From: Acidithiobacillus sp.
Lineage (GTDB): Bacteria; Pseudomonadota; Gammaproteobacteria; Acidithiobacillales; Acidithiobacillaceae
Assembly: GCF_023256195.1 (NCBI RefSeq)
Contig: NZ_JAGDWX010000031.1
Span: 1 to 44,392 of the forward strand
Direction of reading: 5' to 3'
Length of the DNA: 44,392 nucleotides
Part shown: in pieces, positions 1 to 44,392 of the stretch
How the letters are laid out: each line of letters starts with the position of its first letter
Numbering within the stretch: the stretch's first letter is position 1
Program-made: the position numbers and the translations under genes
The notes under the pieces: generated by a model
The model's input: the letters and a program-made list of their open reading frames with translations, nothing else
Database searches by the model: none
What the model was told of the DNA's origin: nothing

Positions 1-147
1 CCAACGAAACCCGGCGGGACCCTCAACAGGACGCCGCCTGAGTCATGTTAGCAAAAGCTCATACACCAGGCTTGACCATACCCCAGCGCTTACCTCCATT
101 GAGCACGTCTGCGTGGGAGACGGCGATTTCGCGCTAGGGTCTGAGAT

Positions 148-1008
148 TCATGGATGGGATCCAAAAAGGGGTAGCGCTTCCAAAAAGGTCAAAAGCGCAA
201 GAAGGATCAAGGCCACCGTCATCAGATTGGACAGTTTTTCTTGACGCAGGCGCTGATGTTCCTGTTCCGCTTCCAACACCACGTGACGCAGGGCACTCGC
301 CTGAGAGAGGAATTCGTCGAGATATTCCTGCAGCCGCATGCGATCGCGAATCTCATCCCATACAAAAGGTAACTCTGTATTTTCCATGCGCACCGGGTGC
401 CTAAAGTAGTATCGGGCAGAAAACTCGTAGGATTCCTTGATCATCTGGTTGAGAGTAGTACAGTCATCCGGTGCATTGGCAAGCTCGTTTATAAGCTTTT
501 CTATACGCAGCTTATAAGCAGCACAAAGGCAAAGGAGCAGGATATATCGCTGAAAAAACACTGGACAATTTTCCGAGAAATTGCCAAAACATTTTGTGGA
601 AAACACAGCTATGCCGCGACCGTCGACAAAAAGGAAACTCCCATGCTTTGCCACATAATTTTCGATGCAGATAGACTTTGATCCACGCAACCATTGGGAC
701 GCCGTTTCCAATTGATCGTTATTTGGTTCACCATCAGAAACTTTATCCCAAAACGCCTTGAATAAATAATTTGGATCGCTCCTTGGCTGTGTATCAGAAA
801 ATCGCACGAATAATTTTTCCGAATAGCTTTTATGATTAAAAAAAGTAAGCTTCCATAACTCTGACCCTTCACTCTTGCACATGTAACCCTTAAACTTATC
901 TAGGATGGGCGCTTGAAAGAACTTGATAGGTTTGTCGTCAATTTTCAGATCTTTCCATTCGCACTGATTGGGTTGGTTGTCTTCTTTAGAGATCGTGACA
1001 TACCACAT
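148..1008 (-). CDS. Hypothetical protein with C-terminal coiled coil and membrane segment
   Basis: I do not recognise this 286-residue protein. The start at 1008 is chosen over an in-frame ATG seven codons upstream because an AGGAGG ribosome binding site lies five bases before it. The body is hydrophilic and rich in aromatic and acidic residues. Residues about 225-258 are charged and Glu/Gln-rich, likely a helix or coiled coil, and lead into one hydrophobic segment at about 262-282, close to the C-terminus. A stalk followed by a terminal membrane helix resembles CorA-like architecture, but no GMN motif is seen. The gene is clearly more AT-rich than the rest of the window and sits next to transposase remnants, which suggests recent acquisition. 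Function unknown. Confidence 0.6.
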   Translation of the reverse strand: MWYVTISKEDNQPNQCEWKDLKIDDKPIKFFQAPILDKFKGYMCKSEGSELWKLTFFNHKSYSEKLFVRFSDTQPRSDPNYLFKAFWDKVSDGEPNNDQLETASQWLRGSKSICIENYVAKHGSFLFVDGRGIAVFSTKCFGNFSENCPVFFQRYILLLCLCAAYKLRIEKLINELANAPDDCTTLNQMIKESYEFSARYYFRHPVRMENTELPFVWDEIRDRMRLQEYLDEFLSQASALRHVVLEAEQEHQRLRQEKLSNLMTVALILLALLTFLEALPLFGSHP

Positions 1009-1025
1009 AAAGTCCTCCTCATATG

Positions 1026-1346
1026 TCAAACGGGATCTGTATGCCGGCGTAACCGATGCGGCTGGGACCAGCTCGTTGCAGGCACGGGCTTCGTCCGCCC
1101 AGTTCTGGAGTTCGCACAGGACATATTGGCGTGGATTAACCGTTTCGCTTCCTGAAATAAAGCATGATGGAGCAAGACGGGTATGTTCAGTTCACCTTTT
1201 AGGGTTTTAGGGTATTCCTCATATCGAGTCCGTATCCCCACGATGCTCCATGGTAATAGATGCAGTTTCCTAATGGGTGATCTTCCCCAAGTTTCAACCC
1301 TTGCGGCGTGACAATAACCTTGCTGATGCAGAGAGGTAATCATCAT
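1026..1346 (-). CDS. Doubtful small ORF between transposase remnant and hypothetical gene
   Basis: This 106-codon frame begins with an ATG that overlaps the stop of the transposase remnant (TAATG). It ends 17 bases before the start of the downstream AT-rich gene, so it fits a stacked, possibly co-transcribed arrangement. The product is basic, with no recognisable domain, signal peptide or membrane segment, and I could not relate it to a known family. It may equally be a chance frame in decayed mobile DNA. Confidence 0.2.
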   Translation of the reverse strand: MMITSLHQQGYCHAARVETWGRSPIRKLHLLPWSIVGIRTRYEEYPKTLKGELNIPVLLHHALFQEAKRLIHANMSCANSRTGRTKPVPATSWSQPHRLRRHTDPV

Positions 1347-2212
1347 TAAGGAAAGTTGACGGTAAGGGTGTATTGGTTTCTTCCAACCCGTTTCAGGTCA
1401 CCAATTTTTGAGTAGCCTCCGGCCGTTCCAGAATTTTTCGCCATTTCTAGCGTTATGGGCTTGGGTTTGCAACCCATGCCTTGATACCCATTCAAATTGC
1501 CCAGCATCGCTTTCTTACCACCCGGCAGCACTCGCAAAACAACCGTCGCTCCATCTCCCGGTCGAACATAGTATCTCGGCTGAATGGCGGTGAGATCCAC
1601 GGCCTGTACGATACCCTGAAGGTCGGTTGCCACATGCGTTTTCCTGCCAAAGTACCACTGGTTCCCTTTCTTCGTAGAACGCATCTCCGGATCCCGCTGG
1701 CGATCCCGATTCTTGGTGGAACTCGGGGCATGGATGAGGGTAGCGTCCACGGTCTTGCCTTCCTGCAGCAAAAGCCCTTTCTCCCGCAACACCGACTGCA
1801 CCTCGGCGAAGAGGGCTTGGGCCAGCTTATGGCGCTCCAACAGGCGACGGAACTTCAAAATCGTCGTCTCATCGGGCACGAAGTCCCGACCCAGGTCGAT
1901 GTCCACGAATTGGCGCAGCAGGGGAATCTCATAGAGGGCCTCCTCCATCCCCGGATCGGAATAGCCGAACCACTGCTGAAGAAAGTGGATCCGCAGCATC
2001 CGCTCCAAAGGCATGGGCTTGCGGCCACTGCCACCCTGGGGATAGTGCGGCTCGATCAAGGCCATAAGTCTGCCCCAGGGAACCACCACATCCATCTCCG
2101 CCAAGAAGCGCTCGCGCTTGGTCTGCTTGCGGAGGCGCGAAAAGCCGGGCTCTCCGGCAAAGGTCCTCTGTCCGGCCGTGGGCGATCTGTCGTCACCGCT
2201 CAGTCCGCCCAC
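1346..2212 (-). pseudogene. IS5-family transposase with replaced C-terminus
   Basis: Residues about 15-205 are a clear IS5-type transposase: an N-terminal QRTFAGEPGF segment, the helical region with DETTILKFRRLLERH, and the catalytic-core start KTVDATLI (first Asp of the DDE triad near residue 156) followed by APSSTKNRDRQRDPEM and KKGNQWYFGRKTHV. After about residue 207 (near base 1590) the frame stays open, but the expected second catalytic Asp block and the C-terminal Glu region do not appear. The only hint is a GYQG near residue 240. The family is usually about 320 residues; this frame is 288 with a foreign-looking tail. The start is a GTG at 2212. It is therefore probably inactive, cut by a deletion or recombination. 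Confidence 0.75.
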
Positions 2213-2223
2213 TATATCCGGGA

Positions 2224-2250
2224 GTTACGGTCAAGGGTGCGATCCGTAAC
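2224..2250. repeat. Short inverted repeat GTTACGG/CCGTAAC
   Basis: A perfect 7-base inverted repeat (2224-2230 and 2244-2250) with a 13-base spacer lies just upstream of the transposase remnant start. It could be part of an insertion-sequence end, an operator or a hairpin. No terminal counterpart was found at the other side of the remnant. Confidence 0.3.
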
Positions 2251-2260
2251 CCATTGATCT

Positions 2261-2279
2261 TGGCGCCACCCTGGCGCCA
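2261..2279. repeat. Doubled 8-bp palindrome TGGCGCCA
   Basis: TGGCGCCA, itself a palindrome, occurs twice (2261-2268 and 2272-2279) separated by CCC. The pair can fold as an 8-bp hairpin or serve as two half-sites for a dimeric protein. It lies between the transposase remnant and the tRNA fragment, in what appears to be island-end DNA. Confidence 0.3.
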
Positions 2280-2408
2280 TACTTGAAACGGGAACGACAG
2301 GGAACATTAGAGAATGGTGAAGCACGAGAATCTATACAACTTTCTGATTTATATATATTTTCATGTCTAACCTGTTGATGCGAAAAAGGCAAAGATGGCA
2401 TTTTTTTG

Positions 2409-2455
2409 GCCTTCTAAGCCGTAGGTTGCAGGTTCGATTCCTGCTGGGCGCGCCA
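2409..2455 (+). other. 3' half of tRNA-Arg(TCT), probable attachment-site remnant
   Basis: The sequence reads as the 3' half of a tRNA. It has an anticodon loop CTTCTAA (anticodon TCT at 2413-2415), the 3' anticodon strand, a variable loop, a perfect T arm GCAGG-TTCGATT-CCTGC, a 3' acceptor strand TGGGCGC, a discriminator G and an encoded CCA (2453-2455). The 5' half (acceptor, D arm) is absent; upstream is AT-rich unrelated sequence with a run of seven or more T residues. Integrases commonly recombine within tRNA 3' ends and leave such displaced halves at one end of an island, so this is most likely an att site, with the intact tRNA-Arg left of the window. Confidence 0.7.
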
Positions 2456-2779
2456 CTGATCGCTTGTGCGTCAAGCCAAGCGCCCACACACGTCACCAGC
2501 GGAGACGCACCCCGCGCCGCCGGGCCCGGAGCCCCGACCCTCCCGGATCTGCGCTGGCATCTGCCTTCCTCACAGACGGGCAAATGCGAAGGGCGCTGGG
2601 CTATCCAACGAATCCTGCCGCTGTCGTCAAAGCGCTCACGCCAGCGTCGGGGAAGGATCGGACCGTAGCGAACGGGGAGCGCGACTCGGCGCGCGTACCA
2701 ACCCATTGGGACTCCAGGGAGCCACAAACTCTCTGTCCGCGCAGGCCGGACGTTACTATTAGGACTAGGGCTATCCATC
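2456..2779. other. Intergenic stretch without recognisable gene
   Basis: GC-rich DNA between the tRNA fragment and the helicase promoter region. Several overlapping frames on both strands are open, but none has a plausible ribosome binding site or recognisable product. I see no tRNA, rRNA or terminator here. Confidence 0.4.
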
Positions 2780-2788
2780 TGTTATGAT
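2780..2788 (+). promoter_or_regulatory. Possible extended -10 promoter for the helicase gene
   Basis: TGTTATGAT matches an extended -10 element (TGn + TATGAT at 2783-2788). No good -35 hexamer is seen at the usual distance, as is common for extended -10 promoters. A start near 2795 would give a leader of about 100 bases before the helicase start. Confidence 0.35.
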
Positions 2789-2842
2789 GCAAGCGCCGCG
2801 ACTCAGTCTACGCGGAGTACTTTATCCTCAGCCTGAGATCTG

Positions 2843-2886
2843 CCGTGGACTGGCGCCGGCAAGGCGCGGCCGATCCTACCACGGAG
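2843..2886 (+). promoter_or_regulatory. Leader stem overlapping the helicase ribosome binding site
   Basis: CCGTGG (2843-2848) can pair with CCACGG (2879-2884), whose GG is the first half of the GGAG ribosome binding site (2883-2886). Between the arms a second hairpin, GCGCC (2853-2857) with GGCGC (2863-2867), is possible. Folding would partly hide the ribosome binding site. This is read from sequence only. Confidence 0.3.
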
Positions 2887-2892
2887 ATTCCC

Positions 2893-4131
2893 TTGACACT
2901 TTTCACCGAACTGGGCCTCGATCCGGCCCTCTGTGCCACTGCCGCTGCGCGCGGTTACCAGGAAGCCACGCCCATACAGGCGCGCGCCATTCCCGAAATC
3001 CTGCAAGGTCACGACCTTCTCGCCGCGGCCCAGACAGGCACCGGCAAGACCGCAGCCTTCGCCCTGCCCATTCTCCATCGCCTGTCCGAGACCCCCGTGT
3101 CATCGGGCCCGCGCCCCGTGCGCGCTTTGATTCTCGTACCGACCCGAGAATTGGCAGCGCAGGTGGAAGACAATATCCGCCTCTATCGAGGATCCATGCC
3201 TCTGCGCTCCCTGATGCTCATCGGCGGCGTCAAGATTGGTCCGCAGATGCAACACTTGCGCAACGGTGCGGACATCATCGTGGCAACGCCTGGACGTCTG
3301 CTGGATCACTTGCAGCAGCGCAGCCTGCGTCTGGATCGGGTGGAGACCCTGGTTCTGGATGAGGCCGATCGCATGCTCGATATGGGCTTCATCCGCGATA
3401 TTCGCAGAATCATCGGCATGCTGCCGCCAAAGCGGCAGAACCTGCTCTTCTCCGCCACCTTCTCGCCGGAAATCCGGCAATTGGCCGAGAGCCTGCTGCA
3501 CCAGCCCGTCACCGTCGAAGTCACACCTGCCAACGCTACTGTGGACAGCATCGTCCAGCGAGTCATTCGCGTCGACCAGGAGCGCAAACGCGATCTGCTG
3601 CTGCATCTGATGGATGCACACCAGTGGCACCAGGTGCTGATCTTCACCCGCACCAAGCACGGTGCCGACCGACTGGCGCGGCAAATGGAGCGGGACGGAC
3701 TCCAAGCCATGGCGATTCACGGTAACAAAAGCCAGGGCGCACGCACGCGCGCGCTGGCGGAATTCAAGGCCGGTAGCCTACGAGCGCTGGTCGCCACGGA
3801 CATTGCCGCGCGCGGCATCGATATTCAGAGGCTGCCACGTGTGGTCAACTTCGAGCTGCCGCAGGTCGCCGAGGATTACGTACATCGTATCGGCCGTACG
3901 GGGCGTGCTGGAGAGGATGGCGAGGCCATTTCCCTGGTCAGCAGCGAGGAACGGGGCCAGCTGCAGGCCGTCGAACGGCTGCTACGTCGCCGTTTCGAAA
4001 CGGAGCAGGTGCCGGGATTCGAGGTGAAAGGACCGGGTCCGGACCGCGCCGCCAAGCCGGTTCCGCCACACGGTCGAGGGCGCGCACCCGAGCACCCTCG
4101 GCATCCACGCCGGCAAGCCGGTACCCACTGA
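2893..4131 (+). CDS. rhlE: DEAD-box ATP-dependent RNA helicase, RhlE type
   Basis: An RNA-dependent ATPase that unwinds short duplexes, acting in ribosome assembly and RNA decay. Motifs appear in order: Q motif GYQEATPIQ, Walker A AQTGTGKT, PTRELAAQ, GRLLDHL, DEAD in VLDEADRMLDMGF, SAT in LFSATF, IFTRTKHGA, ATDIAARGID and HRIGRTGRAG. The C-terminal tail is short and basic/proline-rich. The TTG start at 2893 (412 residues) is preferred because the product then begins MTLFTELGLDP, like RhlE proteins, with GGAG six bases upstream. A GTG 16 codons earlier is also open but falls within the leader stem. The gene stands alone, with its own apparent promoter, just right of the island boundary. Confidence 0.9.
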   Translation: MTLFTELGLDPALCATAAARGYQEATPIQARAIPEILQGHDLLAAAQTGTGKTAAFALPILHRLSETPVSSGPRPVRALILVPTRELAAQVEDNIRLYRGSMPLRSLMLIGGVKIGPQMQHLRNGADIIVATPGRLLDHLQQRSLRLDRVETLVLDEADRMLDMGFIRDIRRIIGMLPPKRQNLLFSATFSPEIRQLAESLLHQPVTVEVTPANATVDSIVQRVIRVDQERKRDLLLHLMDAHQWHQVLIFTRTKHGADRLARQMERDGLQAMAIHGNKSQGARTRALAEFKAGSLRALVATDIAARGIDIQRLPRVVNFELPQVAEDYVHRIGRTGRAGEDGEAISLVSSEERGQLQAVERLLRRRFETEQVPGFEVKGPGPDRAAKPVPPHGRGRAPEHPRHPRRQAGTH

Positions 4132-4175
4132 CGCAACACCCGGAACCGGCCGGGGTGGTACAGCACCACTCCGGA

Positions 4176-4202
4176 GGTCTATACTCAAAATGGTAGTAGA
4201 CC
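4176..4202 (+). promoter_or_regulatory. Possible promoter and operator of the first HiPIP gene
   Basis: A good -10 hexamer TATACT lies at 4180-4185, 44 bases before the HiPIP ATG. The -35 region is poor. The -10 overlaps the left arm of an inverted repeat GGTCTA (4176-4181) / TAGACC (4197-4202), a position where a repressor or activator could act. Confidence 0.35.
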
Positions 4203-4228
4203 AATGGCTCATGTGGAGGTCAATATTC

Positions 4229-4534
4229 ATGGCACAGCAGGATTCCGAGCATAAGCAGCAGAAAATTTCCCGTCGGCACTGGCTTCGCAGCACGGCGCTG
4301 ATGGTGGCCGCTGGCGCGGCAGCACCGCTTGTCTTCGTCGGCAATGCGGATGCTGCCAGCAAGATGGCCAAGACGGCGGTGGACTATCAGGATCATCCCA
4401 AAGGCAAAGAGATGTGCAGCAATTGCCGCCTCTACATTCCCGGCTCCAACCCCAAAGGACCGGGCGCCTGCAAAGCCGTGGCCGGGGCTATCAGTCCCGA
4501 TGGCTGGTGCAACATCTACATCCCCAAGGCCTGA
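4229..4534 (+). CDS. High-potential iron-sulfur protein (Iro-like), Tat-exported
   Basis: A small periplasmic electron carrier with one [4Fe-4S] cluster; in acidithiobacilli such proteins are placed in iron or sulfur respiratory chains. The 101-residue precursor starts at 4229 with GGAGGT eight bases upstream. The N-terminus has a twin-arginine motif SRRHWLRS, a hydrophobic segment and an Ala-rich cleavage region (NADA-A). The mature part contains the four cluster cysteines as C-x2-C-x14-C-x12-C, with conserved YQDHPKGKEMCSNC and GAISPDGWC around them. Tat export fits a protein that folds around its cofactor in the cytoplasm. A second HiPIP with identical cysteine spacing lies at 43850-44137. 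The gene appears monocistronic, with its own terminator. Confidence 0.92.
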   Translation: MAQQDSEHKQQKISRRHWLRSTALMVAAGAAAPLVFVGNADAASKMAKTAVDYQDHPKGKEMCSNCRLYIPGSNPKGPGACKAVAGAISPDGWCNIYIPKA

Positions 4535-4582
4535 TCGCAAGATAGTCACGGGCGGCACGGTTGCGCCCAAGCCTCGCCCCCG

Positions 4583-4611
4583 AGCCGCAGCCATTGTGCT
4601 GCGGCTTTTTT
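4583..4611 (+). terminator. Rho-independent terminator after the first HiPIP gene
   Basis: An 8-bp perfect stem AGCCGCAG (4583-4590) / CTGCGGCT (4599-4606) with an 8-base loop is followed by a run of T residues to 4611. It lies about 50 bases after the HiPIP stop codon. Confidence 0.85.
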
Positions 4612-4910
4612 GTGAGCACGCGGCAGGACTCCATCCGCTTGACCTGGGGCTATGTGGTCACGAAACAACATTTGGAACGCTTGGATTCATCCCTCTTTCC
4701 GAGCGTCCTCTCCTGGCGATAAAACTCCATCGGAAAATCCCAAGATCCTGATTAAGGAGCCTAATTATTTTCCATAGGATTTTTTTCGACTTAATCGCGT
4801 GGACGATTGGAACACCCTTATATTTCTTATATTCTACTTATGCAGATTATATAATTCGGTATTTATGCGACACATTGCTCTTCGTTAACTGCTTACGATT
4901 ACCGAAGCAT
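4612..4910. other. AT-rich intergenic stretch without recognisable gene
   Basis: No convincing coding frame. From about 4740 the DNA is strongly AT-rich with many TATA-like segments, which suggests a regulatory or curved region upstream of the exported DUF4168-like protein. Confidence 0.4.
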
Positions 4911-4940
4911 TTGACATCGGCGAAACAGGTTTGTTAGGGT
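4911..4940 (+). promoter_or_regulatory. Possible sigma-70 promoter for the DUF4168-like gene
   Basis: A perfect -35 TTGACA (4911-4916) is followed after 18 bases by TAGGGT (4935-4940), a weak -10. A start near 4947 would give a leader of about 70 bases. Confidence 0.4.
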
Positions 4941-5019
4941 GAAAAGAGCATATTTCATTATGCTTTATGTCACAGCATTCTTATGCAACGCGGATATTCA
5001 ACCCAAGGAGATGTCTTTG

Positions 5020-5571
5020 ATGCTACCCTCTCTACGCGACACACTGATCGGGCTCATTCTTTTCAGCGCCGGCAGTAGTCTTGCCTTCGCCAGCACGGCA
5101 CCTGCCATGACCGGTAATGGCGCTGAATCGAGTTCCGGCGGGATGATGGGTCCGAATCAGGGGACCGCCAACGGAGCGATGGGAAACAACATGGGACAGG
5201 GGCCCTCCGCCATGGGGAACGGGTCAACCGGCGCAACCATGCAGGGGACTAACCCCGGGGGAGCGCAGAGCGGGATGCCCATGAACACGCCGAGCACCGG
5301 CCCCCACGTGAGTCACCGGAAGCTGCACGATTTTGCAGCCGCCATCAAGGATATACAGCCCATCGACCAGAAGGCTCATAAGGTGCTGACCGACAAATCG
5401 CTCTCGGAAAACGCCCGCAAGGCCAAGCTGACGAGCTACGACCAGGAGATCGTGACGATATTGCATCGGCACCATTTGTCACCCGTCGATTATGAGACCC
5501 TTCTGCGCAAGGCCCAAACCGATCCAAACTTTGCCAAGCGCACGGAAGCGGCGCTGCGCTCCATGCACTGA
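5020..5571 (+). CDS. Exported Met/Gly/Asn-rich protein with DUF4168-like C-terminus
   Basis: A 183-residue exported protein of unknown function. The ATG at 5020 is chosen because AAGGAG ends nine bases before it; an ATG at 5011 directly abuts that site and is unlikely. The N-terminus is a signal peptide ending near LAFA-STAPA. About residues 30-95 are low-complexity, rich in Met, Gly, Asn, Gln and Ser with repeated GAMGNN/GTMQG-like units and no cysteine. The C-terminal 80 residues are helical and charged; LSPVDYETLLRKAQTDPNF resembles the end of DUF4168 domains. The Met-rich spacer could bind copper or be a flexible surface linker; both ideas are inference. Confidence 0.65.
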   Translation: MLPSLRDTLIGLILFSAGSSLAFASTAPAMTGNGAESSSGGMMGPNQGTANGAMGNNMGQGPSAMGNGSTGATMQGTNPGGAQSGMPMNTPSTGPHVSHRKLHDFAAAIKDIQPIDQKAHKVLTDKSLSENARKAKLTSYDQEIVTILHRHHLSPVDYETLLRKAQTDPNFAKRTEAALRSMH

Positions 5572-5575
5572 ATCC

Positions 5576-6040
5576 TCACCCACTCCGTATCCGGATCATC
5601 CGGATCGCAACCCGATCCTCGGTGTGATAGCCGAGGTTCGGGTTTCGGTTTTCTGCAGCGGAGTCTCCCGCCTCCGTGGCATGGGCATCCTGCCAGGTGA
5701 GCGCTTGGCCCGGCTGAATCTTCAGACGGACTATACTGTGACTCGCTGCCTCGATCACTGCGCACGCGCCGCTACGACGTCCGGGAAAGGCCCAGCGCCA
5801 GGGTCGGATATCCGTCTGTACAGCGACGACCCTGTCCTGTGCGTCCAACCAGATGAGGTCCAGTGGAATCCGCATTCCCCACATGTGGATCGACGAACAT
5901 GGACTCAGCCACAGGGCCTGCTCTTCTTCCAGACCCCGCTTGCCCAGCAGCCCCCACGCGCGCGCCAAAAAGTCGTCGGCCTTGCGCGCCTGGGGCCATA
6001 GACATTCCCCACCACGCCAGATGCCACCCGGCCGACTCAC
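5576..6040 (-). CDS. DUF192 family protein at the end of the Tad operon
   Basis: A 154-residue member of the DUF192 family, small beta-barrel proteins of unsettled function. The recognisable core is LWLSPCSSIHMWGMRIPLDL followed by DAQDRVVAV and IRPWRWAFP, matching the family's HT/M-x-GM...DV pattern. The GTG start at 6040 has AGGAGG seven bases upstream and overlaps the tadC stop by four bases, so it is translated with the pilus genes. The C-terminal 35 residues are a poorly conserved tail. It converges with the DUF4168-like gene, four bases away. DUF192 genes occur beside tad loci elsewhere, but no role is proven. Confidence 0.8.
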   Translation of the reverse strand: MSRPGGIWRGGECLWPQARKADDFLARAWGLLGKRGLEEEQALWLSPCSSIHMWGMRIPLDLIWLDAQDRVVAVQTDIRPWRWAFPGRRSGACAVIEAASHSIVRLKIQPGQALTWQDAHATEAGDSAAENRNPNLGYHTEDRVAIRMIRIRSG

Positions 6041-7050
6041 GATGCCACCTCCTGTACGTATTTCATATAGATAACAAAGGTCAACACGATGAATACGATG
6101 GGAAAGATAAACATGATCAGTGGCGCCAGCAGCTTCACCGGGGCTTCGAGCGCCGCTTTTTCCGCACGCAGAAAACGCTCCTCGCGGCGCTGTTCCGCTT
6201 GGGCCTTCAACACAGGGCCAAGACTGCCGCCCCGTTCCTCCGATTGAATGATGGCAGTAACCAGGCTACGCAGCTCCTGCATCGCGACGCGATCGCCAAA
6301 TCGGCGGAATACCTCGATTCGGGGCATACCAGAGCGAAGATCCCGTAAGATCATCCGAAACTCGTTGCGTAGGGGACCCTCCGGTCCCTTGTCCACGGCG
6401 ATCTGAATGGCGCCCGTCAGATTCAGGCCACCCTCCACCATCAGCGTAATGAAATCCAGGTACACCGGCAAATCTTTCAAGATGCGCTTCTTCCTTTTCT
6501 TGGACTGCTCCACTAGCCAGAGATCGGGATAGAAACTGGCCAAGAGCATGCCCAAGAGCACGAGCTCCCAACGAAATACGTGCAGGGCCATGTAGACAAA
6601 AAGTGAAAAAAGCAAAGGAAACAGAGAGGACAGGATCTTCAGTGCAAAAAAATCGCGCGGCGTGATCATGTAGTTGAGCCCCGCCCTCTGAATGCGCGGA
6701 GCACTGCGGTAAACTATAGACTCTGGGATGAAAGCAACGATGGTAGAGTCGATAAAACGCACCACGGGCCAGATTCGCCGCAGGCCCTTGGGGAGTGGAT
6801 CAAAGTACTCGCGAGGCTGGGATTCCACCACCGTCAATAGCGTGGAGAGACCGTAGACGATTCCGGCCACGACCAGCGCCACCAAAAGACCAACCAGGAT
6901 ATAAGGGATCTGCCCGCCGCTCTGGGCCAGGGCATCCAGAATCCACGCTCCAAAAAATATACCGCCGAGGAGCAGGATGAGACCCCCGATCAGCCAGATT
7001 AGCCAGCCCCTACCTCTGCTTGCAAAGGATGACGCGCGCGGAACGTTCAT
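6037..7050 (-). CDS. tadC: Tad pilus inner-membrane platform protein TadC
   Basis: A 337-residue polytopic inner-membrane protein of the type II/IV secretion F family, which with TadB forms the platform that the TadA ATPase drives. Two N-terminal membrane helices (about 15-70) and a further pair around 130-180 precede the cytoplasmic T2SF domain, where VYLDFITLMVEGGLNLTGAI is typical. A final helix near the C-terminus (MFIFPIVFIVLTFVIY) closes it. A GAGG ribosome binding site lies in the end of tadB, and the start is two bases after the tadB stop, so the two are translationally coupled. Confidence 0.9.
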   Translation of the reverse strand: MNVPRASSFASRGRGWLIWLIGGLILLLGGIFFGAWILDALAQSGGQIPYILVGLLVALVVAGIVYGLSTLLTVVESQPREYFDPLPKGLRRIWPVVRFIDSTIVAFIPESIVYRSAPRIQRAGLNYMITPRDFFALKILSSLFPLLFSLFVYMALHVFRWELVLLGMLLASFYPDLWLVEQSKKRKKRILKDLPVYLDFITLMVEGGLNLTGAIQIAVDKGPEGPLRNEFRMILRDLRSGMPRIEVFRRFGDRVAMQELRSLVTAIIQSEERGGSLGPVLKAQAEQRREERFLRAEKAALEAPVKLLAPLIMFIFPIVFIVLTFVIYMKYVQEVAS

Positions 7051-7051
7051 A

Positions 7052-7906
7052 TCATACCTCGATGCTCACGATCTTCCGGATACCCCAATATCCCAACAAC
7101 TCAAGAACGATGGCGATGGCCAGCACACCCCAGCCGCGGTAGGTATCGAATAGCGCCCCGGTAGCGGCGGGCTCTATGCGCAGAAGCGCCAGGATGATAA
7201 GTACGGGCAGAGCGGTCATGACCAGACCCTGCAATTTACCCTGAGAGGTCAGCGCCTGGATCTTCTGCTCCATCATCAGCCGTCGACGCACCGTCTCGCC
7301 CAGGCGCTGCAGGGTATCGGCCAGGTTGCCGCCCACCTCCCGATTGATTCGCAGCGCCGAGACCACCAGATCGAAATCCTGTGAACCCACACGCTCTGCC
7401 AGGTGGCTAATGGCGTCCTCAAAGGGCACCCCCAGGCGCTGCTCGCGCACGACCAGGGCCAACTCCTGATTCATGGGCGGGCTCATGTCCTTGGCCAGGC
7501 CCTCCAGAGTCTGACCCAGGTTGGCACCGCCACGTAGGGCCGATGCCATCATCAAGAGGGAATCGGGCAACTGATTGTGTAACTGGTTGTATCGGCGCTT
7601 CTTGAGGAAAGCGATGATCCAGCGCGGCGCGAGGCCCACCAGAACGGCAGAGAGCACCACGACGGGCAGGGAGTCCACCAGAAAAAAAACCAGCAAGGGG
7701 ATCAAAAGCACCGCCACCAGATTGATCCGCCAGAGAAGTGCCGGATCCGCAAAGATGAACATGTCGGCCAGACTTCGGCGAGTTTCCGTCGAGAAGCTCT
7801 GGCGTTGGCGTTGCAAGACACGCCGGGAGCTCTCGACTACAACGTATAGCAACACGCTCACCGCCAGGAAGACGAGCAGCGCAAAACCGATTTCAGGCGC
7901 GTTCAT
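7052..7906 (-). CDS. tadB: Tad pilus inner-membrane platform protein TadB
   Basis: A 284-residue partner of TadC in the Flp pilus assembly platform. The start at 7906 (MNAPEIGFALLVF) is preferred over an ATG 40 codons upstream because the upstream part lies wholly inside tadA and is not membrane-like. One helix at the N-terminus and two near residues 70-110 precede the T2SF domain, with LPDSLLMMASALRGGANLGQ and EVGGNLADTLQRLGETVRRR. Helices at the C-terminus end the protein. It overlaps the end of tadA by 14 bases. Confidence 0.9.
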   Translation of the reverse strand: MNAPEIGFALLVFLAVSVLLYVVVESSRRVLQRQRQSFSTETRRSLADMFIFADPALLWRINLVAVLLIPLLVFFLVDSLPVVVLSAVLVGLAPRWIIAFLKKRRYNQLHNQLPDSLLMMASALRGGANLGQTLEGLAKDMSPPMNQELALVVREQRLGVPFEDAISHLAERVGSQDFDLVVSALRINREVGGNLADTLQRLGETVRRRLMMEQKIQALTSQGKLQGLVMTALPVLIILALLRIEPAATGALFDTYRGWGVLAIAIVLELLGYWGIRKIVSIEV

Positions 7907-9632
7907 GATCGGCTTCCAGGAAAATGCTGGTGTCGACGGGCAGGCCGCGGGCGCGCATCTCCTCATAGAATTCCGGCATGCTGCCGCTAGCGCGGAAGGT
8001 GCCACGCACCTTGCCGTCGGGGCCAAAACCCTGTTGTTTGAAGCTGAACAGCTCCTGTAGCTGAATCACGCCGCTCTCGGTGCCCGTCACCTCGACAATG
8101 GCAGTCAGTTTGCGGGAGCCGCAGGAAAAACGCGTGATCTGTACGATGATGTCGATGGCCGAAGCAATCTGTTCGCGGATAGCGGTCAGGGGTAGCTCCA
8201 TGCCGGCCATCATGACCATCACTTCCATACGCGAGAGCATATCCCGAGGACTATTGGCGTGTGCCGTGGTCAGGGAGCCGTCGTGGCCCGTATTCATGGC
8301 CTGAAGCATGTCCAAGGCTTCTCCGCCACGACATTCGCCGACAACGATCCGATCAGGCCGCATACGCAAGGCATTACGCACCAGCTCTCGGATGGGTATG
8401 GCCCCCCGCCCCTCCACGTTGGCGGGGCGCGCTTCCATGGATACCAGGTTGGGCTGATACAGCTTCAGTTCGGCGGCATCTTCGATGGTCACGACGCGCT
8501 CATTGGGCGGAATGAAATTAGAGAGCACGTTCAAAAGAGTGGTCTTGCCCGAACCCGTACCACCGGAGATGATGATGTTCTTGCGTTGCTCCACCGCCAC
8601 CTGAAGGAACTGCGCCATGCGCGGTTCCACCGAACCGAAGCGGATGAGATCCTCCATCTGTAAACGTTTCTTGCTGAACTTTCGGATGGTGATGTTGGCA
8701 CCCTTGAGCGCAACGGGTGGAATCACGGCGTTGACGCGAGAGCCGTCGTGTAAACGCGCGTCCACCAAAGGTGAACTCTCATCGATACGGCGGCCAATGG
8801 GCGCGACGATACGGTCGATGATATTGCGCACCGCCTGCTCGCTGCTGAAAACCGTCGGCGCCGGCTCCAGGCGCCCTCCCCGCTCTATGAATACCTCGTC
8901 GTAGCGGTTAACCATGATTTCCGTGATGGTCTCGTCGGCCAAGAGGTCCTCCAATGGTCCAAGACCGACCGCCTCATCGACCACCTCCTTGATGAGGCGC
9001 TCGCGATTCAGTTCCGGCGGAACCCGCATGCCCTGAAGCGTGTCTGTGGCCAACTGCGATACCACGCGCTGCAACTCCTCTCGACTGAGGGCCGTCAGAT
9101 CCATACGGCGCAGATCCATCTGCGCCCGCACCCGCTCTTCCAGTGCGAGACGCCAGCGCATCCACTGGGGATCGACCGGCGTCTTCGCGATCTCCTGCGT
9201 CCGCGCCGCCGGGGGCGGCGTTTCTCCCATCGTCGTTGTTGCCCTGCTCGTGGCAGGCGAGTCGGAAGAGGCACCGACTCCATCCGACGCCATGGCTTCG
9301 ACAGGGGCGGTCACCGTTTCCCGTGCCGGCTCCGTCGACTCCGCCTCGTGGTGTATGCGCAGGGTAACTCCGGCCAACTCGATCACGTCCTCCGCTTTCA
9401 AGGGGCCGTACCAGCGCACCTTCTCACCGTTGACGCTGATGGATGCCAAGGGACCTATGGCCTCGACATAGGGACCATCTGCACGACGCAAGATGCGCGC
9501 ATGCTCCTTGCCGATGTTCCAACCCTCGACACGAACGTGTGCCTCCGCCGATCGTCCGATGAGACAGACGCCCTCGTGCGGTCGAACCTGCAGCGGGCCA
9601 TGTTTGGCATGCTCGGCAATCACTCGAAACAT
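7893..9632 (-). CDS. tadA: Pilus assembly ATPase TadA/CpaF with N-terminal FHA domain
   Basis: The motor ATPase of the Flp pilus, 579 residues against roughly 430-500 for typical TadA. Residues about 1-95 form an FHA-like domain (LIGRSAEAHV, GKEHARIL, SVNGEKV). A Pro/Ala/Thr-rich linker (about 97-150) joins it to a CpaF-type ATPase: Walker A GGTGSGKT at 357-364, the Asp-box region VVTIEDAAEL, Walker B RPDRIVVGECRGGEA and a His box GHDGSLTTAHANS. In the FHA part the first conserved Arg (R27) and the His (H44) are present, but the Ser usually three residues before that His is Gly, so phosphothreonine binding may be altered. Start 9632 has GAGGAG upstream. No separate TadZ gene is seen. Confidence 0.93.
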   Translation of the reverse strand: MFRVIAEHAKHGPLQVRPHEGVCLIGRSAEAHVRVEGWNIGKEHARILRRADGPYVEAIGPLASISVNGEKVRWYGPLKAEDVIELAGVTLRIHHEAESTEPARETVTAPVEAMASDGVGASSDSPATSRATTTMGETPPPAARTQEIAKTPVDPQWMRWRLALEERVRAQMDLRRMDLTALSREELQRVVSQLATDTLQGMRVPPELNRERLIKEVVDEAVGLGPLEDLLADETITEIMVNRYDEVFIERGGRLEPAPTVFSSEQAVRNIIDRIVAPIGRRIDESSPLVDARLHDGSRVNAVIPPVALKGANITIRKFSKKRLQMEDLIRFGSVEPRMAQFLQVAVEQRKNIIISGGTGSGKTTLLNVLSNFIPPNERVVTIEDAAELKLYQPNLVSMEARPANVEGRGAIPIRELVRNALRMRPDRIVVGECRGGEALDMLQAMNTGHDGSLTTAHANSPRDMLSRMEVMVMMAGMELPLTAIREQIASAIDIIVQITRFSCGSRKLTAIVEVTGTESGVIQLQELFSFKQQGFGPDGKVRGTFRASGSMPEFYEEMRARGLPVDTSIFLEADHERA

Positions 9633-9642
9633 GATCTACTCC

Positions 9643-11145
9643 TCATTGTGTGTCGCCATTACTAGGGGGCTGGGTGACCACCAACGGAAGCGAGGGCTTC
9701 GGCGCTGGGACAGCCTGGGTTTCCGGATAAGGCGTTTTGGACCCCAAAGTGCGATCCACGGCCTCGCGGGTCACGGAGTCCTTGCTCAGACTTTTGCGGT
9801 ACTCCTCTTTCAATTCCACGGCACGAGATACCTGGCGAATGTTCTCCAGCGACGCCGCACTCACCACACGCGGTGTCACCAGAATCACGAGATCCGTGTT
9901 ACCGGACCGAAATTCGGTCGATTTGAAGAGATTACCGAGGATCGGGATATCTCCCAGCCAGGGGAGCTTGGAGGCATTTTTTGCCGATTTAGGATTGACC
10001 AAGCCGGAAATAACCATGGTCTGTCCATCGCCGACGTTGATATCGGCCTCACTGCGCCGAGTGGTGAATCCGGGTACCGAAAACCCGTTGAGTACCACAC
10101 TGGTCGCCGGATCGATTTCCGACACATCGGCCAAAACCTTCATGGTGATGTTATTGTTGTCGTCAACTTGGGGAGCAAAGTTCAACTGGATGCCGTAATC
10201 CTTGAAGGTCACGTTTTGGAACGCGGCGCCACCGGTGGACAAGGCCTGCAGAATGGGAATCTGGCCGCCCGCCAAAAAACTCGTCTTTCCACCGCTGCGG
10301 GCGCTCAGCTGTGGATTGGCGATCTGGTAGGCATCCCCATTACTGAGGGCAAAATTGATCTTGGAAAGCATACCGGTGATGATGCCGACGTTCAGCGCGC
10401 CGCCGATGGGCCGCGCGAGATTGGCCAAATCTATTACGCCATCCAGGCCCGGGGGGGGCGGCGTCAGACGTATGCCGGATCCCGCCACCGGCGGCTGCGT
10501 GAGATCCTGACCGAGCGGAATCGTCGGCACATTTCTTGGCCCAATAAAGTCTCTGCCATAACCCACAAAGGGACCGGCAATCTGCTTGGTCCAGTCTACG
10601 CCAAAATTCTCCAGGAGGCTCTTACGAATCTCCAGTATGTTCACATCCAACCACACCATCTTTTCCATCTGGAAGGGCGAGGCCGTGGCCAGGACGATGG
10701 TGTTGGGGTACAGCCCTCCTAAGGCTGAGATGCGCGACATAAGGGCGGGCGGGATATTTTTGCCGTCCACCACGATCTTGTCGCCGACGATACGGATCTG
10801 CACGTCTTTGTGCTCCTTGCCCAGGAGCTCCCGCATCTCCTCGGCGGCACGTCCGATATTCTTGGGTGCCACCATCACCCGATACGCTGCCTCGCTACCA
10901 TCTTTGAACCATAGCCGCAGACTGGTTTCCCCTTCGGCCTCGCCCAGCAAAAGCAGCTCCTTACCATCCACCACCGTACTGCTCACCACCTTGCCATTAC
11001 CGATAGCCACCCGCTTCACGGGCTTGGTCGGTAGCACCTTGACCTGACCGGCGTAGAGGTCGATGTTGGGATCCTCCGCTGCACTGGCAGAGGCACCGAA
11101 ACCGAGGAGCAGGAGGAGGGCTACGAGTTTTTTCACGGGTTGCAT
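9643..11145 (-). CDS. cpaC: Tad pilus outer-membrane secretin CpaC/RcpA
   Basis: A 500-residue secretin forming the outer-membrane pore for the Flp pilus. The start at 11145 gives a classic signal peptide (MQPVKKLVALLLL...ASASA) with AAGGAAG upstream; a start nine codons earlier would spoil it. Residues about 20-110 are the pilus N-domain, followed by a BON-like segment. The secretin core shows VWLDVNILEIRKSLLENFGV, a GGKTSFLAGGQIP segment, NVGDGQTMVISGLV, and the end LPWLGDIPILGNLFKSTEF then DLVILVTPRVV, which is diagnostic. It lies between cpaB and tadA with short spacings, consistent with one transcript. Confidence 0.93.
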   Translation of the reverse strand: MQPVKKLVALLLLLGFGASASAAEDPNIDLYAGQVKVLPTKPVKRVAIGNGKVVSSTVVDGKELLLLGEAEGETSLRLWFKDGSEAAYRVMVAPKNIGRAAEEMRELLGKEHKDVQIRIVGDKIVVDGKNIPPALMSRISALGGLYPNTIVLATASPFQMEKMVWLDVNILEIRKSLLENFGVDWTKQIAGPFVGYGRDFIGPRNVPTIPLGQDLTQPPVAGSGIRLTPPPPGLDGVIDLANLARPIGGALNVGIITGMLSKINFALSNGDAYQIANPQLSARSGGKTSFLAGGQIPILQALSTGGAAFQNVTFKDYGIQLNFAPQVDDNNNITMKVLADVSEIDPATSVVLNGFSVPGFTTRRSEADINVGDGQTMVISGLVNPKSAKNASKLPWLGDIPILGNLFKSTEFRSGNTDLVILVTPRVVSAASLENIRQVSRAVELKEEYRKSLSKDSVTREAVDRTLGSKTPYPETQAVPAPKPSLPLVVTQPPSNGDTQ

Positions 11146-11158
11146 GAGACTTCCTTTT

Positions 11159-12391
11159 TTAACGTCCAGCATTGGGGTTGACCGGTGGTAGTAATTCGTC
11201 GATGGGAATCGGACGATTGGGGCCCGCAGCTTGCCTTAGCCCATATGAGTCGCTGCCAGGACGACCGGCTCCTCGTCCAGTGGCTTCCGCAATGCGACGC
11301 AGATTGCGGACGTCCAGGCGGGCAGTGAGCTGGCCATTGGTGCCGGTTCCGCCGACGATGTACTCTATGGCGTCGGCTGCATAGAGGCTGCCTCCCGAAC
11401 GCCCCCGGATTCCCAGGATATCTCGGACGCTGTACACCTTTGCCGGAGCCACTACCTTGGAATCGTGGCTGCGTAATACGAGTTGCAGCGAACCCAGGCG
11501 TTTGGCCATCGCCAATTTCTGAATCTGCTCCGGTGTCAACTCGACAGTCACCGTGCCGAACTGTGCGGGCCGCCCTGCTTCTGCGGGATCGCTACTCAAG
11601 TTGGCGGCGGAATCGTCCCCGACGGTGCGATTCCCGGTGGCGATGACCTTGAGGTCGCGCTCCAGATAGCGCACGGTTTCTTTGGGAAGCTGGCTCTCGC
11701 TTGTGTTCCCACCCGCCCGGAATAAGAGCGGTCCACCCGTCTGCGCACCGGCAAACTCCAGTCCCTCCGGCGCGCCCTCCATGCCGCCATAGGAACCACC
11801 GGCATTAGGCCAGGAGGCGGGTAGCGCGCGGCCAGACATGCGGCCATCGCCACGCCCGTTCTCGCCCTCCCCGGTGTAAAACCACAGAACATCGACGTGA
11901 TCGCCCGGTTGCAGCATGCCATCGAGACTACTGAGGTTGTCCACGGAAAAGGTCATGGCAAGCTTGTCCGGAGCGATGAGATCGGCCAAGGTTCGGCGGC
12001 CGCTCAGATAGGAGGCCAGAATGGGCCGCCCCTCCTGCAAAGGAACGTTGACCCGGTGACCGGCAAAACTGTCGAAGCTTTCCGGAGTGATGACATCGCT
12101 GGGCGCCGTGTCGGCAGGAATGGGACGGGCCGCGACCATACTGAGATCGAGGATCGCACCGGCCGGGACATCGCGGGTGGGAACCACGACACGGATGGTG
12201 GCTTGCTTCTGGCTGGCGCGAATGTTCTCCAGGGCGGCTTCCTCGCGCGAGCGCAAGGTATGTACTGCCAGATAAGCAGCGCCAAGCCCGGCCAACACGG
12301 CCACCAGGAGGATCAACCAGCCGCCCAGGGCTCGCGCGGGCTTTTTCTGCACATTGACGCCATCAAAATCGTTAGGTAGTTGGGTAGACAC
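11159..12391 (-). CDS. cpaB: Flp pilus assembly protein CpaB/RcpC
   Basis: A 410-residue periplasmic protein anchored by one N-terminal helix (about 25-45), thought to help assemble or stabilise the secretin. An SAF-type domain follows (VVVPTRDVPAGAILDLSMV), then the RcpC/CpaB segment with DNLSSLDGMLQPGDHVDVLW. A Gly/Gly-Glu-rich insert around residues 170-230 is longer than usual. The Asn/Pro-rich C-terminus is variable. The start is GTG at 12391 with AAGGAA six bases upstream. It sits directly before the secretin gene, as in other tad loci. Confidence 0.88.
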   Translation of the reverse strand: MSTQLPNDFDGVNVQKKPARALGGWLILLVAVLAGLGAAYLAVHTLRSREEAALENIRASQKQATIRVVVPTRDVPAGAILDLSMVAARPIPADTAPSDVITPESFDSFAGHRVNVPLQEGRPILASYLSGRRTLADLIAPDKLAMTFSVDNLSSLDGMLQPGDHVDVLWFYTGEGENGRGDGRMSGRALPASWPNAGGSYGGMEGAPEGLEFAGAQTGGPLLFRAGGNTSESQLPKETVRYLERDLKVIATGNRTVGDDSAANLSSDPAEAGRPAQFGTVTVELTPEQIQKLAMAKRLGSLQLVLRSHDSKVVAPAKVYSVRDILGIRGRSGGSLYAADAIEYIVGGTGTNGQLTARLDVRNLRRIAEATGRGAGRPGSDSYGLRQAAGPNRPIPIDELLPPVNPNAGR

Positions 12392-12409
12392 TCGGATTCC
12401 TTTTTCTTA

Positions 12410-12640
12410 TCAGTCGACAACGGGCTGTGAGGCGGCCCAGGAATAATCGGCATAAGCACCGCGCAAGGCCACGGAAAGCTGGGTCAGCACCGAGGCATCG
12501 CCGGGAAGTTTGCCGGGGACGAGCGATGGTAAAGGGGCGAGAAGCGCAACGATGATGGCCAGCAGCACGACGAGATATTCGACTATGGACTGTCCGCTCT
12601 GGCTGCTGGTGCAATTCACAGGGATAGACTTTTTCAACAT
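12410..12640 (-). CDS. Short prepilin-like protein of the Tad locus
   Basis: A 76-residue protein with an Flp-type prepilin processing site: a polar leader, then SG before QSIVEYLVVLLAIIVALLAP, so cleavage after Gly gives Glu at +5 and Tyr at +6. A single hydrophobic helix follows, then a short polar tail of about 35 residues. It lacks the MGDY-type end shared by the three main pilins at 17580-18662, so it is more likely a minor pilin or a TadE/F-like pseudopilin than a fibre subunit. Start 12640 has GAGGAG upstream. Confidence 0.7.
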   Translation of the reverse strand: MLKKSIPVNCTSSQSGQSIVEYLVVLLAIIVALLAPLPSLVPGKLPGDASVLTQLSVALRGAYADYSWAASQPVVD

Positions 12641-12656
12641 GAGAACTCCTCAGTAA

Positions 12657-13331
12657 TCAACGGTTCTGCCACACCAAGACGACCTTTGTGCCCCTCGAGT
12701 GATCGCTGGGGAAGGCGAGATCCAGCGAGGCCCCGGGCTTGCGCAGACTCAGGCGTTCGCGCTGCTCGCTCAGATCCCCGACAGGTTTCCAACCTTGGCT
12801 TGCCGCGTTGCGAAGCAGCTCCGCGCGCAGTTGCGGAACACTCAAGCGGCTCTCCACCAGGATCACCCGACCTCGGGTGGAGCCATCGCGGCTTTCGAGG
12901 TCCGAGATCACCTGGGCGTCCTGGGGCAAAGCGATAGGCAGTGGGCTTTCTTTGACGCTGGCATCGAGGCGCATCGTGGAGAGCTCACCCTCGATGCGTC
13001 CGCTTTTGGACTGCCAGCGCAAGGTCTGAGAATAAGGCTCCCGCACGCAGGACCACAGCCGCCGGAAACCGTCCGGGAGCGCCTGGAAGACGCCCCGTCG
13101 CTGTCGGCACTCGCGCTCCATATCCCGGCGAAAATCCCGCTCGCTGGCGATGCCGCTGAAGAGGGCCACGCGCACCGGTACGCCGTTGAGGCGCAGATCA
13201 TCACCGATGCTTGCCGTACGAAAACCTTCCGGAAGGGGCCACAGCGGCAATTCCTCCGCACGCAAGGCACCGGACCAAAGGAAGATCGCGCCCATCAGGC
13301 TGGCCAGAAATACGTATCGCCTACGCCGCAT
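12657..13331 (-). CDS. Exported protein of unknown function in the Tad operon
   Basis: A 224-residue protein with an N-terminal signal peptide (MRRRRYVFLASLMGAIFLWS, cleavage probably after ALRA). The mature part is polar, rich in Arg, Leu and Ser, with two cysteines (about residues 74 and 94: ECRQRR and LWSCVREP) that could form a periplasmic disulfide. No known domain is recognised. Its place between the TadE-like and minor pilin genes, three bases after the TadE stop, points to a role in pilus biogenesis, perhaps as a periplasmic chaperone or pilotin-like factor. That role is inference from position only. Confidence 0.65.
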   Translation of the reverse strand: MRRRRYVFLASLMGAIFLWSGALRAEELPLWPLPEGFRTASIGDDLRLNGVPVRVALFSGIASERDFRRDMERECRQRRGVFQALPDGFRRLWSCVREPYSQTLRWQSKSGRIEGELSTMRLDASVKESPLPIALPQDAQVISDLESRDGSTRGRVILVESRLSVPQLRAELLRNAASQGWKPVGDLSEQRERLSLRKPGASLDLAFPSDHSRGTKVVLVWQNR

Positions 13332-13334
13332 GGC

Positions 13335-14261
13335 TCACGGACCCGTGTAATTGGGTATCTTTGGCGCCGGCTGCAAGCGATCGCCAAACTGAAGCTCTGT
13401 ATCTATTTTTAAACGGTTGGCGTCCGGATCGGAATAATGATACTGCGCTTCGCGAAACAAATATCCAAGCGGCACACCAAGGACGTACAGGAATCGGGAC
13501 AGCACGGTGAAGGGGATCTTTCCGTGGGACACCGTCTCCAGGCGTTTCATGAACCCGTCCCGAAGAAGCTTCTCCTCCTCCCGACTACCGTTGGCCGTCC
13601 AGGCATCGGTCAACACCGCCGCCTGGGCACGAAAAGTCAGCGGATTACCCAGTCCTACCTGTGCGAAAAGCCTCTGCGGTAGCCCCGCCGCTGTGGCGCT
13701 AACGGTGGCCACCGTCGGCCCAGTCATCTCCATGGGATTACCGGTAACCCTATTCAAGGTGTTCATCACTCCGTTGGTCCATCCTCCGTCAAAAGCCTCT
13801 TGACGAGTCGCCACGGTGACGTTCTGTTCCCGCTCTACCAAGAGAGGATCTCCGTCGTGCTTGCGCAAAAGCGGATCGCGGCTTGAGCCCTTTGCGGCGT
13901 CCGCGCCATTGGCGCTGCCCGCTACGGCCGTTATGCGCTCGCGGGTGCCACCGAAGTAGCGGACACGAATTTCATTGGCTAGATCGGCGTCGGACTTCAA
14001 CGCTATCCATTCCCGATTCTTTGGTGGCTCCGTCCGCCAGACTACCCGCTCCCACGCCGCGTAGCGGGCGGCCTCGATGGTACGATCCTGAAGATAGGCC
14101 CACTTACCCACGTAAACCCCAAGAATCAGCAGCGGTACGAGAACAAACCCCGCAACGACCACGGTTTCCGTGAGCGCCTGACCCTTTTCTCCGCCAAGAA
14201 GCGGCCCGGGCCGCGACGCACAGCGCCACGACAAACGCTTTACCAGCCCTAAAGAAGACAT
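13335..14261 (-). CDS. TadE-like pseudopilin
   Basis: A 308-residue protein with a prepilin-like segment after a 27-residue cytoplasmic leader: KGQALTETVVVAGFVLVPLL, a membrane helix, then DRTIEAARYAAWERVVWR, which is typical of TadE-like proteins. Known TadE proteins are cleaved by the prepilin peptidase and needed for pilus assembly. The remaining 220 residues are periplasmic with no recognised domain, longer than most TadE proteins. AGGAGG precedes the ATG at 14261. The 206 bases upstream hold no convincing gene. Confidence 0.75.
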   Translation of the reverse strand: MSSLGLVKRLSWRCASRPGPLLGGEKGQALTETVVVAGFVLVPLLILGVYVGKWAYLQDRTIEAARYAAWERVVWRTEPPKNREWIALKSDADLANEIRVRYFGGTRERITAVAGSANGADAAKGSSRDPLLRKHDGDPLLVEREQNVTVATRQEAFDGGWTNGVMNTLNRVTGNPMEMTGPTVATVSATAAGLPQRLFAQVGLGNPLTFRAQAAVLTDAWTANGSREEEKLLRDGFMKRLETVSHGKIPFTVLSRFLYVLGVPLGYLFREAQYHYSDPDANRLKIDTELQFGDRLQPAPKIPNYTGP

Positions 14262-14467
14262 CGCCCCCTCCTGCCCAATCCTTTACCCACAGCCCGAAAC
14301 CTCCCCATGCTCCCCGCGCCCGGAACGGCCTCGAACGCGAGCTCCAAGGAAACTCTCCCCACTAAGGCACGACGAGCGCCTCCACTCCCCGAACTCTTTT
14401 GCCCCATCGACCCGCCCAGCTCCCATCTCCAGCTGACTCCTTGCCCGCGCTTCCCCTTCGCGCGCGC

Positions 14468-15802
14468 TCATTGCCAGATCGACTGCAGCAGCTTTTCCAC
14501 GTACTCCGCTCCAGCGTGGGAAGCGCGTTGCACCGCGCGATAAGTTTCCCGAGCGTAGTCGGCTAGCCCATTGACAAAGTCCATGGGCACACCCGCCTTA
14601 GGAAGCTCCCGACGAATGAGATCAGGTTGGACTATCTCGGCCTGTGCCGCGACTTTTTCCACTTTCTTATATTGGTCACGAACTTCCGCCCAAAAGCGCT
14701 GAAAGTTGGGCGCCTTCTTTGCCGCTTCGCGGAAAGTTCTCTCTGCTAACGCCTCGCGTTCCGCCATCACCTGCTCTGGAGTCATCTTCCTTTCACGAGC
14801 CAGACGCTCGTCGATATAGGCGTTGGTAAAGAACTCCGTTCCCTTACCCAGCGGGATCGCCGAAGTTTGCACGACGTACCCAAATGAAAGGTCGCGCTGG
14901 GCGTATGGTTCGCCGGTCTTTGGATTACGCTTGTCCAGCCAGGAACGACCAAAATCGTCAGTCACCAAGCAATGAATGCTTTTTATCGGGAGGGTGTCAT
15001 CGTACTCATTAATGCTTAACAACGCGCCATTATGGACATTTGGAGTGACTCTTTGTTTCAAAAGCGAAGCATGATAACCCGCCACCCATCCTTTTGCTTT
15101 GCGCGGGGTCACATCCTCGTAACCACGCTGTTCCGCCAACTTGACGATAGCCTTGGTCACTTGCTCGGGCGTTCCCGTGGTCACAAACGGAATGATTCGA
15201 TAAAAGGTTTGGAGTTTACTTTTCACATGTTCCCGACGCACTGGATTTGTCTTGTAGAAATCCGCTTCCAAATACGCGGAAAAACGAACCGTTTCCCAGT
15301 CTCTCATCCCGAAGGGCGCGAACAAAATGCCTTGTAAGGCAAGATAGGCCTGCAATTCCCTCAGGGGAACCACAAAGTCGTGTAGGTCTGAACTGATTTC
15401 CACGCCTGGGAGATGGGCCGCAAAAGGCCTGCAATCACGGGCGTCGTTTTCCCAGAGCGCGACGAGTTTGTCGAACTTGGGGTCCGCAGACCCCACGAAA
15501 AAAGCGCCCGAGTGATCCCATCCCTGCATCGCCTCGGGTCTTTCATCCAGGTAACGGCTTCCATTCTCGCGGACGAGGCGATCGGCGGCTGGGTAGGGAT
15601 CGCCGACACCTTTGCTCTTCACACGGATGGCACTCTCCGGTGCCGCTGTGGGAATACTCTGCAAAGACGCGATGATCGCGTCCGTTTCCGCCTTCATTTT
15701 GGCAATTTCTTCCTGATAAGGCGACGCCCATGCCGGAGCCGACGCGCCGGCGGCGAGCGACGCTAACAGGAACCCCCGCACCAGGAACGCTTTACGCCGC
15801 AT
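14468..15802 (-). CDS. Large exported protein of unknown function in the Tad operon
   Basis: A 444-residue protein starting at 15802 with a Sec-type signal peptide (MRRKAFLVRGFLLASLAAG, cleavage near AWAS). Several regions are rich in Lys, Glu and aromatic residues. There are only two cysteines (DARDCRPF and SIHCLVTD). I see no membrane helix after the signal, no lipobox and no known enzyme motif. It lies between the TadG-like and TadE-like genes on the same strand, with small gaps, so it is probably co-expressed with the pilus. Candidate roles are a pilus-tip or periplasmic assembly factor; neither can be shown from sequence. Confidence 0.65.
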   Translation of the reverse strand: MRRKAFLVRGFLLASLAAGASAPAWASPYQEEIAKMKAETDAIIASLQSIPTAAPESAIRVKSKGVGDPYPAADRLVRENGSRYLDERPEAMQGWDHSGAFFVGSADPKFDKLVALWENDARDCRPFAAHLPGVEISSDLHDFVVPLRELQAYLALQGILFAPFGMRDWETVRFSAYLEADFYKTNPVRREHVKSKLQTFYRIIPFVTTGTPEQVTKAIVKLAEQRGYEDVTPRKAKGWVAGYHASLLKQRVTPNVHNGALLSINEYDDTLPIKSIHCLVTDDFGRSWLDKRNPKTGEPYAQRDLSFGYVVQTSAIPLGKGTEFFTNAYIDERLARERKMTPEQVMAEREALAERTFREAAKKAPNFQRFWAEVRDQYKKVEKVAAQAEIVQPDLIRRELPKAGVPMDFVNGLADYARETYRAVQRASHAGAEYVEKLLQSIWQ

Positions 15803-15826
15803 GCTTCTCTGTCCTCTTAGTCTCTC

Positions 15827-17533
15827 TCACTCGGCCAGATTCAAAGCGGCAATGGCAGCACGCTCTTGCTGCGTGAGATCGACCAGCCGCGCCGACCAGA
15901 ACGGACTGAAGAGGTTGGCGCGCTCGTCCAAGCCGTCGCTGCGCGGCCAGAGTTCCGCTGGGCGACGGAAGTAGACCTGGGCGGCGGCGGCGGCGCGAAC
16001 GCCCTCGTTCTGGCCGGCACCCTTGGTCTCCAGGTGCATGTTGAGCCAGCCGAGGCGGGCGTTGCCGGCGTCTGGATCGCTGCTAATCCCTAGCGCCGTG
16101 ACAGAATCGCGCACCGCGCCGCGTGGCAGGTCGACTACCACCACGAAGCGCGGGGCGGTGTCCGTGAGATCCACCTTTTCTCGGGTGACCCGTTTGCCCT
16201 GGGAATCCGTCGTCTCCCACTTGAGATCGCGATATGTCGCTATCCCTTTATGAGCACCCCGGCCAACTCCAAAACTCGGCATATAATCCCCGACCAAGCG
16301 ATCGCTATAGTCGGCCACCACACGATTCATGCCGCGCGAGTCCTGACGCCAGGCGTCGTTGTATACCTGACCATCACGTTGAAGCATGGTCTTATTGTCT
16401 GCACTCTGGGCACCCTCCATATACGGATACGACCAAGCGCGGTCCGCAGACTGGTAATAATCGAAAGACCCCCGACCGGGGAAGGACCAGGTACCACCCC
16501 AGCCCCAACTTTCTCCGTACAAAGTTTTCCATCCACCGAAGAGGATAAACTTGCGCATTTGGATCTGCGTTTTAATGGTATCGGCGCCAGACCAGACGTA
16601 GTTGCCGTTTTCGTCCTTGGCAAACTGACTGCCGCCCTGCTTGTCGGTACCCGCTCTAAAACCAAGGATGGGAGGGAAAGACAAGGGAGGACCTACATGG
16701 TGACTACGATTTCTGGTAAATTCGCCGCGGCCCTCGTTGATCATACTGGCCATTCGTGCGCGCCCGCCGGGGTCATTTCGGCCGCCGTCGGCGCTACCAC
16801 CCCAGGTCGTCACGTAGTTGCGTCGCGCGTTCCAATAAGGCGCATTCAATGCGACTAGCCCTGCCGGGGTGTAGTTCAGCGCTCGCGCCCTGTCTCCGGC
16901 ATTCAGCCGTACTATCTGCTCCACCGTTTTGGCCACAGGTCCACCGGGAGTGGACACGTTAAAAGTGGCGTTGAGGATTTGGGACGCGCCGGCATAAATG
17001 GCGTCGTAGGTATTTCCCGCGCCAACGTAAAAGCTACCATAACGGTTTCCTGCCTCGGCGGTTAATTTTGCGGTGTCCTCGATCGCTTTCTGGTAAAAAT
17101 CCAAGAGTCGTACCAACGCGCTCCCCGCTCCAGGAAGAACGATGTCAAGGAGTCGCGCCGCACCTTTGTAAGCAGCAAATGGATATTTGATGTTGTCCGC
17201 GACGTGTTCGAGGTAGCGGGACCAAGAGACAATGCTCACAGCCTGACCGATGGCAATCTCGTTCACGAGCATGGCGCGGTTGAGGTAGGCGTCGAGGTTC
17301 ATCTGCCGGGCCTGGAGTTCCATGGCAGAGAAGGCGGCGGCGTCGGCGGCGTTCTGGACCTTGAGTTTGTTGGCCGTGAGCTGGCCGGTGTTGAAGACGA
17401 GGAGCACACCGGCGATGGCGGCGGGGATGAGCAAGACCGCTACCAAGGCCGCCTGACCGGACTCGTCCGCCGCGACCGGCCGCCTTTCGCCCCGAGATCG
17501 GAACCTCTTCCTCAGCAATCGCATCCATGCCAT
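15827..17533 (-). CDS. TadG-like pilus-associated protein
   Basis: A 568-residue protein with the N-terminal TadG/TadE-like segment: SGQAALVAVLLIPAAIAGVL, a membrane helix, then NKLKVQNAADAAAFSAMELQ, which is diagnostic of the putative Flp pilus-assembly TadG-like N-terminus. The long periplasmic part is Gly, Tyr and Trp-rich (for example around residues 330-400) without the von Willebrand A motif found in many TadG proteins. The start at 17533 is chosen because GGAGGAG lies seven bases upstream; an earlier ATG 15 codons up has no such site. It follows the three pilin genes and probably shares their transcript. Confidence 0.78.
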   Translation of the reverse strand: MAWMRLLRKRFRSRGERRPVAADESGQAALVAVLLIPAAIAGVLLVFNTGQLTANKLKVQNAADAAAFSAMELQARQMNLDAYLNRAMLVNEIAIGQAVSIVSWSRYLEHVADNIKYPFAAYKGAARLLDIVLPGAGSALVRLLDFYQKAIEDTAKLTAEAGNRYGSFYVGAGNTYDAIYAGASQILNATFNVSTPGGPVAKTVEQIVRLNAGDRARALNYTPAGLVALNAPYWNARRNYVTTWGGSADGGRNDPGGRARMASMINEGRGEFTRNRSHHVGPPLSFPPILGFRAGTDKQGGSQFAKDENGNYVWSGADTIKTQIQMRKFILFGGWKTLYGESWGWGGTWSFPGRGSFDYYQSADRAWSYPYMEGAQSADNKTMLQRDGQVYNDAWRQDSRGMNRVVADYSDRLVGDYMPSFGVGRGAHKGIATYRDLKWETTDSQGKRVTREKVDLTDTAPRFVVVVDLPRGAVRDSVTALGISSDPDAGNARLGWLNMHLETKGAGQNEGVRAAAAAQVYFRRPAELWPRSDGLDERANLFSPFWSARLVDLTQQERAAIAALNLAE

Positions 17534-17579
17534 ATCGGTTCTCCTCCGTCCATCCAATCCTGCCATCCGCTTGACCAAC

Positions 17580-17894
17580 TCAATTCTTTCCGGCCTTACC
17601 GAGGTCGGCCGTCGCCCCGTAGTTGCCCATACTCTTCTGGATGTTGGCCGCCTCCGCAGCCTTGCGCGCCTTGCCCTGGGCGCTGTCGCTTTTGCCGGCG
17701 TCCGGTGGGGCCTTGCCTACCAATTCGCCGGCGATCCCTGCCACCTGGTAGCGCATGGTCTGACCAAAGCGGGAAAATACCGCGATGGCCGCGATGGCGA
17801 TGAGGGCCACCACGATGAGGTATTCGGTCATGCCCTGACCGTGTTCCCTTGATGCGGTCTTCTTCCCGAAAAACCGCGGTTTAAGCTTGCTCAT
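17580..17894 (-). CDS. flp: Flp-type pilin, third in tandem
   Basis: A 104-residue Flp prepilin. The leader MSKLKPRFFGKKTASREHG is basic; cleavage after Gly19 would expose QGMTEYLIVVALIAI with Glu at +5 and Tyr at +6. The helix runs into VFSRFGQTMRYQVAGIAGEL. The 85-residue mature form is longer than classic Flp pilins. A Lys/Ala-rich linker leads to the tail KSMGNYGATADL, matching the tails of the two pilins upstream. Start 17894 is chosen for a GAGG seven bases upstream; an ATG two codons earlier is possible. A hairpin at 17964-17990 separates it from the second pilin. Confidence 0.88.
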   Translation of the reverse strand: MSKLKPRFFGKKTASREHGQGMTEYLIVVALIAIAAIAVFSRFGQTMRYQVAGIAGELVGKAPPDAGKSDSAQGKARKAAEAANIQKSMGNYGATADLGKAGKN

Positions 17895-17963
17895 CGTCAT
17901 CCCTCGCGAGCCTCTTATCGCCGCCTTTTTGGAGCAGAAAGCTCAGGCAGTGCTTCCTCTTCC

Positions 17964-17990
17964 AAAAGGGCGACCGCACGAACGGTCGCC
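17964..17990 (-). terminator. Intercistronic hairpin, possible attenuator, between second and third pilin
   Basis: On the - strand an 8-bp stem GGCGACCG (17983-17990) / CGGTCGCC (17969-17976) with a 6-base loop is followed by CTTTT. The T run is short, so it may terminate only part of the transcripts or protect the 3' end of the upstream pilin mRNA. Pilin subunits are often made in excess over assembly proteins in this way. Confidence 0.55.
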
Positions 17991-18021
17991 ACGTTTCTGC
18001 GTCTCTACACGCCTGCTTCGA

Positions 18022-18312
18022 TCACTTGGTGTTCAGAACCTTCGCAGAACTGTAATCGCCCATGTTCTTGGGCAGGGTACCTTGGCTATTGGCCTTGCTC
18101 GCCGTGCCCTTGGCGTTGCTGACGCTCGTTGAGGAGTCATCACCCGCCAATTCCGAAGCGATACCAGCCACCTGATGGCGCATGGTCTGGCCGAAGAAAG
18201 AAAACACGGCGATGGCGGAGATGGCGATGAGGGCCACCACGATAAGGTATTCGGTCATGCCCTGACCGGCTTCCCGAACGGACTTGCGCACAGCGATAAA
18301 CTTCTGCTTCAT
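18022..18312 (-). CDS. flp: Flp-type pilin, second in tandem
   Basis: A 96-residue Flp prepilin whose start at 18312 has GGAGG five bases upstream. The leader ends in REAG, then QGMTEYLIVVALIAISAIAV with the canonical Glu+5 and Tyr+6. The conserved block FFGQTMRHQVAGIASELAG follows. A Ser/Thr/Lys-rich linker ends in KNMGDYSSAKVL. The mature form is about 80 residues. It is about equally similar to its two neighbours in the helix and tail but differs in the linker, which points to duplication followed by divergence of the exposed part. Confidence 0.9.
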   Translation of the reverse strand: MKQKFIAVRKSVREAGQGMTEYLIVVALIAISAIAVFSFFGQTMRHQVAGIASELAGDDSSTSVSNAKGTASKANSQGTLPKNMGDYSSAKVLNTK

Positions 18313-18371
18313 GACAACCTCCATAGAACGATGTGGGAGTACAACAGGACCTTGCTTACGCAAGACAAAAA

Positions 18372-18662
18372 TCACTTCTGCTTACTGAGGATATTGGTCG
18401 AGGAATAGTCCCCCATGGTCTTCTGCTTGCTCGCCGCGTCGTTGGCATAGCCGGCGTCTTTCTTGGCGAATTTCACGCCATATTTGGTGGAATCCGTTCC
18501 CACCAGCTCATGGGCAATCCCACCCACCTGATTGCGCATGGTGCGACCAAAGTTGGAGAACACGGCGATGGCGGAGATGGCGATAAGGGCCACCACGATG
18601 AGATACTCTGTCATCCCCTGACCGCGCTGGTTGCGGGTCGATTTCATGAAACCAATGAACAT
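18372..18662 (-). CDS. flp: Flp-type pilin, first in tandem
   Basis: A 96-residue Flp prepilin, first of three in tandem. The ATG at 18662 follows GGAGGG by seven bases; the open frame extends 56 codons upstream into the HTH gene but that part is not pilin-like. Leader MFIGFMKSTRNQRG, then QGMTEYLIVVALIAISAIAV. The conserved block NFGRTMRNQVGGIAHELVG is followed by a Lys-rich linker and the tail KTMGDYSSTNIL. The gene starts 31 bases after the stop of the HTH gene. Confidence 0.9.
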   Translation of the reverse strand: MFIGFMKSTRNQRGQGMTEYLIVVALIAISAIAVFSNFGRTMRNQVGGIAHELVGTDSTKYGVKFAKKDAGYANDAASKQKTMGDYSSTNILSKQK

Positions 18663-18693
18663 CACTACTCCCTCCTGCACTGTGTCGGTACGT

Positions 18694-19602
18694 TTACGGC
18701 CGCGGCGCGGCCCCTGAAAAACCGGGCGAGTTTCGGAAAGCAAGGGACTCGGCGTGAGATGCCTCTGGCTGAGAGCGGCGGAGACCATCTCGGCCCTCCG
18801 GTCGACCCTCGTCGCGGGCGATCCGCTCACTGCGGCATTCCGGTGCGTCCTCGTCGCCCGCCAAGGCCGGGGACGCGGAGCTGAGGCAGATCATCAAGGC
18901 GAGCCCGGAGAGGAGGACATATCTGGCCACCTCGTCGGCAAAAAACAGCTTGCGGCGACGAGCGTAGACCGCCCAGAGCGCGCCGCGCAGGTCGGCGCGG
19001 GATGGCAAGGCAAGGCGCGCGCGCATTCGCCGAAGACAGCTGCGCACGGTCTTCTCGTCGTAGGCACCGCTGGCCGCGATCTGCGCGGGCTCCTGTCCCT
19101 GCATGTAGGCACGCAGTATGGGGAGCTCGCAGGCTTCGATCTCGGGCAGGAAGGGCACGTGCTGACAGACGTCGCGCAGTATGGCATCGGCGGCCTCCTG
19201 CGCTAGCGCTGGCGGCAAGCCCTCACGGAACCGGACGATGGCGGCGAGACAGGCGGCACTGTTGCTGACCGACCGAATCTGCCAAAGGGTCTGGTCATCG
19301 CGCCAGCACCGACGCGTATCACCCATCGGGGAACGCTGCACCCAGGTGATGAATTCGCGCGGCAGACGTGGCCAGGAAGAGTTCGGTTTACGCCACCATG
19401 GCTCCAGCACAAACTGTCCGACTCCACGCTGTCGCCGCAGCCGGTAAACGGTGACGGAGCGCAGATAGCGGCGGTCAAGGCTGGGCGACTGATAGAACAC
19501 GTCCACCCCCTTGGGCGGCGTGAGACTCAGTGCTATGCTTTTGACCGAATCCTTCGGATCCGATCCGCCTCTGCCAAAAAGGCGGAGCCAGTAGTCCGTC
19601 AT
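18694..19602 (-). CDS. Membrane-tethered HTH protein heading the Tad operon
   Basis: A 302-residue protein, probably a regulator. Start 19602 has GAGGGAG eight bases upstream. Residues about 160-205 (RAYMQGQEPAQIAA then DEKTVRSCLRRMRARL) fit a LuxR-type helix-turn-helix. The N-terminal 150 residues carry no recognised receiver or kinase domain. A hydrophobic segment at about 226-246 ends in SSASPALAG like a signal anchor, leaving a roughly 55-residue charged tail outside. This order, cytoplasmic HTH then membrane helix then periplasmic tail, recalls ToxR-like one-component regulators. It is the first gene of the pilus operon, so autoregulation in response to pilus assembly is plausible but unproven. 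Confidence 0.55.
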   Translation of the reverse strand: MTDYWLRLFGRGGSDPKDSVKSIALSLTPPKGVDVFYQSPSLDRRYLRSVTVYRLRRQRGVGQFVLEPWWRKPNSSWPRLPREFITWVQRSPMGDTRRCWRDDQTLWQIRSVSNSAACLAAIVRFREGLPPALAQEAADAILRDVCQHVPFLPEIEACELPILRAYMQGQEPAQIAASGAYDEKTVRSCLRRMRARLALPSRADLRGALWAVYARRRKLFFADEVARYVLLSGLALMICLSSASPALAGDEDAPECRSERIARDEGRPEGRDGLRRSQPEASHAESLAFRNSPGFSGAAPRP

Positions 19603-19650
19603 GTAGAACGCTCCCTCTACTATCTTCGCAATCACCCTATCCACTTAGCG

Positions 19651-19674
19651 TAACAGCGAAATATGACACTGTTA
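19651..19674. promoter_or_regulatory. Inverted repeat TAACAG/CTGTTA upstream of the Tad operon
   Basis: TAACAG (19651-19656) and CTGTTA (19669-19674) are separated by 12 bases and lie about 50 bases before the HTH gene start, next to a very AT-rich stretch (19680-19730) likely to hold the operon promoter. It could be an operator. Confidence 0.35.
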
Positions 19675-19926
19675 TGAAACGCGTTCTATATAAAAAGTTA
19701 TTATTAATCAATGTTATAGCAGTTTAATTCGTACATCGCTACGCGGATGACCGGGGAGTCGGGCTGGCGGGGCCACTCAGATCGGCATGGCGACTGTGGC
19801 TAATCCGTCCAGGAAGTGCGCCCATGGCTTGGGCACGTCCGCGCGTCGGTGTCTTCCGCCCCTTCGTGTATGGCGAGCCATACCTAGGCTGGACACGATC
19901 AAAAAACCTGGTGGGATGGGTAACGC
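19675..19926. other. Intergenic region between Tad operon and tRNA-Asn
   Basis: The first 60 bases are AT-rich and promoter-like for the leftward Tad operon, although no well-spaced -35/-10 pair stands out. The remainder is GC-rich, with short open frames on both strands that carry no recognisable product or ribosome binding site. Confidence 0.4.
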
Positions 19927-19958
19927 AAAAAGGCGCCATCCATACTTGGATGGCGCCT
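19927..19958 (-). terminator. Rho-independent terminator of tRNA-Asn
   Basis: A perfect 12-bp stem (TGGATGGCGCCT at 19947-19958 with AGGCGCCATCCA at 19931-19942, loop of four) is followed on the - strand by a T run. It lies 24 bases past the tRNA 3' end. Confidence 0.92.
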
Positions 19959-19982
19959 GTGCTTGTTTCACCGTTGTTTTTC

Positions 19983-20058
19983 TGGCTCCCCGGGACGGGC
20001 TCGAACCGCCGACCTAGTGATTAACAGTCACCCGCTCTACCGACTGAGCTACCGGGGA
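19983..20058 (-). tRNA. tRNA-Asn(GTT)
   Basis: A complete 76-base tRNA. Acceptor TCCCCGG pairs fully with CCGGGGA, followed by discriminator G and an encoded CCA (19983-19985). The D arm AGCTCAGTCGGTAGAGC, the anticodon loop CTGTTAA with anticodon GTT, and the T loop TTCGAGC are all regular. A strong terminator follows. The gene is intact, so no integration is evident at this tRNA. Confidence 0.97.
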
Positions 20059-20094
20059 AAAGTCCGCGTAGCATACCCACTCGCCGCCTGAGGG

Positions 20095-20874
20095 TCAAGA
20101 AATCCCGATGTCGGAGTAGAGCTCAAGACCATCGTAGGCAGGCCACATGCGCGCGGGTAGCCGCTCGGCGAGGGCGGTAAAGCCGAGGTCGTGGGTCATG
20201 TGGGTAAAATAGGTGCGCCGCGCGCCGATAGTCTGGGCCAGTGCTATGGCCTCGGTGACATTGATGTGGGTTGGGTGTTCGTCCTCGCGTAGGCAGTCGA
20301 GAATAAGGATATCCAGATTCTGCAACAAGGCCATGCTGCTGTCGGGTATACTCTTGAGATCGGTGAGATAGGCGACGTCGTTGAAGCGGTAGCCGTAGAT
20401 AGGGAGGTATCCGTGCAGCACGGGCACCGGAGTCACGCGCAGCGGCCCGAAGTCCCGCGGACCCTCAATGGGGTGCATACGCAAAGAGGGCTTGGCCCAG
20501 GCCGGATCTGGCGGCAGGAAACAATAACGGAAACGCTCTTCCAGCTCCTTGCCCGTGCGCGCGTCGCCGTAGCAGTCAAGCACCTGTTTTTGCAGAAAGT
20601 TGAACGCTCGCAGGTCGTCAATACCGTTGATATGGTCGGCGTGAAAGTGCGTGTAGAGCACCGCCGTCAGGGCGCGGATGTTTTCTCGCAGCAGTTGCTG
20701 GCGCAGGTCGGGACCGGTGTCCACGAGCAGTGCTACATCCGTGGCCTCCACCAAAATGCTGGCACGGCTACGCCGGTTGCGCGGATCGTCACTGCGGCAG
20801 ACGGCGCAGTCGCAGCCTACTTGCGGGGTACCGGCACTGGAACCCGTACCGAGAAAGCGTACGCGCAGGCTCAC
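20095..20874 (-). CDS. PhnP-like metallo-beta-lactamase-fold hydrolase
   Basis: A 259-residue metallo-hydrolase of the PhnP type. Such enzymes cleave cyclic phosphodiesters; in phosphonate users PhnP opens 5-phosphoribosyl 1,2-cyclic phosphate. The start FLGTGSSAGTPQVGCDCAVC holds the family's extra zinc-binding cysteines (C21, C23, C26). The metal motif HFHADH (H76, H78, D80, H81) and LVDTGPDLR follow, and further metal ligands lie at HGYLP and YFTHMTHDLG. No other phn genes are present, so the true substrate is open. The GTG start overlaps the tatD stop by four bases, so the two are co-translated. Confidence 0.85.
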   Translation of the reverse strand: MSLRVRFLGTGSSAGTPQVGCDCAVCRSDDPRNRRSRASILVEATDVALLVDTGPDLRQQLLRENIRALTAVLYTHFHADHINGIDDLRAFNFLQKQVLDCYGDARTGKELEERFRYCFLPPDPAWAKPSLRMHPIEGPRDFGPLRVTPVPVLHGYLPIYGYRFNDVAYLTDLKSIPDSSMALLQNLDILILDCLREDEHPTHINVTEAIALAQTIGARRTYFTHMTHDLGFTALAERLPARMWPAYDGLELYSDIGIS

Positions 20875-21662
20875 GCCGCCACTCCCGCAGCGGGAAAACA
20901 GCGGAAGAAATTGGTGTAGGTCTGGGCAACCAGCGCCTGCGGATCCTCCCGGCGCAACTGCGCCAGAAATTCCGCGACGTGGACCACGTAGGCCGGTTCG
21001 TTACGCCGGCCACGCTGCGGTACGGGCGCCAGATAGGGGGCGTCGGTCTCGATGAGCAGCCGATCCGCCGGGATCTTTTTAGCGACCTCCTGCAGCTCCG
21101 TGGACTTCTTGAAGGTGACGATCCCCGATAGGGATATGTAGAAGCCGAGGTCCATGGCCGCACGGGCGAAATCCCAATCCTCCGTAAAGCAGTGGATCAC
21201 CCCGCCCACATCTCGAGCGCCCTCGCTGCGCAGAAGCTCCAGGGTATCGGCGGCGGCAGCACGGGTGTGGACGATGAGGGGCTTGCGACTTTGCCGTGCG
21301 GCAGCGATATGCAGGGCGAAGCGGCGCCGTTGCCAGGACAGGTCGCCTTCGCTGCGGAAATAGTCCAGTCCGGTCTCCCCCGTTGCTACCACCTTGGGTG
21401 CCGCCAGTGCATCCAGAAGGACTTCGAGTTCCGGTGTGGACGCCGGGTCTTCGTTGGGGTGTACCCCGGCCGCGGCCCAGATGCCCGCCTGTTCCGCTGC
21501 CAGCGCCTGCACCCGTGACCAGTGGCTGGGAGTCACGGCGGCGATGAGCAGGTGCTCGACGCCAGCGGCGCGAGCGCGCGCCAGTACCGCCTCACGATCC
21601 TCCGCGAAATCGTCGAAATCCAGATGACAATGGGAATCTACCAGAGCCGCCTGCAAGACCAT
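20871..21662 (-). CDS. tatD: TatD-family metal-dependent hydrolase (YcfH-like)
   Basis: A 263-residue TIM-barrel hydrolase of the TatD family, magnesium-dependent nucleases implicated in DNA repair and turnover. Metal-binding motifs are visible: DSHCHLDF (H11, H13), AAGVHPNE, TGETGLDYFRS, IVHTRAA, HCFTEDW and ETDAPYLAP. All expected ligands are present and length is typical. Start 21662 has GGAGGAG just upstream. It overlaps the downstream phosphodiesterase-like gene. Confidence 0.92.
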   Translation of the reverse strand: MVLQAALVDSHCHLDFDDFAEDREAVLARARAAGVEHLLIAAVTPSHWSRVQALAAEQAGIWAAAGVHPNEDPASTPELEVLLDALAAPKVVATGETGLDYFRSEGDLSWQRRRFALHIAAARQSRKPLIVHTRAAAADTLELLRSEGARDVGGVIHCFTEDWDFARAAMDLGFYISLSGIVTFKKSTELQEVAKKIPADRLLIETDAPYLAPVPQRGRRNEPAYVVHVAEFLAQLRREDPQALVAQTYTNFFRCFPAAGVAA

Positions 21663-21687
21663 GCTCCTCCGTGCCGGGGACTCTATT

Positions 21688-22440
21688 CTAGCGCAGTTCG
21701 TCCGTCTTTGCCTGCGCCTGCCGCTGCCGGCGCGCCTCGAAAAGGGCCAGGGCAGCGGCGACGGAGACGTTGAGACTTTCTATCGCCCCGGACATGGGAA
21801 TGCGCCAGAGAAAATCGCAGTGTTCCCGGACCAGGCGCCGCAGACCTTTTTCTTCACTGCCCAGGACCAGCGCCAGGGGGCCGCGCAGGTCGGCCTGGTA
21901 CAGATCCGCACTGGCCTCCCCGGCAAGTCCAGCGATCCAGTATCCCTGTTCCTTGAGGCTTGCGATGCTACGCGCGAGATTGGTCACCACCACGACGGGC
22001 AGACGGGAGGCCGCGCCGGCGGCCGCCTTGCGCACCGTAGCGTTGATGGGGCAGGCGTGATCCTTGGGCAGGAGCACGGCGTGTACCCCGGCGGCTTCAG
22101 CACTGCGCAGGCACGCGCCGAGATTGTGGGGGTCGAGAATACCGTCCAGAATCAGCAACAGGCCAGGGGCGGGAATACTCTCCAGCACCTCCGAGAGCTT
22201 GCGCGCCGGTGCAGGCAGCAGGCGGGCAGCCAGACCCTGATGCTGGTGGCCAACACCCAGGCGATCCAGCTCTGCCGCCGCCGCCCAACGCAGGGCGGTA
22301 CCTTGCCGCTCGGCAGCGGCGAGGACGTCCTGGATACGCCGATCGCCGGCACGCTCTTTGGCTAGCCAAAGCTGTTCTACTTCGCCGGCGTCGATGGCGG
22401 CGGCGACGGCGTGCACGCCCACCGCCCAGTCTTCAGCCAC
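21688..22440 (-). CDS. rlmB: 23S rRNA (guanosine-2'-O-)-methyltransferase RlmB
   Basis: A 250-residue SpoU-class methyltransferase that methylates the 2'-OH of G2251 in 23S rRNA (E. coli numbering). The N-terminal substrate-binding domain begins VGVHAVAAAIDAGEVEQLWL. The SPOUT catalytic domain shows motif 1 DPHNLGACLRSAEAAGVHAV, motif 2 LALVLGSEEKGLRRLV and motif 3 PMSGAIESLNVSVAAALALF, which form the trefoil knot and S-adenosylmethionine site. The start is GTG at 22440 with only a weak ribosome binding site. Confidence 0.93.
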   Translation of the reverse strand: MAEDWAVGVHAVAAAIDAGEVEQLWLAKERAGDRRIQDVLAAAERQGTALRWAAAAELDRLGVGHQHQGLAARLLPAPARKLSEVLESIPAPGLLLILDGILDPHNLGACLRSAEAAGVHAVLLPKDHACPINATVRKAAAGAASRLPVVVVTNLARSIASLKEQGYWIAGLAGEASADLYQADLRGPLALVLGSEEKGLRRLVREHCDFLWRIPMSGAIESLNVSVAAALALFEARRQRQAQAKTDELR

Positions 22441-22491
22441 GCTGGCCTACGACACCGGCTACATGCGTGGCGCTACGGCGGAGTAAGTACA

Positions 22492-22908
22492 TCAAAAGGA
22501 ATCGAAGATGTCGTTGACGACGTTTTCGGCAATCCCAAATCCGGCACCAAGCCCCAGGCCTGTCACGACGTTGCCCAGGAAGCCGCTACCCATGCCGGGC
22601 TGCATGGGCTGGTTCCAGGCCCGCTGCGCCATGGGATTGGGGTTGACCCCAGCCTGGCCCATGGACTGCAGCTGCATCTCCAGTTGCTGGATGCGCATGC
22701 TGAGCTGCTGCAGGAGCATGGCGGTGCTCTGCTGCTGCTGTTGCAGATTCATGGCCAGATTGCGCAGCTCCAGGATCAGTTCGCGCGCTGTGGTGTTGTC
22801 CGGGACTACGGTCTGAACCCGCTGCGCCACCTGTTGCAGCGCCTGGATGTTGTTCTGCGTCTGCTGCTGGAGTTGATTGTACTGTTGATCCAACACTTGA
22901 TAATCCAC
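22492..22908 (-). CDS. Gln-rich coiled-coil protein of unknown function
   Basis: About 138 residues. Start codons are ambiguous; GTG at 22908 (VDYQVLDQQY) is chosen because AGGGGG lies seven bases upstream, but TTG at 22926 is possible. Residues about 1-85 are a long Gln/Leu-rich heptad-like helix (LQQQTQNNIQALQQVAQRV, AMNLQQQQQSTAMLLQQLSM). A Pro/Met/Asn-rich hinge and a Gly-rich hydrophobic end (GNVVTGLGLGAGFGIAENVV) follow. There is no signal peptide. The C-terminal segment may contact a membrane or partner. No known family is recognised. Confidence 0.55.
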   Translation of the reverse strand: MDYQVLDQQYNQLQQQTQNNIQALQQVAQRVQTVVPDNTTARELILELRNLAMNLQQQQQSTAMLLQQLSMRIQQLEMQLQSMGQAGVNPNPMAQRAWNQPMQPGMGSGFLGNVVTGLGLGAGFGIAENVVNDIFDSF

Positions 22909-22947
22909 GGCCACACCCCCTTGCAAAAGCGTCTTGCCGAATCGAAT

Positions 22948-23979
22948 TCAGGCGCCGAGCCGTACCCGCCGCTCCCAGGAACGCCAGATACCTCGGGCCA
23001 ACAATACTAAAATAGGGCCGATGATCAGCCCAATCAAGCCGAAGGCCTCGGCACCCCCGAGGATGCTGAAGAACACCAGAAAAAACGGGGCCTGGGCCTG
23101 AGATCCCGTCAGCAGGGGGCGGATCACGAGATCGGCCACGGTGATCACCACCAGACCCCACGCGAAGATGATGAGTCCGGCCAGCCAATGGCCGGAGAAC
23201 ACCAGCCACAGCGTCGCCGCCCCGACCACGGTGGTCGCGCCGAAAGGGATGGGTGAGATGAGAGCCGTCGCCACCAGCCACAGCGGCCACATCTTCAGGC
23301 CCGCGACAGCGAAGGCAGCGCCGATGAGGATTCCCTCGATCACCCCCACACCGATGAGGCCGATGAGAACCGAACGTGCCGCCTCTCGTGCCGCGCGCAG
23401 AAAGCGTTCGCCGCGATCCCGCCCCCAGAGTTCACTGGCAGCCAGTTGCAGCATCTCGTGGATGCGTTCGCCATGCAAGGTCAGCGCGAATACCGTCAGC
23501 GCGGCAAAGAAGGTATGCAGGGTAAAGAACCAGAGCTGCCCGAGGGAACTCGTGATGATGTCGGCATGCTGGCGAAAAAAATTGGACAGATATGCGCCAT
23601 TGATCTCGGCCAGATGCGCGGACAGCCAGTTTCCAACGAAGGGGAGCTGTTGCAGGCTGATGGGCAAGGTGAGCAGGGGCATGCCGGTCTGCCAACGCAG
23701 CACCAACAGGTGGAGTTCGGGTAGGACGGAATCGACGATGGCCACGGCGGGAATGATGATGACGGCAACCCAGGCGGTGGCGTGCAGGAGCGCTCCAAAC
23801 CAGCGCGGCAGATGCAGGTAGCGCTCCAGACGTACTTGCCAGGGCCAGCCGACCACCGCCAGCACGGCGCCCATGAGCAGCGGCCCGGCAAAGGGGCTGA
23901 GAGCATAGGCTGCCCCGGCATAGATCAAAAGAAGCACCAAGGTCCCCCAGGGACCCGTGCGGACATGCCCGGCGTTCAC
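22948..23979 (-). CDS. AI-2E family transporter (PerM/UPF0118)
   Basis: A 343-residue inner-membrane protein of the AI-2 exporter/PerM family, whose members have been linked to autoinducer-2 export, sodium-proton exchange or other efflux. Membrane segments lie at about 10-50 and 65-85, a soluble middle part follows, and then four or five helices up to about 330. The conserved end PIPFGATTVVGAATLWL, GLVVITVADLVIRPLL and GGAEAFGLIGLIIGPILVLL is typical. GTG at 23979 follows GGGAGG by eight bases. A distant paralog lies at 25766-26896. Substrate unknown. Confidence 0.88.
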   Translation of the reverse strand: MNAGHVRTGPWGTLVLLLIYAGAAYALSPFAGPLLMGAVLAVVGWPWQVRLERYLHLPRWFGALLHATAWVAVIIIPAVAIVDSVLPELHLLVLRWQTGMPLLTLPISLQQLPFVGNWLSAHLAEINGAYLSNFFRQHADIITSSLGQLWFFTLHTFFAALTVFALTLHGERIHEMLQLAASELWGRDRGERFLRAAREAARSVLIGLIGVGVIEGILIGAAFAVAGLKMWPLWLVATALISPIPFGATTVVGAATLWLVFSGHWLAGLIIFAWGLVVITVADLVIRPLLTGSQAQAPFFLVFFSILGGAEAFGLIGLIIGPILVLLARGIWRSWERRVRLGA

Positions 23980-24005
23980 GACCGCGTCCTCCCGAGATTC
24001 CTCAC

Positions 24006-24899
24006 TCAGTGGGTGGGGAAAGGAACCGCCACGGGGACCCCGAGACGATCCCAGATGGTCTCGACGCCATCGGGCAGGGGCAACAGCTGGCCGATCTCGG
24101 CGTGGCCGAGTTTGGGGCCGTGAAAGTCGGAACCGACGGAGCCTGCCATGCCGAGACGAATGGCGAGACGTCCAAGATGCTCGCGGTCTGCAGCGGCCTG
24201 GGAGCCAGAGCAGACCTCAAGGCCCGCGCCGCCGACGGCACGAAAATCCTCCAGCAGGCGCTTGAGACGCGCTCCACTCAGCTTGTAGCGACCCGGGTGC
24301 GCCAGCACCGCCTCGCCGCCCGCCGCCCGGATCCAACCCACGGCCTCGGCCATGGGAATCCAGTCGCTGGGAACGTAAGCCGGCTTGCCACGCCCTAGAT
24401 ACCGTTGAAAAGCGTCCTGACTATCCTTGCAATGACCTGCCTGCACCAGCCACTGGGCAAAGTGGGCGCGCCCCACCAACGGACTGCCGGCAATGGCGCG
24501 TGCGCCATCCCATGCTCCGGCGATACCCTGCTGCTGCAGACGCTCGGCAATCTCCAGGGCCCGCTGGTCGCGCAGCTGGACGATACGCTCCAGACCCCGC
24601 TGCAAGGCCGGATGTTCGATATCCATGGCGAGACCGACGATATGGATCCCCTGCTCCTCCCAGACACTGGAGATCTCGACGCCGGGGATGAGGCGCAGGC
24701 CGTGGCGCTGGGCTTCCTTCGCGGCCAAGGCCACACCGGCCGTGTTGTCGTGGTCGGTGAGGGCCATGACCTCGACTCCGGCGGCCGCCACTCGGGCCAC
24801 CAATTCGTCCACCGGCAGACTACCGTCGGAGAAAGTGGAGTGCATGTGCAGATCCACGCGGGAGCGCGGCGAGGAGTCGGTGGTGTGGGTGAGCTGCAT
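24006..24899 (-). CDS. PHP-domain phosphoesterase (RNase AM/YciV-like)
   Basis: A 297-residue PHP-domain metallo-phosphoesterase. Characterised relatives hydrolyse 3',5'-nucleoside bisphosphates or trim 5' ends of RNA (E. coli RNase AM). Metal ligands are visible: DLHMHSTFSDGSL (H18, H20), ALTDHDNTAG, IPGVEISS, GRAHFAQWL, AVLAHPGRYK and GSDFHGPK. An inserted helical region (about 115-185) is typical of this branch. It is divergent from the + strand gene starting at 25028, so the 130-base gap probably holds promoters for both. Confidence 0.88.
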   Translation of the reverse strand: MQLTHTTDSSPRSRVDLHMHSTFSDGSLPVDELVARVAAAGVEVMALTDHDNTAGVALAAKEAQRHGLRLIPGVEISSVWEEQGIHIVGLAMDIEHPALQRGLERIVQLRDQRALEIAERLQQQGIAGAWDGARAIAGSPLVGRAHFAQWLVQAGHCKDSQDAFQRYLGRGKPAYVPSDWIPMAEAVGWIRAAGGEAVLAHPGRYKLSGARLKRLLEDFRAVGGAGLEVCSGSQAAADREHLGRLAIRLGMAGSVGSDFHGPKLGHAEIGQLLPLPDGVETIWDRLGVPVAVPFPTH

Positions 24900-25027
24900 G
24901 GGCGGGTCAGACTTTCCAAGATTCGTACAGGATCCAAGGATACCATTACCCAGCGTCTAGCCATAATCCCTTCCTTCCTGACACAATGGCGAGGTGTCTC
25001 GACCTCGTCGCAGCAAAGGAGCATGAC

Positions 25028-25753
25028 GTGGCATCCGTATTGGATATTTCTGCAGCCAAATCCCGCTTCGAGCAGTTTGCCCAGCCCCTCTTGGCCAAGT
25101 TTGCCGAGAGCAAGATTGCAACGGGTGAGCAAGTCACTCCACCGCAGCTGGTGGATGCTCTGCGTCAACTTTTCCTGGTCCTCGAGAAAGACGTAGCCAG
25201 CTGGGACCCGTCCCTGCCCGAGGATGAACCGGAGCGGATTGGTGACCTGACCATCGGCCTGCTCCTGGATCTGGCGACCTGGGCCGATCGCCTGGGTGAG
25301 CGTCCGGCCAAGGCGGCCATGGAAGTGGTGAGCGTCGCCGTTGCTGCCTGGTTGGTGCAGCAGGGCCAGCCCATCCACACCCTCGAGCCGGTGGTCAACG
25401 GGCTGGCGATCCTGGCCAACGCCGAAAAGGATCCGGAACCGTTGCAAAGCCTCGCGCGTCTCATGGGAGCCGTTGCCGAAGCCGCGGCCACGGACTATGC
25501 CGCGGACCTGGAAAGTCAGGACCCACAGCGTCCGTGGCGGATTCTGCTGTTCAACTGGGCCATCGCCGCCACCCGCGCCCAGGACCCCGAACAGATGCGA
25601 ACCGCCTTTGCGGCCTTGCAACGCTATCTGCCCGCCGATGCGCCCCTCTTCTTTCAGGAGGGACGGCAGCAGGTACTGCAAGGGGACTACACGCCGGAAG
25701 TGCGTGAGATCATGCTGGCGGCCGCGGAAGCTGCCGGCCACGGTCTGCACTGA
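25028..25753 (+). CDS. Helical protein of unknown function upstream of a transporter gene
   Basis: A 241-residue soluble, acidic, almost entirely helical protein with no recognised domain. The GTG at 25028 is chosen because AAGGAG ends six bases before it; the frame is open 14 codons further up but without a site. It has Ala/Leu-rich helical repeats, no signal peptide and no cysteine. The gene ends 12 bases before the AI-2E transporter start, and that gene in turn overlaps the heme biosynthesis gene, so the three likely form an operon. A link to transport or heme metabolism is only positional. Confidence 0.7.
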   Translation: MASVLDISAAKSRFEQFAQPLLAKFAESKIATGEQVTPPQLVDALRQLFLVLEKDVASWDPSLPEDEPERIGDLTIGLLLDLATWADRLGERPAKAAMEVVSVAVAAWLVQQGQPIHTLEPVVNGLAILANAEKDPEPLQSLARLMGAVAEAAATDYAADLESQDPQRPWRILLFNWAIAATRAQDPEQMRTAFAALQRYLPADAPLFFQEGRQQVLQGDYTPEVREIMLAAAEAAGHGLH

Positions 25754-25765
25754 GCGGCGGTGCCC

Positions 25766-26896
25766 ATGACCAGGGACGCGCCATCGGCGGGCGAGGCTGT
25801 GAATTCGGCAAGCGTTCTGCAACGTCTGTACGTCATGGCAGGTCTTGTGGCCGGGGCCTATGTGCTCTACCGCCTGAGTGCGGTCCTCACACCTTTCCTG
25901 ATTGCCGGCATCCTGGCGTATCTGGGCAATCCGCTGGTCAGCCGTCTGCAGCGCTGGGGCCTGCCCCGCAGTGCCGGCACCACCCTCGTCTTTGTGCTGG
26001 TCGTGCTGCTGGTGGCTGGAGTCGTCACGGCACTGCTTCCGGCCATCCGCCACCAGGCTTTGCTTTTTCTGGACTATACCCGCCAGTATGCAGAGCTGCT
26101 GCAGCGCCAGATCATTCCAGAGCTGTCGGCGCGGTTGGGCATCCACCTGGATAGCCAGACGGTCACGCACTACGCCTCGGCCAATGCGCAGAAACTCGCG
26201 GATTGGCTGGGAAAAAGTCTGCGCATAGCCGTCAGTTCGGGCAGTGGGATCCTCGCCACTCTCCTGGATATCGTGCTCATTCCCGTGCTGGGCTTTTATC
26301 TGCTGCGCGATTGGCCCGGTCTGCTGGAGCGTATCCGCGAGTTGATCCCACGCCGTCGCTTACCTCTGGTCGAACTCCTGGCCCGCGACGCCAACGCCAT
26401 GCTCATGGCCTTTCTGCGCGGGCAGATCCTGGTCATGCTGGCCCTCGGCACCAGCTACGCCATCGGTCTGTCCATCGTCGGTCTGCAGACGGCCATACTC
26501 ATCGGCCTGCTGGCGGGTTTTCTGAGCTTCGTGCCCTACCTCGGGGTCATCAGCGGGATCAGCATGGCAACCCTGGCGATGTATGTGCAGACAGGCGCCT
26601 TTCTGCCCATCGTCGGGGTGTGGGTGGTCTTCGGCATAGGGCAGATTCTCGAAAGCATGGTCTATACTCCCTATCTGGTGGGCGAGCGCATCGGCTTGCA
26701 TCCGGTGCTCGTGATCTTTGCGGTGCTGGCGGGCGGCGAACTCTTCGGTTTTGCCGGGCTGCTCCTCGCCCTGCCGGTGACCGCGGTGCTCATCGCCCTG
26801 TTGCGCCACGCACAACGCTGGTATCTGGATAGCCCCTGGTATCGCGGCTCGGCCCAGGCGACAGAGGAGGCGCAGTCGTGCCCAGAGAAGAAGTGA
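25766..26896 (+). CDS. AI-2E family transporter, second copy
   Basis: A PerM/AI-2E family membrane protein of about 376 residues. Paired N-terminal helices (about 20-50 and 70-95) enclose TPFLIAGILAYLGNPLVSRL, followed by a soluble section and a helical bundle. Family hallmarks are DIVLIPVLGFYLLRDW, FLSFVPYLGVISGISMATLA, VFGIGQILESMVYTPYLVGE and HPVLVIFAVLAGGELFGFAG. The last two are the segments best matched in the copy at 22948-23979. ATG at 25766 is preferred to a GTG two codons earlier; neither has a strong ribosome binding site. The end overlaps the next gene by 19 bases. Confidence 0.88.
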   Translation: MTRDAPSAGEAVNSASVLQRLYVMAGLVAGAYVLYRLSAVLTPFLIAGILAYLGNPLVSRLQRWGLPRSAGTTLVFVLVVLLVAGVVTALLPAIRHQALLFLDYTRQYAELLQRQIIPELSARLGIHLDSQTVTHYASANAQKLADWLGKSLRIAVSSGSGILATLLDIVLIPVLGFYLLRDWPGLLERIRELIPRRRLPLVELLARDANAMLMAFLRGQILVMLALGTSYAIGLSIVGLQTAILIGLLAGFLSFVPYLGVISGISMATLAMYVQTGAFLPIVGVWVVFGIGQILESMVYTPYLVGERIGLHPVLVIFAVLAGGELFGFAGLLLALPVTAVLIALLRHAQRWYLDSPWYRGSAQATEEAQSCPEKK

Positions 26897-28251
26897 TCGT
26901 GGTCGGCGCTGGTCTCACCGGGCTCAGCGCCGCCTGGTACCTGCACCAGCGCGGCATCCCCGCCCTGCTGCTAGAGGCCGAGGGAGAGGTAGGCGGCAAC
27001 GTGCGCAGCCGCGCCGAAGGTGGCTTCCTGCGCGATCTGGGACCCAACTCGCTGATGGTGAAGGGCGAGCTTCTGCCGGATATGATTCGGCGGCTGGGTC
27101 TGGAAGACCGGGTGGTGGAGGCCAACCCTTTGGCCCGCCGCCGTTTCGTGCTGAACCGCAAGCGCCGCCCGGTGGCCCTGGGACCGGGGGTGCTCCTGTC
27201 CTCGTCCCTGCTGAGCCTGTCGGCACGCCTGCGCTTGCTGAGTGAGCCCTGGCGGGCTGCCCGCCCAGCATCTCATGACGACGAGAGCATCGCCGACTTT
27301 GTCCGTCGACGCCTGGGCCCCGAGGCCCTCGCTTGGTTGGTGGACCCCTTCGTCTCTGGGGTCTTCGCCGGTGACCCGGAAAAACTCTCTGTATCGGCGG
27401 CCCTGCCCCGCCTTGCGTCCATGGAGGCGGAGTCGGGCTCACTGCTGCGGGCCGCCCTGCGCAACCGACGCACTGGCAAGAAAGGCACTGGCAGTCGCCT
27501 CGTCTCCTTTCGCTCTGGTCTACAGGAACTCCCCATGGCTTTGGCGGGCGCGTTGCCACCGGACCGTCTACAGCGGTCGCGGGCCGTCATCGGGATTCAG
27601 CATAGTGAAGAGGGCTGGCGGCTGCAGACCACGGGCGGGGAGCTGGAGTGCCGACATCTGGTGCTCGCCCTGCCCGCCTCAGAAATTGCCCGTCTGCTGC
27701 GGCCGCTGGCGGCAGAGCTCGCCGATGAACTGGACTCCATCTTCTATCCCGCAGTGGCTACCATTGCCCTGGGCTTTCCCCGCGAGGCGGTGGCGCATCC
27801 CCTGGATGGATTCGGTCTGCTCATTCCACGCCGTCTCGGCATCGAGACTCTCGGCGTCTTGTTCTCCTCTACCCTTTTCCCGGAGCGTGCGCCGGAGGGC
27901 ATGGTCCTGCTCACGGCTTTTCTCGGCGGCGCGCAGCAGGATATATCGCAGCGCAGCCCTGCCGAACTGGAGGCGCAGGCTCTGCGGGACCTGCGCCCCA
28001 TACTGGGTATCCGCGGCGACCCCAGCTATCACCGTTGTGCTCTGTGGCCGCGGGCAATCCCCCAGTACGCCCTGGGTCATGGGGAGCGCATAGCGCGCAT
28101 TCACGAGCTTTGCCGGCGACTTCCCAATCTCGATCTGCTGGGCAACTGGCAGGGCGGCGTAGCCTTGGGGGACTGTGTCGCCCAAGCCAATGCCTTCCAG
28201 AAGGCTTTTATGGAAGCACGCACGGCCACCGGCCAGAACGAAGCCCCCTGA
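26878..28251 (+). CDS. hemG: Protoporphyrinogen oxidase, FAD-dependent type
   Basis: A 457-residue flavoprotein that oxidises protoporphyrinogen IX to protoporphyrin IX late in heme synthesis (or coproporphyrinogen III in some lineages). The FAD site is at the N-terminus: VIVVGAGLTGLSAAWYL, then LLLEAEGEVGGNVRSR. Family segments GFLRDLGPNSLM, WLVDPFVSGVFAGDPEKLSV, FRSGLQELPMALA and the C-terminal LDLLGNWQGGVALGDCVAQA are present. The gene name hemG here means the HemY/PPOX-like oxygen-dependent family, not the flavodoxin-type HemG of E. coli. The GTG start lies inside the end of the transporter gene. Confidence 0.9.
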   Translation: MPREEVIVVGAGLTGLSAAWYLHQRGIPALLLEAEGEVGGNVRSRAEGGFLRDLGPNSLMVKGELLPDMIRRLGLEDRVVEANPLARRRFVLNRKRRPVALGPGVLLSSSLLSLSARLRLLSEPWRAARPASHDDESIADFVRRRLGPEALAWLVDPFVSGVFAGDPEKLSVSAALPRLASMEAESGSLLRAALRNRRTGKKGTGSRLVSFRSGLQELPMALAGALPPDRLQRSRAVIGIQHSEEGWRLQTTGGELECRHLVLALPASEIARLLRPLAAELADELDSIFYPAVATIALGFPREAVAHPLDGFGLLIPRRLGIETLGVLFSSTLFPERAPEGMVLLTAFLGGAQQDISQRSPAELEAQALRDLRPILGIRGDPSYHRCALWPRAIPQYALGHGERIARIHELCRRLPNLDLLGNWQGGVALGDCVAQANAFQKAFMEARTATGQNEAP

Positions 28252-28281
28252 GTCCCGCAGCCCGCTACATCCTCGGGGTGT

Positions 28282-29112
28282 CTAGGGACGGGCCGCTTGA
28301 GGCGCGGGAGCTGCGCCGTGCTGGAGAGAGGCTAGGAGATCGTCCAGGTGCTTCTCCGGTGTATCGGCTACACTCTGCAGACCGGCGGGCCGCCGCTCGG
28401 CCGGTGTGCTGCCGCGATAGCCTGGGACCTGTCCAACGATTTCAACGGGAGTCCCCACCCGCACCAGTGTGGCGAGCTGGCGGGCGTCCCAGTTGGACAA
28501 GGCGACGCAACCGGCTGTCCAGCGACCCGGAAAGACCTTGGAATCGGGATCGTCCGAAAACTGTGGGCCCATACCGTGGATACCGATGTAGCCGCCAAGG
28601 GGGGTGTTCTGCGGTGGAGTCTCGCCGCGATCCAAGGCGGTGATGATGGCATCGTACTGACGCTGGTTGATGATGCCCTCGCGCAGGCCCCAGCGGGCGT
28701 CTTCACGATTGGGGTAGGTCAGCAGCATGAAGGGGCCGTAGCGGGTGCCGAAACGCACATAGCCGATCCGGTAATGCCCCACCGGTGTAATGTCATCACC
28801 GCGGGTACGGCGCGGCGCGGCGCCGTTGAAGCCGATGGCCACAGGGAAGGTTTCGAGGAGGGACTCGCCCTTATAGATGCGTAGCTGCCGATCACGGGTG
28901 TCGACCACGATGTGCACTTCCTGAGGCACCGGAGCCGGCTGAACGGATACCGTGGGAGCACTCACCGTCGGTACCACCGGCGGCGGAATGCGCGCCGCAT
29001 ACCAGGCGACGGAGTGCACCTCCGCTGGCGGCATCTGACTGGCGCAGCCCGCTAAAAGTGCCGGGAAAGCGCACACCCATAGTGCGCGCCAACAGAGCGC
29101 GGCCTTGCTCAT
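28282..29112 (-). CDS. L,D-transpeptidase (YkuD) lipoprotein
   Basis: A 276-residue predicted lipoprotein: the signal peptide ends in a lipobox LLAGC (Cys23). A Pro/Val-rich linker (about 40-65) leads to a YkuD domain at about 66-225. The catalytic region shows IGIHGMG (H179) and TAGCVALSNWDA (Cys202), the standard His/Cys pair. Such enzymes form 3-3 cross-links in peptidoglycan or attach proteins to it. GGAGGAAG precedes the ATG at 29112. It is convergent with hemG and downstream of recG on the same strand. Confidence 0.9.
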   Translation of the reverse strand: MSKAALCWRALWVCAFPALLAGCASQMPPAEVHSVAWYAARIPPPVVPTVSAPTVSVQPAPVPQEVHIVVDTRDRQLRIYKGESLLETFPVAIGFNGAAPRRTRGDDITPVGHYRIGYVRFGTRYGPFMLLTYPNREDARWGLREGIINQRQYDAIITALDRGETPPQNTPLGGYIGIHGMGPQFSDDPDSKVFPGRWTAGCVALSNWDARQLATLVRVGTPVEIVGQVPGYRGSTPAERRPAGLQSVADTPEKHLDDLLASLQHGAAPAPQAARP

Positions 29113-29138
29113 GGACTATCTTCCTCCAAACCCAGGGT

Positions 29139-31202
29139 CTACCCGACGTCGCCGTAGGCGACGGTGCTGCCAAGCCAGCGCCGGATGAGGACGGCGGCCG
29201 CCTCCGGCTGCGTGCGCAGCAGATTCTCACCCAAATCGGGGACAATCTCCAGTAGTGCCTCGTCCCGTATGGGGTCGGCGATGCGCAGAGTGCGTTCTCC
29301 ACTCTGGCGCACCCCCAGCAATTCTCCCGGACCGCGCATTTCCAGATCCTTGCGGGCGATGAAAAAACCATCGCTGCTGGAGCGAATCACCGCAAGGCGC
29401 TGGCGTGCCCGCGGCGACAGGGGTGGACGGTAGAGCAGTATGCAGGTGCTCTGCTCCGCACCCCGCCCCACGCGACCGCGCAGCTGATGCAGTTGCGACA
29501 GGCCCAGGCGCTCAGCGTGTTCGATGACCATGAGGCTCGCGCCCGGCACATCCACGCCCACCTCGATGACCGTGGTCGCCACCAGGATCTGCGTGGTTCC
29601 GGTGACGAAGTCCTGCATCCGCTGCTGCTTTACTTCGGCAGGAAGACGTCCGTGCACCAGGCCGATACGGATATCCGGCAAGGCGTGGCACAGTTCGGCG
29701 TAACTATCCTCGGCCGCCTGCAGCTCCAGCAGTTCGGAGTTCTCGATGAGAGGACAGACCCAATAGATCTGGCGTCCTTCCGCCAGGACGCTGCGCATGC
29801 GCGCGATCAGTTCGCTGCGGCGCGTGTCGGGCATCACCACCGTGGTCACGGGCGTGCGCCCGGGTGGCAGGGCATCGATGATGGACAGATCGAGATCGGC
29901 GTACAGGGTCATGGCCAGGGTACGGGGGATGGGGGTCGCCGTGAGGATGAGCAGGTGCGGCATCGAACCCTTGGCCATGAGCCGGCGTCTCTGCTCGACG
30001 CCGAAGCGGTGCTGCTCATCGATGATGACGAGACCGAGACGTGCGTACTCCACCCCCTCCTGAAACAGCGCCTGGGTACCGCAGACCACGACGAGTTCAC
30101 CGCTAGCCAGGGCCCCGATCAGATCGCGTCGCTCCTTGGCGGAAATGCCACCGAGCAGCAGTCCTGCACGCAGGTCCAGAGGCTGCAGCCAGTCTTCCAA
30201 ACGATGGTGCAACTGGCGGGCGAGGATCTCGGTGGGTGCCATGAGAGCGACCTGATAGCCTGCCTCCACCGCCTGCAGCAGTGCTGCGACGGCCACCAGG
30301 GTCTTGCCCGACCCGACGTCGCCCTGCACCAGACGCCGCATGGGCGCGGAAAGACCCAGGTCCTGGCGGATTTCGTCAATGACTCGGAGTTGTGCCGCCG
30401 TAGGCGCAAAGGGCAAGGCCTGCCGCAGCCGTTCCCAGTAGCTGCCAGGTGCCGTCAGGACAGGGGCGGAGAAATGGCGCTGGGCGCGGCGCTCACGGAG
30501 CATGGCCAGATGGTGGGCCGTGAGTTCGTCCAGGGCCAGACGCTGACGCGCTGGGTCGGCATCACCTGGAACGCCCTCCTCGCTGCGATGCAGGCGGTAC
30601 AGACTGTCCTTGAGGCTGGGCCAGCCCGCGGGAAGCAGCTCTGCCAAGGGATCGACCAGTTCGTCCAGCTGCGCGAGGGCCGCATCGGTCCAGGCACGCC
30701 AGTGCGTCTGGGTGATGCCGGCGACGCTGGGATAAAAAGGCGTGAGACGATCGGGCAGGTAAAAGTCCGGCCCATCCGCCAGCTGCCACTCCGGATGCAC
30801 CATTTCCAGCCCAAAGGCACCGCCGCGTACCTCGCCGAAACACCAGAGGCGACGACCGGGCCGCCACTGGCTGCGCATGGCTCCAACCCAGTGAAAAAAG
30901 CGCAGACGCAGGACCCCGCCTCGGTCATCGCCCAGGGCCACACACCATTGCGGACGGCGACCGCTCTGGGGGCGGATGTGCAGAATCTCACCGAGCACCG
31001 CCGCCTCCTGTCCCGGTCGCAACTGGCCGATGGCGTGCAGCTGGCGGCGATCCTGATAGCGGCTGGGAAGGTGAAAGAGCAGATCCTCGACCCGGGAGAT
31101 ACCCAGAGGGGTCAGACGCGCCGCCAAAGTCGGGCCGACCCCCCGCAGCGCGGTGATGGGGCTATCCAGACGGACGCAGGGCGAGGCCACGCGACGGGGC
31201 AC
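29139..31202 (-). CDS. recG: ATP-dependent DNA helicase RecG
   Basis: A 687-residue DNA translocase that remodels stalled replication forks and Holliday junctions. The N-terminal wedge domain has an HhH-like start (ALRGVGPTLAARLTPLGISR) and an OB fold. Helicase motifs follow: Walker A VQGDVGSGKTLVAVAALL, APTEILARQ, LVIIDEQHRFGVEQR (DEQH box), LILTATPIPRTLAMTLY, QILVATTVIEVGVDVPGA and QLRGRVGRG. Length is normal. The GTG at 31202 starts just after the DUF1858 gene. RecG lies downstream of spoT as in many gammaproteobacteria. Confidence 0.95.
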   Translation of the reverse strand: MPRRVASPCVRLDSPITALRGVGPTLAARLTPLGISRVEDLLFHLPSRYQDRRQLHAIGQLRPGQEAAVLGEILHIRPQSGRRPQWCVALGDDRGGVLRLRFFHWVGAMRSQWRPGRRLWCFGEVRGGAFGLEMVHPEWQLADGPDFYLPDRLTPFYPSVAGITQTHWRAWTDAALAQLDELVDPLAELLPAGWPSLKDSLYRLHRSEEGVPGDADPARQRLALDELTAHHLAMLRERRAQRHFSAPVLTAPGSYWERLRQALPFAPTAAQLRVIDEIRQDLGLSAPMRRLVQGDVGSGKTLVAVAALLQAVEAGYQVALMAPTEILARQLHHRLEDWLQPLDLRAGLLLGGISAKERRDLIGALASGELVVVCGTQALFQEGVEYARLGLVIIDEQHRFGVEQRRRLMAKGSMPHLLILTATPIPRTLAMTLYADLDLSIIDALPPGRTPVTTVVMPDTRRSELIARMRSVLAEGRQIYWVCPLIENSELLELQAAEDSYAELCHALPDIRIGLVHGRLPAEVKQQRMQDFVTGTTQILVATTVIEVGVDVPGASLMVIEHAERLGLSQLHQLRGRVGRGAEQSTCILLYRPPLSPRARQRLAVIRSSSDGFFIARKDLEMRGPGELLGVRQSGERTLRIADPIRDEALLEIVPDLGENLLRTQPEAAAVLIRRWLGSTVAYGDVG

Positions 31203-31207
31203 GGAAG

Positions 31208-31426
31208 TCAGGAATCGGTGGACGCGCCCGAGCCAGAATCCAGCTCACGCAGGAGTTCCTGCAGATCAAGATCGTGCATGGCCGCCATCCCGGCCAGGGT
31301 CTCGCGGTCGGCGATGAAGCATTCCTCACAGTGGATGCCGCGCCGGGCGAGCAGATCGCGCAGCTGCGGGTAATCCTGCAGCAGTTCGCCGATGGGCCGA
31401 TGCAGTTGCGCAGGATCCAGGATCAT
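31208..31426 (-). CDS. DUF1858 domain protein
   Basis: A 72-residue protein matching the small helical DUF1858 family: an N-terminal helix with PIGELLQDYPQLRDLLARRG, then CEECFIADRETLAGMAAMHD. Two cysteines two residues apart (IHCEECF) could bind metal or be redox-active. In other proteins the domain precedes hybrid-cluster or related redox modules; here it is free-standing. Its ATG overlaps the stop of the RidA gene (ATGA), so translation is coupled. Confidence 0.8.
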   Translation of the reverse strand: MILDPAQLHRPIGELLQDYPQLRDLLARRGIHCEECFIADRETLAGMAAMHDLDLQELLRELDSGSGASTDS

Positions 31427-31815
31427 CCGGCGCTCGGCAAGGCCACGATGCCGTCGATCTCGACCTGCGCTCCACGCGGCAGGGCGGCCACCTGAATCAC
31501 CGCCCGCGCCGGATACGGAGGCGAAAACACCGCTTCCATGGCCTGATTGATCTCCGCAAAATGCGCCAGATCCGTGAGGTAGACCTGCAATTTTATGGCC
31601 GCCTGCAGCTCGGTTCCCGCGGCAACACAGACCGCCTGCAGGTTATCCAATACTCGACGTATCTGCAGTGCGATATCCCCCTCCACCAGCTTGCCCGTGG
31701 CGGGGTCCAGCGGAATCTGCCCCGATAGATAGAGCAGGTCTCCGTGGATCATGGCCTGACTGTAGGCGCCGATGGCCTGAGGCGCCTGATTGGTGGTGAT
31801 GGCTTGTGTTTTCAT
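31423..31815 (-). CDS. ridA: RidA-family enamine/imine deaminase
   Basis: A 130-residue RidA (YjgF/YER057c) protein, which hydrolyses reactive enamine/imine intermediates made by PLP-dependent enzymes and protects enzymes such as IlvE from damage. Hallmarks are APQAIGAYSQAM, LLYLSGQIPLDPATGKLV, VYLTDLAHFAEIN and PARAVIQVAALPRGAQVEID, which holds the carboxylate-binding Arg. GAGGAAG lies upstream of 31815. An ilvE gene lies about 7 kb away on the other strand. Confidence 0.93.
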   Translation of the reverse strand: MKTQAITTNQAPQAIGAYSQAMIHGDLLYLSGQIPLDPATGKLVEGDIALQIRRVLDNLQAVCVAAGTELQAAIKLQVYLTDLAHFAEINQAMEAVFSPPYPARAVIQVAALPRGAQVEIDGIVALPSAG

Positions 31816-31884
31816 GGGACGATCTTCCTCTGTGCTCTGGATAGGTGTCTCGGCGGCAGCGCCAGCTACCGGCCAGACCCAGTT

Positions 31885-34149
31885 TCAGCTCTTGATGCGC
31901 TGTACTCGCGATATGCTCGGCAAGGTACGCAGGTTGCGCTCCACTCGCGCCAGATGATTGCGGTCGTGGACCAGGATGGTAAAGGTTATGCCGGTGTAGA
32001 GTCCATCCTGCGGTTCGATATCCACCCGATCGATGTTGGCGTCCGCGTCGGCGATGTGGGTGGCGATTCGCGCCAACACGCCGCGCCCGCTTTCGGCCAC
32101 CACCCGGATGGTGACGGGAAACTCACCTTGCACCTTGGGGTCCCACTGCACGTCCACCCAGCGATCACGGCGTTTGCGCCACTCGCGGATGTTGTGGCAA
32201 TCGTGCGTGTGCACCACGATGCCCTTGCCCGCCGTGATGAAACCCAGAATGGGGTCGCCGGGAATGGGTCGGCAGCAGCGGGCCAGGGTGACGGGCAGTC
32301 CCTCGGTGCCGCGAATGAGTAAAGGCTCTCGCACCCCCCCACTGGCGGACCGTCCCGGCAACAGCTGGCTGACGGCCTGCCCCAGGCGCCTGGCCGTCTG
32401 CTTGAGACGGCCCTGGTCTTCCTCCGGCTGCAGTTTATGGGCGAGGACCAGAGGAAAGATCTCGCCCATACCCACCGCCGCCAGCAGTTCGCTCACCGAT
32501 GCCTTGGCAAAGGCCTTGGGCAGGTCCTGCAGGGCTCCCTCGCCCAGATCGGCAAGGCTACTGCCGAGACTCTGCAAGGCTTTGTCCAAGAGGTTACGAC
32601 CGAGCATCTCCGCCTCATCCTGCTGGATGGTCTTGAGGTAGGCGCGGATGCTCGTGCGCGCCTTGGCGGTGACGACCACGTCGAGCCAACCGGGCTGCGG
32701 CCGAGCCGAGGCCGCGGTGATGATCTCGACCTTGTCGCCGTTGTTGAGCAAGGTGCGCAGGGGCGCAAACATGTCGTTGATGCGCGCCGCCACCGCCCGA
32801 TTGCCGACGTCGGTGTGCACGGCATAGGCGAAATCCACCGCCGTCGCTCCCCGCGGCAGGCTGAGGATCTTGCCCTTGGGGGTAAAGACGTAGACCTCAT
32901 CGGGAAAGAGATCGAGTTTGATGTTTTCCAGAAATTCCTGGGAATCGCCACCCTGGGCCTGGAGTTCCAGCAGACGCTGCAGCCAGGCCCGGGCCTGAGC
33001 CTCGGCGTGGGCGTTCTGAGCGCCGCTCTTGTAGAGCCAGTGCGCCGCTACCCCCGCTTCGGCCACGCGATGCATGTCCTCGGTGCGTATCTGGATCTCC
33101 ACGGGGTGACCAAACGGGCCCAGCAGCACGGTGTGCAGGGATTGGTAGCCATTGGACTTGGGAATGGCGATGTAATCCTTGAAACGCCCGGGCAGTGGTC
33201 GAAAGAGACTGTGGACGATACCCAGTACTCGGTAGCAGGTATCCACATCGTTGACGATGATGCGGAAAGCGTGCAGATCGTGAATGGCGCTGAAGGGCAA
33301 TCCTTTGGCCTGCATCTTGCGGTAGATGCTGTAGACGTGCTTTTCGCGACCACTGACCGCGCCGACGATGCCTTCCTGACGCAGGCGCTCGGCGATGATC
33401 TGCTCAATCTTCTGCACGGCTTCCTTGCGGTTGCCGCGCGCTGCCTTCACCGCCTCACCCAGGGCGTGCCAGCGCTTGGGATACAGGTGCGAGAAGGCCA
33501 GTTCTTCCAACTCGATACGGATGGCCTGGATGCCGAGACGCTGGGCTATGGGCGCATAGATGTCGAGGGTCTCGCGGGAGATGCGGCGGCGCTTCTCCGC
33601 GCTCATGACCCCCATGGTGCGCATGTTGTGCAGGCGATCGGCGAGCTTGATGAGTACCACCCGGATGTCGCGGGACATGGCCAGGAACATCTTCCGGAAA
33701 TTTTCCGCCTGGGCCTCTTCTCGGGTTTCGAAGCGCACCTGCCCGAGCTTGCTGACACCATCCACCAGCTCTGCCACCTCCGCGCCGAAGCGAGCGGCGA
33801 TATCTTCCTTACTGACTCCGCAGTCTTCGATGACATCGTGCAGCAGGGCCGCCTGAATACTGGCGGTATCCAGCTGTAGTTCCGCCAGGATGCAGGCGAC
33901 GGCTACCGGATGGTGGATGTAGGGCTCACCACTGCGACGGGTCTGCTGGCCATGCGCCTTGGCCGCGAACTCGTAGGCTTCACGGGCGTGTTGTACCTCC
34001 GTCACTGGGAGATAGCCGCGCAGCAGCTCGCGCAGGGGCGCGCAGGGATCGTCCAGCACCGGCCGCACGGGCGGCAGGCGCAGCACCGCACCGGGCTCGG
34101 TTTCCACGGGCCGCGGCACGGGATCGCGGCGTTCAGTCGCCGGCTGCAT
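31885..34149 (-). CDS. spoT: Bifunctional (p)ppGpp synthetase/hydrolase SpoT
   Basis: A 754-residue RSH protein controlling the stringent-response alarmone. The HD hydrolase domain has YIHHPVAVA and [11 protein letters not shown] (H79/H80, HD 104-105, ED 108-109), so it is catalytically complete. The synthetase domain shows [20 protein letters not shown] and [24 protein letters not shown] domain ([20 protein letters not shown]) and a C-terminal ACT domain follow. The N-terminus has a roughly 45-residue Pro/Arg-rich extension before the conserved part. It overlaps rpoZ by 17 bases, so it is translated from inside that gene. Confidence 0.95.
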
Positions 34150-34408
34150 CCTCTACCCGCAGGGCTTCCCGCCGACTGGCACCAGGGAAGCTGCTCAGAG
34201 GAGGCGGATCCTGCTCATCGAGGATCGAGCGACCCACCAGGCCCTCCGCAATCTCGCGCAGGGCTACCACCGTATTCTTGTCCCGCCCCACGTCCACCAG
34301 AGGCGTCGAGCCCGCGGCCAGTTGCCGTGCCCGGCGTGCCGCTACCAAGGTCAATTCAAAGCGATTGTCCAACTTGTCCAGACAATCTTCTACCGTAATG
34401 CGTGCCAT
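34133..34408 (-). CDS. rpoZ: RNA polymerase omega subunit
   Basis: A 91-residue omega subunit, which stabilises the beta' chain and forms part of the ppGpp site in proteobacterial RNA polymerase. The conserved start is [20 protein letters not shown] then [12 protein letters not shown], and [15 protein letters not shown] follows. The C-terminal tail is proline- and acid-rich. GGAG precedes the ATG at 34408. The order gmk-rpoZ-spoT is widely conserved and couples an alarmone enzyme with its target. Confidence 0.95.
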
Positions 34409-34436
34409 GATCCACTACTCCACAGATAAGGGGTGG

Positions 34437-35066
34437 CTATGCACCACCCAAAAGATGTTCGAGGCGTTCTCTTTCGGTGAACTGCTGCTGCTCCCGGCGC
34501 AGATGCCCTGCCCGAATCACGCAGCGCAGATCTGCCAGCGCGGCGGCAAAGTCGGCATTGACCACCAGATAGTCGAACTCGTCGTAATGTAGCAATTCTT
34601 CCCGCGCGGCCGCCAGTCGCCGGGCAATGACTTCGGCGCTGTCCTGGCCACGTCCGCGCAGGCGTTCCTCCAAAGTCGACAGGGAAGGCGGCAGGATGAA
34701 GATGCTCTGGGCGTAGTCCGGAAGTCGCTCCCGTACCAGCCGCGCCCCCTGCCAGTCGATTTCCAGCAGACAGTCGACACCCTGAAAAAGCTGCTGTTTG
34801 ACCCAGCTTTCGCCGGTACCGTAACTGTTGCCGTGCACCAGGGCATACTCCAGGAATTCACCACGCTCGGCCATGGCCGCAAAGGCTTCCTTGCTGATGA
34901 AATGATAGTCGACCCCATCCTGCTCTCCAGGACGCGGCGCCCGGGTCGTGTAGGAGACGGAGCTGCGCAGATTGGGCACCTCCGCTACCAGAGCGCGGGC
35001 CAGACTGGTCTTACCTGCACCGCTGGGCGCCGACAATATCCATAGGATCCCGGCAGCGCGGCTCAT
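34437..35066 (-). CDS. gmk: Guanylate kinase
   Basis: A 209-residue enzyme that phosphorylates GMP to GDP. The P-loop is SAPSGAGKTSL at the N-terminus, then SVSYTTRAPRPGEQDGVDYH (GMP-binding), NSYGTGESWV and LLEIDWQGARLVRERLPDYA, with the LID RLRGRGQDSAEVIARRL. The ATG at 35066 gives the usual family N-terminus (MSRAAGILWILSAPSG); an ATG 15 codons upstream is open but would add an Arg-rich extension. GMP kinases are direct ppGpp targets in some bacteria, which fits the neighbouring spoT. Confidence 0.95.
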   Translation of the reverse strand: MSRAAGILWILSAPSGAGKTSLARALVAEVPNLRSSVSYTTRAPRPGEQDGVDYHFISKEAFAAMAERGEFLEYALVHGNSYGTGESWVKQQLFQGVDCLLEIDWQGARLVRERLPDYAQSIFILPPSLSTLEERLRGRGQDSAEVIARRLAAAREELLHYDEFDYLVVNADFAAALADLRCVIRAGHLRREQQQFTERERLEHLLGGA

Positions 35067-35126
35067 GATCCCGCGCCCCCGCTCACACCCGATCCTGCGC
35101 CAGCGTTCCATGGCAGCGCCCGTCCC

Positions 35127-35990
35127 TCACTCCACATTCTGGATCTGCTCCCGTATCTGCTCGATCAATACTTTCAACTCCACCGCCGCACGGGTGAGCC
35201 GATGGTCACCGGCCTTGGAGCCCAGGGTGTTGGCCTCGCGGTTGAGCTCCTGCACCAGAAAGTCCAGCCGCCGCCCCACAGGCTCCGACCGCTGCAAGAT
35301 GCGCGCCAATTCTTCCACGTGGGTGTCCAGACGGTCCAGCTCCTCCGCCACGTCTTGACGCTGCAGGTAGAAGAGCAACTCCTGCTCCCAGCGACCGGGT
35401 TCGACCTGCTGCGCCAGTTCCTGCAATCGGGCACGGAGACGTTCGCGCAGGATCGTCTCGATCTCCGGCAGCACGGCGCGCAGCGCCACCACCTGAGCAC
35501 GCATGGCGTCCAGACGCTGCAGCACCAAATCCTTCAGGGCCTGTCCCTCACGGATCCGGGTCTCCTGCAGCTGCGCCAAGGCTTCATCGAAGTGGCGCAG
35601 GGCCATGGCCGGAAGCTCGGACGATTCCGAGTTCCCCGACTGCACGACGCCGGGCCAGCGCAGCAGCTCCAGAGGCGACACGCTGTAATCCGACAGATCC
35701 CAGAGATCCGTCAGCTCCTCCAGCAGCCCCCGCAGCTCGGCCGCCAGAGCGGTATTGAGCTGCAGATTACTCCCCGCCGCCGGCTGATAACGCAGCCACA
35801 CATCCACCCGTCCGCGGGCCAGAGCCTTGCCCACCCGACTGCGCAGCTCCCCCTCCAGGGCATTGAAGGCCTCCGGCAGGTGCATGGAGACTTCCAGAAA
35901 GCGGTGATTGACGCTGCGCAGCTCCCAGGCAAGACTTCCCCAGGGGCCTTGAGCCTCCACTCGCGCAAAACCCGTCATGCTTTTGAGCAC
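35127..35990 (-). CDS. yicC: YicC-family endoribonuclease
   Basis: A 287-residue YicC protein; family members are endoribonucleases involved in small-RNA and mRNA turnover. The N-terminal domain starts SMTGFARVEAQGPWGSLAWE and continues RSVNHRFLEVSMHLPE. The C-terminal DUF1732 part has DVAEELDRLDTHVEELARIL and RLDFLVQELNREANTLGSKA, the most conserved segment. The GTG at 35990 (VLKSMTGF) is preferred, with a GAGAGG six bases upstream, to an ATG nine codons earlier. It heads the gmk-rpoZ-spoT group and is divergent from glnE. Confidence 0.92.
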   Translation of the reverse strand: MLKSMTGFARVEAQGPWGSLAWELRSVNHRFLEVSMHLPEAFNALEGELRSRVGKALARGRVDVWLRYQPAAGSNLQLNTALAAELRGLLEELTDLWDLSDYSVSPLELLRWPGVVQSGNSESSELPAMALRHFDEALAQLQETRIREGQALKDLVLQRLDAMRAQVVALRAVLPEIETILRERLRARLQELAQQVEPGRWEQELLFYLQRQDVAEELDRLDTHVEELARILQRSEPVGRRLDFLVQELNREANTLGSKAGDHRLTRAAVELKVLIEQIREQIQNVE

Positions 35991-36057
35991 GCTGGACCTC
36001 TCCTGAGCCAAGATCAAGGAATGACGTTACCACAAGGCGGGGCGCGCCGGTATCGCC

Positions 36058-39021
36058 ATGCGGGCGACAGCGATCGACGCTGCAGCAGCAGCCCTTGCCC
36101 TTGCCCGCAGCGCGTCTGCCTGCGACGATAGTTCCATGATCACCCCCAGCCTTCCCTTGCCCCCTTCCTGCCGTGTCGCGGCCGAAGCCCTCGCCATGGA
36201 GGGGTCCTTGGTACTGGCGTCGATGCAGACGATCTGGGAAGCGCTGGACGACCCGGCACGCGCCACTCTTTCGGCGCGCCTCGACGACCAAGTCTCTGGC
36301 CACTGGGCGCGCGTTGCCTGCGCCAGTCCCTACTGGCGTCGCCTGCTGGAGCGTGAACCCTTCTGGATCCTGGACCTCGAAGCGGCACCGGTGGTCTTGG
36401 AAGCCAGCGCCGTCGCCAGCACTGAGGAGGATTTCTTCCGGACCCTGCGTCGCGACCGACAGCGGGCCATGGCACGGATCATCTGGCAGGATCTCTGGGG
36501 GCCAGAACGCCTGGATGCCACGCTCACGGCCCTCACCGAGCTCGCCGAGGCCTGTCTTGGCCGCTCCCTGGAGTTCGGTCAGAAGCTCTTGACAGAGCGC
36601 CACGGCCAGCCACGCAACGCGGCCGGTGCCATCGTCCCCTTCACTATTCTGGCCATGGGCAAACTCGGTGGACGCGAGCTCAATCTGTCCTCGGACATCG
36701 ATCTGCTCTTTGTCTACGGCGAGGGCGGGCAGAGCGATGGCCCCCTGCCTCTGGATCTCGGAGAATATTTTCAGCGTCTGGCGCGCTGGCTCATCCGCGC
36801 CCTGGACAGCAACTCTGCCGACGGCTTCGTCTTTCGCGTGGATACCCGTCTGCGCCCCTTTGGCGATGTCGGCCCACTTTGCGTCAGCGCCGCCGCCCTG
36901 GAGCAGTACTACCAGGCCCACGGGCGCGACTGGGAGCGATTTGCCTGGATCAAGGCTCGGCCCGTGGCGGGCGATCTGCGCTTTGGCGAGCAGGTGCTGG
37001 CCGACAATCGCCACTTCGCCTATCGCCGTTATCTGGACTTCACCGCCCTTGCCGGCATGCGCGAGGTCAAGGCCTTGATGGATCTGGAACAGGGCCCCAA
37101 CAGCCGAAATCTCAAAAAAGGGCGCGGCGGCATCCGCGAGATCGAATTCGTCTGCCAGGCACTGCAGCTCATCCACGGCGGTCGCCTACCTGGCCTGCGC
37201 CAGCCCAATACTCTGGAAGCCCTGCAGGCCCTGCGCACGGCGCAGCTCCTGGCACCCGCCGATGCCGATTTCCTGGAGTCCAGCTATCGGCTTTGGCGCC
37301 GGGTGGAGCATGCCCTGCAGATGGTCGAGGACCGTCAGACCCAGCAACTGCCGGACGATGCTTTGGCCTGGCAGCGCCTGGCCTGCGCCCTGGCCTACTC
37401 CGACCCCGCCCATCTGCAGAACGAGATTCGCGCGCGGCGAGAACAGGTCCACGCGCTTTTTCACGATCTGCTGCTGGAGGGTCCGGAATACCGTGACGAC
37501 CCCACCCACCAACTATGGCAGACGGCGCAGGTTGCCGCGCCGGACTTCGATGCCCGCGCCCTGCTGGCGCCCTGGCAATTTGAAGATCCCGAAACCGTCT
37601 GGGAGCGTCTGCGACGTTTTGCCCAATCGCGCAACGTAGCACTGCGTCTGTCCCAACGCGGGCGCCAACGCCTGGATCAGCTCCTACCCCGATACCTCGA
37701 TCTTTGTCGAAGTTTCCAGCCGGCCGACGTCGGTCTGCAGCGCCTGTTGGATCTTACGGAAGCCCTCTTGCCCCACGCCCACTATCTGGCACTGCTGGCA
37801 GAGAATCCCGACTTTCTCGCCAGCGTTGCCGACCTCCTGCACAGCCCCTGGCTTGCCCAAGCCCTTGTGCGGCATCCTATCCTGCTGGATGACCTGCTCA
37901 GTCGGCAGGAGCACGACCCTACCCTGTGGCGCCGGGAGCTCGCCGCGGAGCTTGCGGGCGCCACGGACACGGAAGAGCGCATGGATGCGCTGCGCCGCTT
38001 CAAGAATAGCGAGTATTTGCTGCTGGCCGCCGACTTCTGGAGCGGTCGACTGGACAGCATGCAGCTGGGCGAGCGCCTCAGCGAACTGGCGGAAATCGCC
38101 ATCGAGCAGGCGCTGCAATGGGCCGAGGCGGACCTGCGGGAGCGGCACGGATCGCTGGGTGTCGAAGCGGGCGGTTGCGACGAGGATCATAAGCCAGCTT
38201 TCGCTGTCATCGCCTATGGCAAACTTGGCGGGCGGGAAATGGGATTGGCATCGGACCTTGACCTCGTCTTTCTCTACGATGCTCCGCCGGACGCCGAGAG
38301 CAACGGCCGCATACCACTGTCTGCCAGCGCCTGGTATGCGCGTCTGGGACAGCGCCTGATCCACATCCTGACCCTCCCCACCCGGGCAGGCATCCTCTAC
38401 GAAATCGACATGCGCCTGCGCCCGTCGGGCCAGTCCGGCCCTCTGGTCAGCTCCTGGACCGCCTTTGCCCGCTATCAGCGGGAGTCGGCCTGGACCTGGG
38501 AGCATCAGGCCCTGTGCCGCGCCCGTCCCATCGCCGGCAGCCCCGATCTGTGTCAGCGCTTCGCCCAGTTGCGCCGTGAGATCCTGTGCCGGCCACGCGA
38601 AGCCGGCAACCTTGCCCACGACATCATCGCGATGCGCCAACGCATCCAGGACGCCAAGCAGATCCCAGCGCATCGGTTTGACCTGAAGCTCAGTCCCGGC
38701 GCCCTCACGGATATCGAATTTCTCGTGCAGTTTGCTATGCTGTCCACTTGTGCCCGAGCACCGCAGCTCAGTGCTCACAGCAACACCCGCAAGCTCATCG
38801 CCGCATTGCAGGAGGCGGGGGTCTGGACTGCAGCCCGGGCAAAAACCCTGGAAGAGGCTTTGAGCCTCTTTCGTTACAGCGAAAATCGCCGCTGGCTCGC
38901 CCTGGTCAGCCGCAGCGTGGCCGACGTCGATCCCGAGGCGGCAGCGTTGCGCAAAGCCGCCCGGGGCGTGCTCGAGGTCTGGCGAGAAGCACTTGGCCCG
39001 CGGGCCGCAGAGGAGAATTAA
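36058..39021 (+). CDS. glnE: Glutamine synthetase adenylyltransferase/adenylyl-removing enzyme
   Basis: A 987-residue bifunctional enzyme that adenylylates and deadenylylates glutamine synthetase in response to PII. The two nucleotidyltransferase domains are both intact: the first (deadenylylating) has AMGKLGGRELNLSSDIDLL near residues 199-217, the second (adenylylating) has AYGKLGGREMGLASDLDLVF near 719-738, each with a DxD pair. Helical PII-signalling segments lie between them. The start is uncertain: ATG at 36058 adds an Ala-rich leader, and ATG at 36136 would remove 26 residues; neither has a good ribosome binding site. ilvE follows after three bases. Confidence 0.95.
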   Translation: MRATAIDAAAAALALARSASACDDSSMITPSLPLPPSCRVAAEALAMEGSLVLASMQTIWEALDDPARATLSARLDDQVSGHWARVACASPYWRRLLEREPFWILDLEAAPVVLEASAVASTEEDFFRTLRRDRQRAMARIIWQDLWGPERLDATLTALTELAEACLGRSLEFGQKLLTERHGQPRNAAGAIVPFTILAMGKLGGRELNLSSDIDLLFVYGEGGQSDGPLPLDLGEYFQRLARWLIRALDSNSADGFVFRVDTRLRPFGDVGPLCVSAAALEQYYQAHGRDWERFAWIKARPVAGDLRFGEQVLADNRHFAYRRYLDFTALAGMREVKALMDLEQGPNSRNLKKGRGGIREIEFVCQALQLIHGGRLPGLRQPNTLEALQALRTAQLLAPADADFLESSYRLWRRVEHALQMVEDRQTQQLPDDALAWQRLACALAYSDPAHLQNEIRARREQVHALFHDLLLEGPEYRDDPTHQLWQTAQVAAPDFDARALLAPWQFEDPETVWERLRRFAQSRNVALRLSQRGRQRLDQLLPRYLDLCRSFQPADVGLQRLLDLTEALLPHAHYLALLAENPDFLASVADLLHSPWLAQALVRHPILLDDLLSRQEHDPTLWRRELAAELAGATDTEERMDALRRFKNSEYLLLAADFWSGRLDSMQLGERLSELAEIAIEQALQWAEADLRERHGSLGVEAGGCDEDHKPAFAVIAYGKLGGREMGLASDLDLVFLYDAPPDAESNGRIPLSASAWYARLGQRLIHILTLPTRAGILYEIDMRLRPSGQSGPLVSSWTAFARYQRESAWTWEHQALCRARPIAGSPDLCQRFAQLRREILCRPREAGNLAHDIIAMRQRIQDAKQIPAHRFDLKLSPGALTDIEFLVQFAMLSTCARAPQLSAHSNTRKLIAALQEAGVWTAARAKTLEEALSLFRYSENRRWLALVSRSVADVDPEAAALRKAARGVLEVWREALGPRAAEEN

Positions 39022-39024
39022 CGG

Positions 39025-39948
39025 ATGTCAATGGCAGATCGCGACGGTTTCATCTGGATGGACGGCAAGCTTCTACCCTGGCGCGAGGCCACGGTGCACG
39101 GGCTCACCCACACCCTGCACTACGGTCTTGGTTGTTTCGAGGGCGAGCGCGCCTACGCCACTCCTCGCGGCGCGGCCATCTTCCGCTTGCCCGAACACAC
39201 CAAACGCCTGTTCAACAGCGCCAAGATCCTGCAGATGGAGATTCCCTTCAGCCCGGCCGAAATCGACGCCGCCACCAAGGAAGTGGTACGTGCCAACGGC
39301 CTGGAATCCGCGTATATACGCCCGCTGGTCTTCTACGGGGCGGAAGGCATGGGTCTCGCTGCCAAGGGTCTGAAGGCGCACGTACTCATTGCTGCCTGGT
39401 CCTGGGGCAGCTACCTCGGACAGGAGGCTCTGGAGCGCGGTATCCGCGTCAAGGTGAGCTCCTACAGCCGCCACCACGTCAACATCCACCTGTGCAAGGC
39501 CAAGGCGACGGGCAACTACATGAATTCCATGTTGGCCCACAGCGAAGCCCACCGCGGCGGTTACGACGAGGCCCTGCTCCTGGATCGCGAGGGCTATGTG
39601 GCCGAGGGTTCCGGCGAGAACGTCTTCATGGTGCGGGACGGTGTGCTCTACACCCCGACGCTCACCAGCGCCCTCGAGGGCATCACCCGCGACACCATCC
39701 TACGCTTTGCCCGGGACGCTGGTCTGCCCATCGTCGAGAAGCAGCTCACCCGCGATGAGTTCTATATTGCCGACGAAGCCTTTTTCACCGGCACGGCGGC
39801 CGAGGTGACGCCCATCCGCGAGATCGACGATCGTATCATCGGCAACGGCCGCCGCGGCGAAGTGACGACCATGCTCCAGAGCCGCTACTTCGATACGGTT
39901 TCTGGCAAGCGCGACGACCACCCCGAGTGGCTGCATCACGTAGGCTGA
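39025..39948 (+). CDS. ilvE: Branched-chain amino acid aminotransferase
   Basis: A 307-residue class IV PLP aminotransferase for the last step of valine, leucine and isoleucine synthesis. Seen are FIWMDGKLLPWREATVHGLT, LHYGLGCFEGERAY, AYIRPLVFYGAEGMG, LCKAKATGNYMNSMLAHSEA with the Schiff-base lysine region, and EGSGENVFMVRDGVLYTP. TAAEVTPIREIDDRIIGNG closes the active site. A GGAG sits across the glnE stop, nine bases before the ATG. It is followed immediately by the zinc-finger protein gene. Confidence 0.95.
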   Translation: MSMADRDGFIWMDGKLLPWREATVHGLTHTLHYGLGCFEGERAYATPRGAAIFRLPEHTKRLFNSAKILQMEIPFSPAEIDAATKEVVRANGLESAYIRPLVFYGAEGMGLAAKGLKAHVLIAAWSWGSYLGQEALERGIRVKVSSYSRHHVNIHLCKAKATGNYMNSMLAHSEAHRGGYDEALLLDREGYVAEGSGENVFMVRDGVLYTPTLTSALEGITRDTILRFARDAGLPIVEKQLTRDEFYIADEAFFTGTAAEVTPIREIDDRIIGNGRRGEVTTMLQSRYFDTVSGKRDDHPEWLHHVG

Positions 39949-39949
39949 C

Positions 39950-40153
39950 ATGGATTCGAAAGTACGCTGCTGTGCCCAGAAGCTGGTGGAGGTGGAATCC
40001 AAGGATCTGCCGCTGTACTGCCCGCGCCCACCGAGCTGGGACGGCCACCCGCGGGTGTTTCTGAAGATCGAGGAGACCGGTGAGGCGCGCTGCCCTTATT
40101 GCGGTACGCTTTACATCCTCAAGGGCGGAGCCCTCGCTCGCGGCGGGCACTGA
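39950..40153 (+). CDS. zf-CHCC zinc-finger protein
   Basis: A 67-residue protein of the zf-CHCC family, related to the zinc-binding end of mitochondrial complex I subunit NDUFS6. Zinc ligands in order are Cys24 (LYCPRPPS), His33 (WDGHPRVFL), Cys47 and Cys50 (ARCPYCGTLYIL). It starts two bases after the ilvE stop with no strong ribosome binding site, so it is probably translationally coupled. Bacterial copies are often found near ilvE; their role is not established. Confidence 0.88.
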   Translation: MDSKVRCCAQKLVEVESKDLPLYCPRPPSWDGHPRVFLKIEETGEARCPYCGTLYILKGGALARGGH

Positions 40154-40276
40154 GAGGTCTGTCGCCACGTTGCGGATATCGTTGTTCAGGCTCCAACTCT
40201 TACGCACTTTCCGACCGGAGTACGGTTCTCCTTGCACCGCGCCGGCTATAGGGGGAAGAGAAGGCTACAGCGCAGG

Positions 40277-42091
40277 TCAGGACTTCAGCCAGCGCAGGAA
40301 GGCATCGGGTCCGAGGTAGCCTTCCTGCACCTTCACCACGTGGCCGTGGGCGTCCAAGCGGATGAAGGCCGGGGGTCCTACCAGGTGAAAGCGCTCCAGG
40401 AGCGCCTTGCTGGCAGCATTGTCGGCCGTGACGTCGACCCGGATCAGCACATCGCCTGCCAGCGCCGCGCGTACCTTGGGGTCGCTGAAAGTGACCTTGT
40501 CCATGCGCGTGCACTCGATGCACCACTGGGCCCAATAGTCGATGAGCACCGGCTTACCCTGGGCAGCCGCCAACGCACTATCCAGCGCCTGAGGACTTTT
40601 AACGACGGTAAAATGCGCCGCGTCGTTCGCCGCCACCTGGGCATTGGAGCTCGCCGCCGCAGCGGCTGTCCCCTTTCCAAGGGGTTCCAGTGGGTCACTG
40701 TGGCCGGTCAGGGCACCGTAGCCGGCAATGAGGCCATAGGCCAGCACGAGCACGGCGATGCCCTTGCGCAGATAGTGCCAGCCGCGGGCATCGGGCCCCA
40801 GGGGCTCCAGGGCGCGGAGATAGACGGCCGACACGACGGCCAAGGCGGACCAGAGCAGTAGACTGATGCTGCCCGGCAAGATCCGCGCAAGCAGCCAAAT
40901 GGCCACCCCAAGCATGAGGACGCCAAAAACCGCCTTGGTGGCATCCATCCAGGGGCCGGCGCGGGGCAGCAGGTGGCCCGCCGAAGTGCCGATGATCAAG
41001 AGCGGTATACCCATGCCGAGGCTCAGCACGAATAGTGACAGCGCCCCCAGGAGCACATTACCGGTCTGGGAAATGAACAGCAGGCCACCTGCCAGCGGTG
41101 CCGCCACGCAGGGCCCGACGATGAGGGCCGACAGTACCCCCATGATGAAACTACCGACGAGATGGCCGCCCCGACCCACCGTCGACAGGCGGCTTTGGAT
41201 GCTGCTGGGCATCTGCAGTTCGTAGAAGCCGAACATCGACAAGGCCAGGAGCACGAATATCCCGGCAAAGGCCGCCAGCACCCAGGGGCTCTGAAAGAAG
41301 GCCTGAAAATACGCGCCCGTCAAGGCCGCGAGGACACCCGCCAGGGTGTAGGTCAGGGCCATGCCGAGCACATAGGCCAGGGACAGGAAAAAGGCGCGCG
41401 CGCGACCGGGGTGATCTTTCTGACCGACGATGAGGGCCGACAGGATGGGGATCATGGGGAATACGCAGGGAGTGAAGGCAAGCCCCAATCCCGACAGGAA
41501 GAAGAGTCCCAGCGTCAGCCAGAAGCGGTCCTGCAGCGCCCCGGCCAGCGCCCCGGCATTGCTCTGCGGTCTCGGCGCCAAGGTGGTCGCGGGCGCGGCG
41601 GCGCTCGCCGTGGGCGCTGCCACCGTGCCGAGATCGACGTCGATGGTCTTGTGCTGCTCCGGATAACAGACTCCTGCGTTGGCGCAGCCCTGGAAGGTAC
41701 TGCTGACCTGAAGCACCGAAGGGAGGGGGCCATCGCTGGTGTAATGGGCAATCACGGTGTTCTGGCCTTCCAGCACGCGCACCCGGCCAAAGGCGGGATC
41801 ATCCAGTTCCTTGCCCGCGGGCAAGTCGATCTTCTGCAGGTGCAGGGTGCTCGGTGCCAGCGAGACTCGGATACGATCGCGATAGAGGTGATACCCCGGC
41901 GCCACCGTCCAGGTGAGTTGCAGACGGCCTGGACCATCGGCCTTGGCCGCAAACTGAAAGGCTTGATCCGGGGAGAGAAAACCGGCGGTCGCGAGCACGG
42001 GGATCAGCAGGAGCCCCACGAGCGCAAGCATCGCCAGCCCGTTGTGCCAAAGGGCACGCCCCCTCGATATCCACGATCCCGTTATGCCCAT
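40277..42091 (-). CDS. dsbD: Thiol:disulfide interchange protein DsbD
   Basis: A 604-residue electron carrier that moves reductant from cytoplasmic thioredoxin to the periplasm, for disulfide isomerisation and cytochrome c maturation. A signal anchor (about 18-36) leads to the alpha domain with FQGCANAGVCYPEQHK (Cys136, Cys142). Eight membrane helices follow, with the two conserved cysteines in FTPCVFPMIPILSALIVG and VGPCVAAPLAGG. The C-terminal gamma thioredoxin domain has YWAQWCIECTRM (Cys524, Cys527). All six redox cysteines are present. AGGAGG lies about eight bases before the ATG. It is convergent with the zinc-finger gene; the 120-base gap between them shows no clear terminator. Confidence 0.95.
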   Translation of the reverse strand: MGITGSWISRGRALWHNGLAMLALVGLLLIPVLATAGFLSPDQAFQFAAKADGPGRLQLTWTVAPGYHLYRDRIRVSLAPSTLHLQKIDLPAGKELDDPAFGRVRVLEGQNTVIAHYTSDGPLPSVLQVSSTFQGCANAGVCYPEQHKTIDVDLGTVAAPTASAAAPATTLAPRPQSNAGALAGALQDRFWLTLGLFFLSGLGLAFTPCVFPMIPILSALIVGQKDHPGRARAFFLSLAYVLGMALTYTLAGVLAALTGAYFQAFFQSPWVLAAFAGIFVLLALSMFGFYELQMPSSIQSRLSTVGRGGHLVGSFIMGVLSALIVGPCVAAPLAGGLLFISQTGNVLLGALSLFVLSLGMGIPLLIIGTSAGHLLPRAGPWMDATKAVFGVLMLGVAIWLLARILPGSISLLLWSALAVVSAVYLRALEPLGPDARGWHYLRKGIAVLVLAYGLIAGYGALTGHSDPLEPLGKGTAAAAASSNAQVAANDAAHFTVVKSPQALDSALAAAQGKPVLIDYWAQWCIECTRMDKVTFSDPKVRAALAGDVLIRVDVTADNAASKALLERFHLVGPPAFIRLDAHGHVVKVQEGYLGPDAFLRWLKS

Positions 42092-42184
42092 TCCCTACGC
42101 CTCCTGAACGCCATTCCGGCGACTATGCACGATACCGACAGCGGCAGCAAAATCCGCGCCACTGCGCCAAGGGTCGCGCACCGC

Positions 42185-42517
42185 TCAGGTCAAGGCGGCG
42201 CCGAGCCAGCCAGCGTAGGCGTCCAGCGCTGCATCTACGCGCACGGCGAGGATTTCCGGCACCTCATAGGGATGCAGCGCCAGCAGAGCCCGTTCCAGCT
42301 CGGGATAGCGCTGCGGCTGTGTCTTGATCAGCAAGGTCCGTTCGCGCTGCTCCTCCAACTCCCCCTTCCAGACGTAGAGGGACAGGCCTGGGGGAAGGCA
42401 GTGCACGCAGGCGGCGAGCTTCTGCTCCAGCAGCGCTCCAGCCATCTCGCGTGCCAAGGTATCGGAGTCCGGGATGCTGCAGAGCACCAGAAGTATCGGG
42501 TCAGGGGCGTGTGTCAT
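42185..42517 (-). CDS. cutA: Divalent-cation tolerance protein CutA
   Basis: A 110-residue CutA1 protein, a trimeric copper-binding protein linked to metal tolerance. Family features are VLCSIPDSDTLAREMAGALL, KLAACVHCLPP, SLYVWKGELEEQRERTLLIK and LHPYEVPEILAVRVDAALDA. Its start overlaps the end of the GGDEF gene by 17 bases, and dsbD follows about 90 bases later. A function in the metal-rich habitat of an acidophile would be fitting, but this is inference. Confidence 0.93.
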   Translation of the reverse strand: MTHAPDPILLVLCSIPDSDTLAREMAGALLEQKLAACVHCLPPGLSLYVWKGELEEQRERTLLIKTQPQRYPELERALLALHPYEVPEILAVRVDAALDAYAGWLGAALT

Positions 42518-43667
42518 CGTCTATCTCCGCGGGCGAGGAAGAACACAGGGCGGCACCCTGCCTGGGCGAGTCCTCGGCGTTGGCGAAACACCAGCTGCGG
42601 CTGCGCTGACCCTTGAGCGCCTTGGCTCGATAGAGCGCCAGATCGGCCAGCCGCAGCAGGCGTTCCGCATCCTGGGCGGGATGGTCCACGGCCAGGGCGA
42701 CACCCATGCTGGCCTTCAGAGTCCACTCTCGACCCGCCACCGACAGAGGCTGCAGCAGAGCTTGCTCCAAGCGTGCCAGCACCTCCTCCGCGGCGTTGCG
42801 TTCGGCGCAGCCTTGTAATATCAGCACAAACTCATCACCACCGTAACGCGCCACGAAATCTCCCCGACGCAGACTGGCGCGCAGGCGCTCCGCCAGGGTC
42901 AGCAGCACGAGATCCCCCGCCTGATGGCTCAGCTCGTCGTTGACGACCTTGAAGTCGTCCAGATCCAGCATCACCACCGCCGTACGCCCTGCCCCGTCCA
43001 GGGCCCGTGGCAAAGCCAACGCCCGCTGCAGGGCGCGACGATTGGGTAGATCCGTCAGCGGATCGCGTTCCGCCACCTGCTGCAACTGTCGATGCAACCC
43101 GAGGGTTCGCCGCTGCGCCTCACGCAGGCGGAGGCTATCGGCTATGAAACGGGCGAGGATGGTGGAGGCCAGTTCCAGCTCCGCAGGCGGCAGCTTGCCG
43201 GTGCCGGCCAATACCAATACCCCCCAGGGTGTCTTCTGCCCACCGATGGGAGCGGCTGCCAGCCAGCGGATGCCGATTTTCGCGAGGGTCTCGCGCCAAC
43301 CCGCAAGGCTTGGATGCTGCAGATACTCGCTGTGAAGATAGTCCGAAACGACCAGGGTGCGGTCTTCGCGCAACGCGCGCACCGAGACGCTGCGGGCGTG
43401 AGGGTGGTCCGGCGCGAAAAAGACCCGGACATCACCCAGAATCTGCGCCCGAAAAGGACCAGCTGCCGCCACGGGGCGCAAAACGCCATCGGCATCGGCA
43501 CGCCCTATGGCCACGCTGTGCAACAGGGGACTTCCCTCCAGGCAGTCGGCCATGCGCCCGAGGAAATCCTCATCGGTGGATTCGTCCACACGCTCCATTT
43601 CGGCAAAGGGAATGCGGCTCACGCACGAAAAGACTTCCAGCCACGCCCGTAGATCACTCACCGCCAC
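42501..43667 (-). CDS. GAF-GGDEF diguanylate cyclase
   Basis: A 388-residue predicted cyclic-di-GMP synthase. Residues about 25-185 form a GAF-like sensor (LHSVAIGRADADGVLRPVAA, LAAAPIGGQKTPWGVLVLAG). A short helical linker (LREAQRRTLGLHRQLQQVAE) carries the signal to the GGDEF domain, beginning RDPLTDLPNRRALQRAL. The active site is RYGGDEFVLIL; an inhibitory site RRGD lies five residues before GGDEF, so product inhibition is likely. There is no membrane segment. The GTG at 43667 or one two codons later could start it. Cyclic-di-GMP commonly governs pili and biofilm, so the Tad locus is a possible target. Confidence 0.9.
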   Translation of the reverse strand: MAVSDLRAWLEVFSCVSRIPFAEMERVDESTDEDFLGRMADCLEGSPLLHSVAIGRADADGVLRPVAAAGPFRAQILGDVRVFFAPDHPHARSVSVRALREDRTLVVSDYLHSEYLQHPSLAGWRETLAKIGIRWLAAAPIGGQKTPWGVLVLAGTGKLPPAELELASTILARFIADSLRLREAQRRTLGLHRQLQQVAERDPLTDLPNRRALQRALALPRALDGAGRTAVVMLDLDDFKVVNDELSHQAGDLVLLTLAERLRASLRRGDFVARYGGDEFVLILQGCAERNAAEEVLARLEQALLQPLSVAGREWTLKASMGVALAVDHPAQDAERLLRLADLALYRAKALKGQRSRSWCFANAEDSPRQGAALCSSSPAEIDDDTRP

Positions 43668-43792
43668 GCCCCCTTTTCCCAGCCTCGCGGGCTCCTTGCC
43701 TCCGGTTCACCGAGGCTCGTCTCCAGCGTATCTGCCAGGAGCCTAACCCTGCGCCGCCAGCCTGACAAGCGCCGAGATCAATGCCATCGCCA

Positions 43793-43821
43793 TAAAAAAA
43801 GGGATGCCCCGGGCATCCCTT
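43793..43821 (-). terminator. Rho-independent terminator after the second HiPIP gene
   Basis: A near-perfect 10-bp stem (AGGGATGCCC at 43811-43820 on the - strand, paired with GGGCATCCCT) is followed by a T run on the - strand (A run at 43794-43800 on the + strand). It lies about 30 bases after the HiPIP stop. Confidence 0.92.
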
Positions 43822-43849
43822 CCCTGCACCACAAGCGTGGAGCGTTGCT

Positions 43850-44137
43850 TCAGCTCGCCATGGGCGTATAGGCGTAGCAGTAGCCATGGGGGCTGATCTC
43901 ACCGGCCACCACCTTGCAGGTGCCATCGGCAGTCGGCTTCGGCCCCGGGACGAAGTGAGCGCAGTTGCTGCACATATCCTTACCCTCAGGCTTGTCCTGA
44001 TAGCTCACCGAGGCCTTGCTCTGCAGATCACTGTCGGCCGCGTTGGCGCGTGCGGTAAAGACAAGAGGAGCCACAACGGCAACGGCACTGATCTTGGCGG
44101 CAGACTTCAACCATTCACGACGGGATACGGATTTCAT
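43850..44137 (-). CDS. High-potential iron-sulfur protein, second copy, Tat-exported
   Basis: A 95-residue precursor of a periplasmic HiPIP. The start at 44137 has AAGGAG eight bases upstream. The Tat motif SRREWLKSA is followed by a hydrophobic stretch and cleavage near ANAA-DSD. Cluster cysteines are spaced C-x2-C-x14-C-x12-C, the same as in the copy at 4229-4534. KVVAGEISPHGYCYAYTP has Tyr where the other copy has Trp and Ile, so the redox potential or partner may differ. It has its own upstream and downstream terminators and is monocistronic. Confidence 0.93.
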   Translation of the reverse strand: MKSVSRREWLKSAAKISAVAVVAPLVFTARANAADSDLQSKASVSYQDKPEGKDMCSNCAHFVPGPKPTADGTCKVVAGEISPHGYCYAYTPMAS

Positions 44138-44179
44138 CACAACTCTCCTTGCAGTCAGAAAGAACCAGCACACGGTTTA

Positions 44180-44189
44180 CGAAATTTCG
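44180..44189. promoter_or_regulatory. Palindrome CGAAATTTCG before the second HiPIP gene
   Basis: A perfect 10-base palindrome lies in the 66-base gap between the upstream terminator and the HiPIP start, where its promoter must be. It may be an operator; no clear -35/-10 pair was identified. Confidence 0.25.
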
Positions 44190-44203
44190 CTCGGGATGGA
44201 TGC

Positions 44204-44227
44204 AAAAAAGAGGGCACGAAGCCCTCT
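44204..44227 (-). terminator. Rho-independent terminator after the partial right-edge gene
   Basis: On the - strand AGAGGGC (44221-44227) pairs with GCCCTCT (44209-44215), with a TTCGT loop, followed by a T run (44204-44209). It ends the transcript of the gene running off the right edge. Confidence 0.88.
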
Positions 44228-44273
44228 AAAAACCCAAATTCAGCTGGGTGAGGAGGAATGCTTTATGCCCATC

Positions 44274-44392
44274 TTAGCCCAGAGGCCCATTGGCCGTGAC
44301 GATCTGCGGCTCCATGGGGGCGAGGAGGGACAGCAGATAGTTCTGGGCGCCGATGGGGATGTGGTGCGCGTCCATGGCGTCGATCATGTCCT
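44274..44392 (-). CDS. C-terminal end of probable group I truncated hemoglobin (partial)
   Basis: Only the last 38 residues lie in the window. The frame enters at 44390 and stops at 44274-44276. DAMDAHHIPIGAQNYLLSLL followed by APMEPQIVT resembles the end of group I truncated hemoglobins, where a helix ends in a segment like LLxxLAPMxxxIV. Such proteins bind oxygen or detoxify nitric oxide. The call rests on a short segment and needs the missing 5' part. Confidence 0.5.
   Translation of the reverse strand, partial: DMIDAMDAHHIPIGAQNYLLSLLAPMEPQIVTANGPLG

Follow-up and report, generated by a model that had tools for sequence, protein, structure and literature searches.

A conserved C-terminal tail marks a subfamily of long Flp pilins encoded by an Acidithiobacillus Tad locus and its relatives

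The C-terminal motif shared by three tandem Flp-type pilins of an Acidithiobacillus sp. is, as judged from sequence comparison, a selected signature of a subfamily of long Flp pilins and not a local invention, because nearly all members of the subfamily carry it, short-Flp candidates lack it and its nonsynonymous divergence is low. The pilins belong to a complete Tad locus whose motor has an N-terminal FHA domain, and this motor variant accompanies the tailed pilins in nearly all of the loci compared.

Results

Three long prepilins at the head of a Tad locus

In the window (the whole stretch of 44,392 nucleotides that was analysed, contig NZ_JAGDWX010000031.1), the tandem prepilin genes P1, P2 and P3 occupy positions 18662-17580 of the minus strand, the strand of all the window features given below. 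P1 (18372..18662), P2 (18022..18312) and P3 (17580..17900) are open reading frames of 96, 96 and 106 amino acids with mature chains of 82, 80 and 85 residues. Each has the Tad/Flp (type IVc) prepilin cleavage box G/XXXXEY in the form G/QGMTEY, so that the three tandem Flp-type pilins of a preliminary description of this DNA are borne out; the string GQGMTEY occurs in no paper of the open-licence literature searched. The same description gave mature lengths of 80-85 residues, longer than classic Flp pilins, which agrees with our control set of short-Flp candidates (n = 38, from PF04964 loci; mostly 39-50 residues when mature). Phylogenetic analysis places P2 in an ortholog clade that spans the Acidithiobacillaceae and P1 with P3 in another, both inside this family, and indicates that the three are paralogs duplicated within it. 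P3 is confined to this genus in the tree, and its sister copy occurs only in G018, a sister genome in which the P1 copy is 90% identical.

The pilin genes come first in a complete Tad locus, which continues on this strand with genes encoding a TadG-like protein, a 444-aa protein, a TadE-like protein, a 224-aa protein, a further Flp-box protein, RcpC, RcpA, TadA, TadB and TadC. Six of the machinery proteins exceed their Pfam cut-offs: the TadG-like protein, encoded first past the pilins and in the same order in relatives (15827..17533; PF13400, 30.3 bits), RcpC/CpaB (11159..12391; PF16976, 74.8 bits), the RcpA secretin (9643..11172; PF00263, 137.3 bits; PF13629, 62.2 bits), the TadA/CpaF motor (7893..9632; PF00437, 217.4 bits), and the platform proteins TadB (7052..7930; PF00482, 66.9 bits; start codon uncertain) and TadC (6037..7050; PF00482, 77.7 bits). 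The TadE-like minor pilin (13335..14261) has a G/QALTE box, a weak TadE match below the cut-off and homologs in Burkholderiales loci. The gene order pilin-TadG-TadE-RcpC-RcpA-TadA-TadB is also found in Burkholderiales. P1, P2 and P3 are best explained as subunits that build a single Tad (type IVc) pilus. The locus has no TadV (A24 peptidase) gene of its own, and the 1.98-Mb genome encodes a single A24 prepilin peptidase, outside the tad locus (G000:C8:72741-73085). Thus, the Tad pilins are presumably processed by a shared PilD-type enzyme.

Between P2 and P3 there is a terminator-like hairpin, or more than one (GGCGACCG..CGGTCGCC followed by CTTTT; 17920..17990; RNA fold z = -2.5), and a similar hairpin directly follows P2 in G018 and in the genome of a second Acidithiobacillaceae genus. 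The hairpin after P2 escaped the terminator scan owing to its short T run, and a promoter scan found no sigma-70-like site. The hairpin is likely a partial terminator that divides P1 and P2 from P3 and the machinery. Since it comes after P2, the cell may produce more P1 and P2 than P3 and machinery proteins.

The tail motif is a signature of long Flp pilins

Sequence and family conservation define a six-residue motif near the C-terminus of each pilin: KTMGDY in P1 (18405..18422), KNMGDY in P2 (18052..18069) and KSMGNY in P3 (17619..17636). The preliminary description was right that all three share this motif, but the proteins do not end in it as it had stated, since a further 9-12 residues follow (SSTNILSKQK in P1, SSAKVLNTK in P2 and GATADLGKAGKN in P3). 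Searches of 31 genomes of the order, of named genomes, of 369 genomes of the class and of 398 genomes of the phylum gave a family set of 75 different mature sequences, from Acidithiobacillaceae, Burkholderiales and many other gammaproteobacterial families. Of the 75, 74 have the pattern [LM]xx[YF] in their C-terminal half, and the remaining sequence is truncated ahead of the tail region; when these C-terminal halves were shuffled 2000 times, the pattern occurred a mean of 3.9 times and at most 13 times. The longer pattern [KR]x[LM]x[DNST][YF] occurs in 52/75 members, against a shuffle maximum of 3. Chance is rejected as a source of the motif.

Long tailed Flp pilins were found in 36/369 genomes of the class sample (about 10%), and outside the class the 398-genome phylum search returned short core matches only. 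A locus-specific origin is rejected, as families of Gammaproteobacteria and Burkholderiales share the motif. The taxonomic search suggested in the preliminary description thus shows the usual C-terminal consensus of a long-Flp subfamily that is widespread, not a local feature. It had also named commonness among ordinary Flp pilins as a point that would count against it; none of the 38 Flp-like candidates from the short-Flp control loci has the motif, which is rejected as a trait of that type. We found no description of the motif in open-licence papers, in line with the earlier statement that no description of it was known.

The tail also diverges slowly. Over 75 related pairs, pN was 0.192 for the linker and 0.131 for the residues beyond the tail, but 0.027 for the six tail residues and 0.016 for the core, so that nonsynonymous divergence in the tail is about 7-fold below that of the linker and near the level of the core. 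We compare pN and give no dN/dS ratio because synonymous sites are saturated. The earlier description is supported in that the tail is genuinely constrained; the picture it implied, of a functional tag specific to this locus behind an arbitrary linker, does not hold, given how widespread the motif is and that the linker has a conserved face of its own.

A variable linker with a conserved helical face

The mature chain is predicted to consist of a helix, alpha-1 (residues 1-40), which is the counterpart of a classic Flp, an invariant Gly41, an alanine-rich ladder helix, alpha-2 (about 46-62), and the tail [K/R]-x-[L/M]-x-[D/N]-[Y/F]. The helix core, described earlier as identical, is identical at 35-36 of 41 positions in pairwise comparison and at 34/41 across P1-P3. 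The linker had been said to differ completely. However, the family alignment of the linkers with their predicted alpha-2 (P1, 18423..18497; P2, 18070..18141; P3, 17637..17714) reveals a ladder of small residues, A51, A55, A58 and A/G62 in mature numbering (A-x3-A-x2-A-x3-A in P1), which P1-P3 all share with the rest of the family. Its 4-3-4 spacing falls on one helical face, and conservation recurs at close to 102 degrees (p about 0.03 by permutation, of nominal significance only). The Gly41 hinge, the ladder and the [LM]xx[YF] tail place P1-P3 in the long-Flp subfamily.

Two AlphaFold monomers (21 sequences each) have alpha-1 at 3-39, a break at 40-46 and alpha-2 at 48-66 in P1 or 46-62 in P2. 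The models contain helices only, as expected of an all-helical pilin with no globular beta domain, at low confidence outside alpha-1: pLDDT is about 50-63 for alpha-2 and the tail, the tail is uncertain and pTM is about 0.3. In neither monomer was the tail seen to touch the core, as judged without coordinates, and Foldseek gave no match of the P2 model in the PDB.

The long-Flp subfamily is covered by no Pfam or NCBIfam model. P1 (19.6 bits) and P3 (15.4 bits) are below the 32.2-bit gathering cut-off of PF04964 (Flp_Fap), which does not hit P2 at all. Among 21 family members compared with Pfam and NCBIfam, matches were weak and at chance level at most, with PF04964-type matches in 13/21 relatives (best E 0.012). 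Because its model matches are sub-threshold or absent, this pilin type is poorly served by annotation libraries. Searches of PDB sequences with phmmer and hmmsearch were marginal only (PilA 8u1k, E 0.34; geopilin, E 0.19), tblastn in plasmids returned nothing for P2 or for one Burkholderiales member, and the open-licence literature yielded no structure of, or experiment on, the subfamily.

FHA-domain motors accompany the tailed pilins

The TadA/CpaF motor of the window has an N-terminal FHA domain (PF00498, 30.6 bits, residues 24-86), as do class III CpaF proteins, which the available passages of the paper describing them report as mostly betaproteobacterial (PMC12019362). A TadA with FHA lies beside long tailed Flp pilins in 20/21 loci, namely the locus in the window, 5/5 Burkholderiales loci and 14/15 loci of other genomes with TadA within about 6-11 kb of the tailed pilins. 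None of 11 control TadA proteins (nine near short Flp genes, and two that are the second TadA of a genome encoding tailed pilins) has the domain (Fisher p 9e-8, with relatedness ignored). The pairing also holds inside single genomes that have both types (G670, G738 and G748). The exception, L136 (G670:C1:5907600-5911300), belongs to G670, which has two tailed-pilin loci, and encodes a TadA in which FHA is not detectable, yet which has a long N-terminal extension. We found no description of the pilin side of this pairing in the open-licence literature.

Discussion

A possible role for the tail in pilus assembly

We propose that the tail is an assembly latch that docks alpha-2 on the fibre and leaves the variable linker facing outward, with P1 and P2, encoded upstream of the conserved hairpin, as abundant subunits and P3, encoded downstream, as a minor one. 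We place about half of our confidence in this reading. In Caulobacter PilA, the fibre is built from a helix of 45 residues whose N-end is central and whose C-end faces outward (PMC11067988), and alpha-1 of the long pilins would likewise form the fibre core. Because the C-end of the PilA helix points outward, alpha-2 and the tail must sit at the surface of the fibre or on top of it. There, the small-residue face of alpha-2 could pack on alpha-1 of its own or a neighbouring subunit, the tail would lock the end of alpha-2 in place through its L/M and Y/F side chains, and the outward faces of the variable linker would set surface charge and contacts. We infer a latch because the small-residue face and the two conserved hydrophobic or aromatic tail residues suggest packing.

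Work on KilP, a major pilin of 97 aa and Flp type with an alpha-2 that covers the fibre in the published model, gives mixed support. In that model its alpha-2 is unfolded where it lies on the fibre, which fits a packed helix poorly, and a variant with Cys at the penultimate residue is labelled in the pilus and enters fibres but is not functional alone (PMC12075869). As a further counterpoint, Tyr and Lys close to a C-terminus that is exposed could serve a surface contact just as well.

Such a contact, proposed in the preliminary description, is the basis of an alternative that we consider unlikely, in which the tail is an exposed site for bundling, for adhesion to minerals or other surfaces or for phage, and is fixed because its external partner is fixed. 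Pilin C-termini can be exposed, since pili are visible when KilP is labelled at its penultimate residue (PMC12075869), and the outward C-terminus of the Caulobacter Tad pilin inserts into a pocket of a phage maturation protein (PMC11067988). The strong conservation of the tail is also consistent with a contact site. However, the same motif spans many gammaproteobacterial and Burkholderiales families, whose habitats range from acidic mines to lakes, which makes a shared external ligand unlikely. Phage or surface contacts usually diversify, and the two most conserved positions (L/M and Y/F) are hydrophobic or aromatic, as in packing.

The link with FHA motors would suit a tail that is a recognition or quality-control tag, read during extension or retraction by periplasmic parts of class III Tad systems (the RcpC ring, the secretin or the TadE/TadG tip). 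In its favour are the 20/21 against 0/11 co-occurrence, including that within single genomes, and the published status of class III CpaF, as far as the available passages of the paper go (PMC12019362). We judge it improbable, as inheritance of one operon lineage could by itself give the co-occurrence, TadA with its FHA domain is cytoplasmic and cannot touch a periplasmic tail, and no partner residue has been identified. That the tail has no specific role and is alike in P1-P3 through recent shared ancestry of tandem duplicates fits their paralogy but is highly improbable and already contradicted, as the motif persists at about 40-50% identity across dozens of families while the linker and last residues diverge, and its nonsynonymous divergence is 7-fold below that of the linker.

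If the tail is indeed a latch, this would explain how variable surface segments are carried on a conserved fibre, and L/M and Y/F would be the two residues to mutate in cultivable Burkholderiales or Acidithiobacillus. More tentatively, and with real doubt, Tad pili with FHA (class III) motors might be a lineage apart, with a pilin architecture of their own: a coated fibre whose every subunit has a surface helix locked by the conserved aromatic tail, structurally distinct and possibly controlled by phosphorylation.

Relation to known systems

The machine is of a known kind, and its pilin subtype is undescribed in the open-licence papers searched. Like classic Flp/Fap pilins (PF04964; Caulobacter PilA, PDB 8u1k), the long pilins have the G/XXXXEY box with Glu+5 and Tyr+6, a hydrophobic alpha-1 and a tad locus. 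Unlike them, they do not end with alpha-1 at the length of the control chains, and instead reach 75-85 residues with a second helix and a tail. The solved Caulobacter Tad pilin is short and single-helix, and about a tenth of the gammaproteobacterial genomes sampled carry a longer type that travels with a recognizable motor variant. KilP, from the Tad-like Kil system of Myxococcus, is also a long two-helix Flp prepilin (PMC12075869), and the Kil motor KilF has an N-terminal FHA domain as in the TadA of the window (PMC8460266). The Kil system differs in having neither TadG nor RcpB and in its role in predation. Class III CpaF/TadA systems share the FHA-TadA of the window and of nearly all tailed-pilin loci; the passages available from the paper describe the motor class, and the pilin type was not seen in them (PMC12019362). 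Within the same family, the tad cluster AFE2699-2708 of Acidithiobacillus ferrooxidans has been annotated since 2008, and the passages found in that paper do not discuss pilin sequence features (PMC2621215). In these mineral-leaching acidophiles, P1 and P2 are likely the major subunits of an attachment pilus.

Other genes of the locus

Between the TadG-like and TadE-like genes, the locus encodes a secreted 444-aa protein (14468-15802) with no Pfam family over cut-off. It is about 36% identical in other Acidithiobacillus genomes, against 59-69% for its neighbours, and was not found in the Burkholderiales loci examined. A short fourth Flp-box protein (12410..12640; G/QSIVEY) is conserved in Acidithiobacillus and has no Pfam or NCBIfam match. 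It lacks the tail motif, has a conserved DYSWAASQPVV end and is possibly an adapter or minor pilin. Just upstream of P1 is a gene encoding a 316-aa protein (18694-19644) with a weak LuxR-type HTH match, which is a candidate regulator; Acidithiobacillus sp. YTS05 likewise encodes a homolog upstream of its pilin genes.
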